DNA from: Acidobacteria bacterium RIFCSPLOWO2_12_FULL_66_21
Lineage (GTDB): Bacteria; Acidobacteriota; Vicinamibacteria; Vicinamibacterales; 2-12-FULL-66-21
Reading direction: 5' to 3'
DNA: 64,000 nt
Assembly (NCBI GenBank): GCA_001767455.1
Contig: MELC01000075.1
Span: forward strand, 62,001 to 126,000
The position numbers and the translations under genes were made by a program. Below, piece after piece: positions 1-64,000 of the stretch. The notes under the pieces are model-generated. The model was not told the DNA's origin, did no database searches, and worked only from the letters and a program-made list of their open reading frames with translations. Each line of letters starts with the position of its first letter. Positions within the stretch are counted from its first letter, which is position 1.

Positions 1-1
1 C

Positions 2-640
2 GCGACCGCCGCGCGCGCCGGCCTGCCCTTGCACATTCCCGAGGACATCGACGCGCTGTGCTGCGGCACGCCGTACTCGTCGAAGGGGTTCGAGAAGGCA
101 CACGCGATCGCCGTCAACAGGGCCATCGATCGTCTGTGGCAGGCGTCCAACGAGGGGCAGCTCCCGATCGTCGTCGACACCAGCCCGTGTGCGTACGGCC
201 TGCGCAACATCACGGGCCTGACCCCCGCGAATCGCGAGCGGGCCGCGCGGATGACCATCGTCGACGCCGTCGAGTACTTCGCATCCGAAGTGCTGCCGCA
301 CCTCTACGTGCGGCGGCGCGCCGCGTCGGTGACGCTGCACCCGGTGTGTTCGCTCGTGAAGATGGGGCTCGCGCCGAAGTTCTCGGCGATCGCCGAGGCG
401 TGCAGCGCGCGCGTCTTCGTCCCGCCCTCGGCCGGCTGCTGCGCATTCGCCGGGGACCGTGGATGGCTGGTGCCCGAGTTGACGGCCTCCGCGACGGCGG
501 CGGAAGCCGCCGAAGTGCACGCTGAGGATGCCGAGGGCTGGTACTCGTCGAGCCGAACCTGCGAGCTCGGAATGATCCGCGCCACCGGCAGGAACTATCG
601 GTCGTGGATCCACCTGCTCGACTGGGCGACGGGGACGTAG
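2..640 (+). CDS. FAD/Fe-S D-lactate dehydrogenase, C-terminal part (cut by window edge)
   Basis: The reading frame is open to the left edge, so only the last 212 residues are seen. It carries two cysteine-rich CCG motifs of the HdrB/GlpC type (LCCGTPYSSKG near the start, SAGCCAFAGDRG later) and the conserved SSRTCELGM tail. These are known from the C-terminal 4Fe-4S/CCG half of fused FAD-binding plus Fe-S D-lactate dehydrogenases, which oxidise D-lactate or other 2-hydroxy acids at the membrane. The second motif has Ala where relatives usually have Gly (CCGFAGDRG). A glycolate-oxidase-like 2-hydroxyacid dehydrogenase is the main alternative, because the FAD domain lies outside the window. Confidence 0.8.
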   Translation, partial: ATAARAGLPLHIPEDIDALCCGTPYSSKGFEKAHAIAVNRAIDRLWQASNEGQLPIVVDTSPCAYGLRNITGLTPANRERAARMTIVDAVEYFASEVLPHLYVRRRAASVTLHPVCSLVKMGLAPKFSAIAEACSARVFVPPSAGCCAFAGDRGWLVPELTASATAAEAAEVHAEDAEGWYSSSRTCELGMIRATGRNYRSWIHLLDWATGT

Positions 641-671
641 CTATCAGCTATCAGCTATCAGCTGTCAGCTA
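641..671. repeat. Tandem heptamer CTATCAG
   Basis: About four copies of CTATCAG, the last one degenerate, fill the gap between two convergent genes and run into the stop codon of the transglycosylase gene. This is one of several heptamer tracts in the window. Confidence 0.8.
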
Positions 672-1700
672 TTTCAGGCGGTCGGCAAGCAAGCCGACGG
701 TGAGCGCATAGCTGTGGGCGCAGTTGTAGCCAAGCAGCGCGTCGTAGTTCGGATACAGGAGGAAGCTGCGCGACCCGGCCTGTACGAGCGACGCCTGGAT
801 CGACGACGAGGGAAGCGGTGCGCCCCGCACCGTTCGCAGGCCGAAGCGGCGCCACTCCTTCAGCGAGCGCGGGTCCGTCATCTGCCGTTCGGCCCGGCAC
901 CCAGTCGCGCGTCGAGGAATCGCCAGCGCCGCCTCGTTGAGGCGTTTCGGGATCGTCACCTCGCGGCCCCACTGCCCCGTCGATGCCCATCCGTGCTCGT
1001 GCAGGTAGTAGGCGATGGAGGCGAAGACGTCAGGCAACGACGCCCAGATGTCGCGCCGTCCGTCGCCGTCGAAATCCTGCGCGTACTCCAGGTACTTCGA
1101 CGGCATGAACTGTGGCTGGCCGAGGGCGCCCGCCCACGATCCTTTCAGCTTGGCGAGCTCGATGTCGCCCCGGTTCACGATCTCGAGCGCGGCGAACAGC
1201 TCCTGCCTGAACATGTCGGACCGGCGCGGATCGTACGCCAGGGTGACCAGCGCGGGGATGGTCGGCCTGACGCCTGAAAACCGTCCAAAATTCGATTCCA
1301 GTCCCCACACCGAGACGATCACCTGCGGCCTCACGCCATGACGCGCGGCCACGCGCTTCAACAACGCGCGATTCGCCGACAGCATCCGCTGGGCCGTCTT
1401 CACCGTGGCTCGACTCAAGTGCTGCTTGAAGTAGGTCTCCAGGTCGAGCGTGAATTCGGCCTGTGTTCGATCGCGATCGAGAATCTGCGGCAGCGGCTCC
1501 TCGACGCCCTCCAGCGCCGCGTCGATGACTTCGGTCCGGATGCCCTTCGCCATCGCCTCGGCCCGCAGCACCGCCAGCCAGATTTCGAACGGCGGGGGTG
1601 GGGACGGTGGTGGTGCGACCGGCGGCGGCAGTTGAGCGTGCGTTCCGGCGGTTGCGAGGAGCAGGAGCGCCGCCACGCACGAGATCAGAGAGCGGCACAT
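669..1700 (-). CDS. Lytic murein transglycosylase, MltB family
   Basis: A secreted or lipid-anchored enzyme of 343 residues that cleaves peptidoglycan glycan strands to 1,6-anhydro products. The start at 1700 gives a clean signal peptide (MCRSLISCVAALLLLATAG) followed by a proline-rich linker. The MltB/SLT2 core follows: VSVWGLESNFGRF around residue 130 contains the catalytic glutamate, and GALGQPQFMPSKYL plus DFDGDGRRDIW are family signatures. The peptidoglycan-binding domain found in some homologues is absent. An upstream in-frame start at 1805 would add 35 residues before the signal peptide, so it was not chosen. It converges with the D-lactate dehydrogenase gene. Confidence 0.9.
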   Translation of the reverse strand: MCRSLISCVAALLLLATAGTHAQLPPPVAPPPSPPPPFEIWLAVLRAEAMAKGIRTEVIDAALEGVEEPLPQILDRDRTQAEFTLDLETYFKQHLSRATVKTAQRMLSANRALLKRVAARHGVRPQVIVSVWGLESNFGRFSGVRPTIPALVTLAYDPRRSDMFRQELFAALEIVNRGDIELAKLKGSWAGALGQPQFMPSKYLEYAQDFDGDGRRDIWASLPDVFASIAYYLHEHGWASTGQWGREVTIPKRLNEAALAIPRRATGCRAERQMTDPRSLKEWRRFGLRTVRGAPLPSSSIQASLVQAGSRSFLLYPNYDALLGYNCAHSYALTVGLLADRLK

Positions 1701-1827
1701 CTGCAGGAATTGTAGCAGCGGAGTACCTCTCGTGCGGGACGGTCTCGCGAACGGTTCAGCCGCCAGACCTCCGGAACGGCACAGTGATCCGGGCTTGCAA
1801 GCCATCTCGGTGTGGGGTGCCGGTGCT

Positions 1828-1920
1828 GAACCTGTAGAACCTGTAGAACCTGCAGAACCTGCAGAATCTGTAGAACCTGTAGAACCTGTAGAACCTCTTA
1901 GAACCTGTAGAACCTCTTAG
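1828..1920. repeat. Tandem 9-mer GAACCTGTA
   Basis: About ten near-identical copies of GAACCTGTA (variants GAACCTGCA, GAATCTGTA, GAACCTCTTA) lie between the transglycosylase and the next plus-strand gene. In one frame they spell an EPV/EPA repeat, but no convincing gene includes them. The tract ends 13 bp before the next start codon. Confidence 0.85.
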
Positions 1921-1933
1921 TTAGAATGTCCAT

Positions 1934-2719
1934 GTGCGATCCCTCCTTCGCGGTGCGGCCGACTTCGCGCGGCAGATCGGCGGCATTCTGGCCGCCGTGC
2001 TGCCGGCGCGGTACTGGTCTGCGGTCGATCCGTACGTCCCCGTGACGTCATCCGCGATGCCCTCTTCGATCCTGACTTTTCTCGCGGGGACGGCAATCGG
2101 CATCCCGGGATTCCTCGACCACGCCTCGGCCATCGCCTCGGCCGGCAACGACGCAATGCTGAAGGCCGCAACAGGGCCGGGAGGCGACAGCGTGACGACG
2201 GCGATGCCGGTGGCGATGGCCAGCTTGTCCCTGTTCACGTTCCTGCTGATGACGCCCGCCGGCTGGGCGACGCTGTACCTGTGCGGGAGCGGCGGCGCTC
2301 GGGTCCTGGCTTCCGTGTGCGGCGAACCGTGCGGTGACTTGATCCTCTCTCTCGTCGATTCGACGGCGACCCGCGCGTGGCGCGACACGAAAGCACGCCG
2401 CGCCGCTGCCCGCCGCCTCGCACTGGAAGGGCCCGAGGTGCCGGACCGCGTCGTGCGCGGATCTCGTGTCGGTCTGCCGGACGCGGAACTCGTGATTGTG
2501 TCGTCACGCAGGAAGCCGGAGTGGGACGCCGGGACTGTCGTCATCACCGACCAGACCACCTACCGCGTCGGGCCGATTGTCGAGCGGCACATGAATGGCC
2601 GCCTGCGAACGCTGTATCCGCTCAACGAGCACAAGGATCTCGAAGCGTTCAGGCGGACGGTGCGGTACGAGCTCCCGCAGCGTGTCGAACGGGAACCGAT
2701 CAGCGATGGCGCAGCGTGA
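1934..2719 (+). CDS. Uncharacterised membrane protein
   Basis: A 261-residue protein I do not recognise, starting at GTG. It has hydrophobic stretches around residues 45-60 and 95-125, a cysteine pair in a VCGEPCGD segment, and a basic region followed by a soluble C-terminal third. The first hydrophobic part may be a membrane insertion rather than a cleaved signal. Its last 20 bp overlap the end of the convergent MFS gene. A regular amino-acid pattern and lack of stops support coding, but no domain is assigned. The start is uncertain because no clear ribosome site precedes it and the 9-mer repeat abuts it. Confidence 0.55.
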   Translation: MRSLLRGAADFARQIGGILAAVLPARYWSAVDPYVPVTSSAMPSSILTFLAGTAIGIPGFLDHASAIASAGNDAMLKAATGPGGDSVTTAMPVAMASLSLFTFLLMTPAGWATLYLCGSGGARVLASVCGEPCGDLILSLVDSTATRAWRDTKARRAAARRLALEGPEVPDRVVRGSRVGLPDAELVIVSSRRKPEWDAGTVVITDQTTYRVGPIVERHMNGRLRTLYPLNEHKDLEAFRRTVRYELPQRVEREPISDGAA

Positions 2720-4064
2720 CAGGCTCCAGCCTGGGCATCAGCGCCTGCACGATGGCGAGCGCCACCAGGTATGCGGACGCCGCGATGATGAAGACCGGGA
2801 CGTAGCTTCCGGTCGCCTCGAGGATATGGCCGGTGACCTTGGCGATCAGCATCCCGCCAATGGCGCCGGCCGTTCCGCCAAGGCCGACAACGGAGCCGAC
2901 CGCCTGCCGTGGAAACGTATCCGAGACGAGCGTGAAGAGGTTCGCCGACCAGCCCTGGTGCGCGGCGGCGGCGATGCTGACGAGCAGGACCGCGAACCAG
3001 AGATTGGTGGCGTGGGAGGCGAGCGGAATCGGCACCACGGCCAGCGCGCACACGAGCATCGCGGTCTTGCGGCCGCGGTTCACGGTCCAGCCGCGCTTGA
3101 TCAACGCCGATGACAGCCATCCACCGCCGATGCTGCCGACGTCGGCGGCCAGGTAGATCGCGACCAGCGGCGGCCCGATCGTGCTCAGGTTGATCCCGTA
3201 GTTGCGGTGGAGGAAGTCGGGAATCCAGAACAGGTAAAGCCACCAGATCGGATCGGTGAGGAACTTCGCGATGGCGAAGGCCCACGTCTGCCGGTGCGGC
3301 AGCAACGCGCGCCAGGGGATGCGCACCGCCGCGTCGGGCGGATCGCTGCGGATGTAGGCGAGCTCCGCGGCGCCCACACGCGCGTGACTCTCGGGATGGC
3401 CGTACCACGGGAGCCACAAGAGCAGCCACACGAAACCCAGCGCGCCCGTGGCGATGAACGCCCAGTACCAGCCGAAGTGGAGCGTCACCACCGGCACGAT
3501 GAACGCGGCGAGCAGGACACCCACGTTCGTGCCCGAGTTGAAGATGCCCGTCGCCAGCGCCCGCTCGCGCTTGGGGAACCACTCCGCGACGACCTTGATG
3601 GCTGCGGGGAAATTCCCGGACTCGCCGACGCCGAGCGCGAGCCGCGCGAACATGAATCCGGCCACCGACCCGCTGTAGGTCAGGCCGACGATCGCCAGCA
3701 TCGCGGCAAACCCCGGGCCGAACACCGCGGCCTCCGCATGCGCCATCGCCGCGATGCTCCAGACGACGATCGCGATGGCGAAACCCCTCTTTGCGCCGAG
3801 CCAGTCCATCATGCGCCCGGCAAGCAACAGCCCGCACGCGTAGGCGAGCTGGAACGTGAAGATGATGTCGCCGTAATCGATTTCGCTCCAGCCGAATTCC
3901 GCCTGCAGCGTGGGCTTCAGGATGCTGATGACCTGCCGGTCGACGTAGTTGATCGTGGCGGCAAAGAAGAGCAGCGCGCAGATCACCCAGCGGTAATGTC
4001 CACGCCGCGCTCCGGGAGCGGAGAGGGCGGCGGCGGCATCGACGGACAGCGACGGATTCGACAC
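2700..4064 (-). CDS. MFS transporter, hexuronate (ExuT-like) type
   Basis: A 454-residue inner-membrane symporter of the anion:cation symporter branch of the MFS. Signatures are NYVDRQVISILKPTLQ in the first helix region, GWSEIDYGDI, and LALGVGESGNFPAAIKVVAEWFP in the fourth helix region, matching hexuronate/glucarate importers. GTG at 4064 is chosen because GGGAGG sits just upstream. The gene lies 38 bp after the UxaA-type dehydratase gene, last in a five-gene operon, so it probably imports the sugar acid that the operon degrades. The exact substrate (galacturonate, glucuronate, galactonate or similar) cannot be read from sequence. Confidence 0.87.
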   Translation of the reverse strand: MSNPSLSVDAAAALSAPGARRGHYRWVICALLFFAATINYVDRQVISILKPTLQAEFGWSEIDYGDIIFTFQLAYACGLLLAGRMMDWLGAKRGFAIAIVVWSIAAMAHAEAAVFGPGFAAMLAIVGLTYSGSVAGFMFARLALGVGESGNFPAAIKVVAEWFPKRERALATGIFNSGTNVGVLLAAFIVPVVTLHFGWYWAFIATGALGFVWLLLWLPWYGHPESHARVGAAELAYIRSDPPDAAVRIPWRALLPHRQTWAFAIAKFLTDPIWWLYLFWIPDFLHRNYGINLSTIGPPLVAIYLAADVGSIGGGWLSSALIKRGWTVNRGRKTAMLVCALAVVPIPLASHATNLWFAVLLVSIAAAAHQGWSANLFTLVSDTFPRQAVGSVVGLGGTAGAIGGMLIAKVTGHILEATGSYVPVFIIAASAYLVALAIVQALMPRLEPVTLRHR

Positions 4065-4102
4065 GGACCCTCCCGCCTGGCGCGCGAGGCGCCGGACATC
4101 GA

Positions 4103-5278
4103 TCAGATGGTTGGATTCCGACGATGAATGGCGAATTCGCGATGGCCGAGCCGCTCGGCGGCCGTCCGCCGTCCCGAGGCGACGGTCAGCACGTCCGCGA
4201 ACAGGCGGTCGGCGGCGGCGTCGAGCGTTTCCGAGTCGTCCATGATCGCGCTCACGTCGAGATCGATGTTGTCGGCCATCTGCCGCGCGGTCCGCGCGTT
4301 GCCGGTGACCTTGAGCACGGGCGCAATCGGGTTGCCCGTCGGCGTCCCGAGCCCGGTCGTGAACACCACGACCTGCGCGCCCCCGCCGACCATGCCCGTC
4401 ACGGATTCGACGTCGAGGCCGGGCGTGTCCATCACGGTCAACCCCTTGCGCGCGATCGGCGCGGCGTAGGCCACGACATCCTCCAGCGGCGCGCGCTCTC
4501 CGCCCTTGTGCGTCGCGCCGAGCGACTTCTCTTCGATCGTGGTCAGCCCGCCGCGGATGTTCCCCGGCGAGGGCTGCGTCCCGCGAATGTCGAGCCCGAG
4601 CGACCGCGCCTCGGTCTCGACGCGCGTGATGATCCGAATCAGCTTCGTCGCCGTGGCGGGGCGCGTGGCGCGCGCAGCCAGCACGTGCTCCGCGCCCATG
4701 ATCTCCGCGATCTCGCCGAGCACGGCGCTCCCGCCAAGCTCCACGAGCCGATCGGTGACACGCCCGAGCGTCGGATTGGAGGCCAGTCCCGACGTGTAGT
4801 CCGACCCGCCGCACTTCAGCGACAGCACGAGTTCAGAGATGTCGCACCATTCGCGCTCCTCGGTGGCAAGCGCCCCGGCGAAGCCCTGCGCGATGCGGGT
4901 CCCCTTCTCCGTCGTGCGGACCGTCCCCCCCTCGGCCTGGATGGCGACGATCTCGACCAGCTTTCCGTGACGCCGTGCGGTATCGGCCAGGTGCTGTGCG
5001 ATGACCTGCTCGCAGCCCAGCGCGACCACGACGACCGCGCCGACATTCGGGTGGGCGCAATACGCGGCAAGCGTCTCGTGCGTGACGCGCATGTCGGGCC
5101 CGAGCTGGCCGCAGCCGGCCAGGTGCGGGACGGCGGTCCCGACGGGTGCCGCGGCCGCCGCAATCCGCTCGGCCACGAGCGAGGAACAGATCACGGTCGG
5201 GACGACGAGGACGTGGTTGCGCGTCCCCACGCGGCCGTCGGGGCGACGATAGCCCATGAAGCCGGGACGTTCGCTCAT
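4103..5278 (-). CDS. UxaA-type dehydratase, large (C-terminal) subunit
   Basis: A 391-residue protein of the altronate/galactarate dehydratase family, the large domain of UxaA or GarD. Motifs include GYRRPDGRVGTRNHVLVVPTV at the N-terminus, PHLAGCGQLGPD, LKCGGSDYTSGLASNP and GGGAQVVVFTTGLGTPTGNP. Family members dehydrate aldonic or aldaric acids to 2-keto-3-deoxy acids using a metal centre. The N-terminal SAF domain is supplied by a separate gene immediately upstream, overlapping by an ATGA at 5275-5278. A split organisation is also seen in sulfolactate sulfolyase (SuyAB), which remains an alternative. The KDG kinase and KDPG aldolase next door favour a sugar-acid dehydratase. Confidence 0.85.
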   Translation of the reverse strand: MSERPGFMGYRRPDGRVGTRNHVLVVPTVICSSLVAERIAAAAAPVGTAVPHLAGCGQLGPDMRVTHETLAAYCAHPNVGAVVVVALGCEQVIAQHLADTARRHGKLVEIVAIQAEGGTVRTTEKGTRIAQGFAGALATEEREWCDISELVLSLKCGGSDYTSGLASNPTLGRVTDRLVELGGSAVLGEIAEIMGAEHVLAARATRPATATKLIRIITRVETEARSLGLDIRGTQPSPGNIRGGLTTIEEKSLGATHKGGERAPLEDVVAYAAPIARKGLTVMDTPGLDVESVTGMVGGGAQVVVFTTGLGTPTGNPIAPVLKVTGNARTARQMADNIDLDVSAIMDDSETLDAAADRLFADVLTVASGRRTAAERLGHREFAIHRRNPTI

Positions 5279-5643
5279 GCGCGTTCCTTCGAGGGCGTCA
5301 CCGGCCCGACGAGGCCGCCACGATCGTCGGGCTCCGCCAGGCGCGGCGCGGGCTCACCCGTCGCGCTGTGCGCGAGGTCCCCACGGCCGCGGCTGCTCGA
5401 CAGGTTGTGGGTGTGCACGTGCGCGCCGGCGGCAATCGCCGCACTCGCCAGGCCGATGGGACTGCCGTACTTGACGACCGGGGCGCCGGCGGCGATTGCC
5501 TGGAGCGCAATCTTGTGCCCGGGCGGGATCGCCTCGCGGACCACCAGTGTGCCCCCATCGATCTGCAGCCGCCGCTCGGGCTCGAGCTGTTCGAGCGCCG
5601 TCGCGACGTTGTCGCGCGACGAGATCACGAGCACCGCCTTCAC
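5275..5643 (-). CDS. UxaA-type dehydratase, small SAF-domain subunit
   Basis: A 122-residue protein matching the N-terminal SAF domain of altronate dehydratase (VVREAIPPGHKIALQAIAAG, then YGSPIGLASAAIAAGAHVHTHNL). It should pair with the large subunit encoded right after it. Starts at GTG 5643, overlapping the SDR stop by four bases (GTGA), and ends in an ATGA overlap with the large subunit, so all three are translationally coupled. The C-terminal 40 residues are longer and less regular than the usual SAF domain. Confidence 0.83.
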   Translation of the reverse strand: MKAVLVISSRDNVATALEQLEPERRLQIDGGTLVVREAIPPGHKIALQAIAAGAPVVKYGSPIGLASAAIAAGAHVHTHNLSSSRGRGDLAHSATGEPAPRLAEPDDRGGLVGPVTPSKERA

Positions 5644-6407
5644 TGGTTCACCCCGCTCGCCAGAAACCCCCCATCGACCGCGAGGACGTGACCCGTCACG
5701 AACGCGGCGGCATCCGACGCGAGGAACACCGCCGCGCCGACGAGCTCCTCGAGCCGGCCGAAACGGCGCATGGGCGTCCGCAGCAGGAATTCCTGTCCGC
5801 GCGGCGAGTCGAGCAGCGCCGCGTTCAGGTCGGTCCGGAACACGCCGGGCGCAATGGCGTTGACCGCGACCCCGTGAGGCGCCCACTCCACGGCCAGCGC
5901 CCTGGTCAGGCCGGCGACCGCCGACTTGCTCGCGGTGTAGGCCGCCACTTCGTAGAGGCCGAGGAACGACGACAGCGAGGCGATCGTGATGATGCGTCCC
6001 GACCCCTGCGCGACCATCTGTCTTCCGAACACGCGGCACGCGCGCAACGTCCCGGTCAGGTTCGTCTCGATGATGCTGTGCCAGTCCGCTTCGTCCATGT
6101 CGAGCGTGGCGACGCGTTTGATGATGCCCGCCGCCGAGACCAGCACGTCCACGCGCCCGAACGTCTCGATGCACCGGTCGCGCAGCCGCTCGAGCGACGC
6201 GGCGTCTGCCACGTCGGCCGGCACGCGGAGCGTCCGTCGGTTCAGGGACTCGATCTCCGCGGCGGCCCGATCGACGAGATCCGCCCGGCGGCCCGTCGCG
6301 ACGACATCCGCTCCGGCCTCGGCCAGTCCGATGGCGAGCACCCGGCCGATGCCGCTGGTGCCGCCGACGACGACGGCGGTGCGGCCGGTGAGATCGAAGA
6401 GGGCCAT
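5640..6407 (-). CDS. SDR-family oxidoreductase of sugar-acid catabolism
   Basis: A 255-residue short-chain dehydrogenase. It shows the cofactor motif GGTSGIGRVLA near the N-terminus, the SAAG motif (NNAG equivalent), an active-site serine in ASLSSFLGL, and YTASK with catalytic Tyr/Lys. It resembles 2-deoxygluconate 3-dehydrogenase / gluconate 5-dehydrogenase relatives, so it probably interconverts a keto and hydroxy sugar acid before or after the dehydratase. The ATG overlaps the regulator stop by one base (TGATG). The exact substrate is inferred only from the operon. Confidence 0.88.
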   Translation of the reverse strand: MALFDLTGRTAVVVGGTSGIGRVLAIGLAEAGADVVATGRRADLVDRAAAEIESLNRRTLRVPADVADAASLERLRDRCIETFGRVDVLVSAAGIIKRVATLDMDEADWHSIIETNLTGTLRACRVFGRQMVAQGSGRIITIASLSSFLGLYEVAAYTASKSAVAGLTRALAVEWAPHGVAVNAIAPGVFRTDLNAALLDSPRGQEFLLRTPMRRFGRLEELVGAAVFLASDAAAFVTGHVLAVDGGFLASGVNQ

Positions 6408-7210
6408 CAGTGCGCCGCCTGGCGTCGCCGCGGGCGCCCACTCCGCGCGGCGGGCGGCGGTGCGGCCGCCCCCGCGGGCTGCGCGTCGTCGGCAGGCTCC
6501 TTCGACTGGTACTCGCGTGCTTGCATGAGGTGGTCTTCCATCGCGCGTTTGGCCGCGTTGACGTCGCGCGCGCGGATCGCCTGATAGATGCGGCGGTGCA
6601 TGTCCGCCGCGTCGCGCAGATCGCGATCGCTCGCACGCGCTGCCGTGTCGCGGCGCCGCTCGTAATACAGTCCCGAGATCATCTCGACGAGCGACGCCAC
6701 GATGGGATTGGCCGACGCCGCGGCGACCGAGCGATGGAAGTTGATGTCGTGCACGAGGAAGAGCTGCGGATCGTTCAGCGACGCGAACAGGCCGGACACC
6801 TCGTCGGCGAGCGTCGCCACCTGTTCGGGCGTCGCCCGTTCGGCCGCGAGACCGGCCGCGCCCACCTCGAGAATCCGGCGCGCCTCGTACATCTCCTCGC
6901 GGGTGAACCCGTGCAGCGCGGCAAGAAAACTGAGCGGCTCGGATCCGAGCGCCGGTGGTCCGTCCGGAATGTAGGTGCCGGACCCGTGACGCGACCGCAC
7001 GACGCCGATCGCGGCCAGCGCGTGCAGCGCCGCACGCACGCTCGGACGGCTGACGCCGATCTGGCTCGCGAGATCGCGCTCGGCAGGGAGCCGGTCCCCC
7101 GGACGGAGCCGGCCGCGGTCGATGAGATCCCGCACGAACGTAATCACCCGATCGGCGCTGCCCTCGAGAACGCGCTCCTCGCCTTGTCGACGCTCGCCTG
7201 TGGTGGACAT
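6407..7210 (-). CDS. GntR-type transcriptional regulator, FadR subfamily
   Basis: A regulator of about 267 residues. The N-terminal winged helix (LRPGDRLPAERDLASQIGVSRPSVRAAL, here split as LRPGDRLPAERDLA + SQIGVSRPSVRAAL) is followed by a helical FCD ligand domain with the metal-type residues D/N-H-H (VHDINFHRSV, later ADMHRRIY). FCD regulators usually bind organic acids and repress nearby catabolic genes. The operator dyad ends three bases upstream of the chosen ATG, and no Shine-Dalgarno is visible. The start at 7252 would put the dyad inside the gene. The C-terminus is an Ala/Pro/Arg-rich tail. First gene of the operon. Confidence 0.88.
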   Translation of the reverse strand: MSTTGERRQGEERVLEGSADRVITFVRDLIDRGRLRPGDRLPAERDLASQIGVSRPSVRAALHALAAIGVVRSRHGSGTYIPDGPPALGSEPLSFLAALHGFTREEMYEARRILEVGAAGLAAERATPEQVATLADEVSGLFASLNDPQLFLVHDINFHRSVAAASANPIVASLVEMISGLYYERRRDTAARASDRDLRDAADMHRRIYQAIRARDVNAAKRAMEDHLMQAREYQSKEPADDAQPAGAAAPPPAARSGRPRRRQAAH

Positions 7211-7212
7211 GA

Positions 7213-7250
7213 ATTGGTCTAACCAATCATCAGCATAGTGGACACACCAC
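7213..7250. promoter_or_regulatory. Probable GntR/FadR-type operator dyads
   Basis: 7213-7227 is a perfect inverted repeat, ATTGGT-CTA-ACCAAT. It fits the known TnGTnnnACnA consensus of FadR-subfamily regulators. A second dyad, GTGG-N5-CCAC, lies at 7238-7250. Both sit between the promoter at 7296-7323 and the regulator gene, the expected place for autoregulation and control of the divergent eda-kdgK pair. Confidence 0.7.
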
Positions 7251-7295
7251 ATCGCATTTCGATGCCATGGAAGGCGTCATCCGCAGCCGCCGCAG

Positions 7296-7323
7296 ATTTT
7301 ACATCTACTGGTTAATATGTCAA
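7296..7323 (-). promoter_or_regulatory. Sigma70-like promoter of the sugar-acid operon
   Basis: On the minus strand TTGACA (7323-7318) is followed after 16 bp by TAAAAT (7301-7296), one of the few near-consensus vegetative promoters in the window, in a locally AT-rich stretch. It would start transcription near 7289, upstream of the operator dyads and the GntR gene. Confidence 0.7.
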
Positions 7324-7434
7324 ATAAATCAACACTTTGTGAGCAGCATTCCGCGGACCTGTGACTTGCACAGTGGTCCGTCCACACGGTAATGTGCCAG
7401 CAGGAGATCGCGTCCGGCTCGACTTCGACGCAGG

Positions 7435-8109
7435 ATGGATGGGACGATGACGACCACGATGACACGCGAGACGACGACGGGCGCGATCGAGGCAGCGGGC
7501 GTGGTGGCGGTGATTCGGCTCAATGACCCGACCCGGCTCCGGGCAGTCGTCGACGCGATTGGCGCGGGCGGCGTGCGCGCGCTGGAAGTCACGATGACCG
7601 TGCCGGGCGCCGTCCGGCTCATCGCCGAGCTCGCGCCCGTGATCCCGGCCGACTTCCTGCTCGGCGCCGGCACGGTGACCGACGCCGACACCGCGGTGCG
7701 CGTGATGGAGGCGGGAGCGCGCTTCGTGGTCGGGCCGGTATTCCGCCGCGACGTGATCGCCGCCTGCCATGCCCGCGGCGTGCCGGTGATGCCCGGGTGT
7801 TTCTCTCCGACCGAGATTCTCGACGCGTGGGAGGCCGGCGCCGACATCGTCAAGGTCTTTCCGGCCACCGTGCTCGGGCCGTCGTACTTCAAGGATCTGC
7901 GCGGTCCCCTCCCGCACGTGAAGCTGATGCCGACCGGTGGGGTCACCCTGGACAACGCGGGCGACTGGATCAGGGCGGGCGCGGTCGCCGTGGGCGTCGG
8001 CACCGCGCTCCTCGATGCGAAGGCGATCGCGTCCGGCAACTACGACGTGCTGCGCGCGAACGCCGAGCGGATCGTCGCGAACGTCGCCGCTGCCAGAAAA
8101 GGTGCGTGA
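7435..8109 (+). CDS. eda: 2-keto-3-deoxy-6-phosphogluconate (KDPG) aldolase
   Basis: A 224-residue class I aldolase splitting KDPG into pyruvate and glyceraldehyde-3-phosphate. The Schiff-base lysine is in ADIVKVFPA (Lys140 from this start), the proton-handling glutamate in ALEVTM (Glu51), and the phosphate-binding PTGGV loop is present. The usual family length is about 210. ATG at 7435 is used; ATG 7447 is an equally possible start with a weak ribosome site. It is divergent from the GntR operon and overlaps the kinase start by one base (TGATG). Confidence 0.92.
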   Translation: MDGTMTTTMTRETTTGAIEAAGVVAVIRLNDPTRLRAVVDAIGAGGVRALEVTMTVPGAVRLIAELAPVIPADFLLGAGTVTDADTAVRVMEAGARFVVGPVFRRDVIAACHARGVPVMPGCFSPTEILDAWEAGADIVKVFPATVLGPSYFKDLRGPLPHVKLMPTGGVTLDNAGDWIRAGAVAVGVGTALLDAKAIASGNYDVLRANAERIVANVAAARKGA

Positions 8110-9134
8110 TGAGAGTCGTGACCTTCGGCGAGATCATGCTGCGCCTGAGCCCGCCGGGGTTCGAGCGCTTCTTCCAGTCGCCCGTGCTGTCGGCCACCTT
8201 CGGCGGAGGCGAGGCGAACGTGGCGGTCAGCCTCGCGCAGTTCGGGCTGGCGAGCGACTACGTGACGGCGCTTCCAAAGCATGCGATCGGCGATGCCGCC
8301 ATCAGGGCGCTCCGCGCGGAAGGCGTCGGCACGAGCCACATCGTCCGCGGCGGCAGCCGCGTCGGGATCTACTTTGCGGAAAGTGGCGCGAGCCAGCGCG
8401 CCTCGAGCGTCATCTACGACCGGGCGCAGTCCGCAGTCAGCGAAATGGCGCCGGACGCCGTGGACTGGGGCGGAATCTTCGAGGGGGCCGACTGGTTCCA
8501 CGTGACCGGCATCACGCCCGCGCTCGGCGCGAAGGCCGCTGACGCGACCGCGCGCGCGCTCGCGGCGGCGAGGGCGCGGCGTGTCCGGGTCAGCGTGGAT
8601 CTGAATTACCGGAAGAAGCTCTGGACTGAAGCGCAGGCGCGCAAGGTCATGGGGCCTTTCATGCGCGACGTGGACCTCGTCATCGCCAACGAAGAGGACC
8701 TGCAGTCGGTGCTCGGCGTGCATGTTCCAGGCACCGACGTCACGAGCGGGCGGCTGAACGTCGAGGGGTATCGCGAGGCGGCCGAGCGCGTCACGCGCGA
8801 CTTCGGGCCGCCGATGGTCGCGATCACGCTGCGGGAGAGCGTGTCGGCGAGCGACAACGGCTGGAGCGCCGTCCTGTGGGATGGCGCGACGGGAACGCTC
8901 CATCGAAGCCAGCGCTACGACGTGCGCATCGTCGATCGGATCGGGGGCGGCGACAGTTTTGCCGCGGGATTGATCTACGGTCTGCTCACCGGCCGCGCGC
9001 CCGAGGGCGCGTTACGCTTCGCCGTCGCGGCGAGCGCGCTCAAGCAGACGGTCCCGGGGGATTTCAATCGCATGACGGTCGAGGAAGTCGATCGGCTCTG
9101 CGGCGGCGACGCGTCCGGCCGCGTCCAGCGATAG
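8109..9134 (+). CDS. kdgK: 2-keto-3-deoxygluconate (KDG) kinase, PfkB family
   Basis: A 341-residue sugar kinase. The PfkB features are GGGEANVAVSLAQFG near the N-terminus and the C-terminal signature VDRIGGGDSFAAGLIYG with the catalytic aspartate. NYRKKLWT and the overall pattern match KDG kinases. Product KDPG would be cleaved by the aldolase encoded just upstream. The stop codon (TAG, 9132-9134) is already inside repeat copy A, so the repeat has inserted or recombined exactly at the gene end. Confidence 0.88.
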   Translation: MRVVTFGEIMLRLSPPGFERFFQSPVLSATFGGGEANVAVSLAQFGLASDYVTALPKHAIGDAAIRALRAEGVGTSHIVRGGSRVGIYFAESGASQRASSVIYDRAQSAVSEMAPDAVDWGGIFEGADWFHVTGITPALGAKAADATARALAAARARRVRVSVDLNYRKKLWTEAQARKVMGPFMRDVDLVIANEEDLQSVLGVHVPGTDVTSGRLNVEGYREAAERVTRDFGPPMVAITLRESVSASDNGWSAVLWDGATGTLHRSQRYDVRIVDRIGGGDSFAAGLIYGLLTGRAPEGALRFAVAASALKQTVPGDFNRMTVEEVDRLCGGDASGRVQR

Positions 9135-9272
9135 AGGTCTTGACCCGAAACACTTGCACTGAATGAGTCGAGTTTTTCGGTCAAGACCGTCCCCGCGTCA
9201 GCGGGGCGTTATCAAAGAATGCGCCGTAGCGAGGCGGAGCCTCTCGACGGTCTGAGGCGGAGCCTCGCTAGA
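9132..9272 (+). repeat. Structured 140-bp dispersed repeat, copy A
   Basis: Matches 29023-29162 in inverted orientation with only a few differences. Internal structure: terminal-type inverted repeat GGTCTTGACC (9136-9145) and GGTCAAGACC (9179-9188), a hairpin CCCCGC-GTCA-GCGGGG (9191-9206), then two small GAGGC-GGA-GCCTC hairpins. No coding capacity. It begins in the kdgK stop codon and could also act as its terminator. The remaining gap to 9352 shows nothing. Confidence 0.92.
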
Positions 9273-9352
9273 GAGGAGATTCTGAATTCTGAACTGTGAA
9301 TTCACCAACAGCAAGCTCGAATCGTCCGAACCGACGGCTCACGGCAAGCGCC

Positions 9353-10264
9353 TCACAACTCACAATCCGCAATTCGGTCGCGCCCGGTCTCCAGCGCCGC
9401 GGCCCCGAGGATCACGAACGCAATCCACAGCGCGTCGGCGACGAGCAGGTGCACGAGCTGCAGCCAGACGGGCGCGAGCAACGCGACATTCGCGAGGCCG
9501 AGCGCAAGCTGCAGCGCCGCGAGCGAGGCGACCGTGCGGCCGGTCCATCGCCGGACCGCGAGTCTCGGAGCGCCGAAGAGCAGCCCTGCTCCAATCGCAA
9601 TCGCGAACACCGGGTGCCACAGGCGCAGGCGGATGAGGAAGTGCGCGGTTGGCGACAGGTCCGCGCGCAGCGCTTCGGCCAGCGATCCGTAATGAAACAG
9701 CGTGTCACCGAGCGCCGCCACCGCGCCGCTCGTGCCGACCAACAGGATACCCGCGCAGCCGGCGATCACCGCCGTCGCGCGTCCGGCACTGCCCCGGATC
9801 GCGATCGGCGGTCCGCCGGACAGCCACCAGGCCGTCAGCGTCATGCACGCGAGCAGGATGAACGTGTTGAGCAGGTGCACCGCCATGAACAAGGCGCGCC
9901 CCATGCTCGCGTTGTCGGCAACGTACTCGAACAGCACGAGGGCCGCGCCGACGGCGGCCTCGGTGAGCATGAAGAACACGGTGAGCGCCGCGCCGAGGCG
10001 TGCCGGATGGCGGCGCGGCGTCCGCGCCCACGTCCACCCGAGGAGCACGAGCACGCTGACGAGCGCCAGCCCGCTCGTCAGCCGATGGGAATACTCGACC
10101 AGCGTCGCGACTGTCGGCGCGCGCGGCACCAGGAGGCCGTTGCAGAGCGGCCAGTGCCCGCCGCATCCCGCTCCGGCCCCGGTCGCCCGCACGTAGGCGC
10201 CCCACAGGATCACGGCGACGTTGTAGGCGAGGACACTCCACGCGAATCGCGCCAGGCGGCCCAT
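9353..10264 (-). CDS. ctaA: COX15/CtaA-type heme A synthase
   Basis: A 303-residue membrane protein with about eight hydrophobic helices in two four-helix halves. Heme-ligating histidines lie in the expected settings (YSHRLTSG in the first half, MAVHLLNTF, then LWHPVFAI and QLVHLLVADALW in the second). GYVRATGAG-like WGAYVRATGAGAGCGGHWPLC carries the cysteine pair of bacterial CtaA. The enzyme oxidises heme O to heme A for cytochrome aa3-type oxidases. ctaB and oxidase genes are not in the window. Confidence 0.9.
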   Translation of the reverse strand: MGRLARFAWSVLAYNVAVILWGAYVRATGAGAGCGGHWPLCNGLLVPRAPTVATLVEYSHRLTSGLALVSVLVLLGWTWARTPRRHPARLGAALTVFFMLTEAAVGAALVLFEYVADNASMGRALFMAVHLLNTFILLACMTLTAWWLSGGPPIAIRGSAGRATAVIAGCAGILLVGTSGAVAALGDTLFHYGSLAEALRADLSPTAHFLIRLRLWHPVFAIAIGAGLLFGAPRLAVRRWTGRTVASLAALQLALGLANVALLAPVWLQLVHLLVADALWIAFVILGAAALETGRDRIADCEL

Positions 10265-10285
10265 CCGCCGATCATACCGTCCGCT

Positions 10286-10332
10286 GGGGTCAGACCGGGG
10301 TCAGACCGGGGTCGCACCCAGGTCGGACCCCC
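10286..10332. repeat. GGGGTCAGACC short repeats
   Basis: Two perfect GGGGTCAGACC units and two degenerate ones stand in tandem just upstream of ctaA, in a 443-bp gap between ctaA and the ATPase gene. The rest of the gap holds only a gene remnant (10354-10575) and no other recognisable signal. Confidence 0.7.
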
Positions 10333-10353
10333 AAGCGACTTGCTGACAGCTGT

Positions 10354-10575
10354 TTACGCGCGGTGGCGACGGACGAGCGCGATCGAGGCGGCCAGAAACG
10401 GAATGAAGACGAATGCGTCGGTGCGCTTCGACGCGCCGCGGACGACCAGGATCGGGTGCACCTCGCGCCGCCAGATCGGGACCCTGTTGATGGACAACAG
10501 CTCGAAGGCCGATGCCTGCCGCTGGTCCCGGAGCCAGCGTTGATTTCGGCGCGATCCGCCGGCGCAAGAGCTGTA
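10354..10575 (-). pseudogene. Remnant of an unrecognised gene (C-terminal end)
   Basis: An open frame of 73 codons with no plausible start. It reads like real protein, with FELLSINRVPIWRREVHPI followed by LVVRGASKRTDAFVFIPFLA, and then a stop. A stop (10576-10578) lies directly upstream in frame. I cannot name the family. It is probably the 3' end of a gene lost to deletion. Confidence 0.35.
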
Positions 10576-10707
10576 CTAGGGCAACGGCGCAAGTGCCTGA
10601 TGCGGCGGGTGCCGCCGGCGAGCGGGACACCAGAAGTGCACGCGAGTGACGAAATCTGACGGCCGACGGCGCTACTCGGACCGCGCCTCGAATTGTCCTT
10701 GTGGACC

Positions 10708-11952
10708 TCAGTGGGTCCAGAGTTCGGACAGGGGTACCGCGAGGATCCGGGGATCTGCCGTGGGCAGCGTGCTTGTTCCCGCGTAAAGAAGGACTCCTCC
10801 CTGGAAGTGCCGACCCGCAGCGTCCGCGAGGCGCCGCAGTCCACGGCCGTCGGCATCGGTAACCGTGGCGCCCGCCTTCACCTCCACACCCCAGACGCTC
10901 CGGCCTCGTGTGATGACGACATCCACCTCGATCTGATCCTTGTCGCGATAATGACAGAATTCGAGCCCGGGATCGGTCCATCCGGCCTGCGCGATGAGCT
11001 GCTGGAGAACGAATGACTCGAGCACGTGGCCGAAGCGCTCGCGCTCGGTGTTCCAATCGCCGGCGGACAGCCGGATCAGAGCAGCGGCGACACCGCTGTC
11101 CACGAGATGGACCTTCGGGGCCTTGATCAGACGACGTGCTTCGTTCCGGTGCCACGCGCGAAGCCGCCGGACGAGGAACAGGCGCTCGAGCGCGGAGAAC
11201 ATGTTCTCCACCGTTTCCCTGCGGACACCGAGGTGCTTCGCGGCTGCCGTGATATTCACGAGCTGCGCTGTCTGGTGCGCCATCAGCGTCAGCAACTCGC
11301 CGAGTCGATCGACGCTGCGCAGCGGCGTCACGTCCTTCGCATCGCGATTGATCAAGGCGTCGGCGTACGCGCGGTGCCACTGCCGGACGCGGTCTGGTGT
11401 CCGATGCAGAATGGCTGGGTAGCCGCCCCGCAGGAGCCGCTCCACGACATCGAGCACCGGCGGCTCTCCGGGTCGCGTCGCCGGCTTCAGCGAGCCCTCC
11501 AAGAGGCGCTCGAGGAGCCTCCCGGGCTTTCGTTCCTTTTCCGCTTCGGTCAGCGGGTAGAGCCGAACGACCTCCATGCGTCCTGCGAGGGACTCGCTGA
11601 CAGCAGGAAGCAGGAGCAGGTCGGCCGAGCCGGTCAGGAGAAACCGTCCGGACCGGCGGTCGCGATCGACGGACATTTTGATGGCCGGCAGGACGCCGGG
11701 CACACGCTGGATCTCGTCGAGCGTGACGACCGGCGGCAACCCCGCAACAAAGCCAGCCGGGTCAGCCACGGCGGCGGACAGAAGCGTCGAATCGTCGAAG
11801 GTGAAATAGGGGCGAGCGGAGTTGTGGCGCTGCGCGAGGCTGGATTTTCCGCATTGTCTGGGGCCGACGAGGCAGACGACGGGGGAGTCCTGGAGCGCCT
11901 GGGCGAGCGGCGCCTGGGCGCCGCGCGGGATCCAGGCTGAGCTAGCGGCCAT
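10708..11952 (-). CDS. AAA_14 ATPase with DUF4143 domain
   Basis: A 414-residue protein of the widespread stand-alone ATPase family. Walker A is GPRQCGKSSLAQ around residue 32, Walker B-like VVTLDEIQRVP around 95, and sensor LLTGSADLLLL follows. The DUF4143 C-terminal half contains the nuclease-like HYRDKDQIEVDVVI and GVEVKAGA segments, resembling a PD-(D/E)xK core. The cellular role of this family is not established; it is often found in accessory regions. An AT-rich region with promoter-like hexamers lies upstream at 11953-12030. Confidence 0.88.
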   Translation of the reverse strand: MAASSAWIPRGAQAPLAQALQDSPVVCLVGPRQCGKSSLAQRHNSARPYFTFDDSTLLSAAVADPAGFVAGLPPVVTLDEIQRVPGVLPAIKMSVDRDRRSGRFLLTGSADLLLLPAVSESLAGRMEVVRLYPLTEAEKERKPGRLLERLLEGSLKPATRPGEPPVLDVVERLLRGGYPAILHRTPDRVRQWHRAYADALINRDAKDVTPLRSVDRLGELLTLMAHQTAQLVNITAAAKHLGVRRETVENMFSALERLFLVRRLRAWHRNEARRLIKAPKVHLVDSGVAAALIRLSAGDWNTERERFGHVLESFVLQQLIAQAGWTDPGLEFCHYRDKDQIEVDVVITRGRSVWGVEVKAGATVTDADGRGLRRLADAAGRHFQGGVLLYAGTSTLPTADPRILAVPLSELWTH

Positions 11953-12080
11953 TTGCCTATTATATGTCCGTCCACATTACTATTTCAATAGCGTCTATTT
12001 GACGATTTAGTGTTCGTCCCATTATCTATTATGCGGGTCGGGGACGCCCGAGGACCCGGGGAATCGCGGGGACATCGCCC

Positions 12081-12196
12081 AATCCTCAATCAACAATCCG
12101 TCGATCGGCAACCGCCAATCAGCAATCCGTGAATCGGCAATCGGCAATCGGCCCGCCTTCGCCAAGGCTTCGGCGGGGCAGGCCAATCTGCAATAC
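12081..12196. repeat. GATTGCC-type heptamer tract with hairpin
   Basis: On the minus strand this reads as degenerate, then perfect, GATTGCC/GATTGCTG units (three clean CGGCAAT copies at 12133-12151 on the plus strand). It is followed by a hairpin CCCGCCTTCGCC-AA-GGCTTCGGCGGG at about 12152-12177. It fills the gap upstream of the sortilin-like gene. The same heptamer occurs at 30328-30411 and degenerate at 19745, 22139 and 36178. Confidence 0.8.
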
Positions 12197-12224
12197 AATG
12201 CCCCCACCGATTGGAGGCATTGCT

Positions 12225-15200
12225 ATGACAAGAAGGCCCCTTCGTGCCGGGCTGTCGGTGGCCGCGGCGCTTGCCATCGGCGTCGTGCCGGAACTTTCCA
12301 TCCGCGCCCAGCGCGCGCCGGATCGGGCCGCGATCGTCAATCCGGCCGTCTTCAGCGGGATGTACTATCGGCCGCTGACCGTCTTCGCGCGGGGCGGCCG
12401 GGTCACCGCCGTGGCGGGCGTGCCGTCCAACCCACAGCTCTACTACTTCGGCGGCGTCGGCGGCGGAGTGTGGCGCACGACCAACGCGGGCACGACGTGG
12501 GAGCCGATCGCCGACGGGCAGTTGCGCGTCGGTTCCATCGGCGCGATCGCCGTCGCCGACTCGGACCCGAACGTCGTCTACGTCGGCACGGGCTCCGCCG
12601 ATCCGCGCGGCAACGTCTCCAACGGCGACGGCGTGTACAAGTCGTCGGACGCGGGCAAGACGTGGACGCACGTCGGCATCGAGAAGGCCGGCCTCATCGG
12701 CCGCATCAAGATCCATCCACAGAACCCCGACATCGCGTTCGTCGCCGTCGTCGGCAACATCTTCGGACCGAACAAGGAGCGCGGCGTCTTCCGCACGAAA
12801 GACGGCGGGAAGACGTGGGAGCAGGTCCTGACGATCAGCGACAAGACCGGCGTCGCCGACATCTCGATGGATGTGAAGAACCCGAACACGCTGTTCGCGG
12901 CCGCGTGGACCGTGGAACGCAAGCCCTGGTCGATCGACTCGGGCAGCATGGAAGGCGGGCTCTTCCGCTCGACCGACGGCGGGAACACGTGGCAGCGCCT
13001 GACCAGCGGGCTGCCGAAGGACGTCATGGTCGGCAAGGCGGGGATCTCCGTCTCGCCCGCGAACCCGAAGCGCGTGTACGCGCTCATCGAGGCGGGCGGC
13101 GATCAGGGGGGCGTCTACCGATCGGAGGATGGCGGCGACACGTGGAACCGCACGTACTCGAACCGCAATCTCCTGCAGCGCGCGTTCTACTACACGCACA
13201 TCTACGCCGACCCGGTCGAGGCCGACACGGTGTACGCGCTCAACACCGGCGCGTACAAGTCCACCGACGGCGGCAAGACGTTCCAGAGCGCGGGCATCCA
13301 GTCGCACGGCGATCATCACGACCTCTGGATCAACCCGACGAACAACAAGGCCATCATCAACGGAAACGACGGCGGCGCGACGGTGTCGCTCGATGCCCGC
13401 ACGTGGTCGACCGAGGCCAATCAGCCGACGGCGGAGATCTATCGCATCGCCGTCGATACGCGATGGCCGTATCACGTGTACGGCTGTCAGCAGGACAGCG
13501 GCTGCGTCGGCGTGCCCAGCGACAACAGCGGAGAGTTCTACGGCGTCGCCGGCGGCGAAAGCGGCCACCTTGCCATCGATCCGCGCAACGCGAACGTCAG
13601 TTACGGCGGCAACTACGGCGGCTCGCTCTCGCGTCAGGATCGGCTCAACGGGCTGACCGAGAGCGTCCGCGTCTACGCCGACAGCGAGACCGGGCAGCGC
13701 GCGGCGGACCTGAAGTACCGCTTCCAGTGGAACACGCCGATCAGGATGTCCCCGCACAACCCCGACGTCGTCTACACCACGTCGCAGTTCGTGCACCGGA
13801 CGAAGGACGGCGGCCAGACGTGGGTGGTCATCAGCCCCGACCTGACGCGCAACGACAAGACGACGCAGGATTACTCCGGCGGCAGGGGCATCACGCGCGA
13901 CAGCACGGGCGTCGAGGTGTACTCCACGATCTTCGCCTTCGAGGAGTCGCCTGTCACGCCCGGCCTCCTCTGGGCCGGCAGCGACGACGGCCTGGTGCAC
14001 CTCTCGCGCGACAACGGCGCGACGTGGCAGAAGATCACGCCGCCGGGACTGCCCGAGTTCTCGACGGTCAACACGATCGATCTCTCGCCGAAGCTCGCCG
14101 GGCACGCCATCGTCACCGCGTATCGCTACATGCTCAGCGACTTCACGCCGTACGCCTATGAGACGAGCGACTACGGCAAGACCTGGAGGCGGATCGCCGA
14201 CGGCACGAGCGGGATTCCCGCCGGACACTTCCTCCGCGTCGTCCGCGAGGATCCGGAGCGTCCGGGCCTTCTGTATGGCGGCACGGAGTACGGCATGTAC
14301 ATCTCGTTCGACGCCGGCGCGCACTGGCAGCCGTTCCAGAACAACCTGCCGGTGACGCCGATCATGGATCTGAAGGTGTACCGCAACGAGCTCATCGTCG
14401 CGACCGAGGGACGCGGGTTCTGGATCTTCGAGGGTCTTCCCGTGCTGCAGCAGCTCAAACCCGGGTTCGAGACCGGCGCGGGCGTGCTCTTCAAGCCCGC
14501 GGACGGCTATCGCCAGGGAGGGCCGCCGGCCACGTTTTATTACTGGCTGAAGGATCAGCCGGCCGCGCCCGTTACGATTGCGGTGATGGACTCCACCGGC
14601 GCCGTCGTCTACACGGCGACGGGCCAGCCGGGCGCGGGCGCTGCGCAGCCGCCTTCACCGGTGCCGGCCGCGACAGGCGGCGGCCGCGGCGGACGCGGCG
14701 GCGGTGGCGGACGCGGCGGGCGCGGCGGCGGCTTCGGCGGCGCGGTCGTCAGCGCGCACCAGGGCCTGAACCGGACGACGTGGAACGCGCGGCTTTCCCC
14801 ACTCTTCACGGTCCCGCCGCGCATTGTCATGTGGGGCGGTGGCGGCGGACAGGGACCGAAGGCGGCGCCGGGTGTGTACACGGTCAAGGTGACGAGCGGC
14901 GCGTGGTCGCAGACCGAGACGTTCCGTCTCAAGACGGATCCGCGCCTGCCGGCGATGACCGACGCCGAGGGAGCCGAGCAGTTGAAGATGGCGCGTGAGG
15001 TCGGCGCGCAGATCAAGCAGCTCTACGACACGCTCGCGCAGATTCGCGACGCGAAGAAGCAGGCCGCGGATCTGGCGGCGAAGTCGAGCACGCTCGCCGG
15101 CGCGGCGAAGACGCTGACCGACAAGCTCGTCGCGGTCGAAAGCGAGATCACGCAGATCCAGGGAGAAGGCGGCCAGGACGCGTTGAACTTCCCCGGCCGG

Positions 15201-15419
15201 ATCGACAATCAGTGGGTCGCGCTGTACGGCGCGGTGATTGGAGGGGAGCGCCGGCTGAACAAGTCGGTGACGGAACGCTACGCCGATCTCAAGCCGCCAA
15301 CCGACCAGCTCATGCAGCGCGCCGCGACGGTACTCAAGGGTGACATCGCAACCTTCAACACCGCCGCCCAGGGCGCCGGTGTGACGCCGGGCATCGTGCT
15401 CAAGCGGCCCGGCTCATAG
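12225..15419 (+). CDS. Secreted sortilin/VPS10-like Asp-box beta-propeller
   Basis: A 1064-residue exported protein: signal peptide (ending near SIRAQ), then a large propeller with at least eight Asp-box motifs (SSDAGKTW, TKDGGKTW, STDGGNTW, SEDGGDTW, STDGGKTF, TKDGGQTW, SRDNGATW, TSDYGKTW). A glycine/arginine-rich linker lies around residues 825-845, and a helical C-terminal region ends the protein. Such sortilin-N-like proteins are abundant in Acidobacteriota, but their substrate is unknown. They are often annotated as glycosyl hydrolases without proof. GGAGG seven bases before ATG 12225 fixes the start. Confidence 0.88.
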   Translation: MTRRPLRAGLSVAAALAIGVVPELSIRAQRAPDRAAIVNPAVFSGMYYRPLTVFARGGRVTAVAGVPSNPQLYYFGGVGGGVWRTTNAGTTWEPIADGQLRVGSIGAIAVADSDPNVVYVGTGSADPRGNVSNGDGVYKSSDAGKTWTHVGIEKAGLIGRIKIHPQNPDIAFVAVVGNIFGPNKERGVFRTKDGGKTWEQVLTISDKTGVADISMDVKNPNTLFAAAWTVERKPWSIDSGSMEGGLFRSTDGGNTWQRLTSGLPKDVMVGKAGISVSPANPKRVYALIEAGGDQGGVYRSEDGGDTWNRTYSNRNLLQRAFYYTHIYADPVEADTVYALNTGAYKSTDGGKTFQSAGIQSHGDHHDLWINPTNNKAIINGNDGGATVSLDARTWSTEANQPTAEIYRIAVDTRWPYHVYGCQQDSGCVGVPSDNSGEFYGVAGGESGHLAIDPRNANVSYGGNYGGSLSRQDRLNGLTESVRVYADSETGQRAADLKYRFQWNTPIRMSPHNPDVVYTTSQFVHRTKDGGQTWVVISPDLTRNDKTTQDYSGGRGITRDSTGVEVYSTIFAFEESPVTPGLLWAGSDDGLVHLSRDNGATWQKITPPGLPEFSTVNTIDLSPKLAGHAIVTAYRYMLSDFTPYAYETSDYGKTWRRIADGTSGIPAGHFLRVVREDPERPGLLYGGTEYGMYISFDAGAHWQPFQNNLPVTPIMDLKVYRNELIVATEGRGFWIFEGLPVLQQLKPGFETGAGVLFKPADGYRQGGPPATFYYWLKDQPAAPVTIAVMDSTGAVVYTATGQPGAGAAQPPSPVPAATGGGRGGRGGGGGRGGRGGGFGGAVVSAHQGLNRTTWNARLSPLFTVPPRIVMWGGGGGQGPKAAPGVYTVKVTSGAWSQTETFRLKTDPRLPAMTDAEGAEQLKMAREVGAQIKQLYDTLAQIRDAKKQAADLAAKSSTLAGAAKTLTDKLVAVESEITQIQGEGGQDALNFPGRIDNQWVALYGAVIGGERRLNKSVTERYADLKPPTDQLMQRAATVLKGDIATFNTAAQGAGVTPGIVLKRPGS

Positions 15420-15436
15420 CCGGTCGAACATGGCGT

Positions 15437-15461
15437 GGCGGGTGTCCTCCGGACGCCCGCC
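15437..15461. terminator. Hairpin between convergent genes
   Basis: GGCGGGTGTCC-TCC-GGACGCCCGCC forms an 11-bp stem with one G-U pair, 18 bp after the sortilin-like stop and just before the end of the convergent PD40 remnant. No U-run follows, so termination is an inference from position. Confidence 0.5.
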
Positions 15462-15467
15462 ATGTCA

Positions 15468-16744
15468 TCAAAATCCCCGCAGCATCCAGGCGCAGCTCTC
15501 CAGCATCGCGCTCCGAAAGGCGATTCGGCGCCCGTCTGGCGACACGGTTGGCCTCACGAGCCGCTGAAAGGTGCTCGTCCACAGGACTTTCGAATGGCCC
15601 TGCCGATCGACGTACAGAACCTCGCCGCCCCGCTCCCCGACGCCCCTCGTCACGATCCATCCGCGTCCATCGGCGGACCACGCCGCTGACTCTGCGCCGC
15701 GCCACGCGTCCGATTCGAGATACGAGACCTGGCGGGAACGCAAGTCCAGAAGCACCAGGCGAACTGGCGCCCGTGCCCCATCGAGGCTCACGATCGCCGT
15801 GCCGTCGGGTGAGAGATCCCAACTCTCCTGTGAAGGGGGCGCTGGCAGTTCCGGGTAAGCCGTCGGGTTCCCACGCACCGGCTCGAAGGCGGTGAGACGC
15901 AAGCGGCCGGTCGCCAACTCGCCGAGCCACACAGACATCGGCTGGAGCACGCGCGCACCTCAGCGCGACGGTCTCAACCGACGTCTTGAATGCAAACAGC
16001 TCCTCCGGCGCGCCACCCGCGGCCGGAGCTCGCATCACGGCTGCGTGTCCCAATGACAGAAACAGGATCCAGTTTGTGTCCGGACTATAGAGCGCCTGCC
16101 AGATTCCCTTCGATCCCGGTAGAAACTCTTCCGCGTCACGTGCACCAAGGGGCTGCCGATAGATTGCGGCGTATCCCGCGCGGTCTGACTGGAACAGAAT
16201 GGCATCACCCCGGGGCGTCCACGCCGACGGCATATTGTCGGCGTTGCTGAAGAGGCCTGGCTGCAGTTCCCGCAGCTCCTGGCGCTCCGGGTCGAACGCG
16301 GCGGCGTACACATCAAGTCGAAGACGGTTGACCATGAACACGAGACGGTCGCCGTCGGCGGTCTGGCTTGGGCGCCTGAAGGTCACATCTGGTGCGTCCG
16401 TGATACGAGCGGCACCGGTCTGCGGCCGGCCGGTGGCGGGGTCGACTCGGATGGCCCACAAGTCGGCAAAACGCCCTTTCGGAACGGGCGCCGGACGCGA
16501 GAACAGAACGCGTCCGTCCCGCGCCCAAATGAGATCGTGCACCGGACCGGAAAACGCCACCGTTTTTCCGCTGCCGTCCAGCCGGCGCGTTTCGATCACG
16601 GCCTGGATCCCGGTCGCCGTCTGCGCGTGTCGCGCGTAGGCGATGCGGCGCCCGTCGGGGGACCATGTCGCCCGGGTGAATCTTGACCGAAGGTCAGGAG
16701 GCACCACCACGCTGGCACGCTCGCCATCGATTGTCATGACGCGA
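15468..16744 (-). pseudogene. PD40/TolB-like propeller fragment, frameshifted
   Basis: The minus strand encodes repeated WSPDGRRIAY-type PD40 blades, as found in the sensor tails of acidobacterial kinases and CadC-like regulators. It has no proper start: at about 16744 it is joined to a histidine kinase fragment read in another frame. Around 15950-15965 the propeller switches reading frame (one reads ...VETVALRCAR, the next VLQPMSVWLGELATG...), so at least one indel is present. The C-terminus, ending at 15468, looks natural. Interpreted as a decayed 3' part of a PD40 gene. Confidence 0.75.
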
Positions 16745-17400
16745 ATTTCCCACGATGTCCCGCACCATCGCGAGTCCGATGCCGGTTCCCTTGATCCGGA
16801 GTGCTTTGGACTCCGAGCCGCGCACGAACGCATTGAAGATCTCCTTCTGCTCGCCGAGCGGAATGCCGAGGCCGCGATCGCGCACGGCGATCGACACGCG
16901 CGATGGGTCCGACTCCATCTCGACCCAGACGGTCCGGCACTGCGGCGAGTATTTCACCGCGTTCTCGAGCAGGTTCCACAACGCCCGGGAGAGCGCGTCA
17001 CGGCCGGTGCGCACGTGCACCGCGCCCGCGCCGTCCGTCAATTCGATCCGGTACCCGTCGGCGGCGACACGCGCCTGGAAATCGGCGACCACGCCGCGGA
17101 CCAGCGCCTCGACGTCGACGGTTTGAAAGTGAAATGCCGACGCTCCCTGTTCGAAGCGACGGAAATCGAGGAGCCCCTCGACCAGGCGTCGAAGCCGATC
17201 GGTGTCACGGACGAGTACGTCGTACGACTGCCGGCGAATGTCGTCGGAGGGAAAACGGTCCTGCGCCAGCATCTCGGAGATCTGGCAGATCGTGCTGAGC
17301 GGGCTGCGGAATTCATGCGACACCGCCGCGACGAAATCTGACTGCAGCCGCGCGACACCCAGTTCCCTGGAGACGGCGCGCAGGCTGAAGTACCACCCGC
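16745..17400 (-). pseudogene. Sensor histidine kinase fragment (truncated at both ends)
   Basis: Reads the dimerisation box VAAVSHEFRSPLSTI, the N box LWNLLENAVKYS, the G1 box VRDRGLGIPLGEQKEIF and the G2 box GTGIGLAMVRDIVG, all intact. The expected helix after the last box is missing because PD40 sequence takes over at about 16744. The 5' end stops near WYFSLRAVSREL at about 17400, where opposite-strand Ig-like sequence begins. The membrane sensor part is lost. Frame is open to 17524, but those residues look random. Unlikely to be functional. Confidence 0.8.
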
Positions 17401-17401
17401 C

Positions 17402-18232
17402 TGCCAGTACGGGTGGTGGAACCTCCGCTGCTACGACGGTGACAATGGAACGCTGGTGCCGGGGACGTTCACGTATGACGTTCCGCCGGGCACGATCCTG
17501 ACTGCGGGCGAGCACACCTTCCACGTCACCTTTACACCCGATGACACGACGCGGTACGACCCGGTCGCGCTCGAGCTCGGAATCCGCGTCTATCCGCCGG
17601 TGTCCGTCCGGGTCGAGACACCGAATGGCGGCGAAGCGTTGACGATCGGCGCGACCGCGGACATTCGATGGACGGGAGAGAATGCCACCGGCTTCGACGT
17701 CTATGTCTCGCGCGACGACGGGACGACGTATGGCCCGATCGACGGATGTATCGCGTTGCCGGCGGACGCGGGATCGTGCGCGTGGATCGTCTCAGGCCCT
17801 GCGACGGCGAGCGCGCGCGCGCGAGTCGTGGCCTATGTGACTGATGGCGGCGTCGCCGTGAAGGGGATACCGCTGGCGGTTGACGAATCCGATGGCGCTT
17901 TCGAGATCCGCGATCAGGTCATCGTGGCGCCAACAATCAAGGTCACGAAGCCGAACCGCGGCAGCTCGTGGAAGATCGGTTCCACGCAACTGATCCATTG
18001 GACCCATACGCTGCCTGCCGACGCCACGGTCCGGATCGAGCTCAGCCGCGACGGCGGCGGGTCGTGGGCGACGATCGCCGACGGGGTGCGCAACAAGACC
18101 GAGGACAGCGGCAAGTTCGACTGGGTCGTCACCGGCGGGGCGACGGACACGGCCCTCGTGCGCGTGTCATCGGCGGGCGCGTCCGTGTCCTCGGTCAGCG
18201 TCGCGTTCAGGATCCGGCCGGCGGGATTGTGA
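17402..18232 (+). pseudogene. Ig-like surface protein, 3' fragment
   Basis: The open frame enters mid-domain. GTFTYDVPPGTILTAGEHTF is the second half of the bacterial Ig-like repeat usually written GTFTYTPAAGTVL. Two beta-sandwich repeats follow, each opening with a P-N-G-G/R motif (VETPNGGEALTIGATADIRW and VTKPNRGSSWKIGSTQLIHW). A GTG at 17456 could start translation, but no ribosome site or signal peptide is present, so this is probably the tail of a large secreted or surface protein cut off at about 17400. Confidence 0.7.
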
Positions 18233-18302
18233 CGTGCGCATGTGCGGGTATTTCGGCGCGCACCGTGCGCCGCGCGAGGTCTTCGGTGATTGACAGGCGC
18301 CT

Positions 18303-18608
18303 TCAAAACCGCGGATCGACTCCTAGTGGGCCCTCCCACCCCTCATTGAGGAGTGCGCGCTGCATCTCCGTCCAGCGCTCGTTCGCATCCCTCGCGGTTG
18401 GGTACACCTGGACGTGTTCGGTGCCGTCCGACGTGATCAACGTAATCCGGAATGGACCGTCCGGTTCCGTCACGTCGAGAATGCATCGTACGAACTGATC
18501 GTTCTTGCTGAAGAAATAGACCACGGCATTCCGAACGCCTCCGCCATTCGGTGCAGGTGATCTGAGCAACCCACCTGCCACGGGCAGGTTCGGAGCCGTA
18601 CGTCGCAA
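18303..18608 (-). CDS. Small hypothetical protein
   Basis: About 101 residues with TTG as the only early start. The C-terminal two thirds look genuine (VVYFFSKNDQFVRCILDV, then a segment with WTEMQRALLNEGWEGP), rich in beta-type patterns and a tryptophan-containing helix. I do not recognise a domain. The N-terminal 25 residues are low quality, and the true start may be an internal GTG near AVVYFFS. It sits between the mosaic region and the TPR gene. Confidence 0.4.
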   Translation of the reverse strand: MRRTAPNLPVAGGLLRSPAPNGGGVRNAVVYFFSKNDQFVRCILDVTEPDGPFRITLITSDGTEHVQVYPTARDANERWTEMQRALLNEGWEGPLGVDPRF

Positions 18609-18777
18609 GTCCTTTGGTTTCAGCGGGACACGCGAAAGACAAATCTGATGGTGACGTCAGGTGTCCCATCGAGGGACACCGGTGTCGAATTCTGATATGG
18701 CAGGTGCGGCGACATGCACACGCGCCAGAATTCCAACGCGAGACGGAACTGTACTCGACTCACGAATCTGACGGGAC

Positions 18778-19731
18778 TCAGCGCGCCGGTTGCGCCACCT
18801 TGCGACGCGCGAGCGGGCGCGAGCCGGCGGTCGTCGGATTGTGCGTCGTCGACGCCATCACCTTGCGGTAGTACTCCATCGCCTTGTCCGCCTGTCCGAG
18901 CTTCTCGTACGTCTGGGCGATCAGGCCGAGCACGTACGCGTCGTTCTGATTCGCCTGCTGGAGGTTGGTCAGCGCGGTCTGATGCTCGCCGGTGAACAGC
19001 GCGACGTAGCCGGCGAGATAGGGCAAGTACTCCTTCTGCTGCGCCGGCATGTTGCCGCGATCGACGAGCGCCCTCGCCGCCGCGACGTGCGTCTCCGCTT
19101 CGGCCTTGTTGCCGCGGCGGGCGGCAATGCGCCCGAGCGCATGCTCGAGGCGGTACTGCCACAGGTCCTGTCGCTCCGCCTTGATGTCGGGTTCGCGCAG
19201 CCCTGTCTCGGTCCCTGTCTTGTACCAGCGCTCCGCGGTGTCGATCTGCCCCGCGTCGAGACAGAGCCGCGCCAGCTCGTTCGCGACCTCCCCCGCGTTG
19301 TAGAAGTCCTTCGCGTCGAGGTACTGCCGGTGGAGCGGCTCCTCGTACTTCGTCGCGTTCGGACAGTCCCCCTCGAACCCGTAGGAGATCGCAATCGCGC
19401 GCATGGCGCGGTTCTTGTTGTCCGGCGTGGGCGCGACCGTCGCGGCCTTCGCGAAGAACTCGCGCGCCTCCTTGTACTGCGCGGCGAGGTCGAGCATCGC
19501 GCCCATGGTGTTGTTCGCCTGGTACGATTCCGGGGATGCGGCCACCGCCTTCCGCGCGAGGGCCACGGCCTCGGTTTCGTTACCGGCGCGCATCTGCTGC
19601 TGCGCCTGCCGCAGCAAATCGGCCGATGGGTCCTGGGGTGGAGCGGGCTGCTGCGCCCGCGCGGGGTCGACACTGGTGACGGCACATACGGCGAGCGCCG
19701 CCACGGCCCTGGCAAGTGTGAGTCTGGTCAT
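18778..19731 (-). CDS. Secreted tetratricopeptide-repeat protein
   Basis: A 317-residue protein with signal peptide (LTLARAVAALAVCAVTS) and several TPR units: LLRQAQQQMRAGNETEAVAL, SYQANNTMGAMLDLAAQYKE, then further repeats to YVLGLIAQTYEKLGQADKAM near the end. It likely scaffolds periplasmic protein interactions. The start at 19731 lies in a leader shared almost exactly with the S9 peptidase gene upstream (see 19729 and 22127). Both are minus-strand genes, possibly controlled alike. Confidence 0.83.
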   Translation of the reverse strand: MTRLTLARAVAALAVCAVTSVDPARAQQPAPPQDPSADLLRQAQQQMRAGNETEAVALARKAVAASPESYQANNTMGAMLDLAAQYKEAREFFAKAATVAPTPDNKNRAMRAIAISYGFEGDCPNATKYEEPLHRQYLDAKDFYNAGEVANELARLCLDAGQIDTAERWYKTGTETGLREPDIKAERQDLWQYRLEHALGRIAARRGNKAEAETHVAAARALVDRGNMPAQQKEYLPYLAGYVALFTGEHQTALTNLQQANQNDAYVLGLIAQTYEKLGQADKAMEYYRKVMASTTHNPTTAGSRPLARRKVAQPAR

Positions 19732-19903
19732 CCGCCTATTATGCCACCTTGTCATTGCGGATTGCGAATTGGCGATGGCGGATCGGATTGCTGATTGGTG
19801 ATTGCCGATCGCGTCGGTGACGGCGGCGCCCGATGCCTGGGGACGCAATCCTCGATCCGCAATCGCAAATACGATCTGCAGTCCGCAATTGGCAATCAGC
19901 AAT
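19732..19903. repeat. Shared leader plus degenerate GATTGC repeats
   Basis: Immediately upstream of the TPR gene, the minus strand reads CATAATAGGCGG before the ATG, the same as upstream of the S9 gene. It is followed by many degenerate units such as ATTGCGG, ATTGCGA and ATTGGCG up to the S9 stop codon. The tract may contain a -10-like CATAAT. No gene is present. Confidence 0.7.
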
Positions 19904-22129
19904 CTACTGCTTTCCCTCTTCGACTGTCTTGAGCACATCGCGCCAGGAGAACTTCTTGCCCGATCCCCGCACGTAGTAGTCCATCCAGGCCATCTCGCTG
20001 ACGGCCTTGACGAGCTGGTTGCGCGCGTCGGGGATGCCATGGGTGTTCCCGGGATACATGAACAACTCGGTCGGCACGCCGAGCTGCTTGAGCGCCATGT
20101 GCAGTTCGATGGACTGCGGGCTCGGCACCCGCGGATCGCCTTCCACCACGTGGATCATCGTCGGGGTCTTCGCGTTCTTGATGTACTTCAGCGGGGACTG
20201 GATCCAGTAGGCGTCGAAGTCGTCGTACGGCAGCTTGTCGCCCAGGTAGTACTGGCGGTTGCGCTGGACGTCGCTCTGCGCGTACATCGAGATCCAGTTC
20301 GAGGTTCCGGCGCCCGAGCTGATCGCCTTGAACCTGTCGGTCGTCACGAGGATCCAGTTGGACCAGTGGCCGCCGGCGCTCCATCCGAGCGCGCCCATCC
20401 GGGCGGGATCCGCGATGCCCTGGGCGATCAGCGCGTCCACCCCGCTCATGATGTCCTCGTAGCCGGGCGCGAAGTAGTTCCCGACGATCACCGTCTTGTG
20501 CCTGTAGCCGTAATTGGTGGATCCCCGGTAGTTCGGCCGGAGCACCACGTAGCCGGCGCCGGCGTACACCTGCGAGTTGTACCCGCCGTTGAACCCGAGC
20601 ACGTCGGCCGACGCCGGGCCGCCGTGGATGGCGACGATGAGCGGGTACCGCGTCCCGGGCGTGAACCCGACAGGCTTGACGAGGACGCCGCCGACCGTGG
20701 AGCCGTCTTTCGACCGCCACGTGATCTCTTCCTGCTCGCCGAGCGCGAAGGTCCGTACCTGTGGGTTCGCGTCGGTCAACTGGATCCAGGCAGCGCGGCT
20801 TGCGATCTGATCGATGCCGGCGACCGTGAACAAGGTGGATGGCGTCGTCCCGTCGCTGTAGTTGATCGTGAGTACTCCGCTGTCGTCGTCGCGATTCACG
20901 GAGAGCGACGCCTTCCCACTGGTGATCTGCGTGACGGCGTCCCGCTTCACGTCGAGCGCGAACAGCTGGTTCGTCGCGCGGAGGCCCTCGTTGAAGTAGA
21001 TGGTGCCGCCGTCGTTCGACCAGAAGCCGACGGTCACGTCCCCGTCGAACGCGGTGCCGAGCTTCCGGAACGGCTTGCCCCTGTCGGCGGCCGCGCGCAG
21101 GTACACGCGCGCGTTGGTCATGCTGTATTTCTCGAGATCGTCCGGCGCGGAGAAGGCAATCCACCGGCTGTCCGGGGAGAAGCTCAGGCGCGCTTCCGCC
21201 ACTTCATGGTTTCGCGTCAGCCGCTCGATCTGCCCGCCGGCCGTATCCAGCAGGTACACGTCCGCGTAGATCGACGCCTGCGTGATGCCGCGCTCGTAGC
21301 GGTTCGCGGACTGGCCGGTGAATCCAACCCACTTGCCGTCAGGAGAGATGGTGAAGTTCGCGACAGACAACGTGGCGTCTTCGGTGAGCCGCTTCGCGCC
21401 GGCCGCGTCGATCTTCACGACCCAGAGACTCGACAGCGGGGTCTCCATGTTCCGGATGTTCACCGTGAACTTCTTCTCGCGGCGCGCCTTTTCGTCCGCG
21501 TCGAGGCTGTCGGGCGCCGCGAAGTAGATCGCGGCACTGTCGGGAGCCCACGCCCACGTGCCGACGCCGGCCACCTGCCTGGTGATCTGTTCCGGCACGG
21601 CGGACTCGATGCCCTTGACAGTCAGGCGGTACAGCTGCTCCTCGCCGGCGCGGCCGCCGCGGTACACGAGCCACTTCCCGTCCCGGCTGAACGCGAAGTC
21701 CTGGACCCCGTCCTTCGCGTCGGTGATGCGGCGCGCCTCGCCGCCGTCGGGCCGCATGAGGTAGACCTGGTTGCGGGTCGGCGCGTTTTCCGGCGCCTCG
21801 CGGTTCGACAGGAACGCGAACGCGCGGCCGTCCGGCGACCACGCCGGGGATGTCTCGTTCTTCTCCGTCGTGAAGGTCATCTGCCTCGACGAGGCGAGTC
21901 CCTGCTGGAGTGAGACGAGATGGATGTCGGTCTGGCGCCGCGCTTCCTTCCAGTCCGGTGTGGAGAGCGTGTGGAGCAGCCACTTGCCGTCGGGGCTCGG
22001 GGCGGGCGACGCGATGGTTCTCAGGTGCTGGACATCGAGAAACGTCATCGGCCGTTGGGCTGCCGCCCTCTGCGCAGCCGCGGTCACGAGCAGCGCCGTC
22101 AGGACGCACCGAACTGTTCGTCGAGTCAT
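19904..22129 (-). CDS. S9-family prolyl oligopeptidase-like peptidase
   Basis: A 741-residue exported serine peptidase: signal peptide, an N-terminal propeller with PD40-type blades (SPDGKWLLHT, WSPDGRAFAF, SPDGKWVGFT), and a C-terminal alpha/beta-hydrolase domain. The nucleophile is Ser584 in GWSAGGHW, the acid is likely in VVEGDPRVPS, and the histidine in GNTHGIPDA. S9 enzymes cleave short peptides, often after proline. Location next to an OPT peptide transporter and PepT suggests a peptide-scavenging neighbourhood. The start is set at 22129 by homology with the shared leader and the signal peptide. Confidence 0.9.
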   Translation of the reverse strand: MTRRTVRCVLTALLVTAAAQRAAAQRPMTFLDVQHLRTIASPAPSPDGKWLLHTLSTPDWKEARRQTDIHLVSLQQGLASSRQMTFTTEKNETSPAWSPDGRAFAFLSNREAPENAPTRNQVYLMRPDGGEARRITDAKDGVQDFAFSRDGKWLVYRGGRAGEEQLYRLTVKGIESAVPEQITRQVAGVGTWAWAPDSAAIYFAAPDSLDADEKARREKKFTVNIRNMETPLSSLWVVKIDAAGAKRLTEDATLSVANFTISPDGKWVGFTGQSANRYERGITQASIYADVYLLDTAGGQIERLTRNHEVAEARLSFSPDSRWIAFSAPDDLEKYSMTNARVYLRAAADRGKPFRKLGTAFDGDVTVGFWSNDGGTIYFNEGLRATNQLFALDVKRDAVTQITSGKASLSVNRDDDSGVLTINYSDGTTPSTLFTVAGIDQIASRAAWIQLTDANPQVRTFALGEQEEITWRSKDGSTVGGVLVKPVGFTPGTRYPLIVAIHGGPASADVLGFNGGYNSQVYAGAGYVVLRPNYRGSTNYGYRHKTVIVGNYFAPGYEDIMSGVDALIAQGIADPARMGALGWSAGGHWSNWILVTTDRFKAISSGAGTSNWISMYAQSDVQRNRQYYLGDKLPYDDFDAYWIQSPLKYIKNAKTPTMIHVVEGDPRVPSPQSIELHMALKQLGVPTELFMYPGNTHGIPDARNQLVKAVSEMAWMDYYVRGSGKKFSWRDVLKTVEEGKQ

Positions 22130-22249
22130 CCGCCTATTATGGCGCCGCGTCATCGCGGATTGCGAATTGGCAATCATCGTGGGTTGACACCTGTGCGCCG
22201 CGGGCGGGATACTGGCGCACCCCTACAGATGGCAGCCCTCAAGGGCTGC
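22130..22249. repeat. Leader repeat and hairpin between S9 and OPT genes
   Basis: 22130-22180 repeats the leader (CATAATAGGCGG on the minus strand) and GATTGCG units seen at 19732. A hairpin GCAGCCCT-CA-AGGGCTGC follows at 22232-22249. The two genes are divergent here, so promoters must lie in this 184-bp gap. No strong consensus is visible on the plus strand. Confidence 0.6.
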
Positions 22250-22313
22250 GCTACAACGTCTCTGATCGCGATCTGTCCGCCGCGCAAGTTCTCATTCATA
22301 AGGACGGTGACGC

Positions 22314-24353
22314 TTGCCTGTCATCAGCGAACCGACGAATCACTCCCCGCGTGCCGCGACCGCTGAGCCCACGCGGCTCCCGGCGAACGCGTACACGGCG
22401 CTCGCCCCGGGGCAGCAGTACGCGCCGATCGTGCCGGCCGCGAGTGCGCCCCTCGAGGCGACCTGGCGATCGGTCGGCTGGGGCCTGGTGCTCTGCGTCA
22501 TCTTCACCCTCGCCTCCGCGTATTCCGGCCTCAAGGTCGGACAGGTCATGGAGGCGGCGATTCCGATTTCCATCCTGGCCATCGGCCTCGCGCGCGTCTA
22601 CAAACGCCGCTCGACCCTGCTCGAAAACGTCATCCTGACCGGCATCGGCGGCACCTCGGGCGCCGTGGTGGCTGGAGCGATCTTCACGCTGCCGGCGCTC
22701 TACACGCTGGGCCTCCGGCCGCATCCGGCCCAGACGATTTTCATCTGCCTCGCCGGTGGGTGCCTCGGCGTGCTGTTCCTCATCCCGCTGCGGCGCTACT
22801 TCGTTCGCGAAACGCACGGCGAGTTCCCGTACCCGGAAGCGACGGCGATCACCGAGGTCCTCGTCACGGGCGAGCGCGGCGGCTCGCAGGCCAGGCTGCT
22901 GCTCCAGGCGACGGCCCTGGCGGGTGTCTACGACTTCTTCGTCACCACCTTCCAGGTCTGGCGGGAGTTCGTGGACCTGCAGTTCCTCGGTCCGGTCAAG
23001 GCGGTGGCCGAACGCGCGCGGATGGTGGTCGCGTTCGACGCGGTCGCGTTCATCCTCGGACTCGGCTACGTCATGGGACTCCGTTCGTCGATGGTGCTCG
23101 TCGCCGGGGGCATCCTGTCGAACCTCGTGCTCGTGCCGCTCATCTGGATGATCGGCCAGCACCTGCCGGACGCGGCGGTGTATCCGGGGACGGCGCCGAT
23201 CGCCAGCATGACCGCCACGCAGATCTTCCGCGGCTACGTGCGCTTCGTCGGTGTCGGCGCCATCGCCACCGCCGGCATCTTCGGGATCCTCAAGTCGCTC
23301 CGGATCGTCGGGCGGTCGTTCGGCATTGCCGCGCGGGCGTTCCGGCACGGCGAGGCCTCCGGCGAGCGCACGGATCGCGATATTCCCGTGATGGCGCAGC
23401 TCGTCGGCGTCGTGCTGGGCGCCGTCGCGGTGGCCGTCTTCTTTGGCACGCTCCTGCCGAGCGCCCTGCACATCGGCGTGGCGCTCGTGCTGACGCTCGT
23501 CTTCGCCTTCTTCTTCACGTCGGTCGCGGCGACGGCGATCGCGACGACCGCGCGCAACCCCATCTCGGGCATGACGATGCTGACGATCATCATTTCGTCG
23601 GTCGTCCTGCTGCGGTTCGGCGTGAGCGGCCAATCCGGGATGTTCTTCGTCATGGCCATCGCCGGCACCGTCTGCACGGCGCTCGCGATATCCGGCCAGA
23701 CAATCACGGACCTGAAGACCGGCTACTGGCTGGGATCGACGCCCGGCGTCCAGGAGCGCGTGAAGTTCCTGGGGGTGATTGCGGCGTCGGCCGCGGCCGG
23801 CCTGGCCATCGTCATGCTCGCGCACGCCTACCAGTTCGGCGAGGCGGCGGCGGGCGACACCCGGGCGGTGCTGGCGGCGCCTCAGGCGTCCATCATGCAG
23901 GCGCTCGTGCAGGGTTTCATGAGCCGGCAGCCCGTCGCATGGGTGCTGTTCAGCGCCGGTGCCATGGTCGCGATTTCGATGGAGATGCTGCGCGTGCCCG
24001 CGCTGGTCTTCGCCCTCGGCATGTACCTGCCGCTCGAGTTGAATCTTCCGGCCCTGGTCGGCGGGATCATTTCGTACTACGTCAACGCGCGATCCGAACG
24101 GCCCGGCGGCGGAGGCCGCAACGTCCGCGAGCGGGGCGTGATCGTGGCCTCGGGCTTCATGGCCGGGGGGGCTCTGGGCGGCGTGATCGGCGCCGGGCTG
24201 CGCCTCTTCGGCTGGTACCGCGAAGACCTGGTCAGGACGCCGTTCTTCGACATCGAAGCGATCTCCCAGACCGTCTCGATCGTCGGCTTCGTCCTGTTCT
24301 GCGTATACCTGTGGCGGAGAGCCACGCACGTTCCTGCGGGAGAGGCCGAATGA
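22314..24353 (+). CDS. OPT-family oligopeptide transporter
   Basis: A 679-residue polytopic membrane protein with about 14-16 hydrophobic helices. Motifs: FTLASAYSGLKVGQVMEAAI near the first helix and GEFPYPEATAITEVL with the conserved YPEA, typical of bacterial OPT proteins that import oligopeptides (or metal chelates) with protons. TTG at 22314 is the start, preceded by AAGGA. An ATGA overlap with pepT (24350-24353) indicates coupled translation, supporting peptide as substrate. Confidence 0.9.
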   Translation: MPVISEPTNHSPRAATAEPTRLPANAYTALAPGQQYAPIVPAASAPLEATWRSVGWGLVLCVIFTLASAYSGLKVGQVMEAAIPISILAIGLARVYKRRSTLLENVILTGIGGTSGAVVAGAIFTLPALYTLGLRPHPAQTIFICLAGGCLGVLFLIPLRRYFVRETHGEFPYPEATAITEVLVTGERGGSQARLLLQATALAGVYDFFVTTFQVWREFVDLQFLGPVKAVAERARMVVAFDAVAFILGLGYVMGLRSSMVLVAGGILSNLVLVPLIWMIGQHLPDAAVYPGTAPIASMTATQIFRGYVRFVGVGAIATAGIFGILKSLRIVGRSFGIAARAFRHGEASGERTDRDIPVMAQLVGVVLGAVAVAVFFGTLLPSALHIGVALVLTLVFAFFFTSVAATAIATTARNPISGMTMLTIIISSVVLLRFGVSGQSGMFFVMAIAGTVCTALAISGQTITDLKTGYWLGSTPGVQERVKFLGVIAASAAAGLAIVMLAHAYQFGEAAAGDTRAVLAAPQASIMQALVQGFMSRQPVAWVLFSAGAMVAISMEMLRVPALVFALGMYLPLELNLPALVGGIISYYVNARSERPGGGGRNVRERGVIVASGFMAGGALGGVIGAGLRLFGWYREDLVRTPFFDIEAISQTVSIVGFVLFCVYLWRRATHVPAGEAE

Positions 24354-25591
24354 CTTCCGTACTCGATCGATTCCTGAAATACGTTGCCTACGACACGCAG
24401 TCGCGCGAAGGGTCGGACACCTACCCGAGCACGCCCGGGCAGCTCGTGCTGCTCGGCGACCTGGTCAAGGAGCTGCGGGAGATCGGCGTCGCGGATGCCG
24501 CCATCGACGAACACGGGTACGTGATGGCGACGATCCCGGCGACGATACCGAAGCGCGGCATTCCGGTCGTGGGCTTCATCGCGCACGTGGACACGTCGCC
24601 GGAGATGAGCGGCGCGGGCGTCAAGCCGATCCTGCACCGCGATTACCGCGGGACGGACCTGGTGCTCCCCGACGATCCGCAGGCCGTGCTCCGCCCTGCT
24701 GACTCACCGTATCTGCGCGAGTGCATCGGCCACGATATCGTGACGGCTTCCGGCACCACACTGCTCGGCGCGGACAACAAGTCGGGGGTCGCCGAGATCG
24801 TGACCGCGGCCGAGCACCTGCTGGCGCATCCAGAAATCCCTCACGGCGCGATCCGGATTGGCTTCACCCCGGACGAAGAGGTCGGCCAGGGGACGAAGCA
24901 CTTCGACGTGCGGCGGTTCGGCGCCCAGTACGCCTACACGGTGGACGGTGGCGCGCGGGGGGAGTTCGAGTTCGAGACGTTCTCCGCCGACTCCATGTTG
25001 ATTACCTTCCGTGGCTTCAACACGCACCCGGGCTTCGCCAAGGATCGGATGGTGAACGCCATCAAGCTCGCCGCGCGGTTCATCGAGCGGCTCCCCGCCG
25101 ACGGTCTGTCGCCGGAGACCACTGAGGGCCATGAGGGCTTCGTCCACCCTTACGTGGTGCAGGCGAGCGTCGACCGGACGATGGTCAAGCTCCTCATCCG
25201 CGACTTCGTGACGGCGAAACTGAAGGAGAAGGAGGCATGGCTCGAGTCGCTCGCCCGCGAGGTCGTGGCCGGCGTGGCGGGCGCCGGTCTCGAGATCCAG
25301 GTCGAAGAGTCGTACCGCAACATGCGCGAAGTCATCGACCAGCACCCCGTCGTCGTCGAGCGGGCGCGCGAGGCGTTCGCGCGCGCCGGCGTGCCGATCC
25401 GCGAGCGCGCGATTCGCGGCGGCACCGACGGCTCGAGGCTGTCGTTCATGGGGCTGCCGACGCCGAACGTTTTCGCCGGGGAACAGAACTTCCACTCGCG
25501 GCTCGAGTGGGTCTCCGTGCAGGACATGGAGAAAGCCGTCGAGGTCATCGTGCAGATCGCCAGGGCGTGGGCGCAGCTCACTTCCGTGTGA
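24350..25591 (+). CDS. pepT: Tripeptidase, peptidase T
   Basis: A 413-residue M20B zinc aminopeptidase releasing the N-terminal residue of tripeptides in the cytoplasm. Metal-binding and catalytic segments are visible: FIAHVDTSPEM, LLGADNKSGVAEI, FTPDEEVGQGT, YTVDGG, and a C-terminal GEQNFHSRLEWVSV with the last histidine. Length matches the family (about 410). Encoded directly after and overlapping an OPT transporter, it would digest imported tripeptides. Confidence 0.93.
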   Translation: MTSVLDRFLKYVAYDTQSREGSDTYPSTPGQLVLLGDLVKELREIGVADAAIDEHGYVMATIPATIPKRGIPVVGFIAHVDTSPEMSGAGVKPILHRDYRGTDLVLPDDPQAVLRPADSPYLRECIGHDIVTASGTTLLGADNKSGVAEIVTAAEHLLAHPEIPHGAIRIGFTPDEEVGQGTKHFDVRRFGAQYAYTVDGGARGEFEFETFSADSMLITFRGFNTHPGFAKDRMVNAIKLAARFIERLPADGLSPETTEGHEGFVHPYVVQASVDRTMVKLLIRDFVTAKLKEKEAWLESLAREVVAGVAGAGLEIQVEESYRNMREVIDQHPVVVERAREAFARAGVPIRERAIRGGTDGSRLSFMGLPTPNVFAGEQNFHSRLEWVSVQDMEKAVEVIVQIARAWAQLTSV

Positions 25592-26021
25592 GCGCGGCGC
25601 TGATTGTGCCCCAGTCCGACTTGCGCAGCATCTGCCACACGCGCAGCGCATCGACGTTCCGCGTCGATTCCGGGGGCTGGCGTCCGGCGTGTTCACCCAG
25701 ACGTTTACCTCGGAAGTGGTGAAAGCAAAACGCACGGGCAGTCTTATCGAGTCACGGCAATCCTCGCAGTCGCGGAGCGCCGTCCACGGCTCCGGACGTC
25801 ACTTCTTGCATGCCGTATCGGCTCCCTTCTGGAGTTGCTCAACATCGGCGCGCTGCATGTTCACCGTGTTAGCTGCCACCCGGCCGGCAGGCGAGAGGCG
25901 GCAGCAATGTGCGGGCAGGGCGTCAGCGTACGGAGCCGTTTCGGGGCATGCCAAGCACTTTTTGCGGCGACGTTGCGAAGGTGGCGGACCTGTCGGTAGA
26001 CTCAACAAGAGCGGCCACGTC
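25592..26021. other. Gap with no intact gene
   Basis: About 430 bp between pepT and the GAF remnant. Both strands contain only short frames without start signals or recognisable motifs. No repeat or terminator is evident to me. Confidence 0.5.
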
Positions 26022-26466
26022 CATGGACCGTATGAGTACCGTTTGCTGCTCGAAATCTCCCAGCAGATCAGCCGGACGATCGATCGATCTGCAGGAGGTG
26101 GTGAACCACCTGCTGCAATCGGTCCGCTCGGTTGTCGAGTACGACGCGGCGGGCATCTTCGTGCTCAATCGCAACGTGCCGTTCGGTGGGGGTGCGGTGA
26201 CCGACATGATCGCCGGCGTGGCCACGGTCGGATTCGAGTACCACGCCGGGAAAAGCGATCCGATGCTGCGCTCGGGCAAAGGCATCGTCGGACACGTCAT
26301 CCGCACGGGGGAGACGGTCATCGCGGCCGACGCGAGCCGCGATCCGCACTACATCGAGGGGCGGCCCCAGACCCGATCGGAGATCGCGGTTCCGATCCTC
26401 AGCAATGCCGAGGTGATCGGCGCGCTCAATCTCGAAAGCGATCGGCTCGTCACGTTTTCAGAGAAG
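26022..26466 (+). pseudogene. GAF-domain gene fragment with 4-bp duplication
   Basis: Reads YEYRLLLEISQQISRTID in one frame, then LQEVVNHLLQSVRSVVEYDA and a full GAF sensor domain (AGIFVLNR, GKGIVGHVIRTGETV, SEIAVPILSNAEVIGALNLE) in another. The shift sits at about 26084 in ACGATCGATCGATCTG; removing one CGAT restores the frame, so a tandem 4-bp duplication caused it. The gene is cut at about 26466, after FSEK, where the opposite-strand kinase tail begins. Upstream partner domains (kinase, SpoIIE or HK) are lost. Confidence 0.78.
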
Positions 26467-28284
26467 GCCCCGGCCATCCCGCGTCCAGATCGGCGCGGCG
26501 TCGTTGGCCGGATCCTCGACGATTCTCGAGTCGAAAGAGCCGTCGGTCGCCAGCACGTAGATGTCGTGCGGCTCGACGATGGAATCGGGTGCCGCGTCGT
26601 AGGCCACGTACCGCCCATCGGGCGAGAGACTCACGCGGGACGCGAACTGACGGGTCGTCTTCAGGACCCGCGCCGAGGCATCGTCGATCGACACGAGCGC
26701 GATCGAATGCGTGCCGTCCCTGCGATGAATCGCGGCCAGCACAAAACGCCCGTCGCGCGTCCATTCGAACGGCTCGACACTCCACCACCGGCGATCCTCC
26801 GCGTCATGAATCAGCGTGCGCGCGTTCGAGCCATCGCTGTTCACGACGCGCAGCTCGGAGCCGTGTTCGCCGGTCCACGCGTAGGCCACGCGCGAGTCGT
26901 CCGGCGACACCGTCGCTGGCGTCTCGATCCATCCCTCGGCGCTCCCGAACCGCGTGAAATGCGTCAACTGCCGCTTCGCGCCGGTCGTGAGATCGAGGAG
27001 GATCAAGTTGCCGGCGGTCGACTCTGTGTACGGCAGATACCGGCCGTCAGCCGACGGGATCCCATCGACCGCGACGTCGTCGGGCTGTCCAAGGCGCCGG
27101 ACCGTCACGGCGGCGTCTCCGGAAACGGTTTTGAAGGGCTCGGCTGGCGGCGCGATCTTCGCGGGCCGGGTCAGGACGATGGTGGCGGCCACGCCGATGA
27201 CGGCCAGTGCCGCGGCGGCGGCCCATCCGGCATGCCGAAATCGATCTCCGGTGGCGGCCTCGAAGGCGCGGCCCATATCCTCTGCATTCGCGAAACGCGC
27301 GGACGGATCCGGCGACAGCGCGCGATCGACGACTCCGGCGATCGCTCGCGGCAAATCAGGACGCGCGGCGGCCAGCGATCGGCGTTCGCCGCGGCGATGC
27401 CGATCGTGAATGCCGGCAAAGGTCGGCGCATCGATCGGGTAGCCGCCTGTCGCGAGGTGGTACAGCAGCACGCCGAGGCTGTAGATGTCGGACTGGACGG
27501 ATGGGGGAATCCCCCCAAAGATCTCCGGTGCCAGATAGAGCGGTGTGCCCGCGACGCCGTGCGGCTGCGTGACGGATGCCTGATCGCGCCCTGCGCCGAA
27601 ATCCATCAGGACGATGCGGCCGTCGGCGTCGCGCATGACGTTCTGCGCCTTGATGTCCCCGTGCAGCAGTCCCGCGCGATGCACGGCGGCGAGCGCTCCG
27701 CAGAGGTCGCGGCCGGCTCGCGCGACCTCATCGGGTGTAAACGGTCCGCTCGACGCGACCACGTGTCCGAGCGTGGGCCCGTCGATCAATTCCATCCAGA
27801 TGCCGACGTGGTCGCCAATCCGCTCGGCTCCATAGACGGTGATGACGTTCGGGTGCCGCACCTTCGCAAGGAGGCGCCCCTCGTCGACGAGCGACGACCC
27901 GGCCGGCTGACGCGAGTCGCTGCGGCGCAGCAGCTTCAGCGCCACCTCGCGATCGAGCCGGGCGTCCCACGCGCGGTACACCTCGCCGAACGCGCCCTGC
28001 CCCACTAATCCGATCAGCCTCAACGGCCCCCACGACGGAAGCACCTCGCGCGCGTCAGGGGCCCGCGGCGCGTCTTCGCGCAACTCGTCCGCGATGGAGA
28101 GGTGGGCCGGCGCGGATGCGAGCCGCTGCTGGACCAGCACGATTTCTGCGATGACGCGAAGATGCTGGAGGACGTCACGATGCGACTCGCTGAGGTTCGA
28201 CGACTGGACAGACGGCCAGTCGATCGGCGCGCCGTCGGCGATGGCTGTCGCGAGATCGATGAGCGCGCCCGGGTCTTCAGCCAC
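26458..28284 (-). CDS. Transmembrane Ser/Thr protein kinase with PD40 sensor, 3'-truncated
   Basis: 608 residues as read. A helical N-terminus of about 85 residues is followed by a eukaryotic-type kinase domain: glycine loop GLVGQGAFGEVY (92-103), Lys117 in VALKLL, catalytic HGDIKAQN with Asp210 (HGD rather than HRD), DFG at 228-230, and GTPLYLAPE. A membrane helix follows near 358-380, then a PD40 propeller of several blades. The last blade stops at WTRDGRGLL, where relatives continue (FTSDRSG-like), at the junction with the GAF fragment. The kinase may still work, but the propeller is incomplete. GTG start overlaps the sigma factor gene by 8 bp. Confidence 0.82.
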   Translation of the reverse strand: MAEDPGALIDLATAIADGAPIDWPSVQSSNLSESHRDVLQHLRVIAEIVLVQQRLASAPAHLSIADELREDAPRAPDAREVLPSWGPLRLIGLVGQGAFGEVYRAWDARLDREVALKLLRRSDSRQPAGSSLVDEGRLLAKVRHPNVITVYGAERIGDHVGIWMELIDGPTLGHVVASSGPFTPDEVARAGRDLCGALAAVHRAGLLHGDIKAQNVMRDADGRIVLMDFGAGRDQASVTQPHGVAGTPLYLAPEIFGGIPPSVQSDIYSLGVLLYHLATGGYPIDAPTFAGIHDRHRRGERRSLAAARPDLPRAIAGVVDRALSPDPSARFANAEDMGRAFEAATGDRFRHAGWAAAAALAVIGVAATIVLTRPAKIAPPAEPFKTVSGDAAVTVRRLGQPDDVAVDGIPSADGRYLPYTESTAGNLILLDLTTGAKRQLTHFTRFGSAEGWIETPATVSPDDSRVAYAWTGEHGSELRVVNSDGSNARTLIHDAEDRRWWSVEPFEWTRDGRFVLAAIHRRDGTHSIALVSIDDASARVLKTTRQFASRVSLSPDGRYVAYDAAPDSIVEPHDIYVLATDGSFDSRIVEDPANDAAPIWTRDGRGLL

Positions 28285-28888
28285 GGTTCATGGACTCCGC
28301 GAGCCGCAGCAGCGCTCGGCCGACCGCCATCCGCGCGGCGTCTGCCGTCCGCTTCCCGAGCGCGAACGCCACTTCCTCGTAGCTGCCGCCCAGTTCCACG
28401 CGCGCGATGATGGCTTCGCGGTCGTCGTCGGACAGCGTGAACAGGGCCGCTTCGTACCGCTCGGCGGTCTCGGCGCCCACCGCGTGCTCGAAAGGGGACG
28501 CGCCCGGGTCGGGACTGTCCGGACTGAGCTCGATCGAGGGCGGGCGGCCTCCCGCTCGCCGAAGCTCGTCGCGAATGCGGTTGAGAATGGCCTGACGCAG
28601 GTAGGCCTGCAGCGCGCCTTCGCGCCGGGGCTCGAAGTCGCCAATGCGAGCAAAGGTCCGGAGCACCGCCTCCTGGACGATGTCGTCGGTGTCGGCCACA
28701 TCGCGCGCCCAGATAGGCATGCGACCGCTGGCCCATCGCCGCAGGCGCGGCAGATAGCGGGCCATCAACGCGTCCACGGCCGCGCGGTCTCCGGCCCGCG
28801 CGCGCTGCAGCAGCTGAAGCGTCGACTCCGCTTCGGTCTGCCGAGCGGTCAGGTCCAGCGGCTGCTCACCCGCACCATTGCTCGTCAC
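28277..28888 (-). CDS. ECF-type RNA polymerase sigma factor
   Basis: About 203 residues. Region 2 shows the DTDDIVQEAVLRTFARI helix that recognises the -10 element, and region 4 ends in a helix-turn-helix (GGSYEEVAFALGKRTADAARMAV). The GTG at 28888 gives a normal-length N-terminus; the frame stays open to a GTG at 28960. Its 3' end overlaps the kinase start, so sigma and kinase form a two-gene unit. In Acidobacteriota such pairs are common and the kinase probably modulates the sigma factor, an inference from linkage only. Confidence 0.85.
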   Translation of the reverse strand: MTSNGAGEQPLDLTARQTEAESTLQLLQRARAGDRAAVDALMARYLPRLRRWASGRMPIWARDVADTDDIVQEAVLRTFARIGDFEPRREGALQAYLRQAILNRIRDELRRAGGRPPSIELSPDSPDPGASPFEHAVGAETAERYEAALFTLSDDDREAIIARVELGGSYEEVAFALGKRTADAARMAVGRALLRLAESMNRG

Positions 28889-29022
28889 TTGGGTAGAAGG
28901 CAGCCATGATACCCCCTCGGCCGAGAAGACACCACGCTCGGGCACACGCCGTCCCTCCACGGCGGGATTGCCGCTGTACGTATAACGAGTACGCGGGGCT
29001 CAACCGAACGACGAGGCGTAGA

Positions 29023-29162
29023 TCTAGCGAGGCTCCGCCTGAGACCGTCGAGAGGCTCCGCCTCGCTGGGCGCATTCTTTGATAACGCCCCGCTGACGCG
29101 GGGACGGTCTTGACCGAAAAACTCGACTCATTCAGTGCAAGTTTTCCGGGTCAAGACCTCTA
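29023..29162 (-). repeat. Structured 140-bp dispersed repeat, copy B
   Basis: Reverse complement of copy A (9132-9272). The same inner hairpins are preserved, including CCCCGC-TGAC-GCGGGG on the plus strand. It lies upstream of the sigma factor gene and 11 bp from the end of spmB, in a gap otherwise without features. Confidence 0.92.
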
Positions 29163-29173
29163 GTGCCTGCAAC

Positions 29174-29707
29174 TCAGAACATCCACGCGCAGACTGCCAC
29201 GGCGGCGACGGCCGCCACGAGGTCGGCGACGAGCGCGGCGGGCACCGCGTGGCGCGTGCGGCGGACGCCGACGGCGCCGAAGTAGACGGCGAGCACGTAG
29301 AAAGTGGTCTCGGACGATCCGTACATCGTGGCGGCCGTGCGCGCGAGGAGCGAGTCCGGGCCGTGGGTCTTGATCAGGTCGGTCGTGAACGCCAGCGAGC
29401 CGCTTCCCGTCAGCGAACGCAGGATGGCCAGCGGGACGAGCTCCGGCGGAAAACCGAGCGGCGCGACGAGGGGACGCACGCCGGCCAGCAGGAGATCCAT
29501 CGCGCCGGAACCGCGGAACATCCCGATCGCGACCAGGATGCCGACCAGGAATGGAATGATCTTCACCGCGACCTCGAAGCCCTCCTTCGCTCCCTCGATG
29601 AACACGTCGTACACCTTCACCTTCCGGAGCATTCCCGCGAGAGGGATCGCCACGAGCAGGACGGGGATCGCCCAGAGGGAGATGGCGTCGAGCGCGTGGC
29701 GTATCAC
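29174..29707 (-). CDS. spmB: Nucleoside-recognition/Gate membrane protein, SpmB-like
   Basis: A 177-residue membrane protein. Features: GTG start at 29707, a helix-rich N-terminus, then KVYDVFIEGAKEGFEVAVKI and SLTGSGSLAFTTDLIKTHGPDS, which are SpmB signatures, and GSSETTFYVLAVYFG. In Firmicutes SpmA/B affect spore core dehydration; in non-sporulators the same pair acts in an unknown transport role. A GTGA overlap links it to spmA. Confidence 0.87.
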   Translation of the reverse strand: MIRHALDAISLWAIPVLLVAIPLAGMLRKVKVYDVFIEGAKEGFEVAVKIIPFLVGILVAIGMFRGSGAMDLLLAGVRPLVAPLGFPPELVPLAILRSLTGSGSLAFTTDLIKTHGPDSLLARTAATMYGSSETTFYVLAVYFGAVGVRRTRHAVPAALVADLVAAVAAVAVCAWMF

Positions 29708-30312
29708 GAGCGCCCCCCTTCCGCCGCGACGGCCGGCGGATAGAACCGCTGAAGCAGCCTTGCGGCGATCACGGCCGCGACGGTACCGATAAAGGTCGCG
29801 ACAATCGTCGGGGCGATGATGGTCGTCGGGTTGGCCGATCCCGCGGCGGTCAGGATGCCGATCATCGTCGCCGGAATGAGCTGCACGCCGGCGGTGGTGA
29901 TCGCCATGAGCGTCACCATCGCGTTGGTCGCCGTGTCCTTGTCGGGGTTGAGGGTCTGGAGTGCTTCCATCGCCTTGATCCCGAGCGGCGTGGCGGCGTT
30001 GTTGAGGCCCAGCATGTTCGCGGCGAGCGCGACCACGATGGCGCCAGCCGCCGGGTGCTCGGCCGGCACGTCCGGAAAGAGCCACCGCAGAACCGGCCTC
30101 AACGCGCGCCCGATGAGCGAGACGAGGCCAGCGGCCTCGGCCACGCGCATCATGCCGAGCCAGAGCGTCATGATGCCGACCAGGCCGATCGCGATCTGGA
30201 CGGCACTCGTCGCCGAGTCGACCGCCCCTCTGGTGACCGCGTCCGCCGTCCCGTTGAATGCGGCGACGACCAGCGCCACGGCCATGAGGCCGAACCAGAT
30301 GTAGTTGAGCAT
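29704..30312 (-). CDS. spmA: Nucleoside-recognition/Gate membrane protein, SpmA-like
   Basis: A 202-residue membrane protein starting MLNYIWFGLMAVALV. The SpmA signatures are LWLGMMRVAEAAGLV and ANMLGLNNAATPLGIKAMEA. It pairs with the adjacent SpmB-like protein. Preceded by a long GATTGCC heptamer tract, so its promoter must lie in or beyond that repeat. Confidence 0.88.
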   Translation of the reverse strand: MLNYIWFGLMAVALVVAAFNGTADAVTRGAVDSATSAVQIAIGLVGIMTLWLGMMRVAEAAGLVSLIGRALRPVLRWLFPDVPAEHPAAGAIVVALAANMLGLNNAATPLGIKAMEALQTLNPDKDTATNAMVTLMAITTAGVQLIPATMIGILTAAGSANPTTIIAPTIVATFIGTVAAVIAARLLQRFYPPAVAAEGGRS

Positions 30313-30327
30313 GCGCGATGGTAGCGC

Positions 30328-30411
<84 letters not shown>

Positions 30412-30488
30412 TGAGTGAGGATTTGGGGGACCACCGTCAGACTGAATGCGCCGCCCTGCACCCGCGGCGGCGGAGGCGGAAACCCGCG

Positions 30489-31445
30489 TCAGCCCGGAGG
30501 CTGCTCGCCGAGCCGAATCGATTCGCCGTGTCGAAGCGTACGGAACCGTGAAGGCGGGACGTTTTCCGCGCGCAAGGCGTCTTCGAGGGCGCGCAGCGGG
30601 TCGTCGACGCCTTCGGTCGTCAACTGGAACGTGCCGAAATGCATGCCGATGCTCTCGGCGGCCTCCAGATCGAGATGCGCCTGCACCGCCTCCGCCGGAT
30701 TCATGTGCACGGCCTGCATGAACCAGCGTGGCTCGTAGGCGCCAATGGGCAGCAGCGCGAGATCGATCGGACCCAGGCGCTGCCGGACGTCGCGGAAGAA
30801 CGGCGCATACGCGGTATCGGCGGCGAAGAAGATGCGCGCGCCGCCCGCGACCAGCATGAATCCCCCCCAGAGCGCGCGGTTCCGGTCGAGCGGAGTCCGC
30901 GCGGAGAAGTGCTGCGCGGGCGTCAGCACGATCGGCACGGCCGAGGTCCTCGCCTCCTGCCACCAGTCAAGCTCCTCGACCCGGCGAAGGCCGGCCGATT
31001 GCACGAGCGGCGCGTTCCCCAACGGCGTGACGACGAGGGGATCGAACCGCTTCGCAAGACGGGCGAGCGTCGGCAGATCGCAATGATCGTAGTGGTTGTG
31101 GCTGAGCAGCACGACCGAGATGGGAGGCAGGTCCTCGAACCGGACGGCCGGCGGACGGACGCGGCGCGGCCCAAACATGGTCAGCGGACCCGCACGCTCG
31201 GAGTACATCGGATCGGTCAGGATGTGTCCCGCCGCCGTTTGAATCAGAAACGTCGAGTGACCGATGAACGTGACGGCGGCGGCGGCGCCGTCCAGCGCCG
31301 GGGGCCGTGCCGGCACGAGATCCACGCGCGCGGGCCACGGTAAGCGCGGCTCGCGCAGCATGCGGAGAACCGCCGCGAACGGCTGGCCCGTTGCGCCCGT
31401 GGGATTGAAGAATCGGCGCCCGTCAAAATGATCGCTCTTGCCCAC
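30489..31445 (-). CDS. MBL-fold hydrolase, NAPE-PLD/UlaG-like
   Basis: A 318-residue metallo-beta-lactamase-fold protein. The N-terminus (HFDGRRFFNP) and VTFIGHSTFLIQ, then the metal motif SHNHYDHCDL, TPAQHFSART, and FFAADTAYAP match the N-acylphosphatidylethanolamine phospholipase D-like branch. The natural substrate in bacteria is usually unknown. GTG at 31445 is the start; there is no evident lipid partner gene next door. Confidence 0.85.
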   Translation of the reverse strand: MGKSDHFDGRRFFNPTGATGQPFAAVLRMLREPRLPWPARVDLVPARPPALDGAAAAVTFIGHSTFLIQTAAGHILTDPMYSERAGPLTMFGPRRVRPPAVRFEDLPPISVVLLSHNHYDHCDLPTLARLAKRFDPLVVTPLGNAPLVQSAGLRRVEELDWWQEARTSAVPIVLTPAQHFSARTPLDRNRALWGGFMLVAGGARIFFAADTAYAPFFRDVRQRLGPIDLALLPIGAYEPRWFMQAVHMNPAEAVQAHLDLEAAESIGMHFGTFQLTTEGVDDPLRALEDALRAENVPPSRFRTLRHGESIRLGEQPPG

Positions 31446-31671
31446 GTCTCCTTATACGTCGACACGAGGCTCGCGGCTGCCTCATCCATGCGGGAGAAAC
31501 GGCTCAGGCGCTCGAAGGGCGTCCGCATCGAGCGCCGCCGCCAGGCGGAGCGGTCTGAAGAGGTTACGAAGTGCTCGAGAGGCCGCGGGAGGACTCGCGC
31601 GGGCCCGGACTTCGGACCTTTCTTGTGACCGATTGCCCGGCGCAGGTTCTTGCTTCTCGGAGGACGTGCGC

Positions 31672-34197
31672 ATGGACCTTCGTCGTGACGTGCTGGTCGG
31701 TCTCCGCGGCCTGCGCCGCATGCCGGGTGTCGCGCTGCTCGTCGTCCTGACGCTCGGTCTCGCCATCGGCGCAAACGCCACCGTCTTCTCGCTGATCGAC
31801 CGGGTGGCGATGCGGCCGCTCCCTGTCGACAAGCCGCAGGAACTCGTCCTGGTGAGCGCGCCGGCGCTGCCGTCGCCCCCCCACAGCGGGGGCGCGATCA
31901 TGGTCGGTGGACCCAAGTCGATGGGGATGGACTATCCGCTCGTCACCGCCCTGCGGGACGGCCTGGCGGACATGTTCAGCGCCGTGGCGGTTCGGCGCGG
32001 CTGGCGGTTTACGCTGGCAGCCGACACCGCCGTCGAGGTGCGGGGCGAGTTCGTCAACGCCGAGTACTTCACCGTCTTCGGCCTCCGGACAATCGCCGGC
32101 AGAACGTTTACCGCCGCGGAAACGGCCGAGCGCGACGGCCCGGCGGTGGTCGTCCTCAACCACGGCTTCTGGGTCCGCCAGTTCGGTGGCGACCGCTCGA
32201 TCGTCAACCGCACCATCCGCCTGAACAACGTGCCCGTCACCGTGATCGGCGTGCTCGCGCCCGGCTACTCGGGGACGAGCGTCGGCCTCACCCCCGAGCT
32301 CTTTCTGCCGCTCGGCATTGGCGACCAAGTGTCGGCGTTGCCGAAGAGCATGCCACTCCGGTGGGACTCGCCGCACTTCTCCGTTTACATGATGGTGGCG
32401 CGATTGAAGCCGGGCGTCGATCGCGCGCACGCGGAAACGGCGGCCCGCCTCTTGTACGAGCGCCTGCTCGGCGAGGCCCTCGCCCGCGGCGCGCAACTGG
32501 AGGAGAAGTACCGTCAGTTCATCCAGGAGCATCCCGTGCGCCTCGAGCCGGCGGGCACGGTCGGCAGCGAGCAGTCGGGACTGACCCGGTACCTCGACGT
32601 GCCGCTGCGGCTGTTGATGGCGATGACCGTGTTGGTCCTGGTCGTCGCCGCCGGCAACGTCGCCAACCTGCTGCTCGCCCGCGGCATCGCTCGATCCCAC
32701 GAGACGGCGGTCTGCCTCGCGCTGGGCGCCCGGCGGTGGGACCTGCTTCGGCCGCGGCTGGTCGAATGCTTTGGGCTCGCCGTCGCCGCGGGAACGACGG
32801 GGCTGGTGTTGGCGTACTGGACCGGCTCGGTGGTGCCGTCGCTCATCGGCCTGGGCCGCGATCTCGCGGGCGTCGATACGCGGCCCGACGCGCGCGTGGC
32901 CGTCTTCACGGCGGCCGTGTCGGTCGCGACGGGGCTGTTCGTGTGGCTGACGTCGGCCCTCTTCCTGATCCGACGACGCGCGACCGAAACTCTCTCGGCC
33001 AGTCGCCCGCTGGCCGCTGGCGGCGCCTCCACCCTCGGTCTCCGGCGAGGCCTGGTCGTCCTGCAGGTGGCGCTGTCGCTCGCGCTGTTCTGTACCTCGG
33101 CGCTCCTCAGCCGCAGCCTCTTCAATATCCTCTCCGTGGATCCGGGGTTCGACGCGGACGGCCTCGTGGTGTTCAGCGTGAATCCCGCGGCGGTCGGCTA
33201 CGAGGGCGACCGCCTGGCCGGGTACGAGCGGACGCTCCTCGAGCGCGTCCGCGCCCTGCCAGGCGTGTCGCGAGCGTCCGCCACCTCGATGCTGCCACTC
33301 TCGGGCGGTGGCGGAGGCACGGTCGTCCACAGCCGCGAGCAGGCCGAAGGCACGCGAATTGTCGTGGATGAGGCCGAGGTGGACGACGCGTTCCTCGCGA
33401 CGCTCGGGCTGCCGCTTCTCTCCGGCCGCGGGTTCGACAGTCGCGACATCAAAGGCGCGCCCGAAGTCTGCATCGTCAACGAGGCGGCTGCGCGGGCGAT
33501 CACGGGGCGGAGCGATGCCGTGGGACGGGTGGTGGGCTACGAGGGCCTGCTTGCGACGTGGCAGATCGTGGGTGTCGTGCGCGACACGCGCAACCAGTCG
33601 CTCAAGACCGCCGCCGCGCCCACGCTGTTCCGGCCGCGCGCGCAGGCGAGGTCCAGCGCGCCGATCGGCGTGCTGATCCGAACTGCGGCGCCGGGCGCGC
33701 TGACCGCACAGGTCGCAGGCGCGCTGGTGAAGCGGCTGGACGCGGGCGTCGCGGTGACCCGATTCGGCAGTGTCGCCGACTTCGCGCGCGATGCGCTCCT
33801 GCGCGAGCGCATGCTCGCGGGCCTGTCGCTCGTGTTCGCGGGGTTGTCCGCCCTGCTCGCGGCGATGGGCCTGTTCGGCCTCGCCAGCTTCAACGTCGTG
33901 CGCCGCACCCGCGAGATCGGCATTCGGCTGGCGCTAGGCGCCACGCGTACCGCCGTCGAAAGAGCTGTGCTCGGCGAAGTGGGAGCGCTCGCCGCGCTTG
34001 GAACGGCGATCGGCCTTGCGGTCTTCGCGGGCGCCAGCCGCGTCCTGCGGTCGCAGCTGTTCGATGTGACGCCCACGGATCCGCCGGCGATCGTCGCGGC
34101 CACCCTCGTGCTCGCGGTGGTGGCGTGCGCGGCGGGCCTGCTGCCCGCCCGCCGGGCGTCGCGCGTGGACCCGGCAGTCACGTTGAGGTACGAGTAA
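31672..34197 (+). CDS. Orphan MacB/FtsX-type ABC permease (ADOP family)
   Basis: An 841-residue permease with the duplicated MacB-periplasmic plus FtsX organisation. The first helix is GVALLVVLTLGLAIGANATVF, then a periplasmic domain to about residue 300, three helices (300-430), a second helix at 460, a second periplasmic domain, and three final helices (FVVRRTREIGIRLALGAT-like NVVRRTREIGIRLALGAT). No ATPase gene is adjacent, as is usual for acidobacterial duplicated orphan permeases. A perfect GGAGG at 31659-31663 supports ATG 31672. A PadR regulator, often upstream of this family, is absent here. Confidence 0.9.
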   Translation: MDLRRDVLVGLRGLRRMPGVALLVVLTLGLAIGANATVFSLIDRVAMRPLPVDKPQELVLVSAPALPSPPHSGGAIMVGGPKSMGMDYPLVTALRDGLADMFSAVAVRRGWRFTLAADTAVEVRGEFVNAEYFTVFGLRTIAGRTFTAAETAERDGPAVVVLNHGFWVRQFGGDRSIVNRTIRLNNVPVTVIGVLAPGYSGTSVGLTPELFLPLGIGDQVSALPKSMPLRWDSPHFSVYMMVARLKPGVDRAHAETAARLLYERLLGEALARGAQLEEKYRQFIQEHPVRLEPAGTVGSEQSGLTRYLDVPLRLLMAMTVLVLVVAAGNVANLLLARGIARSHETAVCLALGARRWDLLRPRLVECFGLAVAAGTTGLVLAYWTGSVVPSLIGLGRDLAGVDTRPDARVAVFTAAVSVATGLFVWLTSALFLIRRRATETLSASRPLAAGGASTLGLRRGLVVLQVALSLALFCTSALLSRSLFNILSVDPGFDADGLVVFSVNPAAVGYEGDRLAGYERTLLERVRALPGVSRASATSMLPLSGGGGGTVVHSREQAEGTRIVVDEAEVDDAFLATLGLPLLSGRGFDSRDIKGAPEVCIVNEAAARAITGRSDAVGRVVGYEGLLATWQIVGVVRDTRNQSLKTAAAPTLFRPRAQARSSAPIGVLIRTAAPGALTAQVAGALVKRLDAGVAVTRFGSVADFARDALLRERMLAGLSLVFAGLSALLAAMGLFGLASFNVVRRTREIGIRLALGATRTAVERAVLGEVGALAALGTAIGLAVFAGASRVLRSQLFDVTPTDPPAIVAATLVLAVVACAAGLLPARRASRVDPAVTLRYE

Positions 34198-34320
34198 CCG
34201 CACCGGCCGCTCCGCGAGCGTTACGATGGTGCGCGCCTGGCTGCCCGCCGTCGCAAGCGGGGATCGCAGCGCCGCTCGCCGAAGCCTCGGCTCCCGGCGC
34301 ACCCGGACGCGAAGGCGCGC

Positions 34321-34830
34321 GTGGAGGCGAACCTGGACGCCGACCTGGAACGCACCATCCGTGACCTGGCACCGCGCGTGCTGCGCTATGCCGTCGCCCG
34401 GACAGGCGACGTGTCGGCGGGCGAAGACGTCGCGCAGGAGAGCCTGGAGGCCCTCGTCCGGCACTGGCGCCGGGCGGGGCCGCCCGAATCGGCCGAGGCG
34501 TTCGTGTTCTCGATCGCGCGGCGGCGGGCCGTGCGAGCGGTCATCCGCCGGCGGTTGTGGGTGCCAATCGAGCACGCATTCGGCAGGCACGACGACGCCC
34601 CGGATCCCGAGGCGCAGGCGGTCGCTCGCGCGGAACACGTTCGCGTGCGCGCGGCGCTCGCCCGTCTGCCGCGAAAGGACCGGGAGGCGCTGCTCCTGGT
34701 CGCGCTCGGGCAGATGACGAGCGCCGAGGCGGCCGTCGTGCTCGGGCTCTCGTTGTCGGCAACGAAGATGCGCGTCCACCGGGCCCGAAAGCGCCTGGCG
34801 ACCGAACTGGGAAACGAGGATGACGACTGA
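34321..34830 (+). CDS. ECF-type sigma factor
   Basis: A 169-residue sigma factor: region 2 with DVSAGEDVAQESLEALVRHW, and region 4 with LPRKDREALLLVALGQMTSA, then LGLSLSATKMRVHRARKRL. GTG start. Its last 11 bases overlap the next gene, a single-span protein that is probably its anti-sigma factor, forming a three-gene cassette with the STN protein. Confidence 0.87.
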   Translation: MEANLDADLERTIRDLAPRVLRYAVARTGDVSAGEDVAQESLEALVRHWRRAGPPESAEAFVFSIARRRAVRAVIRRRLWVPIEHAFGRHDDAPDPEAQAVARAEHVRVRAALARLPRKDREALLLVALGQMTSAEAAVVLGLSLSATKMRVHRARKRLATELGNEDDD

Positions 34831-35212
34831 ACCGAACGAGCCGAACGAGCACGTGGACCGGACGCTGCGCGACGCGTTCGCCGTTGGCGACGATGTCGCC
34901 AGGCGCGTGTCAGACCATGCGCTCGCAGCGCCGCCGCACCGCCCCCGTCGCGCGCCACTCGTCGCCTCGCTCGCGCTCGCGGCCGTCACGCTGTGCGCGG
35001 GCCTGGTGGCGTGGCTGTCCCGCCCGCCGGTGCGTCCCTCGCACGTCACGACAGCCCCGGCGAATGTCACCGAGCTGACCGGTTCGTTCGTGGACGGCGT
35101 GCTCATCGTCCCGATTCCCGGTGACGTCATCGTCATCGCGGGGCCGGGCCAACCAGACGATCGTCCGCCGGAAGGCTCCGGCGTTGTGTTGCTGGAAGGA
35201 GATGCGCGATGA
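34820..35212 (+). CDS. Single-pass membrane protein, probable anti-sigma factor
   Basis: 130 residues: a charged cytoplasmic N-terminus of about 50 residues, one membrane helix (LVASLALAAVTLCAGLVAWL) and a short extracytoplasmic part. This shape and the overlap with an ECF sigma gene suggest an anti-sigma factor, but no zinc-finger motif is present. It also overlaps the next gene by ATGA (35209-35212). Confidence 0.6.
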   Translation: MTTEPNEPNEHVDRTLRDAFAVGDDVARRVSDHALAAPPHRPRRAPLVASLALAAVTLCAGLVAWLSRPPVRPSHVTTAPANVTELTGSFVDGVLIVPIPGDVIVIAGPGQPDDRPPEGSGVVLLEGDAR

Positions 35213-35937
35213 CCCAAGTGGTTTCGGGTGTCACGTTGCTGTCGGCGCTACTCGCGTTAGCCGCGCCGTCGGCAGCACAGTCCTCGCTCCCGACGTCGGC
35301 ACGAGCGCGCGCCTCAGCGCCGACCGCCGAGAGCGCGTTGAACAAGCGCGTGTCACTGGATCTGAAGGCGATGGCTCCCCGTGATGCCTTCAAGGTGATC
35401 GCCAACGCGATCGGCTATACCGCGGAGGTCGCGCCTGACGTCTCGACGCCCGTGGACATCGTCGTCGGGAACATCAGCGCGAGGACCGCGCTGAACACGA
35501 TCTGCGAGAGCATCGGCTGCACGTGGCAGGCGAGCGGCACGGTCATTCACGTGGAGAAGGCCGGGCACGGAAGCACTCTCGTCACGCGCCGCGGTCCCGC
35601 CACCCGAGCCAAGGAGGTCGAGGCCCGGAGCGCCGGGGTCGCCGAACTCAGGCGATTGATGGACCAGGTGCTCCCGGCCGACATGAAGTTCGAGCACGTG
35701 CCGCTCGCGGAGGTCGCAGAGCGACTCAGCAAGGCGACCGGCTTCGAGATCACCCTCACGGGAGCACGCTCGGACGAGACCTTCTCGGGAGATCTGGGCG
35801 GTCGGCCGTTCTCAGCGGCGCTCAAGACCATCAGCGAGCAACTCGACGGGAAGGTCGCCATAATCACCGGGCGGAAAGGCACGGGGGCGACGTCCATCAA
35901 GATCCAGATGAAAGCCGTTCGCAAGCCGCGCAAGTAG
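35209..35937 (+). CDS. Secreted protein with two STN-like domains
   Basis: A 242-residue exported protein with a signal peptide ending near SAAQS. Residues about 45-115 (VSLDLKAMAPRDAFKVIANA and following) and 150-225 (FEHVPLAEVAERLSKATGF) resemble the secretin/TonB short N-terminal (STN) fold, normally the signalling domain of TonB-dependent receptors or secretins. Here it stands alone, without barrel. As the last gene of a sigma / anti-sigma cassette, it may be a periplasmic signal input, an inference. Confidence 0.7.
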   Translation: MTQVVSGVTLLSALLALAAPSAAQSSLPTSARARASAPTAESALNKRVSLDLKAMAPRDAFKVIANAIGYTAEVAPDVSTPVDIVVGNISARTALNTICESIGCTWQASGTVIHVEKAGHGSTLVTRRGPATRAKEVEARSAGVAELRRLMDQVLPADMKFEHVPLAEVAERLSKATGFEITLTGARSDETFSGDLGGRPFSAALKTISEQLDGKVAIITGRKGTGATSIKIQMKAVRKPRK

Positions 35938-36081
35938 CGGGGTGTCACTCGCGGATCACCGTTCCCTGCGCGCGGGTCAGCGGCGCTCGTGAACCGCACC
36001 GGTTTCGTCGCCACCGTGAAGGAGGACGCGAAGCGTGAACGGAGGCTGGCCTTGGGCACCGGAGCGCCGAAGGCGCGAAGG

Positions 36082-36156
<75 letters not shown>

Positions 36157-36177
36157 ACAAGGGATGGCAGAAACATG

Positions 36178-36226
36178 AATTGTACCATTGCGGATTGCGA
36201 ATTGACAATTGCGGACCAATCCGCAA
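36178..36226. repeat. Degenerate GATTGCG repeats
   Basis: Units such as ATTGCGG, ATTGCGA and ATTGACA fill the gap between tRNA-Asn and the OsmC gene, same family as at 19745 and 22139. Confidence 0.6.
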
Positions 36227-36667
36227 TTACCGGGCTTCGGCGTCGACCTCGATCTGGAGATTGCCCCGAAGCGCGTTGGAGATCGGACACTTCCCTTCCG
36301 CCTCGCGCGCGACGTCGGCGAACTGCGATTTCTCGATTCCCTTCAGCCCCTCGGCCACGACCTTGAGGCGGGACGTCGTCAGCTTGATCCCCGCGTCGCC
36401 CTTGTCGGCGGTCACCGTCGCGGTCACGAGCGTCCTCGTCGCGCTGGCGTTCTTCCGGCCGAGCGTGCCGTTGAGCGCCATCGCGTAGCAGGCCGCGTGG
36501 GCCGCGGCGATCAGCTCCTCGGGGCTCGTGCGCCCCTCGGGCTCGCCGATGCGCGAGGGAAACGTCACGGGCAGGTTGAACGCGCCGGTCCCCGCCTGCG
36601 CGGTGCCCTTCCCCTCCATCACCGACCCTGCCCAGTCGACCGTCACCGAACGTGAAAACGTCGCCAT
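36227..36667 (-). CDS. OsmC/Ohr-family peroxiredoxin
   Basis: A 146-residue thiol peroxidase. Both catalytic cysteines are visible, in AAHAACYAMALN and EGKCPISNAL. The pattern matches the OsmC branch (WAGSVMEGKGTAQAGTG) rather than Ohr. It reduces organic hydroperoxides. The 140 bp upstream contain GC-rich direct repeats (CGCTCGCTCG type) similar to 42806-42905. Confidence 0.9.
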   Translation of the reverse strand: MATFSRSVTVDWAGSVMEGKGTAQAGTGAFNLPVTFPSRIGEPEGRTSPEELIAAAHAACYAMALNGTLGRKNASATRTLVTATVTADKGDAGIKLTTSRLKVVAEGLKGIEKSQFADVAREAEGKCPISNALRGNLQIEVDAEAR

Positions 36668-36810
36668 GTGTAACGCTCCTCGATTGAATGGCGGGGCCCC
36701 CTGCACCCCGCCAGGCTCACTTCGCTCCGCTCGCTCGTCGCCGCTCGCACCTTGGGCGCCGAAGCGGCAGTGGTCTCCGCCGCGAAGGCGGCCGCTCCGT
36801 TCGCTGTTTC

Positions 36811-37413
36811 TTATTTCTTTTTCCCCTTCGCCGTGATGCCCAGCTGCACGGCGACGCCGAGCAGGCCGAGCACGATCAACGCCAGAAGGTCCCCTCTCGT
36901 GTTCGGCAGCGGATCCAGCGGGTACACGCGGTACACGCTGCGGCTCGCCGCCTCCGCCGCCGCGCGGCTTCCCATGAGCGCCGCGCCCCCGACGATCGCT
37001 GTCTGCGCTCCCCCGAATGCGGTCGCCACGATGATCACGTAGCGCTGCAGCGCGAGCGCGCCGAGCGCGCCGAGCACCGACAGGATGATGACCGGAATCA
37101 GCCCCGGCTCGCGCCCGAACGCCGCCCACACGACGTGCGCGGCAAGCGCGCCGATGCCCGCGCCAATCAGCGCCACGCCCACGAAGTACGCGGCAATCAG
37201 GAGCAGCGCCCCGACGATGCCGCCGCCGAGCGCGGCAAGCAGCATCCACATCGTGTGGTCCGTGCCCATCGCCGAGCTCGCGATGAGCGCGCCCAGGATG
37301 AACCCGTAGATCCCCAGGACGACGCGGAAGACGCGGTAGCCGGCGAAACAGGAGAGCAGCCCGCCCAAGACGAGAATGATCGCCGCCGGCAACTGGAAAG
37401 ACGCGGGAAGCAT
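36811..37413 (-). CDS. DUF4203-like multi-span membrane protein
   Basis: A 200-residue protein with six or seven hydrophobic helices, opening with PAAIILVLGGLLSCFAGYRV, the hallmark of the DUF4203/TMEM198-like family, and a short basic end. No function is established. Its start codon is only 25 bp from the divergent UPF0104 gene, so promoters overlap the coding ends. Confidence 0.7.
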   Translation of the reverse strand: MLPASFQLPAAIILVLGGLLSCFAGYRVFRVVLGIYGFILGALIASSAMGTDHTMWMLLAALGGGIVGALLLIAAYFVGVALIGAGIGALAAHVVWAAFGREPGLIPVIILSVLGALGALALQRYVIIVATAFGGAQTAIVGGAALMGSRAAAEAASRSVYRVYPLDPLPNTRGDLLALIVLGLLGVAVQLGITAKGKKK

Positions 37414-37438
37414 AGCCAGCCGATTATATGATGGCGGC

Positions 37439-38467
37439 GTGCCGCCGACCGCAGGACGTCAGTTCACGCCAGCAGGAATCGTCTCGGCCGTGGCCGGCCT
37501 CGCCTTGTTCGTGTGGCTGGTCTGGAGCGTCGGCCCACGGGAAGTCGTCACGGGATTCCGGCAGATCGGCTGGTGGCTGCTGGCGATCCTGGCCCTCGGA
37601 GGCCTCCGGTTCGCCGTGCGCGCGTGGGCGTGGACGCTCACGATTGAGCCGCCGCACCGGTTGCGGTACGCGGACGCATTCATCGCGGCGGTGTGCGGGG
37701 ACGCTGTCGGCAATCTGACACCGCTCGGTCCCGTGGTGGGCGAACCCGCCAAGGCCGCCTACGTGCGCGACCGCCTGCCTCTTGACATCGCGTTCACCGC
37801 GCTCGCGATCGAGAACGTGTTCTATACGCTGTCGGTCGCGGCGATGATCGCGGCGGGCACGATCGCGCTCCTCGTCACCGTCAACCTGCCGCTCGGCCTC
37901 CGCGAGTTCAGCGAGGCGGCCGTCGCGGCCATCGTCGGGCTCTTCCTCGCCGTGGCATGGCTGCTGTGGCGGCGTCCCGCGCTGCTCGGCGCGCGGACGC
38001 CGGAGGCGTCCACGCGGACGAAGATGCGGGCGCGGCTGGAACGGCTGCGCGCGATCGGGCAGGACATCTACACCTTTCGATCGCGGCGGCGCGGCGCCGT
38101 GCCGCCCATCGCGCTCGCGGAGCTCGCCTTTCACGTGCTGGGCGTGGCGGAGAAGCACCTGACGTTGTGGCTGATCCTCGGCACGCCGCCTCCCCTCGTC
38201 TATTCGTTCATTGTCGAAACCGCCGACCGGATGATCACGGTCGCGTTCAAGTTCGTGCCGTTCCAGTTCGGGGTGGGCGAGGCGGGAACCGGCGCGGTGA
38301 CGGCGATACTCGGCCTGGGTACCCAACCCGGCATCACTCTCCAAGTCGTGCGCAAGGCGCGCATGGGTATCTGGTCCCTCGTGGGTATGGCGTTCCTGGT
38401 GCGCCGCGGCCTGACCGCCCGCCGGATTCTGGAAGACGACGCCCTCCACTCCTCCCGCCCGCGCTAG
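37439..38467 (+). CDS. LPG-synthase-TM/UPF0104-like membrane protein
   Basis: A 342-residue protein with about eight helices of the flippase-like lysylphosphatidylglycerol synthase transmembrane family (AAVCGDAVGNLTPLGPVVGEPAKA is the signature with NLTPLGPVVGEP, and later FKFVPFQFGVGEAG). GTG at 37439 gives the shortest sensible start. The soluble synthase domain is absent, so it probably moves a lipid or glycan rather than synthesising one. A related domain occurs in the fusion protein 1 kb downstream. Confidence 0.78.
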   Translation: MPPTAGRQFTPAGIVSAVAGLALFVWLVWSVGPREVVTGFRQIGWWLLAILALGGLRFAVRAWAWTLTIEPPHRLRYADAFIAAVCGDAVGNLTPLGPVVGEPAKAAYVRDRLPLDIAFTALAIENVFYTLSVAAMIAAGTIALLVTVNLPLGLREFSEAAVAAIVGLFLAVAWLLWRRPALLGARTPEASTRTKMRARLERLRAIGQDIYTFRSRRRGAVPPIALAELAFHVLGVAEKHLTLWLILGTPPPLVYSFIVETADRMITVAFKFVPFQFGVGEAGTGAVTAILGLGTQPGITLQVVRKARMGIWSLVGMAFLVRRGLTARRILEDDALHSSRPR

Positions 38468-38692
38468 GCTGGATCCCGAGTTGCATTCTGGTGGACGGAT
38501 TCGGCGCCCCGAATGGAATTGAGCCAAAAACCTGACGCCTGACGCCTTTGTAATCGGGACAGGGCAGCGCTCGGGATAACATGAGAGAGCGGCCATGTTC
38601 CTGCAACCGGGGGCATAGTACCGGCGTCCAATTCACGTCGGGGGCGGCGCACGTCATACGCTCCTGAGCCTGAAAAGGACTCGAGGTAGCTT

Positions 38693-39439
38693 GTGATTCC
38701 AGTTCCGTCCGCTCGCGTGACAGATGCCGTTGTGCTTGCCGCCGGCAATGGCGACCGCTTCCTCAACGGCACGCACCACTCCAAACTTCTTCAGCCCGTT
38801 CTCGGCGAGCCGCTCATCGTCCGGACGCTGACGACCGCCGCCGAAGCGGGGGTGACGCGCTTCCGCGTAGTGCTCGGATACGAGGCAGACGAAGTTCGCG
38901 CCGCCGTGGAGCGTGGCCTGCCGGGGGGCGCGTCGGTCGGTTTCACGCACAACCCTGAATGGCATCTCGAAAACGGGGTGTCGGCGCTTGCCGCGCGCGC
39001 CTTCTTCACAGATCGGCACTTCGCCCTGCTCATGGGCGACCATCTGTTCGAGCCGGCCGTCCTCGCCTCGTTGCTGCGGGCGGACCTGCAGCCGCAGGAA
39101 TCGATGCTCGCGGTCGACCCGCGCCCGGCGGCGCCGGAGATTGCCGCGGAGGCGACCCGCGTTCGTCTCTCGGGCGATCGCATCACGGCCATCGGCAAGG
39201 ACCTGCACCCCTACGATGCGCTCGACACGGGGCTGTTCGTGTGCGCGCCGGCGCTGTTCGGGGCGCTCGAGACGGCGCGCGCGGCCGGCGACACGACGCT
39301 CAGCGGCGGCATCCGGCGGCTCGCCGAACAGGGATTGATGCGCGCGCACGAGGTCGGGAACGCCGTCTGGTACGACATCGACACGATTGCCGATCTCGAA
39401 TCGGCCGTCGCCCTGGTGGGAGAGCCGGAGACCGCATGA
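38693..39439 (+). CDS. Sugar/inositol-phosphate nucleotidyltransferase
   Basis: A 248-residue NTP-transferase with the N-terminal signature VVLAAGNGDRF and a later lysine (HSKLLQPVLGEPL), then MGDHLF with the metal aspartate. It resembles CTP-dependent inositol-1-phosphate cytidylyltransferases (IPCT), and the next gene encodes a CDP-alcohol phosphatidyltransferase fusion, overlapping by ATGA. Together these suggest a CDP-activated polyol headgroup. Other nucleotides and sugars cannot be excluded. Confidence 0.78.
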   Translation: MIPVPSARVTDAVVLAAGNGDRFLNGTHHSKLLQPVLGEPLIVRTLTTAAEAGVTRFRVVLGYEADEVRAAVERGLPGGASVGFTHNPEWHLENGVSALAARAFFTDRHFALLMGDHLFEPAVLASLLRADLQPQESMLAVDPRPAAPEIAAEATRVRLSGDRITAIGKDLHPYDALDTGLFVCAPALFGALETARAAGDTTLSGGIRRLAEQGLMRAHEVGNAVWYDIDTIADLESAVALVGEPETA

Positions 39440-41757
39440 CCCCTCGTCACGACACGCACCCATCGACGTCGCGCGCGATCCACGCCGGGGCGCTCGCGCT
39501 CGGGGTGTTGCTTTTTTCCGGCGCGCTGTATTACATCAACTTCAACACGGCCGTCGGCACGATCAAGCGCCTCGGCCTGGCGCTGCCGCTCGCGATCTTC
39601 TTCAGCGCCGTGTGGCACCTGGCGCGCACGTGGGCGTGGTCCTGGTGCTTTCCGCGGCCCCGCACGGTCAGTTTCGCGAGACTGGCGCGCGTGCGGCTGG
39701 CGGCTGAGGCCTTCAGCTACCTGACGCTGCGCGGGATTGCCGGGGAGCCGCTCAAGGTCGTGCTGCTCGGCGACCGGGTCGACGCGCGCCAGGCGACCGC
39801 CGCGGTTGCGCTCGAGCGCCTCGCCTACATGGTCGGCACCACCATCATTGTCGGCATCGGATCGATCCTGGCGATCGCGGGTCTGCCGCTCACGACGGCG
39901 TGGTTCCACGTGTTCCGCGCCTTTGCCATCACCGCGGCGGTGCTGGCGGCCCTCACCGCGGTCGTGATCTCCGGGCGCGGCACCTACCTCCAGGCGGGCC
40001 TGGAGCGTTTCGATCGGATCGCGGGCACATCGCTTCGCGCCGGCCGGGTGTCGCGCTTCGTCGCGGCGGTCGAGCGGCAGATGCTCGAGCTCCTGCGCGG
40101 AAACCCCGTGCGGCTCGCCGTTCTTCTCACGGCCACCTGCGCGGCCTACGCGTGCATGGCGCTCGAGGCGTGGGTGATCCTGCGCGCCACAGGGGCCCCG
40201 ATCACGCCGAACGGCGCGCTGGCGGTCGAGACGTTCTCGCGCGTCGCGAGCTTTGCGTCGGCGTTCATCCCGGCGAATCTCGGCGCGCTCGAAGCGTCCA
40301 GCCTGGCGGCCGTCGCGGCGGTCGGCGCCATCGGGGGCGGCGCCGCGCTCGCGCTCGCCCGTCGTCTTCGCGGTCTGTTCTGGGCGGGGCTCGGCCTGGC
40401 GATCTATCCGCGCCACTCGCGAAGCGCCGGGCACGCGTCCATCGAGGACACCGCGCCGCCGGCCGTCGGCGACGGGCAGTCCTCGACGCTGCTGTATTTC
40501 CCGGGCGCCGCCGATGTGCTCGTTCCTCCATCGGCGATCCTCGCGGGGCTGCCGCTCTGCGAGCGGGTGCTGCGTCCCGCGCTTCGCGCCGGCTACAGCC
40601 CGATTGTGGTGTGGGCGCCTGACTGCGGGTGCGGTGGCAAGGACGGCAAGCGGCTGCGCCGGCTGGCGGCACAGAGCGGCGGGCACATCACCGTCGCGCG
40701 CGACGAGCCGGCCTGGCGCGCCGCGCTCGCGCCGCTCGGCCCCGGCGAAACCGTCACGGCCATCGGGGCGGGCACGATCGTGTCGACGGCCCTTCTCGCG
40801 GAGGCGCGGGCGCTGCGCGCGGCGGACGGCGAGGCGCGCGACGTCGCGGCCGGCCCCGCCTGGCCGGAGAGCGGCGTGCTGCGCTTCGCCGCGGCCGATG
40901 CCCTGTCCCCGAACCGCGTCCTGTCGGAGCTGGCGGTGCGCCGCGCGCGCGCGCTGCCGCTGCCGTCAGGCAAGGACGTGTCCGACGGGCGCGGCCATCT
41001 GGCGCTGCGGATTGGCACACCCGCGGATCTCGCGGAGGCCGAGCAGACCATCCGGCGGTCGAGCTACAAGAACACCGACGCGAAGGTCGCCCGATTCAAT
41101 CGCCGCCTGTCGCTCCCGATCAGCATTGCGCTCATCCGGACGCCGCTGACCGCGAACCAGCTGTCCGTCATTCTCGTAGCGCTCGGGTTCTACTCGGCGT
41201 GGCTGTTCGGGACGGGCCACTATATGGCGGGCGTGGTCGGCGGGTTCCTGTCGCTCGCCGCGAGCGTGCTCGACGGCTGCGACGGCGAGATTGCCCGGTT
41301 GAAGTACCAGGAGTCGGCGCTCGGCTGCTGGATCGAGACCTTCGGCGACTACGCCTATTACGTCGCGGTCTTCGTGGGGCTGACGGCGGGCGCGGTCCGC
41401 CGCACCGGGTGGGAGGGCTTCTACTGGCTCGGCGGCGTGGCGCTGGCGGGCACGCTGATCTCGTTCGCGCTGCTGATCTTCCTCCGCACGAGAATCACCG
41501 CGGGGCGCCCCGACAAGCTGCACGCGATCGCCAGGGAACGGTTCAAGGCCGAACCGACCGCGTGGTCGAAGATCATCTGGAAGATCTCGTTCGTCGCCAC
41601 GCGCGCGGCCATGCCCTACGGCATCTTCGCGCTCTCGCTCCTGCACCTGCTGCCGCTGGTCGTCGTCCTCGCCGCCCTCGGCGCGAATCTCTACTGGGTG
41701 AGCCTCGTGCTGAAGCTGCGGCACTTACTGGGCGCGGAAGAGACGGTGGCCGCTTAA
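39436..41757 (+). CDS. Flippase-like/CDP-alcohol phosphatidyltransferase fusion
   Basis: 773 residues in three parts. About 15-320: LPG-synthase-TM/UPF0104 helices (YLTLRGIAGEPLKV signature). About 335-540: a soluble NTP-transferase-like region (LLYFPGAADVLVPPSAILAG) without the NTPase signature. About 560-770: CDP-OH-P transferase with D-x2-DG-x2-AR-x8-G (DGCDGEIARL...ALG), but Glu in place of the third Asp (CWIETFGD). The fusion and the adjacent IPCT-like gene point to synthesis of a polyol-phosphate lipid, possibly with its own translocation. Product unknown. Confidence 0.75.
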   Translation: MTPRHDTHPSTSRAIHAGALALGVLLFSGALYYINFNTAVGTIKRLGLALPLAIFFSAVWHLARTWAWSWCFPRPRTVSFARLARVRLAAEAFSYLTLRGIAGEPLKVVLLGDRVDARQATAAVALERLAYMVGTTIIVGIGSILAIAGLPLTTAWFHVFRAFAITAAVLAALTAVVISGRGTYLQAGLERFDRIAGTSLRAGRVSRFVAAVERQMLELLRGNPVRLAVLLTATCAAYACMALEAWVILRATGAPITPNGALAVETFSRVASFASAFIPANLGALEASSLAAVAAVGAIGGGAALALARRLRGLFWAGLGLAIYPRHSRSAGHASIEDTAPPAVGDGQSSTLLYFPGAADVLVPPSAILAGLPLCERVLRPALRAGYSPIVVWAPDCGCGGKDGKRLRRLAAQSGGHITVARDEPAWRAALAPLGPGETVTAIGAGTIVSTALLAEARALRAADGEARDVAAGPAWPESGVLRFAAADALSPNRVLSELAVRRARALPLPSGKDVSDGRGHLALRIGTPADLAEAEQTIRRSSYKNTDAKVARFNRRLSLPISIALIRTPLTANQLSVILVALGFYSAWLFGTGHYMAGVVGGFLSLAASVLDGCDGEIARLKYQESALGCWIETFGDYAYYVAVFVGLTAGAVRRTGWEGFYWLGGVALAGTLISFALLIFLRTRITAGRPDKLHAIARERFKAEPTAWSKIIWKISFVATRAAMPYGIFALSLLHLLPLVVVLAALGANLYWVSLVLKLRHLLGAEETVAA

Positions 41758-41763
41758 GACAAC

Positions 41764-41898
41764 GCCAAATTCCAAACTTCAAACTTCAAAGGCATTTCAA
41801 ACTTCAAATATCAAATTTCAAACGTTCGATTTTGGTTTGGAGTTTGGAGTTTGGAGTTTGGAGTGGGTTTGGAGTTTGGAATTTGTAGTTTGGAGTTG
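41764..41898. repeat. Heptamer tract TTCAAAC/GTTTGGA
   Basis: A 135-bp AT-rich tract between the fusion gene and recR. The left half is CTTCAAA/TTCAAAC units, the right half GTTTGGA units, which are roughly inverse. It is strikingly AT-rich against the GC-rich background and can fold on itself. Confidence 0.85.
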
Positions 41899-41900
41899 AC

Positions 41901-42497
41901 TCAGACTTCCCTGCGTCCCTCCATCGCCTTGTGCATCGTGACTTCGTCGGCGTACTCGAGGTCGCTGCCGACGGGCACGCCCATGGCGATGCGGGTGACG
42001 CGGACACCGAGCGGCTTGAGCAGTTTGGCGAGGTAGATGGCGGTGGCCTCCCCCTCGACGTTCGGGTTGGTCGCGAGGATCACTTCTTCCACGCCGCCTT
42101 TGCCGACGCGCTCCAGCAGGCCCTTGATCTTCAAGTCGTCCGGGCCGACGCCGTGGAGGGGTGACAGCGCTCCCATGAGCACGTGGTACAGCCCCTTGAA
42201 GTCGCGCGTCTTCTCGACGGCCGTCACGTTCTCCGGCTCCTCGACCACGCAGATCATGCGGTGGTCGCGGCTGTCGTCGGTGCAGTAGAAGCAGGGGTCG
42301 GTCTCGGTGATGTTGCTGCAGGTCGAGCAGTAGGTGACGCGGTCCTTGACCTCGCGCAACGCGTCGACGAGGCGCTCCACGTCCTCGCGCGGCGTCTTCA
42401 GCACGTGGAAGGCGAGCCGCTGCGCCCCCTTGGCGCCGATGCCCGGCAGGCGTTGGAGCTGTTCGATGAGCCTGGTCAGGGGATCGGGACGCGACAT
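41901..42497 (-). CDS. recR: Recombination mediator RecR
   Basis: A 198-residue protein with helix-hairpin-helix ([15 protein letters not shown]), the four-cysteine zinc finger ([16 protein letters not shown]), the Toprim acid (CVVEEPENV), and a Walker-like C-terminus ([15 protein letters not shown]). It loads RecA with RecFO. Last gene of dnaX-ybaB-recR, overlapping ybaB by one base. Confidence 0.97.
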
Positions 42498-42796
42498 CAG
42501 AACATGCCGGGCATCTTCAGGCCGCCCATCATGCCGCTCATCTGCTGCGACATGGCCTCGTCGACCTTGCGGTGCGCGTCGTTGATCGCCGCGAGGATGA
42601 GGTCCTGCAGCATCTCGACGTCCTCCTTCGACACCGCCTCGGGATCGATCTTGAGCGACTGAATCTGCTTCGAGCCGTTCATCACGACCGTCACCATGCC
42701 GCCGCCGGAGGTCGCCTCGACGCGCATCTCGGCCATCTGCTTCTGCAGCTTGTCCTGCATCTGCTGCGCCTGCTTCATCATCTGCTGGATGTTCAT
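42497..42796 (-). CDS. ybaB: YbaB/EbfC nucleoid-associated protein
   Basis: A 99-residue protein: [20 protein letters not shown], the segment [15 protein letters not shown], then a C-terminal helix and a Met/Gly-rich tail. Dimers bind DNA. Position between dnaX and recR is conserved across bacteria. Confidence 0.95.
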
Positions 42797-42805
42797 CTTA
42801 TTTTC

Positions 42806-42905
42806 TGGGGGGCTTCGCCCCGCCAGACCCCCCTACGCGCTCGCTCGCGGGGCCCCTGACTCCCCGCTCCGCTCGCGCGGCTCACTCACTGCGTTCGTTC
42901 GCGTC
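42806..42905. repeat. GC-rich direct and inverted repeats
   Basis: GGGGGGCTTCGCCCC hairpin followed by CGCTCGCTCGCGGGGCCCC and CGCTCCGCTCGCGCGG repeats, in the gap between dnaX and ybaB. Similar sequence at 36690-36740 and 54160-54230. Confidence 0.6.
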
Positions 42906-42932
42906 AGAATTCCTGACCTGACGGGTCGTCTT

Positions 42933-44657
42933 CTACCGCTCCTCGACGTCCTTGATCTCCGCCGCGAAGACGTCGAGCATCGCCTGCACGCCGGAGTCGG
43001 CGAGCGCCTGCTGCCGCAGTTCCGCCTTGCGGTCCGGCGCCGGGGGTTCCTCTGGACCTGCCTCGGCTTTCGGCGCCGCGCCCGCCGTCCCTTCCACCGA
43101 CACGACGGCCATCCGGCGTCCGGCCAGCTCGCTCGCGAGCGTCTCGAGCTGCGCGCGGGACTGATCGAGCTGCACCCGCAGCGCCTTGTGCTGGGGCGCG
43201 TAGGTGAACACGACGCGTTCGCGTTCGACGTCGACGCGCTGCGCCTGCGCGACGACGGTGCCGTAGAAGAACTTCTTGGCGTTCCTGACTTCGCTCAGGA
43301 ACGCGTCCTTGAAGTCGGCGGACGCCACGGCCTTGACGTGGGGGATCTGTTGCTCCGATCCCACCGGCGGCGGCGCCGGAGCAGGCTCGGCGGCTTTCGC
43401 GGACTCCCGCCGCGCCTCGACGGCCTTGACGGTCGCGGCATTTCCGGGCGCGGGGCGAGGAACGGGACGTGGGGCCGGCGCGGCAGCCGCACGCGGCGGG
43501 CCGGCGCTCGGAGGCCTTCCGTTTTCGAGCCCCTCGATCAGATCCGAGATTGGCACGAGCTTCCGGAGGTGCACCCACCGCAGGAGCGCCATCTCCAGGT
43601 GATAGCGCGGCTCGCCGGAGCCGCGGATCTCGTACTCGGCCTTCGTCAGCACATCGAAGGCCCGCATCAGGTCCTCGGCGGAGAACGCGGCCGCCAGCCC
43701 GCGCACGCGATCCTGCTCACCCTCGGCGGCAATCTCCAGGTCGTTCAGCCGCGTCCCGTCGATGTTGACCACGAGGATGTCCCGGACGAGCCGCGCCAGC
43801 TCTCTGACGACGAGCTTGAGGTCGTAGCCGGACTCGACGGCGCGTCCGGCGAGGTCGAACGCCGCCGCGCCGTCCTCGCGCGACACCGCTTCCGCGATAT
43901 CGAGCAGCAGATCGCGGCGCACGAGGCCGAGGACGGTCGACACGTCGTCGGCCGTCAGGGTATCGCCGGCAAACGCGATGACCTGGTCGAACGCGCTCTG
44001 CGCGTCGCGCATGCTGCCGTCACCGGCGCGCGCGAGGAGCATCAGCGCCGCCTCGTCGACCTGGATCTTCTCGGCGTCGGCAATCCGGCGGAGCTGGTCG
44101 GCAATCGGCTTGATGCCGATCGCCTTGAGCTCGAACACCTGCGAGCGCGACTGGATCGTCGCCGGCACTTTCTGCGGCTCGGTCGTCGCCATCATGAAAA
44201 TGACGTGTGGCGGCGGCTCTTCGATCGACTTCAGCAGCGCGTCGAACGCCTGCGCAGAGAGACGGTGCACCTCGTCGATGATGAAGATCTTGTAGCGGTC
44301 GCGCGCGGGCGTTGTGCGGAGGCCGGCAATGATCACCTCGCGCACCTTGTCGACCTGGGTGTTGGTGGCGGCGTCGATCTCGAGGACGTCGATGTCGCGC
44401 CCCTGGGCGATCTCGACGCAGGCGTCGCACTCGCCGCACGGGTCCGCGGTCGGCCCGTTCACGCAGTTCAGTCCCCGCGCGAGGATCCGCGCCGTCGTCG
44501 TCTTGCCGACGCCCCGCGGGCCGGAGAAGAGGAAGGACTGCGCGATGCGCTTCGCGGCGATCGCGTTGCGGAGCGTCTGCGTGACGCCGCGCTGGCCGAT
44601 CACGTCTTCGAAGCGCTGCGGGCGCCACTTGCGCGCGAGAACCTGGTAGGTGGCCAA
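42933..44657 (-). CDS. dnaX: DNA polymerase III subunit gamma/tau
   Basis: 574 residues. Walker A GPRGVGKTTTARIL, zinc cluster CGECDAC, DEVHRLSAQAFDALL with SRC-like arginine and lid regions, then a proline-rich linker and a C-terminal domain that binds alpha/DnaB in tau-type proteins. TTG at 44657 is the only in-frame start near the conserved ARKWRP motif. It follows the SRP RNA gene. Confidence 0.96.
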   Translation of the reverse strand: MATYQVLARKWRPQRFEDVIGQRGVTQTLRNAIAAKRIAQSFLFSGPRGVGKTTTARILARGLNCVNGPTADPCGECDACVEIAQGRDIDVLEIDAATNTQVDKVREVIIAGLRTTPARDRYKIFIIDEVHRLSAQAFDALLKSIEEPPPHVIFMMATTEPQKVPATIQSRSQVFELKAIGIKPIADQLRRIADAEKIQVDEAALMLLARAGDGSMRDAQSAFDQVIAFAGDTLTADDVSTVLGLVRRDLLLDIAEAVSREDGAAAFDLAGRAVESGYDLKLVVRELARLVRDILVVNIDGTRLNDLEIAAEGEQDRVRGLAAAFSAEDLMRAFDVLTKAEYEIRGSGEPRYHLEMALLRWVHLRKLVPISDLIEGLENGRPPSAGPPRAAAAPAPRPVPRPAPGNAATVKAVEARRESAKAAEPAPAPPPVGSEQQIPHVKAVASADFKDAFLSEVRNAKKFFYGTVVAQAQRVDVERERVVFTYAPQHKALRVQLDQSRAQLETLASELAGRRMAVVSVEGTAGAAPKAEAGPEEPPAPDRKAELRQQALADSGVQAMLDVFAAEIKDVEER

Positions 44658-44707
44658 AATGAATGACTGCTAGACGGTCAATGAAGTGGTGGTTGCCGGA
44701 TGCCGGC

Positions 44708-44830
44708 GGGGTCCACCGCGACCCGGGAGGCCTGCGGCACATGTCAGGATCTGCTTAGCGCTGCTGCCTTCCGGCCCTGACGCGGTTCGCAGGCTGAGAT
44801 TGCACAGGTTCCGGGCCGCGGTGCACCCCC
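44708..44830 (-). ncRNA. ffs: Bacterial signal recognition particle RNA (small 4.5S type)
   Basis: On the minus strand the core GGCCGGAAGGCAGCAGCG-CTAAGCAG with the GGAA tetraloop region and asymmetric loop is unmistakable. The 5' strand GGGGTGCACCGCGG pairs with 3' CGCGGTGGACCCC. About 120 nt. ffs next to dnaX is a very common bacterial arrangement. Ends are estimated from the closing stem. Confidence 0.92.
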
Positions 44831-45010
44831 CCGCCGTCGCGCTCGTCGGCGCTTCGGCGGGCAAGCCGTGCCTTCAGTGTACTTGCCCATCCGGGCACAG
44901 GCAAGGATCGGCCGGCTCTGCGGCACGGAAGAGGCGTTTTCACTCTTCTTCACGATTCCTTCACGACACGCCGCCGGGGCGAGCACTACTCTCCGTGCGA
45001 GAGGACCACG

Positions 45011-46561
45011 ATGCCCCAGCCGACGCGTGTGAATCGCCGCGAGTTTCTGAAGGCCTCGTCCGCCGCGCTCGTCGCAGTGCCGGTCACCTCCTGCATCGCG
45101 AAGCCGATGCCGGTCCGGTCGGTCTACCGCTCGCTCATTCCCGATGACACGACGGCCACGCTCGTCAACGACGTCCATTCGCAGTTGAACGCGACCCGTG
45201 TCGCGGCCATCGTGCGGCCCGCCAGCGTTGACGAGCTGGCCGCGGCCGTCCGCGGAGCGGCCGAGATCGGGCGTCCCGTGGCGATCGCGGGCGGACGGCA
45301 CGCCATGGGAGGCCAGCAGTTCGCCGAGGACGCGCTGCTCGTGGACACGCGAGCGTTGAACCGGCTGCACGACCTCGATCCCGCGGCCGGAATCGTGACG
45401 GCCGACGCCGGCATCCAGTGGCCGGAGCTCATCGCCGGTCTTCAGGCCGCCCAGGAGGGACGGGCGGCGCAGTGGGGCATCGTTCAGAAGCAGACCGGAG
45501 CCGATCGCCTCAGCCTGGCGGGCGCGCTGGCGTGCAACGCTCACGGGCGCGGCCTCACCCTCGGGCCGATCATCCAGCAGGTCGAGAGCTGCGACCTGCT
45601 CGACGTCCGCGGCAACGTGCGCACCTGCTCGCGGCAGGAGAACGCCGATCTGTTCCGCCTGGCCATCGGCGGCTACGGTCTGTTCGGTGTCATCACTCGC
45701 GTGCGGCTGCGGCTCCGGCCGCGCGTCAAGGTGCGCCGCGTCGTCGTGCTCGCCGAGACGCGCGGCATCAGCGAGCGATTCGAGGAGCGGATCCGCGACG
45801 GTTATCTGTACGGCGATTACCAGTTCGCCACGGACGCGACGCGTGACAGCTTCCTCGCGCGCGGGATCTTCTCCTGCTATCAGCCCGTGCCGGACGGCAC
45901 TCCGCTGACGCTGAACCCGACGCGCTTCGACCCCGAGGACTGGGCACGGCTCACGTTCTACTCCCACCGGTACAAGCGCCGCGCGTTCCAGGTGTACTCG
46001 TCGCGCTACCTGCGGACGTCCGGGCAGATCTACTGGGCGGACTCGCAGCTCTCGGCCGCCTACGTCGACGGGTACCATGCCGATCTCGACCGCGCGCTCG
46101 GCGCGCGCGTCCCGGCAACGGAGATGATCACCGAGACGTATGTCGAGCGTCCGCGCCTCGAGGCGTTCATGCAGGACGCGGCGCGCGAGCTCGGCGCGCG
46201 CCGGGCGAACGTCGTCTACGGCACCGTCCGCATGATCGAGCCGGACACCGAGAGCTATCTGGCGTGGGCGACGGGGCGGTTTGCATGCGTCATCTTCAAT
46301 CTGCACGTCGAGCACACGCCGGCGGCGATCGACGCGGCGGCCGGCGCCTTCCGCGCGCTCATCGACCTGGCCATCGCGCATGGCGGCCGCTACTACCTGA
46401 CGTACCACCGGTGGGCGCGGCGCGATCAGGTGGAGCGCTGCTACCCGCAGATGCCGGCGTTCCTCGGGCTCAAGCGGCAGCACGATCCGGCGGAAGTCTT
46501 CCAGAGCACCTGGTACCGCCACTACCGGACGATGTTCACGAGGGCCCAAGCGGACCTCTAA
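45011..46561 (+). CDS. Tat-exported FAD-linked oxidoreductase
   Basis: A 516-residue protein with twin-arginine leader NRREFLKASSAALVA, a lipobox-like TSCIA, and a PCMH-type FAD domain: RPASVDELAAAVRGA, GRPVAIAGGRHAMGGQ, and LACNAHGRGLTLGP. The C-terminal part matches alditol/sugar-lactone oxidase-like proteins. The substrate is unknown. It probably acts in the periplasm. Confidence 0.87.
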   Translation: MPQPTRVNRREFLKASSAALVAVPVTSCIAKPMPVRSVYRSLIPDDTTATLVNDVHSQLNATRVAAIVRPASVDELAAAVRGAAEIGRPVAIAGGRHAMGGQQFAEDALLVDTRALNRLHDLDPAAGIVTADAGIQWPELIAGLQAAQEGRAAQWGIVQKQTGADRLSLAGALACNAHGRGLTLGPIIQQVESCDLLDVRGNVRTCSRQENADLFRLAIGGYGLFGVITRVRLRLRPRVKVRRVVVLAETRGISERFEERIRDGYLYGDYQFATDATRDSFLARGIFSCYQPVPDGTPLTLNPTRFDPEDWARLTFYSHRYKRRAFQVYSSRYLRTSGQIYWADSQLSAAYVDGYHADLDRALGARVPATEMITETYVERPRLEAFMQDAARELGARRANVVYGTVRMIEPDTESYLAWATGRFACVIFNLHVEHTPAAIDAAAGAFRALIDLAIAHGGRYYLTYHRWARRDQVERCYPQMPAFLGLKRQHDPAEVFQSTWYRHYRTMFTRAQADL

Positions 46562-46570
46562 GGCGGCTCC

Positions 46571-47749
46571 CTATTTTCTATTCGGAATGACTGGTTGAGA
46601 TTTCGCGAAGACGATGTAAGAGCTGGAACGGCCGGCGTTGAAGTACCTCGCGGTCCGGCCTGCCAGTCTGTCGGTCCCATGAATGGACTGGTCGCCGACG
46701 ACTTGCGGATACCAGCTCTGGCCCGCTTCGATGATCTTCTTCGGGACGGCCCACGAGAGCGGGTTGGACGGGTCGTTGCTGGACGTCAGGTAGATTCCCT
46801 CGGTCGTGTAGTTTCCGCCCTTTGACCGGCTCATGAGGATCACGTACGTCTGCAGGTCCACGTTCCAGTGAATGGACGGACCCCAGTACCCGTTGTTACT
46901 GGCGCTTTGCCACGACACTTTACGCGAGTCATCGAGGGGAGTGCTCCAGCCGCCCAGTCCCCTCTCCGTCCAATACCCGGCGTACCACTTCAGCACCCTG
47001 GATTGCCCGGTCTGCTCGTCGATCGGGCGATCGCGGTCGATCCAGAGCATGCGCGCGAAGGAGATGCCCTGCTCCTGGACCGAGCCGCTGTAATTGGAGA
47101 AGAAGAAATACGCGTAGTGATCCGCGGGATCGGTATTGTTGTCCAGGATCACCGAGAAGTCGCCCACGCCGCCCGCCGTGACGGGGTGATCGGTGTTGCA
47201 GCCGGGCACGCCGCCGCGCGGCGTGAGAACGATTCCCAGGTCCTGCCACGTCGTGCCGTTCGTATCGGAAAAGGCGGCGCCGATGACCGGGTAGAACCGC
47301 TGTCCTTTGGGACACTGCAGCACGAACTCCGCGTGATACCAGCCGTACACCCTGCCGGCGGACTCGTCCGGAATGACCGATTCCATCCAGGCGCCCGCAT
47401 GCAGGTCGTCGAGGTAAACGGAGTTCTTCCCGGGCGCGACCTCGGGCATGTCCACCAGCTTTTCGAGCGACGGCCCTTTCGACAGCCGCGGTTGTCCGTT
47501 GAAGGAATTCAGAAGATAGAACTGATCGTCCATCCAGAATGACGGACTGTTGCTGTCGGTCGCGTTGGGGAACTTCACCGTCGTCGCCAGCACGAACTGC
47601 ACGTCCACGACGCTGCGCGGCACGGCGATGCCGACTATCTCGCGCTGAGTCGCCGCCGGAGTGACGGCGACGAGGACGGCGACCGCAACGAGCGCGAACA
47701 TCGTTGCAGTCCTGAGCTGAACGCCGGAGGACCGGTTTGCACTTGACAT
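46571..47749 (-). CDS. Secreted hypothetical protein, propeller-like
   Basis: 392 residues with a signal peptide from Met at 47749 (RTATMFALVAVAVLVAVTPA). The mature part has repeated beta-strand segments with aromatic-Asp motifs (SFWMDDQFYLLNSF, YFFFSNYSGS, GYWGPSIHWNVDL), reminiscent of five-bladed GH43/sialidase-like propellers. No catalytic triad is clear to me. It converges with the FAD oxidase gene, separated by 9 bp. Confidence 0.65.
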   Translation of the reverse strand: MSSANRSSGVQLRTATMFALVAVAVLVAVTPAATQREIVGIAVPRSVVDVQFVLATTVKFPNATDSNSPSFWMDDQFYLLNSFNGQPRLSKGPSLEKLVDMPEVAPGKNSVYLDDLHAGAWMESVIPDESAGRVYGWYHAEFVLQCPKGQRFYPVIGAAFSDTNGTTWQDLGIVLTPRGGVPGCNTDHPVTAGGVGDFSVILDNNTDPADHYAYFFFSNYSGSVQEQGISFARMLWIDRDRPIDEQTGQSRVLKWYAGYWTERGLGGWSTPLDDSRKVSWQSASNNGYWGPSIHWNVDLQTYVILMSRSKGGNYTTEGIYLTSSNDPSNPLSWAVPKKIIEAGQSWYPQVVGDQSIHGTDRLAGRTARYFNAGRSSSYIVFAKSQPVIPNRK

Positions 47750-47900
47750 GAAACACCCGAAAGACAAATTGATGACAAATGGAAGAATGACAATGTGAGC
47801 ACTCGCAAAACTGCGTGACTCTTGTTTGACCAGCCTGAGCACCCGGAGGTTGGGTCTGAGCGGCTTGACACCCTGTCCACGGACCCGGAAGACTGCAGTC

Positions 47901-48734
47901 ATGGGTCATCGGGCGCTGATGGCGGCGATCGTCCTCGCTCTGATCGTCGCGTGCGGGAGGGACCGGCAGCGGCGGTCGATCACGCTGGGGACGACGACCA
48001 GCGTCGGCAACTCGGGGCTGCTTGACACACTTCTGCCACGGTTTCAGCAACAGCACGGCATCGCCGTTCGAGCGCACCTTGTCGGAAGCGGCCTGGCCGT
48101 TCGGATGTTGTCCCGCGGCGATGTTGACGTCGTCGTCAGCCACGCCCCGTCGCTCGAAACAGCGGCCCTTCGCGATCGTCCGGGCTGGCGCTACCGGAAG
48201 ATCATGTACAACGACTTCGTCCTGACCGGCCCGCCGGATGATCCCGCGCACGTGGGGGCATCGCCGACCGTGGAAGAGGCCATGCGCCGCATCGCGAGGT
48301 CCCCCGTCAGGTTCCTCTCGCGGGGTGACGAGTCGGGCACGCACCAGCGGGAGCAGGAACTGTGGGCGCTCGCCGGCGAACGGCCGTCGAGCGAGCGGCT
48401 GGTGATCGCAGGGGCGGGAATGGGATCGACGCTTCGCGTCGCGAGCGAGACCGGCGCGTACACGCTCACCGATCGCGCCACGTTTGGTCAGCTCGCGTCA
48501 ACGCTGCGACTGCGGATCCTGTTCGAGGGAGGGCTGCGTCTTCTGAACACGTACGCCGTCATCGTCAACACGCAAGGGCCGCGGGCGGCCGATGCGTCCG
48601 CCTTCGCCGAGTGGCTCACTGACGGCGACGGCCGTCGCCTCACTGCCGAATACCGGCTGCCTGGCGGCGTCCCCGCCTTTCGCGTGTGGCCGACCGGCCA
48701 GGCCCGAGAAAATCCAGCCGACGTTCCGCGGTAA
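47901..48734 (+). CDS. Tungstate/molybdate-type ABC substrate-binding lipoprotein
   Basis: 277 residues; ATG at 47901 gives a lipoprotein signal with lipobox VACG. The mature part matches TupA-like binding proteins (LGTTTSVGNSGLLDTLLP, VVVSHAPSLE, FLSRGDESGTH, TLTDRATFGQL). Homologues bind oxyanions such as tungstate in the periplasm. No permease or ATPase gene is adjacent in the window. Confidence 0.8.
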   Translation: MGHRALMAAIVLALIVACGRDRQRRSITLGTTTSVGNSGLLDTLLPRFQQQHGIAVRAHLVGSGLAVRMLSRGDVDVVVSHAPSLETAALRDRPGWRYRKIMYNDFVLTGPPDDPAHVGASPTVEEAMRRIARSPVRFLSRGDESGTHQREQELWALAGERPSSERLVIAGAGMGSTLRVASETGAYTLTDRATFGQLASTLRLRILFEGGLRLLNTYAVIVNTQGPRAADASAFAEWLTDGDGRRLTAEYRLPGGVPAFRVWPTGQARENPADVPR

Positions 48735-48774
48735 GGTGCTGACGTAGCCCGCTCTTTCGCAGGGACGGCGCCCT

Positions 48775-49725
48775 TTACTCGAGCGGGATGCGGCTCTTGT
48801 TCTGCGCGAGCCACCGATCGAAGGTCTGGAGCGCCGGGTTGAGCGCGCGGGCGACGTCCAGATTGCGGGCGCCGCAGTACTCTTTCTCGAAGTCGCGCTT
48901 GAACTGGAACATGTTGCCCAGATCCTCGGCTCCGGGGAAGCCGAAGCTTCGGTACGCCTCGGGCGTCACCGAGTTGTATCGCACCTCCTGGCCGAGCGCC
49001 CGGGTGAAAGAGGCGGCCATCTGCGCGCCGGTCAGGTGCTCGCCGGCGATTCCCACTGTCCTGCCGATGAACTCGCTGCCCCGCTTGAAGAGGCCGTACG
49101 CGCACCTGCCGATGTCTTCGGCCGCCATCCCCGGCAGCTTCGCGTCGCCCATCGGGAGCGTCAACGCCAGCGTGCCATCGGGGCCCTTCCTGGGGCCCAT
49201 CCCGAAGTAGATGAAGTTCTCCCAGTAGAACGACGTCAGCAGGAACGTCGTCGGCGCGCCGAGCTCGGTGAAAGCGGAGTTGCCTTCGGCCTTGGCGTCG
49301 AAGTGCGGGACCTTGTACTTGCCCATCAACGTGGGCATGCGGTTGTCATTGAGCGGCACCCATTTGCGCGTGTCCTCGAAGGTGGACCAGATGGCGTGGT
49401 GGACGCCGGCGTGCTTCGCGGCTTGCGCCATGGCGCGGGCCCCGGCGATTTCCTTCTCGGGCGAGAAGTGCGCCCAGAAGAAGGTCACGCAGTAGGCGCC
49501 GTGGGCGCCCGCGAAGGCCCGCTTCAGGCTCTCGAGATCGTCGAGGTCCGCGGCGACGATCTCGGCGCCCTGGGCCGCCAGCGCGCGCGCCTTGTCGGAG
49601 TGGACGTCGCGCGTCAGTGCGCGCGCCGTGAACGGACCGCTCTTGTCGTTGAGAATGGCGCGGACCAATCCGCCGCCCTGCGCGCCGGTCGCGCCCACCA
49701 CCGCGATGATCTTCTTGTCAGCCAC
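48775..49725 (-). CDS. NmrA-like NAD(P)-binding protein
   Basis: A 316-residue atypical SDR with the Rossmann motif AVVGATGAQGGGLVRAIL and the NmrA-type PTTFLLTSFYWENFIYF. It lacks the catalytic YxxxK of classical SDRs, like redox sensors and quinone/isoflavone reductase-like proteins. AGGAGG upstream of GTG 49725 fixes the start. Confidence 0.87.
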   Translation of the reverse strand: MADKKIIAVVGATGAQGGGLVRAILNDKSGPFTARALTRDVHSDKARALAAQGAEIVAADLDDLESLKRAFAGAHGAYCVTFFWAHFSPEKEIAGARAMAQAAKHAGVHHAIWSTFEDTRKWVPLNDNRMPTLMGKYKVPHFDAKAEGNSAFTELGAPTTFLLTSFYWENFIYFGMGPRKGPDGTLALTLPMGDAKLPGMAAEDIGRCAYGLFKRGSEFIGRTVGIAGEHLTGAQMAASFTRALGQEVRYNSVTPEAYRSFGFPGAEDLGNMFQFKRDFEKEYCGARNLDVARALNPALQTFDRWLAQNKSRIPLE

Positions 49726-49888
49726 AGCGAGCCTCCTTCTCGTATGACATGGTCAGCGTCGTTCGTACCCCTTCAAGAATCTCGCAGACCTGGCGGCCGT
49801 AGCTCGCGGGTTATCAAGCGCAAGCGAAGGAGAGTGCGCCTTCGCGCTCCGCGCTACGGCGCGACAGCCTTCGCCGGGATGCTGGCTT

Positions 49889-49906
49889 GCCGAGCCGTAG
49901 CTCGGC
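49889..49906. repeat. Hairpin downstream of tRNA-Ser
   Basis: GCCGAGC-CGTA-GCTCGGC, 22 bp past the tRNA-Ser 3' end, embedded in a GC-rich stretch of short inverted repeats (49800-49925). Could terminate or process the tRNA transcript. Confidence 0.5.
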
Positions 49907-49927
49907 GCGCCAGCGCCGAGCGAAGGC

Positions 49928-50017
49928 TGGCGGAGAGAGTGGGATTCGAACCCACGGTAGAGTTTCCCCTACACACGCTTTCCAAGCGTGCTCCTTCAAC
50001 CACTCGGACATCTCTCC
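49928..50017 (-). tRNA. tRNA-Ser (anticodon GGA)
   Basis: A 90-nt type II tRNA with encoded CCA, long variable arm (TGTAGGGGAAACTCTAC region), T arm GGTTCGAATCC, and anticodon loop TTGGAAA. Its D-arm segment recurs at 52916-52933. Confidence 0.95.
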
Positions 50018-50248
50018 GGTTGAGTGGAATCAACAATTTGCGACGGCCCGAACCAAATCATCGCAGAATTGTGTCAGACGTCCTAATCTGCGCAAATCGT
50101 TTACGGCTGCCATCCCGACCACCGCGGAAGCGATCGTCGCGTGCCGCATCGTTGTGCTAGTCGCAAGCGTCACCCGGCACGAAGACTTATGTCCAGGTGC
50201 AGTGCAGCGACTCGACGTCAGGCTGCGTTTGGCAGTCGAACGCGAAGG

Positions 50249-51058
50249 TCACGTGCTGGTCGTGCCGCCGTTCGCCGGAATCCACCGAGTTTCTTGAATG
50301 TCCACTGCGATGCCATCGACTGACAAGGTGTGCACCCAAAACCCAGAACCGCGTGACCTGTCGCGCGCGTCGCCGAGCGTCGACGATGGTGCCGAGACTA
50401 CGCGAAATGCGTCGGCGGCCGATGCCATGTACCCGATGTGACGATGACCGTTGAACGCGACGGTCCTCGGCCGTCGCAACAGCGCCCGCAGCACGAAGCT
50501 GCCGTCCAGCAGAAGGAGGCCGCGCTCGTCGAATGCTCCACTCGCGTGCGGGGGCAACGCGATGTGATGATGCAGCGCAAACACCAGCGGTTCAGTCGCG
50601 AGCTGCTCGACCATTTGCGTTACACGCGCGACTTGACGCGGCGACACGGCACCGAATGCGTTGCCGGCAATCGTTCCAGACGTCGCGTTCGAGTCGATTA
50701 CGACGATGCTGACGGGCGACCCGGAAATGCTGACGAACTGCGGAAAGAGACTCTCCCAGAACTCGGCGAACTTGGCAAATACGGATTCGTCGTTTAGCGG
50801 CTCCGCTTCGTCGAAGTCGAGCCCCACTCCAAGGAGCTGCACCTGACGCCGGAAGAGCCGCAGCAGCTCGTCGCGGTCCCTCAGCACGTCGCGGAGCGGC
50901 CGCACCCGCCCAGCGTCATCGACCACGCGCGTGCGGTCGCCCTGGATGAGATCGAGGGCGACCAGGAACCTAAACTGCCGCAACGCGCGGTCGACGTGCG
51001 AGCTGGCGAAATCCCACGCGACGTACCGGATGTTCAGATCGTGGTTTCCCGGAACTAG
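50249..51058 (-). pseudogene. Calcineurin-like metallophosphoesterase, 5'-truncated
   Basis: Reads LVPGNHDLNIRYVAWDF (metal-binding GNHD), later FALHHHIALPPH, and NGHRHIGYM with the GHxH motif. These are the middle and last motifs of the family. The first motif (D-x-H) and the start codon are missing: a stop (TAG) lies one codon before LVPG, 11 bp from the DUF433 start. So the 5' third has been replaced. The C-terminus looks complete. Confidence 0.82.
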
Positions 51059-51068
51059 CTAAGCTAGA

Positions 51069-51314
51069 ATGGATTTCGAGATGGCTGAAGAGCTGATCGC
51101 CTCCGATCCGAAGATTCTCGGCGGCAAACCGTGCGTCCGCGCGACGCGATTGAGCGTCGAGCTCCTCCTCGAACTGGCGGCGAGCGGTGCGACGCCGGAG
51201 CAGATTCTCGCGCAGTACCCGCAGCTCACGCAGGATGGCTTGGCGGCGGCGTTTCGGTATGCCGCAGACGTGCTGAAGGGCGAGCACGTCTGGGATCTGA
51301 AGACCACCGCGTGA
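51069..51314 (+). CDS. DUF433 antitoxin-like protein
   Basis: An 81-residue protein with DUF433 features: DPKILGGKPCVRATRLSVEL, LLELAASGATPEQILAQYP, then LTQDGLAAAFRYAADVL. The family is usually an antitoxin paired with a DUF5615 PIN-like toxin. The following gene is the truncated toxin, overlapping by GTGA (51311-51314). Confidence 0.88.
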   Translation: MDFEMAEELIASDPKILGGKPCVRATRLSVELLLELAASGATPEQILAQYPQLTQDGLAAAFRYAADVLKGEHVWDLKTTA

Positions 51315-51421
51315 GGCCAGTCGACCTTCCCCTTCTGACCGACGAGAACATCGCCGCTGACGTGGTCGCGGGCCTCGGGCACGAGGTTGCGACGTACGGT
51401 CGGCCGAGGAGGAACGGCTGA
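51311..51421 (+). pseudogene. DUF5615 PIN-like toxin, 3'-truncated
   Basis: Only 36 residues remain. PLLTDENIAADVVAGLGHEV is the conserved N-terminal segment with the first catalytic acidic pair of this PIN-like family; the natural protein is about 110-120 residues. The rest is lost after about 51400, where random sequence leads to a stop. The antitoxin gene stays intact. The region 51422-51639 carries no clear gene. Confidence 0.75.
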
Positions 51422-51639
51422 TCGGTGCACCGCTTTCAGTCGGGCGGCCACGGGTTCGGGATGACCAAACGGTTCAGCACCAGCGATCACTGGATCTACG
51501 AAGCTGATCTCGGACGACCATGCGAAGGCGATTCACCGCGTTACCCACGCACGTCACGACGTAACGACAAGAATACTCGGCAAGCAGCCGCGCGCTCCCT
51601 ACTTCCATAGCAGTGTCTTCGACAAGTGGAGTCGTATCG

Positions 51640-52914
51640 ATGAAGAACATGGTCACGGTCCTCACGATGATCATTGCGCTGTCCGTCAGTTCCGTCTTCG
51701 CGGAGGACTGGCCGTGGCTTTATGGACCGCGCAGGGACCACACCTCGGAGCAGAAGGGCCTCCTGCGGGCTTGGCCGCAGGCAGGCCCGAAGGTGCTCTG
51801 GAGTGTCCCGGTGGGCGCCGGTTTCGGCGGACCCGCTGTGAGTGCCGGGAACGTGTATGTGTTGGATCGAGACGAGAGCGCAGGCGACACGCTGCGCGTG
51901 CTCGATCTCGCGAGTGGTCAGGAGCTGTGGACGTTCGCCTACGAGGCCCCGGGCCGCTTCATGTTCGCCGGCTCGCGCACGACGCCGACCGTGGACGGCG
52001 AGCACGTCTATACCGTCGGACCCATGGGAGATCTGTACGCGATCAGCACGAAGACACGAAGGCCCGCCTGGCGCAAGAACATCTGGAAGGACTTCGGGGG
52101 CGCCGAACTGCCGCAATGGGCGATCGTGCAGAACCCGGTGATTTACGGCGATCTGCTGATTGTGGCGCCTCAGACCTCAGAGGCCGGTGTCGTGGCCTAC
52201 GACAAGCTGACCGGCGCGGTGAGATGGAAGTCGGCGGCGTTGTCCGGGATCCCGGGATACGTGACCCCGTCGATCGCCAGAGTGGCTGGAGAAGACCACT
52301 TGGTGATGATCACCGCGGCCGCCGGACGAGGTCGTAATGCCAGGGACGGCAGCGTCAACGGCCTCGACCCGCGCAGCGGGAAAGTGCTGTGGACCTACAC
52401 AAACTGGCAGTGCATCATCCCGGTTCCGCAGGCGGTCGACGCTGGTCAAGGGCGCGTGCTCATCACGGGTGGCTATGGGGCTGGCGCGGCGATGATCAAG
52501 GTGGAGAAGAAGGGGGATGGCACGTTTGGCGTCGCCGAAGTGTTCAAGAACCCGGATTTTGGCGCGCATACGCAGCCGCCGGTTCTGCACGACGGTCACT
52601 TCTACGCGCAATACACGACCAACGAGCGCAGCGACGGTCTCGTGGCCATGAGCATGGGTGGCCAGATCAAATGGAAGACGGAACAACAGCCGCGGTTCGT
52701 CCGCGGCGGCTCCATTCTCGCCGACGGTTTGATGCTGATGACGGACGGCAACACGAAGCTGTATCTCGTCGAGCCGAGCCCCGCTGGCTTCAAGCCGCTT
52801 GCGAGCGCCGTGATTCTCGATCCCGGCGACAACTGGGCGCCGCTCGCGCTGGTTGACGGCAAGCTGCTCGTGCGCGGGCAGAAGGAGCTGAAGGTGCTGC
52901 AGGTCGCCCAGTGA
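51640..52914 (+). CDS. Secreted PQQ-like beta-propeller protein
   Basis: 424 residues: signal peptide to about residue 20 (VFAEDW), then repeated PQQ-type blades with strands such as PAVSAGNVYVLDRD, TPTVDGEHVYTVG, DLYAISTKTRRPAW and LKVLQVAQ. Resembles outer-membrane-assembly or quinoprotein-like propellers (WLYGPRRDHTSEQKG at the N-terminus is typical). No cofactor site is evident. Confidence 0.85.
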   Translation: MKNMVTVLTMIIALSVSSVFAEDWPWLYGPRRDHTSEQKGLLRAWPQAGPKVLWSVPVGAGFGGPAVSAGNVYVLDRDESAGDTLRVLDLASGQELWTFAYEAPGRFMFAGSRTTPTVDGEHVYTVGPMGDLYAISTKTRRPAWRKNIWKDFGGAELPQWAIVQNPVIYGDLLIVAPQTSEAGVVAYDKLTGAVRWKSAALSGIPGYVTPSIARVAGEDHLVMITAAAGRGRNARDGSVNGLDPRSGKVLWTYTNWQCIIPVPQAVDAGQGRVLITGGYGAGAAMIKVEKKGDGTFGVAEVFKNPDFGAHTQPPVLHDGHFYAQYTTNERSDGLVAMSMGGQIKWKTEQQPRFVRGGSILADGLMLMTDGNTKLYLVEPSPAGFKPLASAVILDPGDNWAPLALVDGKLLVRGQKELKVLQVAQ

Positions 52915-52915
52915 G

Positions 52916-52933
52916 GTGCTCCTTCAACCACTC
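52916..52933. repeat. 18-bp copy of part of tRNA-Ser
   Basis: GTGCTCCTTCAACCACTC is identical to 49988-50005 in tRNA-Ser(GGA) (D-arm and start of the anticodon stem), in the same orientation. It lies two bases after the PQQ protein stop. May mark the far end of an integrated stretch. Confidence 0.8.
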
Positions 52934-52987
52934 TCCCGAGCGGCCAGATTGCTCCAGCGCCACCCGAACGCATGTCGACGATGAGAG

Positions 52988-53353
52988 TTAACGCCTGGCT
53001 CGTCGTTTTGGGCGGACAAATTCCGCGACCTCATCCTCGGTGATCTGTTCGGTTGTCTTCTCGAGCAGAAGGGCCGCAAGCTGCATCGGTTCGACGCGGA
53101 CACCCCCCTGTTCGCGAACCTTCGCGGAGATCATCTCGAGGCGCTTGAGCGTCCGGGGCGCGAGTGGAACGAGCCGACGCTCGATCCAGCGCGGGTCGGT
53201 TGGCCGCCCGCCACCGGCTGGTACGCGGAACCGAGCTTCGATGTCCGCCAACAACTGCATCGCCCCGAAGTAGCCACCTCTTGCGGAGACCCTTCCTGCG
53301 CGTTCCGCTCCCAGCGCGAGCGCGATCTTGTCCATGTTCAGGTGCGTTTTCAT
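52988..53353 (-). CDS. Hypothetical protein, unknown pair partner
   Basis: A 121-residue protein I do not recognise. Helical with a basic end, includes a motif WIERRLVPLAPRTLKRLEMI and an acidic helix near the C-terminus. Starts three bases after the stop of the upstream gene (53357), so the two form an operon. Size and pairing suggest a regulatory or toxin-antitoxin-like role, not proven. Confidence 0.55.
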   Translation of the reverse strand: MKTHLNMDKIALALGAERAGRVSARGGYFGAMQLLADIEARFRVPAGGGRPTDPRWIERRLVPLAPRTLKRLEMISAKVREQGGVRVEPMQLAALLLEKTTEQITEDEVAEFVRPKRRARR

Positions 53354-53356
53354 ACT

Positions 53357-53797
53357 CTACTCCCCGGCAAAGTCGCGGATGGCGAGGTACTCGTCCCCAA
53401 TCACCAAACCGATCTCGCCCTGACGCGCATCGCGTCCCATCCTCCTGCAGAAGCTCGCGAGCTCGGCGAGCTTCCGGGGATTCTGAATGTCGCCGGGCGT
53501 CGTGTAACAGTGGATGACGACGGGCTCGTCTTTGACGAGCACTCCGCCTCGTTCGTCATCGCGCCAGATGCCCTTCGCCTTCGGATATGCCGTTGCCCCT
53601 CCGAACACGCGCCCGAACATGTCCAGCGCGGCGTCGACCCAGTGGTTTTGGTTCACGGCCGTCGTGCCGTCACGTTCGACGCTTGGCACGAACAGAACGA
53701 CCAGGATGCTCTTGCGGCCTTCGCGGAGCGCGGCCCTTTGCGGTCCCGACGGCCGCTTCTTCGCCACACGATCAATATAGATCGTGATCTCTTGCAA
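53357..53797 (-). CDS. Hypothetical protein, unknown pair partner
   Basis: 146 residues, TTG start. An alpha/beta protein with segments KSILVVLFVPSVERDG, DMFGRVFGGATAYPKAKGIW and CYTTPGDIQNPRKLAELAS. No family assigned. A dyad (GATC around 53770-53790) lies at the start. Followed immediately by the 121-residue gene. Confidence 0.55.
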   Translation of the reverse strand: MQEITIYIDRVAKKRPSGPQRAALREGRKSILVVLFVPSVERDGTTAVNQNHWVDAALDMFGRVFGGATAYPKAKGIWRDDERGGVLVKDEPVVIHCYTTPGDIQNPRKLAELASFCRRMGRDARQGEIGLVIGDEYLAIRDFAGE

Positions 53798-53912
53798 CGC
53801 AAGCGTCTCGGTCCGTAGGGTGCGCGATCGCGTGACCGCGCGTCGCTCGGCGAAGATGGTGCGCCGGGAGCCGAACCGGCGGCGTCAGGATGCGGGGCGA
53901 GTCTTCCGGATT

Positions 53913-54039
53913 GCGTGCGAGATCGACGGCCGTGACGTGCATCATCTGGAGGGGAAGCCAAAGGTCCGCAGTCTGGTGAAACAATCAACGAGAGTTGCAA
54001 ATTGCCTCGGCGCTTACGCGTCTCCGCATGACCTACCAT
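53913..54039 (+). repeat. Direct repeat R1 (127 bp)
   Basis: About 90 percent identical to R2 at 63645-63773, same orientation, with a one-base indel (GGGGAAG versus GGGGAAAG) among few changes. It has open frames on both strands but no convincing protein. Lies upstream of the unknown gene pair. Confidence 0.88.
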
Positions 54040-54095
54040 GGTCGCAAAGAACCCACAAATCGACTGAACCGGCCGCGTGTACCATGCCTCTTAGA

Positions 54096-54144
54096 CCGTT
54101 ATGCGGCGCGCGACGAGAATTTCGTTCTCGTTGCCGCATAACGG
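54096..54144. repeat. Large hairpin
   Basis: 12-bp arms CCGTTATGCGGC (54096-54107) and GCCGCATAACGG (54133-54144), plus inner arms ACGAGAA and TTCTCGT around a 5-base loop. Perfect outer stem. Followed by GC-rich repeats including the hairpin CTGGGGC-GGA-GCCCCAG (54214-54230). Function unknown. Confidence 0.75.
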
Positions 54145-54261
54145 CGGCGCGCACGGCGCGCCCGTGAGGGAGCGGAGCGGGGGTGGGGCCCCCGCGAGCG
54201 ACCGAACCGGGGTCTGGGGCGGAGCCCCAGTCTAGTCTGTAGCGGGCTGACATCAGCCCAG

Positions 54262-55026
54262 ATGCCCGATCGAGCGGACCTGATGCCTGAGCGCGGCCAG
54301 CCGGAACTGAGCGAGACGTTCATTGTGCTCCGCGCGCAGGCGGGCGATATCGACGCATTCGACGCGCTCTACCGGCTTTACGCTCCGGTCCTCCTCCGTC
54401 ACTTGCACCATGTCATCGGCGATGCCGACCGCGCGGAGGATGCCCTGCAGGACGTGTTCCTGCTCGTGCATCGGAAGGTGCGGTGGCTACGGGATCCGGC
54501 CAGCGTGCGGCCATGGCTCTATCGGCTGGCGACGCGGCACGCGCTGCGGATGCTGCGGACGCGACACAGGCGTCGGGAATCGCAGCTGTCGGACGAAGAG
54601 TGGGCACAGATCGCACGGCACGCGACGGTGGCGCCCTTCGACCGAGCCTTGACGAGCGAGGAGGTGCGCCGCGCGATCTCGCAACTCCCCGCGATCAGCC
54701 GTGCCGTGCTGAGCCTCCACTATCTCGAGGCGCTGCCGCTGGCCGACGTCGCCAGACTGCGCCGCCGAATCGCCCGTAGCCCATCGGTTCCCACTGGCTT
54801 GCAGCGGCAAAAAGCGCTCGTGAACCGCCGGCTTCGAGCGAGCGGCGAACCGGCCGACGACGACGTCAGGGCAGGCGACCAATGGGTCAGTGAGGCGACC
54901 GCTGCTGGCGGGCTTGGCCTCCCGCTCACCACGGAAGCGCTCATCTGCGACATTCCGGAAGAGAAGAAGGAAGCGCCGGGCGGCGGCGGCGGCATGCCGG
55001 GCGGCGGCATGGGCGGCATGTACTAG
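54262..55026 (+). CDS. ECF sigma factor fused to GroEL C-terminal tail
   Basis: 254 residues in one open frame. Residues about 15-180 are an ECF sigma factor: region 2 with DADRAEDALQDVFLLVHRKV, and region 4 beginning LPAISRAVLSLHYLEALPL. The recognition helix that should follow is garbled (frameshift-like) before an LQRQKALVNRRL-type end. From about residue 215 the sequence is the GroEL C-terminus: TTEALICDIPEEKKEAP, then the Gly/Met tail MPGGGMGGMY. A strong terminator follows at 55075. This reads as two truncated genes joined near 54920, not a natural fusion family. Sigma activity is doubtful. Confidence 0.8.
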   Translation: MPDRADLMPERGQPELSETFIVLRAQAGDIDAFDALYRLYAPVLLRHLHHVIGDADRAEDALQDVFLLVHRKVRWLRDPASVRPWLYRLATRHALRMLRTRHRRRESQLSDEEWAQIARHATVAPFDRALTSEEVRRAISQLPAISRAVLSLHYLEALPLADVARLRRRIARSPSVPTGLQRQKALVNRRLRASGEPADDDVRAGDQWVSEATAAGGLGLPLTTEALICDIPEEKKEAPGGGGGMPGGGMGGMY

Positions 55027-55074
55027 TCCCCGGAGATCTCCTGATCTCGTGAACTGGTGATCGCTTGATTTGAA

Positions 55075-55109
55075 GGGCCCGGGGGGATTCCTCCCGGGCC
55101 CTTTTTGTT
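55075..55109 (+). terminator. Rho-independent terminator
   Basis: GGGCCCGGGGGG-ATT-CCTCCCGGGCCC followed by TTTTTGTTT. A 12-bp GC stem with one mismatch. Probably the original groEL terminator carried along with its 3' end. Confidence 0.93.
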
Positions 55110-55182
55110 TGCCGGCCGTAACGTACCGCCCGCCCGCCCGATTACCTTCCCAGCCGGATGATCCGGCAAGGAGGTGATCCCG

Positions 55183-56061
55183 ATGCGTGTTTCCCTGCTG
55201 GCAGCCGCCCTGTCGGCCGCCCTGGGCGCGGGCCTGGCCGCGCAGGCCAATCGCGCCGCCCCGGTCAACCAGGCCGGTCCCATCCAGAATTTCAAGGACA
55301 CGGCCACGCTGTCGGTGGACGCCGTCACGCTCGACTTCATGCCGGCCAAGGTGCCGTTCAGCGACCCGCGGAAGAACGGCAAGCAGTTCGTGCGTGTCGC
55401 GGTGACGGCGACCAACACCGGCAAGACCGTCTTCTCCCTGTACCACACGAGCCTCGCGCTCCAGACGTCCGATTTCACCCGCCACAGCATCACCTCGTCC
55501 ATCAACAAGGGCAACAGCGACGACCGCCTCGAGACGACCAAGCTCGAACCGGGCGCGTCGGTCAGCGGCGCGCTCTACTACGAGGTGGGCGCCAGGGAAT
55601 CGCGCGAGACGATGCACCTGGTGTACGACGGGCACCTCGGCAGCGACGACAAGGACTTTCTCTTCCCGCTGACTCCGGGAAACGCCGCGCCGTCTGCCCC
55701 GGCGCCCCCGAAAGCGGCGCCCGCGCCGCCCAAGCCGGCGGCGCAGCCCGGCAAGGACCTGGCCGCCGCGGTCGGCGGGAGCCTCGCCGGAGTGTGGATG
55801 ATGGATGAAGCGAAGACCAGGGCCGCCGCCGACGGCAACTCCGCCCTGCTGATGAAGCGGGTGACGCTCAACGCCGACGGCACGTTCCTCGCCGGCGCGG
55901 GCGTCACCGGCAAGTACAAGTTCGACGGCAAGATCTTCTCCGTGTTCTACTCGGGCTCCCCGGGACTCGAGAAGAAGGGCGCCATCGACGGCGGCTGGCT
56001 CAAGTTCCCGGCCCCGGCGGGCCTCGGAAAATTCGTCTACATGAAGCCGGCGGAACGCTAG
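55183..56061 (+). CDS. Secreted protein, DUF4352-like
   Basis: 292 residues: signal peptide, then a beta-sandwich region (VTLDFMPAKVPFSD, RVAVTATNTGKTVFSLYHTS) of the telomeric-repeat-binding-factor-2/DUF4352-like type, an Ala/Pro linker (about residues 165-190), and a C-terminal lipocalin-like part (GVWMMDEAKTRAAADGNSAL and KYKFDGKIFSV). ATG 55183 is preceded by GGAGG. Substrate unknown. Confidence 0.72.
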   Translation: MRVSLLAAALSAALGAGLAAQANRAAPVNQAGPIQNFKDTATLSVDAVTLDFMPAKVPFSDPRKNGKQFVRVAVTATNTGKTVFSLYHTSLALQTSDFTRHSITSSINKGNSDDRLETTKLEPGASVSGALYYEVGARESRETMHLVYDGHLGSDDKDFLFPLTPGNAAPSAPAPPKAAPAPPKPAAQPGKDLAAAVGGSLAGVWMMDEAKTRAAADGNSALLMKRVTLNADGTFLAGAGVTGKYKFDGKIFSVFYSGSPGLEKKGAIDGGWLKFPAPAGLGKFVYMKPAER

Positions 56062-56105
56062 CGCGCGCGCCGGACCGCGCGGGACGGGCCGGCCCGGCCT
56101 GCGTG

Positions 56106-56160
56106 GCGCCCGTGACCCGCGGAACCACGGCGCGGCGTCGCCGGCAGGGATCATTCTGAT
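56106..56160 (+). repeat. Leader repeat L1 (55 bp)
   Basis: Matches 57831-57885 with about four changes. Includes a dyad CCGTG-N11-CACGG and ends TTCTGAT. L1 lies directly upstream of the gene at 56163, and L2 directly upstream of the CHAT gene, so the two may share regulation. Confidence 0.85.
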
Positions 56161-56162
56161 AA

Positions 56163-56675
56163 ATGAAACGGGAGACCTTCGTCATGAACATGGCACGGAT
56201 ACTCGTCGCCGGGACTGCCGCGCTGGCCATGACACTCGTGGGCACGCCGGCACGGCCAACCCTTGTAGCTCAGAGCAGGAGTGACACCATCGTCACGGTG
56301 TTCGTCAAGAGCAGCGGTCCGCGGCTGGACAAGGTCGTCAGCGGATTGAGCCGCGAATGGGCCAGGAAGAAAGGCTCGGTCGAGATGGTCACACGCGAGG
56401 CCGCCGCGGACCTCGTCGTGACCCTCGGTTCGCGGCCGCGCGGAGGACATGTGTCTCTGACGCTGACCGCCAGTTTCGGTCCGCGGTCCGAGTCGTTCGG
56501 AGGCGATGACTTCGGCTACCTGGTCCAACGGCCGGGGAGCAACGACTTTGGTTTCGTGTCGAAGCCAGACGTCACACCCGACCGGTTTGGTGGTGACGAC
56601 TTCGGGTACCTCGTCGACAAAGCGGACGCGTGGCTGACAAAGAACCATGCGCGCGTGCTCGCCGTGCGCCGCTGA
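56163..56675 (+). CDS. Secreted protein with duplicated FGGDDFGYLV motif
   Basis: 170 residues with a signal peptide and a mature domain (DTIVTVFVKSSGPRLDKVVS). The motif FGGDDFGYLV occurs twice (around residues 112 and 143), suggesting an internal duplication. I do not recognise the family. Its leader repeat is shared with the CHAT gene. Confidence 0.7.
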   Translation: MKRETFVMNMARILVAGTAALAMTLVGTPARPTLVAQSRSDTIVTVFVKSSGPRLDKVVSGLSREWARKKGSVEMVTREAAADLVVTLGSRPRGGHVSLTLTASFGPRSESFGGDDFGYLVQRPGSNDFGFVSKPDVTPDRFGGDDFGYLVDKADAWLTKNHARVLAVRR

Positions 56676-56714
56676 ACCGACGGACATGACGACTGCAGGC
56701 GCCTGGCACCAGGC

Positions 56715-57671
56715 TCAGCGCAGCGGGCGTTTGCCCGATCGGTACTCCTCGCCCACGTCACGCGGGATACGGCTCAGTGAGTGGGTGTCCTCGCTGGCGG
56801 GAATCAAGAACTCGTAGTCGACATTCCACACGTAGAAAGCGCCGCAGTCCGGGCAGCGCAGCAGTTCGGTGCCACGGCTTCCGTCGGGCGCGCTACGGAC
56901 GGTCTCGAGCTCACGCCGCTCCGGCGGCAGCGCGCCCGTCGTACGCCCCCCGCACTCCACCGTGCCGCTGAGACGCGGGATCCGGAGGCAGCGGCGGCAG
57001 TCGAGCGCCGCCGGATCGGGTTCACCCGCCGCGGCGGGCTTCTCGCGGGGAATGGGCGCGGGAAGACGCCCGGGCCGGGGCGGCAGGGCAGGGCCGGTGA
57101 GCGTCCACTCCACCGTAGTCGGCCCCGGGTCACCCTTGGCCTCTACTCGCCGCCACGACTGCATACAGCGACTGCAGCGGAGGTCGGCGGTGGTTCGCCG
57201 CGCGTTGGCACCGACGCCTTCGGACAGGAGGACAAAGGAGGGCCACAGGAAGATCGCCGCGCCCCGCCGCGCGACGACGGTGCAGCCGCAACGCTCATCG
57301 CCCTGGACTGCTCCGAGGATCTCGGCGGCCAGGACCAGGTTCGACGGTGAGTGGGGCGCCTCGGCCTGGAGCGCGGCGAGCGCCGCGGCTGCGCCCGGGC
57401 AGTCGCTGCGGACGAGCTCCCGCGTCGAGAAGTCGAGGCAAGACGTGTCGGTGCCGGGGAGGCCGCAGCGCACCAGTTCCTGGCAGATCGCCAGGCGGAC
57501 AGCGTCGTCCTGCAACGTCTCGATCGCCTCGTGCAGCGACGAGCGCCATGGGTCCGAGGTGCGATCGGAGTGCCGGGCGTGCGCCGCGGCGTGCAGGGCA
57601 CGCAGCTCCCCCAACCGGGCTCGGAACTCGTCCGGCGGATCCCTGGGCGTCTCCGTCTTCTTGGGCGTCAT
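56715..57671 (-). CDS. Zinc-ribbon-containing hypothetical protein
   Basis: 318 residues from ATG 57671 (preceded by GGGGGA). Carries several CxxC pairs: DLRCSRCMQSW, LDCRRCLRI, and LLRCPDCGAFYVWNVDYEFL near the C-terminus, so at least one zinc ribbon is likely. A helical N-terminus contains HEAIETLQDDAVRLAICQEL. No family is assigned. It converges with the 56163 gene and diverges from the CHAT gene. Confidence 0.68.
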   Translation of the reverse strand: MTPKKTETPRDPPDEFRARLGELRALHAAAHARHSDRTSDPWRSSLHEAIETLQDDAVRLAICQELVRCGLPGTDTSCLDFSTRELVRSDCPGAAAALAALQAEAPHSPSNLVLAAEILGAVQGDERCGCTVVARRGAAIFLWPSFVLLSEGVGANARRTTADLRCSRCMQSWRRVEAKGDPGPTTVEWTLTGPALPPRPGRLPAPIPREKPAAAGEPDPAALDCRRCLRIPRLSGTVECGGRTTGALPPERRELETVRSAPDGSRGTELLRCPDCGAFYVWNVDYEFLIPASEDTHSLSRIPRDVGEEYRSGKRPLR

Positions 57672-57830
57672 CGCGTCCCCCAGACTCATCGACTCCGAAG
57701 TCCAACCGGCGCAGGATACAACTCCTGCCGGATCGATCTGATGCGCTTCGACAAGGGCCGACGGAAGGACGATGTGGCGAAGGCGTGGCTGCGGCGCTCG
57801 ATGCGGGCGCGCCAGCCTGCGTGGTAGCAT

Positions 57831-57885
57831 GCGCCCGTGACCCGCGGAATCACGGCGCGGCGTCGCCGGCCGGGATCCTTCTGAT
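57831..57885 (+). repeat. Leader repeat L2 (55 bp)
   Basis: Second copy of the leader at 56106-56160. The ATG of the CHAT gene overlaps its last bases. The rest of the gap back to 57672 shows no other feature. Confidence 0.85.
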
Positions 57886-60800
57886 GCGGACGATCAGGTG
57901 GCGCCAGTCGTGGCCCTTGCTCCTCGCCGGAACCGTGACGGCCGCGCTCGTCGCATCGGCCGCCGCGGGGCGACTGCGCCCGGACCGCGCAGCGGCGCCG
58001 AGCCTCGACACCGTCAACCGCCTGATGCGCGAGGGCCGGTTCGAGGCGGCGGCCGCCGACGCGCGGGCCCTGATGAACCAGCGGATCCGCGAGGTCGGAA
58101 ACGCCGGGGTGCTCCCCGCCACGGCCCGCGACCCGCTGGTGCGGGCCTGCACCGACGCCGTGCTCGCCGGACATCCGCTGTGCGTGAAGTGGGCCGTCGA
58201 CGTCCTCGAGCGTGAAGAACGGCTCTCCGCCGGAGACCCCGGCGTCGATCGCCACGCCATCCTCCTCCAGCTGGCCGACCTGCTGACGGCCGCCAATCGC
58301 CTGCCCGAGGCCGAGCGGACGTTTCAGCGACTCCTCCGAACCGACACGGCCACGTTCGGCGAGCAAAGCCGGCAGGTCATCAGCGCGCTGGTGCGGTTCG
58401 GGACTTACTACCGCGAGGCGGTGGGCGATCTCACGCGGGCGCGCGACCTCTATGCGCAGTCGCTGGCCCTCCGCGTCTCGATGTACGGGGCCGACTCCTT
58501 CCAAGCCGGCGCCGGGCTGCACAACATGGCCATCGTCGCCGCCGACCTCGACGGCTACCGTCCGGCGCTCGCGCTGCACCAGCGCGCGCTGGCGCTCGCC
58601 GAGAAGACCCTGCCCCCGGACGATCTCGGGCTCGCAGTGATTATGGATTTTCATGCGGTCCTCCTGCGCGGGGTCGGCGAGCACGCCCGCTCGCGCGCGA
58701 TGCACGAGCAGGCCCTGGCCATCCGCGAGGCCAAGCTCGGACCCGACTCGGTGCCTGTCGCGGGATCGCTCACCAACCTGAGCGTGGTCCTGGCCGAGCT
58801 GGGCGACGACCGCCGGGCCCTCGAGGCCGCCGACCGGGCCCTCGGCATCTACGAGCGCTCCGTCGGCAACCACATCAACACCGTCGAGGCCGCCGACCAC
58901 GTCGCCGCCATCCATGCGCGCAACGGCCGCTTCGACCTCGCCCGCCGCTACTACCAACGCAGCCGCGCGATCCTCCAGGTGATTCGCCCGCCCGATCACC
59001 CCTCGATCGGCAACGCGACGCAGGAACTCGGCACCGTGGATCTCGCGGCCGGAGACCTGGCGGCCGCCGAACGCCATTTCCGCGAGGCGCTGCCGCTGCT
59101 CGAACGCGACGAGGAGCACAACAGCCGGGCGCTCGCCAGCGTCCTCGACGGCATGGGCCGGGTCGAACTGGCCCGCGACCGTCCCGGCCGGGCGGCCCCG
59201 TACCTGGAGCGCGCGCTCGCGCTGCGCCGCGCGCGCTTCGGCGACCGCCATCCCAAGGTCGCCGAGAGCCTCGCGCTGCTGGCGGAACAGCGCCTCGCAG
59301 AGGGTCACTGGTCCGCGGCGCTCGACCTGGCGCTCGACGCCGAGTCCATCAGCCGTGACCACCTCACCCTGATGGTCCGTGTGCAGGGAGAGCGCGAAGC
59401 GTTGCGCTACGCCGCGCACCGCACCCAGGGCCTCGACGCAGCCTCGGCGGTGCTGGCGACGGGCCGGATGCCCGGGGCCGCCTCGCGCGTCTGGACCGAA
59501 TGGCTGCGCTCGCGGGCGCTCGTGCTCGACGAGATGACCCGGCGCGGCCGGCGCGCCAGAGCCAGCGCCGAGCCGGGCGTCGTCGCCGCGACCGAGGCCC
59601 TCGGCCGCGCGCGCGAAGACCTGGCGAGCCTGACGATTCGCAGCGTCCGCGAAGAACTCGGCCCGGCAGTCGGCGCCCGCCTGCGGCGCGCCGCGGCCGA
59701 CGTCGAACGCCTGGAGCGCCAGGTGGCTGCCCGCAGCGGAGCCGACGCCGCCGATCAGGCCGTGCCCGACCTTGCGCAGGTGGCCCGCCGCCTCCCGGAC
59801 GGCGCCGCCCTGGTCGGGTACTTTCCATATCGAGCGACCGTCGGGGCCGCTCGCGTTCGCAAGTACCTCGCCATGGTATTGCCCGGCCGCCAGGCCGAGC
59901 CGGTGGCCATCGACCTCGGCCCCGCCGACCGCATCGATGCCCTCGTGAACGCATGGAGGGCCCTCAACGACGGCCCGGCGCCCGTGGTGAGCCGCGCCGC
60001 CGACGCGCGGCGAGACCGGCTCGACTCCACCGGGGCCGCCCTTCGCGAGGCCGTCTGGGATCCCGTCGAGGCCGCCCTCGGCAGCGCCAACGCGGTGTTC
60101 ATCGTGCCGGCCGGGTCGCTTCACCTGCTCAGCCTCGCCACCCTCCCGACCGGCGACGGCCGGTACCTGCTGGAGCGCGACCGCACCCTCCACTATCTCT
60201 CGGCCGAGCGCGATCTCCTGGACGTTCCGGACGCCGCGTCGACCAGGGTGCAACTGCTCGCCGTCGGGGCCCCGACCTTCGACTTCGCCGCGGCGCGCGC
60301 GCCCGCTGCGCCTGACGCGTCCTCCCGCGCGCCCGCCGACTGCGAGCGCCCGCTGGCCTTCGATCCCCTGCCCCGATCGGCCGACGAGGTCCACGCGATC
60401 GCACGTCTCTGGCAACGCCGCCACGGCGCGGGCAGCGCCCGGCTGCTCATCGGCCCCGACGCCTCTGAGCAGGAGGTCAAGCGGCGCGTGAGCACGCCGC
60501 AGGTGCTTCATTTCGCCACGCACGCCTTCCTGCTCGACGAGGCCTGCGGGCTCCCGGCGCTTCCCGAGACGGCGGCATCGTCGTTCATCGAAGGCCCGGC
60601 GCCCACCTCGTCGCTCGTCCTGTCCGGACTGGCACTGGCCGGCGCCAACCAGTCGGCCTCCGACCTCTCGTCGCGAGACGACGGGGTACTGACGGCGGCG
60701 GAAGTATCGTCCCTCGACCTGTCCGCCACGTCGCTGGTCGTGCTGTCGGCTTGTGACACGGGCGGCGGATCGCTCCAGGACGGCGAAGGCGTGCTGGGGC

Positions 60801-61039
60801 TGCGGCGGGCCTTCCATGCCGCCGGCGCGCATACCCTCGTGATGAGCCTCTGGCGGGTGGGCGACGCGGCGGCCATGCAGTGGATGGACCGCTTTTACAC
60901 CCACCTGCTGGCGGGCGCCGCCACCTCGGCCGCGGTCCGGGCGGCCAGCCTCGACATCCTCGGCCTGCAGCGGGCCGCCGGACGCCCCCTGGACCCGACC
61001 GCGTGGGGCGCGTTTGTCGCTGCCGGCGACTGGCGCTGA
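57884..61039 (+). CDS. TPR-CHAT (caspase-like) protein
   Basis: 1051 residues: an N-terminal helix (PLLLAGTVTAALVASAAAG), about ten tetratricopeptide/Kinesin-light-chain-type repeats to about residue 530, a helical linker, and a C-terminal CHAT domain. The His is at 880 (VLHFATHAF) and the Cys at 957 (VVLSACDTGGG), both catalytic residues of the caspase/separase fold present. Such proteins act as regulated proteases, e.g. in CRISPR-linked and cell-death systems, or as stand-alone ones of unknown role. It faces the adjacent sigma / anti-sigma pair. Confidence 0.88.
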   Translation: MRTIRWRQSWPLLLAGTVTAALVASAAAGRLRPDRAAAPSLDTVNRLMREGRFEAAAADARALMNQRIREVGNAGVLPATARDPLVRACTDAVLAGHPLCVKWAVDVLEREERLSAGDPGVDRHAILLQLADLLTAANRLPEAERTFQRLLRTDTATFGEQSRQVISALVRFGTYYREAVGDLTRARDLYAQSLALRVSMYGADSFQAGAGLHNMAIVAADLDGYRPALALHQRALALAEKTLPPDDLGLAVIMDFHAVLLRGVGEHARSRAMHEQALAIREAKLGPDSVPVAGSLTNLSVVLAELGDDRRALEAADRALGIYERSVGNHINTVEAADHVAAIHARNGRFDLARRYYQRSRAILQVIRPPDHPSIGNATQELGTVDLAAGDLAAAERHFREALPLLERDEEHNSRALASVLDGMGRVELARDRPGRAAPYLERALALRRARFGDRHPKVAESLALLAEQRLAEGHWSAALDLALDAESISRDHLTLMVRVQGEREALRYAAHRTQGLDAASAVLATGRMPGAASRVWTEWLRSRALVLDEMTRRGRRARASAEPGVVAATEALGRAREDLASLTIRSVREELGPAVGARLRRAAADVERLERQVAARSGADAADQAVPDLAQVARRLPDGAALVGYFPYRATVGAARVRKYLAMVLPGRQAEPVAIDLGPADRIDALVNAWRALNDGPAPVVSRAADARRDRLDSTGAALREAVWDPVEAALGSANAVFIVPAGSLHLLSLATLPTGDGRYLLERDRTLHYLSAERDLLDVPDAASTRVQLLAVGAPTFDFAAARAPAAPDASSRAPADCERPLAFDPLPRSADEVHAIARLWQRRHGAGSARLLIGPDASEQEVKRRVSTPQVLHFATHAFLLDEACGLPALPETAASSFIEGPAPTSSLVLSGLALAGANQSASDLSSRDDGVLTAAEVSSLDLSATSLVVLSACDTGGGSLQDGEGVLGLRRAFHAAGAHTLVMSLWRVGDAAAMQWMDRFYTHLLAGAATSAAVRAASLDILGLQRAAGRPLDPTAWGAFVAAGDWR

Positions 61040-61044
61040 CGCGG

Positions 61045-61857
61045 CTACGGCACCCGATTGAGCCGCACGACGCGGTCGAGCAGCGTCGTCGCATCGGGCG
61101 CGCCGACCCGCGTCACGAAGCGATACGACCCGGCCGCCAGGCCCGCGACCGGCACCTGGAGAAACACGCCTCCCTCCTCACGGGTCGCCCGCCGCACCTC
61201 GTCCACGGGGATGGTCGCACTCCAGAGCAGTTGGCCGGCCCCGTCCCGCAGTTCGAACCGCGCGGGCTCGGACGCTCCGACGGCCGCCGGGGCGTCCACG
61301 CGGACCACGATGAGGGCAAACGGCTGGGACGTCCGGATGCTGAGCGTCGCCGCATCCGGGCCGCGCGGCGTGTCTTCGAGCAGGAGCGGCACCACCGGCC
61401 CCGACCACGCCACCTGGCCCAGCTCGGTCCGCAAGGCGCGGAGCTGCCCGTACAGGAGCCCGGCGGCGGTCGCCGCCACCAGCGTCGCAGCCAGCGCAAG
61501 CGGCAGGGCCATCGCCGGCAGCGCGCGCCGGGGGCGACGCGCCTCCTCGAGCGCGGTCCGCGCCAGCCTCACGTCCTCCCGGCAGGCGGCGCACGAGACG
61601 AGGGGTGACTCGACGCCGGCGCGCTCCGCCGCCGAGATCCCAGCGGCCACCGCGGCGAACCGCGCGAGCAGGTCGCTCGACGGATGTCCTGCCGGATCCT
61701 CCGCGGCCGCGTCGGCGAGCCGCCGGTAGGTTTCGAGCCAGGTCCGGCAATCGTCGCACGCCTCGACGTGCGCCTCGAACGCCGCGGCCTGCCCGGGATC
61801 GAGCACGCCTTGTGCCGCATCCACGAGCAGCGGCTCGGCGTCGCGATGGTCCATCAT
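61045..61857 (-). CDS. Anti-sigma factor with two zinc-finger-like modules
   Basis: 270 residues. HVEACDDCRTW (H-x3-C-x2-C) and a second module with H then SCAACREDV resemble duplicated anti-sigma zinc fingers (ZAS-like). One membrane helix follows (LPLALAATLVAATAAGLLYG), then an extracytoplasmic sensor region with beta strands. ATG 61857 overlaps the sigma stop by ATGA. Confidence 0.82.
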   Translation of the reverse strand: MMDHRDAEPLLVDAAQGVLDPGQAAAFEAHVEACDDCRTWLETYRRLADAAAEDPAGHPSSDLLARFAAVAAGISAAERAGVESPLVSCAACREDVRLARTALEEARRPRRALPAMALPLALAATLVAATAAGLLYGQLRALRTELGQVAWSGPVVPLLLEDTPRGPDAATLSIRTSQPFALIVVRVDAPAAVGASEPARFELRDGAGQLLWSATIPVDEVRRATREEGGVFLQVPVAGLAAGSYRFVTRVGAPDATTLLDRVVRLNRVP

Positions 61858-62495
61858 GGGCCGCTCCTCTTGCCCAGCCCCGGGGCGAGCATTTCCTGCA
61901 ACAGCACGCGGGCCCGCTTCACGCAGCGGTGCAACTGCACGCGCAGCGCCCCCTCCGACACGCCCAGCACCGACGCGATCTCGCGATAGGCGAGCCCCTC
62001 CCGCGCGTGGCGGGTGATCAGGTCGCGGCACTTTTCGTCGAGCCGCGCCAGCACGGCGCGTCCGAGGGAGGCCTGCTCGCGCGCGATGAGGCCGTCGACC
62101 GCCGACGCGCCATGGTCGGTCAACTCGGGATCGAGCTCGACCACGGTCCGCCGCGCCCGCAGCCAGTCAATCACGCGGCGGGTCGCCACCGTCTCGACGA
62201 AGCCCCAGAAGCCCTGCTCGAAGTCGAACTCGTCGCGCTGAACCGCCTGGAACACCTGGGCGATCACGTCCTGCCGCAGGTCGCGCCGGTCTACGGCAGG
62301 CACGCCGTACCCGCGAAACGCGAGGATCCGATCCACTCGCGCGTGCACTTCCCGCGCGGCCGCGTCATCGCCGGCCGCAAAGCGGCGAGGCAGCGCGTCA
62401 TCACGGCGCGAGGGCGCGCCGCCGGCCGGTCCGGATCGAGAAGGCAGCGGGGGCACGTGGCCGGGCGATTCTAGCACCCGCATCGCGGTCAGCAC
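61854..62495 (-). CDS. ECF-type sigma factor
   Basis: 213 residues from GTG 62495 (ATG 62483 is an alternative). Region 2 (RRDLRQDVIAQVFQAVQRDEF) and region 4 helix-turn-helix (GLAYREIASVLGVSEGALRV) are intact. It is controlled by the overlapping anti-sigma gene. Its regulon is unknown. The convergent CHAT gene is the nearest candidate target. Confidence 0.87.
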   Translation of the reverse strand: MLTAMRVLESPGHVPPLPSRSGPAGGAPSRRDDALPRRFAAGDDAAAREVHARVDRILAFRGYGVPAVDRRDLRQDVIAQVFQAVQRDEFDFEQGFWGFVETVATRRVIDWLRARRTVVELDPELTDHGASAVDGLIAREQASLGRAVLARLDEKCRDLITRHAREGLAYREIASVLGVSEGALRVQLHRCVKRARVLLQEMLAPGLGKRSGP

Positions 62496-62598
62496 AGGAC
62501 ACCCATTCCTGCACGTACTCGGGCGCGCGGCGCAGGCGTTACAGCGGTAACGGCCGCCCGGCTCCCCCGATTAGGCCTACCAAAGGAAGGAGCGTCCC

Positions 62599-62967
62599 AT
62601 GAGATGGATCGTGCTCGTACTCGGCGTCCTCGGCGGCCTGCTGGCCGCCGCCCTCGGCATCACGTGGATCTCGGACTACAACCGCCTGCAGGCCACGGTA
62701 CGGGAGCTGAGCAGCGCCGGGGCCGACCTCAGCGCCCTGTCCGGACTGGTCCGCGCGGCCTACGTGCTGCTCGTGGGCGCCGTGCTCGGCCTGGCCGGCG
62801 GCGCCGTGGCCCTGCGGGGGCAAGGCCGCCTGGCGGCGGGCCTGCTGCTCGTCTGCCCGATTGTCGCGGCCGTCATGACGCCCAAGTCGCTGGTCGGGTC
62901 GTTCCTGCTCATCCTGGCCGGCGGCCTCGCGCTGCTCGTCCGGCCCCCCGTCCAACCGGCCGCCTGA
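62599..62967 (+). CDS. Small membrane protein
   Basis: 122 residues: an N-terminal helix (RWIVLVLGVLGGLLAAALGI), a short loop, then two or three more helices. AAGGAAGGAG precedes the ATG. Starts a two-gene unit with the lipoprotein downstream. No family known. Confidence 0.65.
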   Translation: MRWIVLVLGVLGGLLAAALGITWISDYNRLQATVRELSSAGADLSALSGLVRAAYVLLVGAVLGLAGGAVALRGQGRLAAGLLLVCPIVAAVMTPKSLVGSFLLILAGGLALLVRPPVQPAA

Positions 62968-62999
62968 CGGCCCGCCGTACCAACCAGGGAGAACAGACG

Positions 63000-63416
63000 A
63001 TGAGACGCATTCGACCCATCCTCGCGATATTGGCCCTCATGGCCGTCGCCGGCGCAGCCTGCAGCAAGGACGCCTCCGTCGCCACCGACATGGACGCCGT
63101 CGGCGCCATCGCCGCCGAGCTGGTGCGCAAGGTGAAGGCCGGGGCCGACCCCTCGGCCGGCGTGGCCGACGCCCAGGCGTATCTCGACGCGCACAAGGCG
63201 GAGATCCAGGAGCGCATGGCCCGGGTGAGCGGCGTCAGGGGCTTCCAGATCAGCGACGAGACGAAGAAGCGGGTGATGGACGTGATGATGTCGGCGGCGG
63301 GCGAGGTCAACACGCTGAAGATCTCGCTGATGACCCAGACGATGGGCAACGAGGCGCTCAACCGGAGCCTCAACAAGCTCGTGGCCGACTTCAACGCCCT
63401 GCTCCAGGGTGCCTGA
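63000..63416 (+). CDS. Small lipoprotein
   Basis: 138 residues with a lipobox (VAGAACSK, Cys at about 21). The mature part is helical and contains AYLDAHKAEIQERMARVSGV and a C-terminal region with ALNRSLNKLVADFNALL. It resembles DUF-type secreted helical proteins. Function unknown. Confidence 0.6.
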   Translation: MRRIRPILAILALMAVAGAACSKDASVATDMDAVGAIAAELVRKVKAGADPSAGVADAQAYLDAHKAEIQERMARVSGVRGFQISDETKKRVMDVMMSAAGEVNTLKISLMTQTMGNEALNRSLNKLVADFNALLQGA

Positions 63417-63644
63417 CGCGGTCGCGCGGCCACCGTGCCTCGACGGCGCGGACGGCGGGAAGCTGGGAGCGTGAGAGGGCCGGCCGGTCCGCTCGGCCGC
63501 CGCCTCAACCATGTGACCAAACGGAGCGTGGGTGAGATCGTGCAGGAGGCCAACTAGACGTGATCACGATCTGCACGCGATCGGTCGCCGGAACCAGCGC
63601 GTTCGCCAGATACGCGCCGACATCGCGCCCTTCAACACGTGCGC

Positions 63645-63773
63645 GCGTGCGAGATCGACGGCCGGAACGTGCATCATCTGGAGGGGAAAGCCAAAGGTCC
63701 GCAGCCTGGTGAAACAATCAACGAGAGTTGCAGAGTGCCTCGGCGCTTGCGCGCCTCCGCCGTGACCTACCAT
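63645..63773 (+). repeat. Direct repeat R2 (129 bp)
   Basis: Second copy of R1 (53913-54039), about 9.7 kb away. The flanks beyond the repeat do not match clearly. Lies in a 487-bp gap after the lipoprotein gene that otherwise shows no gene. Confidence 0.88.
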
Positions 63774-63903
63774 CCACGACGAACCATCAACGAGGGTCCG
63801 TTTTCCAGACGGTTGGAGTCTCATCGATGTTTAGAGTGGGCTGAGAACCAGACCCACGGGACCGCACGCCCCTCTGGCCGTCCCCATACTTCGATTCTTC
63901 GCG

Positions 63904-64000
63904 CTACGACAGTTCACCCAACACCGCGTCGTCCTGGTCGTAGGTGTCGATCGCGGTCTTCGCGTTGGTCGCCTTGAGGGCCTGTTCCAGGAGACGGATT
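63904..64000 (-). CDS. C-terminal end of an unidentified protein (cut by window edge)
   Basis: The last 31 residues are in view (IRLLEQALKATNAKTAIDTY, then DQDDAVLGELS and a stop). Too short to name; a helical C-terminus is likely. Confidence 0.4.
   Translation of the reverse strand, partial: IRLLEQALKATNAKTAIDTYDQDDAVLGELS

Follow-up and report, generated by a model that had tools for sequence, protein, structure and literature searches.

The locus described here encodes a two-gene unit in which a stand-alone cytidylyltransferase is paired with a membrane protein that carries, in a single chain, an MprF-type flippase domain, a domain of the cytidylyltransferase type that lacks the GxGxR loop, and a CDP-alcohol phosphotransferase (CDP-AP) domain in which the third catalytic Asp is a Glu. 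Both the fusion and the subfamily defined by this Glu appear to be new, and a literature search found no paper combining flippase, CDP-alcohol phosphatidyltransferase and lysylphosphatidylglycerol. We propose, tentatively, that the unit makes CDP-inositol, moves inositol phosphate to a lipid alcohol and exports the resulting phospholipid through the fused flippase.

The pair lies on the forward strand of the window, by which we mean the whole 64,000-nucleotide stretch of DNA that was analysed. The IPCT-like cytidylyltransferase (248 residues, with an intact LAAGNGDRF loop) is encoded at 38693–39439 and the 773-residue fusion protein at 39436–41757, and the two reading frames are coupled by an ATGA start/stop overlap at 39436–39439, as had been noted in the sequence-only reading. 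Comparable overlaps are found at loci L040, L045, L054 and L055. A separate 363-residue LPG_synthase_TM protein is encoded on the same strand at 37376–38467 (PF03706, 5.8e-20), 226 bp upstream of the pair. In L040 and L042, relatives of this protein are encoded upstream of the same gene pair, and the tree places them together with it (support 100/99); its membership of the unit is only suggested. Promoter and terminator scans at the locus gave nothing above chance, and no HAD hydrolase was found by Pfam among the flanking genes scanned around the pair. The genome, from a soil member of the Acidobacteriota, has six LPG_synthase_TM domains.

Structure prediction of the fusion bears out the flippase-like helices and the degenerate NTP-transferase-like region that had been read from the sequence, and the AlphaFold model has three domains. 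The first is an LPG_synthase_TM domain at residues 21–312 (39496–40371; PF03706, 1.2e-14, 55 bits against a Pfam cut-off of 33.4), and residues ~32–325 of the model match the MprF flippase (7duw, Z 19.2). The second, at residues 349–541 (40480–41058), has a cytidylyltransferase fold, modelled with a pLDDT of about 95 over most of its length, which matches AF2299, IPCT, GlmU and IspD; the AGxGxR motif was looked for in this domain and is absent, and it is present in canonical IPCT-DIPPS members, L025, L087 and others. The third, at residues 545–766 (41068–41733), has the six-helix CDP-AP core, as seen in PIP synthase (5d92, Z 21.4) and PgsA1 (6h5a, Z 17.6), and is matched by CDP-OH_P_transf (PF01066) at residues 572–695 with 23.9 bits against a cut-off of 22. 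The second and third domains together make up the C-terminal 420 residues, for which AF2299 is the closest solved structure (4o6n, Z 27.2 over 317 residues at 2.8 Å). The C-terminal aminoacyl-PG synthase domain of MprF has no Pfam or NCBIfam match in the fusion, which carries the CDP-AP domain instead. A sequencing or frame artefact was considered as the source of the fusion and rejected, since Terriglobia and independent genomes from the order of this one carry the same fusion. Purifying selection acts on both functional domains: pN/pS is 0.31–0.46 for the CDP-AP domain, the slowest-evolving part in most comparisons, and 0.34–0.60 for the flippase, compared with 0.56–0.81 for the inactive NTP-transferase domain.

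The CDP-AP signature DGCDGEIARLKYQESALGCWIETFGD (residues 613–638; 41272–41349) matches the strict pattern D1xxD2G1xxAR...G2xxxD3xxxD4 at seven of its eight positions, the exception being D3, which is Glu634 (codon GAG, 41335–41337). In an alignment of 42 proteins, D613, D616, G617, A620, R621, G630 and D638 are invariant and Glu634 falls exactly at D3 in a gap-free region, so an Asp shifted by misalignment was rejected. The residue at D3 is Glu in 25 of 25 Glu-type rows and Asp in all 17 others, more than chance would give, and Glu is also found in every further Glu-type relative fetched. Altogether some 45 distinct relatives, almost all of them Acidobacteriota, have Glu here without exception, always together with an inactive NTP-transferase domain. 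The earlier claim of an Asp-to-Glu change thus stands, and the Glu is conserved across a subfamily. Six further CDP-AP motifs were read in this genome; all have Asp at D3, as do plasmid relatives from Sphingomonas and Mycetohabitans. With seven signature positions kept and Glu at D3 in all Glu-type relatives, the domain is a variant of the class I CDP-alcohol phosphotransferase family (PF01066). In CHPT1, D3 bridges both metals (PMC10182977), and by analogy the carboxylate of a Glu at this position could fill the same role.

The upstream enzyme is matched by NTP_transf_3 in Pfam, its best NCBIfam match is IPCT/DIPPS (1.4e-28), and its best solved structure is the IPCT 2xme (5e-17). All the residues conserved in canonical IPCTs are kept in the alignment, namely AAGxGxR, N87, NGxS 94–97, MGDH 114–117, T155, GK 168–169, DTGxF 178–182 and WxDxD 226–230, so that the description of the partner as IPCT-like is well founded. 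This residue set is not kept in the cytidylyltransferases of other Glu subclades. In the tree, the protein sits near I_L064 and other upstream genes, with deep forks that are weakly supported, and it is the only IPCT-like protein of its kind found in the genome. Judged by its residues, it probably activates inositol. The single inositol-phosphate synthase of the genome is on a different contig (C71) and not beside the pair. Co-occurrence with this synthase was rejected as a test of inositol use; it is present in 20 of 24 Glu-type genomes and in 233 of the 396 genomes of the phylum, including nearly the whole order, and its presence is therefore weak evidence.

Many genomes keep a CDP-alcohol transferase, an NTP-transferase and a flippase together, whether fused or not, and the genes for the latter two are found with the Glu enzyme in several different arrangements. 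Fusion of the flippase is seen in two clades that are not sisters, Vicinamibacterales and Terriglobia, and a separate flippase gene lies nearby in L012, L018, L055, L062, L065, L066, L130, L131 and L134. Edaphobacter aggregans DSM 19364 has two of the fusions (L052 and L053). In other Glu subclades the partner is a clearly different, non-IPCT cytidylyltransferase, which argues that the Glu is not tied to inositol. In the CDP-AP tree, unfused Blastocatellia group with the fused Terriglobia (98/91), so there would have been either two fusions or one fusion followed by a later split, between which the flippase tree does not decide. The Glu rows lie on one side of a branch from the canonical rows, with weak deep support and with one Asp protein (L017) near them, and a single origin of the Glu is compatible with this tree. 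In Terriglobia, the cassette is found beside genes for secreted DUF5686/LolA-like and outer-membrane proteins and a carboxypeptidase-regulatory-like gene.

Related pathways and proteins offer several points of comparison. In Rhodothermus marinus, Jorge, Borges and Santos reportedly described in 2015 a CDP-inositol-dependent pathway to ether lipids, in which an IPCT and a CDP-AP are said to move inositol phosphate onto dialkylglycerol; we know of no flippase fusion in that pathway. The bifunctional IPCT-DIPPS (4mnd; NF041135) shares the two-domain ancestry of the fusion, and its IPCT half resembles the separate upstream gene. In the fusion, by contrast, this half is inactive and replaced by a separate gene, a flippase is added, D3 is Glu, and the DRxxD and RDxR motifs are missing. 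MprF (lysyl-phosphatidylglycerol synthase/flippase; 7duw, 6lvf) likewise joins a head-group-attaching enzyme to an LPG_synthase_TM flippase in one chain, but its synthase half uses aminoacyl-tRNA rather than being a CDP-AP, and only in the fusion are the two joined through an NTP-transferase-like domain. AF2299 of Archaeoglobus fulgidus (4o6m, 4o6n, 4q7c) shares the order of the two domains, cytidylyltransferase-like and then six-helix CDP-AP, but has Asp at D3 (AWLDGVLD) and no flippase; it binds CDP-glycerol and was described as not processing lipids (PMC4634129). In gene content, the locus resembles an alternative cluster of Bacteroides and Prevotella, proposed to make inositol lipids from CDP-inositol, in which an NTP transferase, a CDP-AP and an LPG-synthase-like gene occur together, with a carboxypeptidase-regulatory-like gene in the neighbourhood as in Terriglobia (PMC9246714). 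That cluster is unfused, and next to it lie genes for an inositol-phosphate synthase and a HAD hydrolase; neither is found beside the pair here. A Sphingomonas operon also combines a CDP-AP, an inositol-phosphate synthase and an NTP transferase. Phosphatidylinositol has been reported in small amounts in the acidobacterium Occallatibacter bavaricus (PMC12935467).

In the model that we favour, though with some reserve, the enzyme encoded at 38693–39439 would convert CTP and inositol-1-phosphate to CDP-inositol; this donor is suggested by the IPCT residues of the partner, by its solved relatives and by its being the only such protein in the genome. The CDP-AP domain would then take CDP-inositol as donor and pass its inositol phosphate to an alcohol in the membrane, most likely diacyl- or dialkylglycerol; Glu634 would take the place of Asp in binding metal, and D638 would act as the catalytic base. 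Catalysis is argued for by the seven invariant signature residues, D4 included, and by the purifying selection on this domain. The product would be a lipid of the phosphatidylinositol type, formed at the cytoplasmic face, which the fusion's own MprF-like domain may move to the outer leaflet, given that the flippase is fused or encoded nearby and that the fused domain matches MprF. The inactive cytidylyltransferase domain may be the leftover of an IPCT-DIPPS-like ancestor, now a structural cap as in AF2299. Several observations count against parts of this model. Eukaryotic lipid-acceptor CDP-APs carry extra C-terminal helices (PMC4634129) that are absent from the fusion, and this, with the reported behaviour of AF2299, speaks against a lipid acceptor. 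Two fusion-bearing genomes, G269/L044 and G408/L057, and also L062, have no adjacent IPCT (G269 and G408 have one elsewhere), and LPG_synthase_TM domains are widespread, most without a proven substrate. The conserved gene set favours the synthesis and translocation of a lipid, as the sequence-only reading had proposed. Its "unusual polyol lipid", on the other hand, is not supported as worded: the residues of the partner indicate ordinary inositol phosphate, and for Bacteroides almost the same gene set has already been proposed to serve inositol lipids made by way of CDP-inositol. A broader idea, to which we give slightly less credence, is that of a one-chain synthase-flippase family, similar to MprF but with CDP-alcohol chemistry, in which the Glu-type enzyme is committed to lipid acceptors and a swap of partner changes the head group between subclades; the co-translated cytidylyltransferase would supply the CDP-alcohol, and the lipid product would be handed to the chain's own flippase domain.

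The same machine may work with another head group, such that glycerol phosphate or another cyclitol or polyol phosphate is activated, attached to a lipid and exported. The different cytidylyltransferases of other Glu subclades, the CDP-glycerol bound by AF2299, and the occurrence in Mycetohabitans of a CDP-AP, an LPG synthase and an NTP transferase beside aminoethylphosphonate genes all speak for it, but with the full IPCT residue set kept here, and IPCTs as the best solved relatives, we consider it possible but rather unlikely for this locus. It is quite improbable that the acceptor is polyprenol or another carrier lipid instead of a glycerolipid, with the flippase exporting the head group on its carrier to supply a wall or surface polymer: the loci compared have no conserved glycosyltransferase or polymerase beside the cassette and the model matches a phospholipid flippase, even if LPG_synthase_TM proteins are also found outside phospholipid pathways (the match to HpnL, TIGR03476, is weak, at 52 bits against an NCBIfam cut-off of 196) and the Terriglobia cassettes adjoin genes for secreted and outer-membrane proteins.

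The ancestry and fold shared with IPCT-DIPPS (4mnd, Z 22.3; NCBIfam IPCT/DIPPS match, 1.3e-15) would suit a variant DIPP synthase with a soluble di-inositol phosphate product and another job for the flippase-like domain. We think this very doubtful. The DRxxD and RDxR motifs, which may bind the acceptor, have gone from all the aligned Glu-type members, where DYxYY and R[CAS]xx stand instead, making an inositol-phosphate acceptor unlikely; the link to a flippase is constant, and the NF041135 score is far below the cut-off (57.4 vs 580 bits). Because its motifs are absent, the fusion is, as far as its sequence tells, not a DIPP synthase. Finally, the Glu might have disabled the transferase and turned the protein into a flippase alone, with a domain that senses a ligand for regulation, and in xlCHPT1 a change of any of the four Asp residues to Ala reduced the activity to below 20% (PMC10182977). 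This we regard as highly improbable in the face of a Glu that is fixed among otherwise invariant catalytic residues, D4 included, a CDP-AP domain that evolves most slowly in most comparisons, and a cytidylyltransferase, its active site intact, that is kept beside the fusion.

In the Bacteroides study, the search pattern was the canonical DX2DGX2AR...GX3DX3D motif (PMC9246714). Strict searches of this kind for CDP-alcohol transferases would miss the Glu subfamily, and some of the inositol-lipid synthesis in bacteria may go unnoticed as a result. A natural, subfamily-wide change from Asp to Glu at a bridging metal ligand is also a ready test of how strict the two-metal site is. A synthase and a flippase in one chain would be the second arrangement of the MprF kind, and, among the many LPG_synthase_TM flippases still unassigned, the fusion offers one with a substrate that can be tested.

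The IPCT-like gene that the sequence-only reading had coupled by an ATGA to a fusion gene was found as described: the + strand encodes a cytidylyltransferase of 248 aa (38693-39439) and, overlapping it through the shared ATGA, a membrane protein of 773 aa (39436-41757). That a flippase, an NTP-transferase-like region and a CDP-alcohol transferase lie in one chain was borne out by domain matches, with LPG_synthase_TM, the MprF-type flippase domain, at residues 21-312 and the Pfam CDP-alcohol phosphotransferase domain at residues 572-695, and by structural superposition. An AlphaFold model, made with 42 aligned window and locus proteins as input, reached a mean pLDDT of 85 and a pTM of 0.70. Residues 349-766 of the model, its middle and C-terminal domains, superpose on AF2299 (Z 27.2, 317 residues, rmsd 2.8), an archaeal protein that pairs a CDP-alcohol phosphotransferase with a cytidylyltransferase-like domain, and on the bifunctional IPCT-DIPPS 4mnd (Z 22.3). 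For the N-terminal part the structural match is MprF 7duw (Z 19.2, 268 residues). Based on these superpositions, the modeled protein is an AF2299-like unit with a flippase added in front, with the mutual placement of flippase and transferase uncertain at this pTM.

A separate LPG_synthase_TM gene lies upstream of the pair (37376-38467), a position kept in loci L040 and L042. On the other side, in the gap where the fusion gene and recR converge, is a long imperfect palindrome of TTTGGAG-type heptads (41758-41902; folding energy -66.2 kcal/mol, z -10.6). Its 13-mer TTTGGAGTTTGGA has 125 copies in the genome versus 0 for the reversed control, and the element thus belongs to a family of dispersed repeats that are often arranged in paired orientation.

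Against the reference catalytic signature D1xxD2G1xxAR...G2xxxD3xxxD4, the fusion protein has D613, D616, G617, A620, R621, G630, E634 and D638. The proposed replacement of the third catalytic Asp by Glu is therefore real, and it marks a subfamily: among the 42 aligned proteins, position 634 is Glu in all 25 Glu-type and Asp in all 17 Asp-type members, with the other seven signature positions invariant across both. A phylum search, a genome-collection scan (in which one of two patterns contained GCW[LI]E, a bias towards the window's group), and order and family searches together gave about 45 different proteins of the Glu type, with no intermediate among them. In the window's own genome, the other CDP-alcohol transferases with a readable motif all have Asp (6/6). 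The alignment shows further residues fixed in the Glu type: C631 and W632 on the N-terminal side of the Glu, Y642 following D4, and R684 and P692. The Glu is also present in the CSDGEVAR branch, the DEMDGML branch and other side branches, which do not have the full set of these traits. Three Acidobacteriaceae loci (L130, L131, L134) form a second Glu-type branch with the motif DEMDGMLARIKF...TWLEGFAD, and one Edaphobacter genome (G404) carries this type together with two fusions.

The AGxGxR loop is missing from the cytidylyltransferase-like domain of every Glu-type protein, and all canonical members in which the loop is intact have Asp. Since a third set of relatives combines an inactive domain with Asp, an inactivated IPCT site is commoner than Glu, which is nested within the inactive-domain set. 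In the CDP-alcohol transferase tree one branch separates Glu from canonical rows; the deep nodes are weakly supported, and a single Asp protein, L017, falls among the Glu rows. The Glu type is nearly confined to Acidobacteriota, the exceptions being a MAG labelled Deltaproteobacteria (L059) and the unplaced Bacterium HR10 (L062). Its distribution is scattered: 7 of the 150 genomes sampled from the Edaphobacter family have it, and 7 of 162 genomes of the window's own order carry the fusion. Another apparent fusion partner of CDP-alcohol transferases was seen in L021 (Acidobacteriota genome G278), a 725-aa open frame with an Asp-type transferase, an inactive NTP-transferase domain and about 340 extra N-terminal residues that, by eye, resemble an ATP-grasp-type ligase.

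Most Glu-type loci with enough sequence ahead of the Glu gene have an intact cytidylyltransferase gene there, either overlapping the Glu gene or directly adjoining it (L040, L042, L043, L045, L047-L051, L053-L056, L058, L060, L061). The flippase is fused to the Glu enzyme in Vicinamibacterales and Terriglobia, and is a neighbouring gene in L012, L018, L055, L062, L065, L066, L130, L131 and L134; the last three, the DEMDGML branch, have the flippase gene first, then that of the Glu enzyme and then the cytidylyltransferase gene, all separate. Because the three stay together even as gene order varies, they probably act together. The Terriglobia cassette (L045-L061, both sides of the fusion) also encodes an outer-membrane protein of the TonB type that carries a carboxypeptidase-regulatory domain (CarboxypepD_reg), a secreted protein resembling DUF5686/LolA and an Exo_endo_phos enzyme. 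An Exo_endo_phos gene is likewise found near unfused Glu types (L055, L059, L062).

As to the donor, alignment with canonical bifunctional enzymes shows that the upstream cytidylyltransferases keep the residues conserved among the IPCT halves of that group, including MGDH 114-117, T155, G168-K169, DTGxF and WxDxD. The closest solved relatives of the window enzyme are IPCT structures (2xme, 4mnd, 4jd0); it is the sole IPCT-like protein found in the genome, which has one inositol-phosphate synthase, on a different contig. Together these make CDP-inositol the likely donor in the window system. Many IPCT-conserved positions are changed in the cytidylyltransferases of the CSDGEVAR branch (L065, L066, L069) and in those near L073 and L059, and the downstream enzyme of L130, L131 and L134 is non-IPCT; other Glu subclades probably use a different donor. 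We infer from this difference that the Glu is linked not to inositol but to the acceptor or to coupling with the flippase.

The acceptor is addressed by alignment with the DIPP synthase family. The aligned canonical IPCT-DIPPS proteins have D4-R-x-x-D and R-D-x-R, both missing from the Glu type, which has D-Y-x-Y-Y and R-[CAS]-x-x at those positions. In PIP synthase, arginines in the corresponding region are thought to bind inositol phosphate (PMC4634129). Loss of these charged partner residues argues against an inositol-phosphate acceptor and in favour of a neutral lipid alcohol. A point against a lipid acceptor is that the fusion lacks the extra C-terminal helices of eukaryotic lipid-acceptor enzymes. 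With respect to catalysis, the two Mg2+ ions of xlCHPT1 are bridged by D1 and also by D3, and replacing any one of the four Asp with Ala leaves activity below 20% (PMC10182977); in PgsA1, the D3 and D4 carboxylates move as substrate binds (PMC6506517). As Glu offers the same carboxylate with one extra methylene group, the simplest reading of the Glu634 site is a working but re-spaced second metal site. The pN/pS values (CDP-alcohol phosphotransferase domain 0.31-0.46, flippase 0.34-0.60, inactive NTP-transferase domain 0.56-0.81) indicate selection that fits an active enzyme.

The pathway idea itself is already known. Its precedent is the proposal by Heaver et al. that an NTP transferase and a CDP-alcohol transferase make CDP-inositol-based lipids in Bacteroides, where LPG-synthase-like and carboxypeptidase-regulatory-like genes lie nearby; a Rhodothermus pathway is cited there (PMC9246714). 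A Sphingomonas plasmid has CDP-alcohol transferase, inositol-phosphate synthase and NTP transferase genes in overlapping order, and a Mycetohabitans plasmid has CDP-alcohol transferase, LPG synthase and cytidylyltransferase genes beside aminoethylphosphonate genes; unlike the fusion protein, both transferases have Asp. The latter row (L122, M. endofungorum, 4932-10393: CDP-alcohol transferase, 2OG-Fe(II) oxygenase, LPG synthase domain protein, cytidylyltransferase, aepX, aepY) resembles a phosphonolipid pathway that includes a flippase of its own. We found no paper in the open literature combining the flippase and CDP-alcohol transferase parts, a negative that carries little weight; what appears to be new is a CDP-alcohol transferase fused to an MprF-like flippase, together with a subfamily in which the Glu is fixed. 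The Glu-type fusion system is real and conserved; the structural and comparative claims are firm, and its proposed chemistry is a well-supported prediction.
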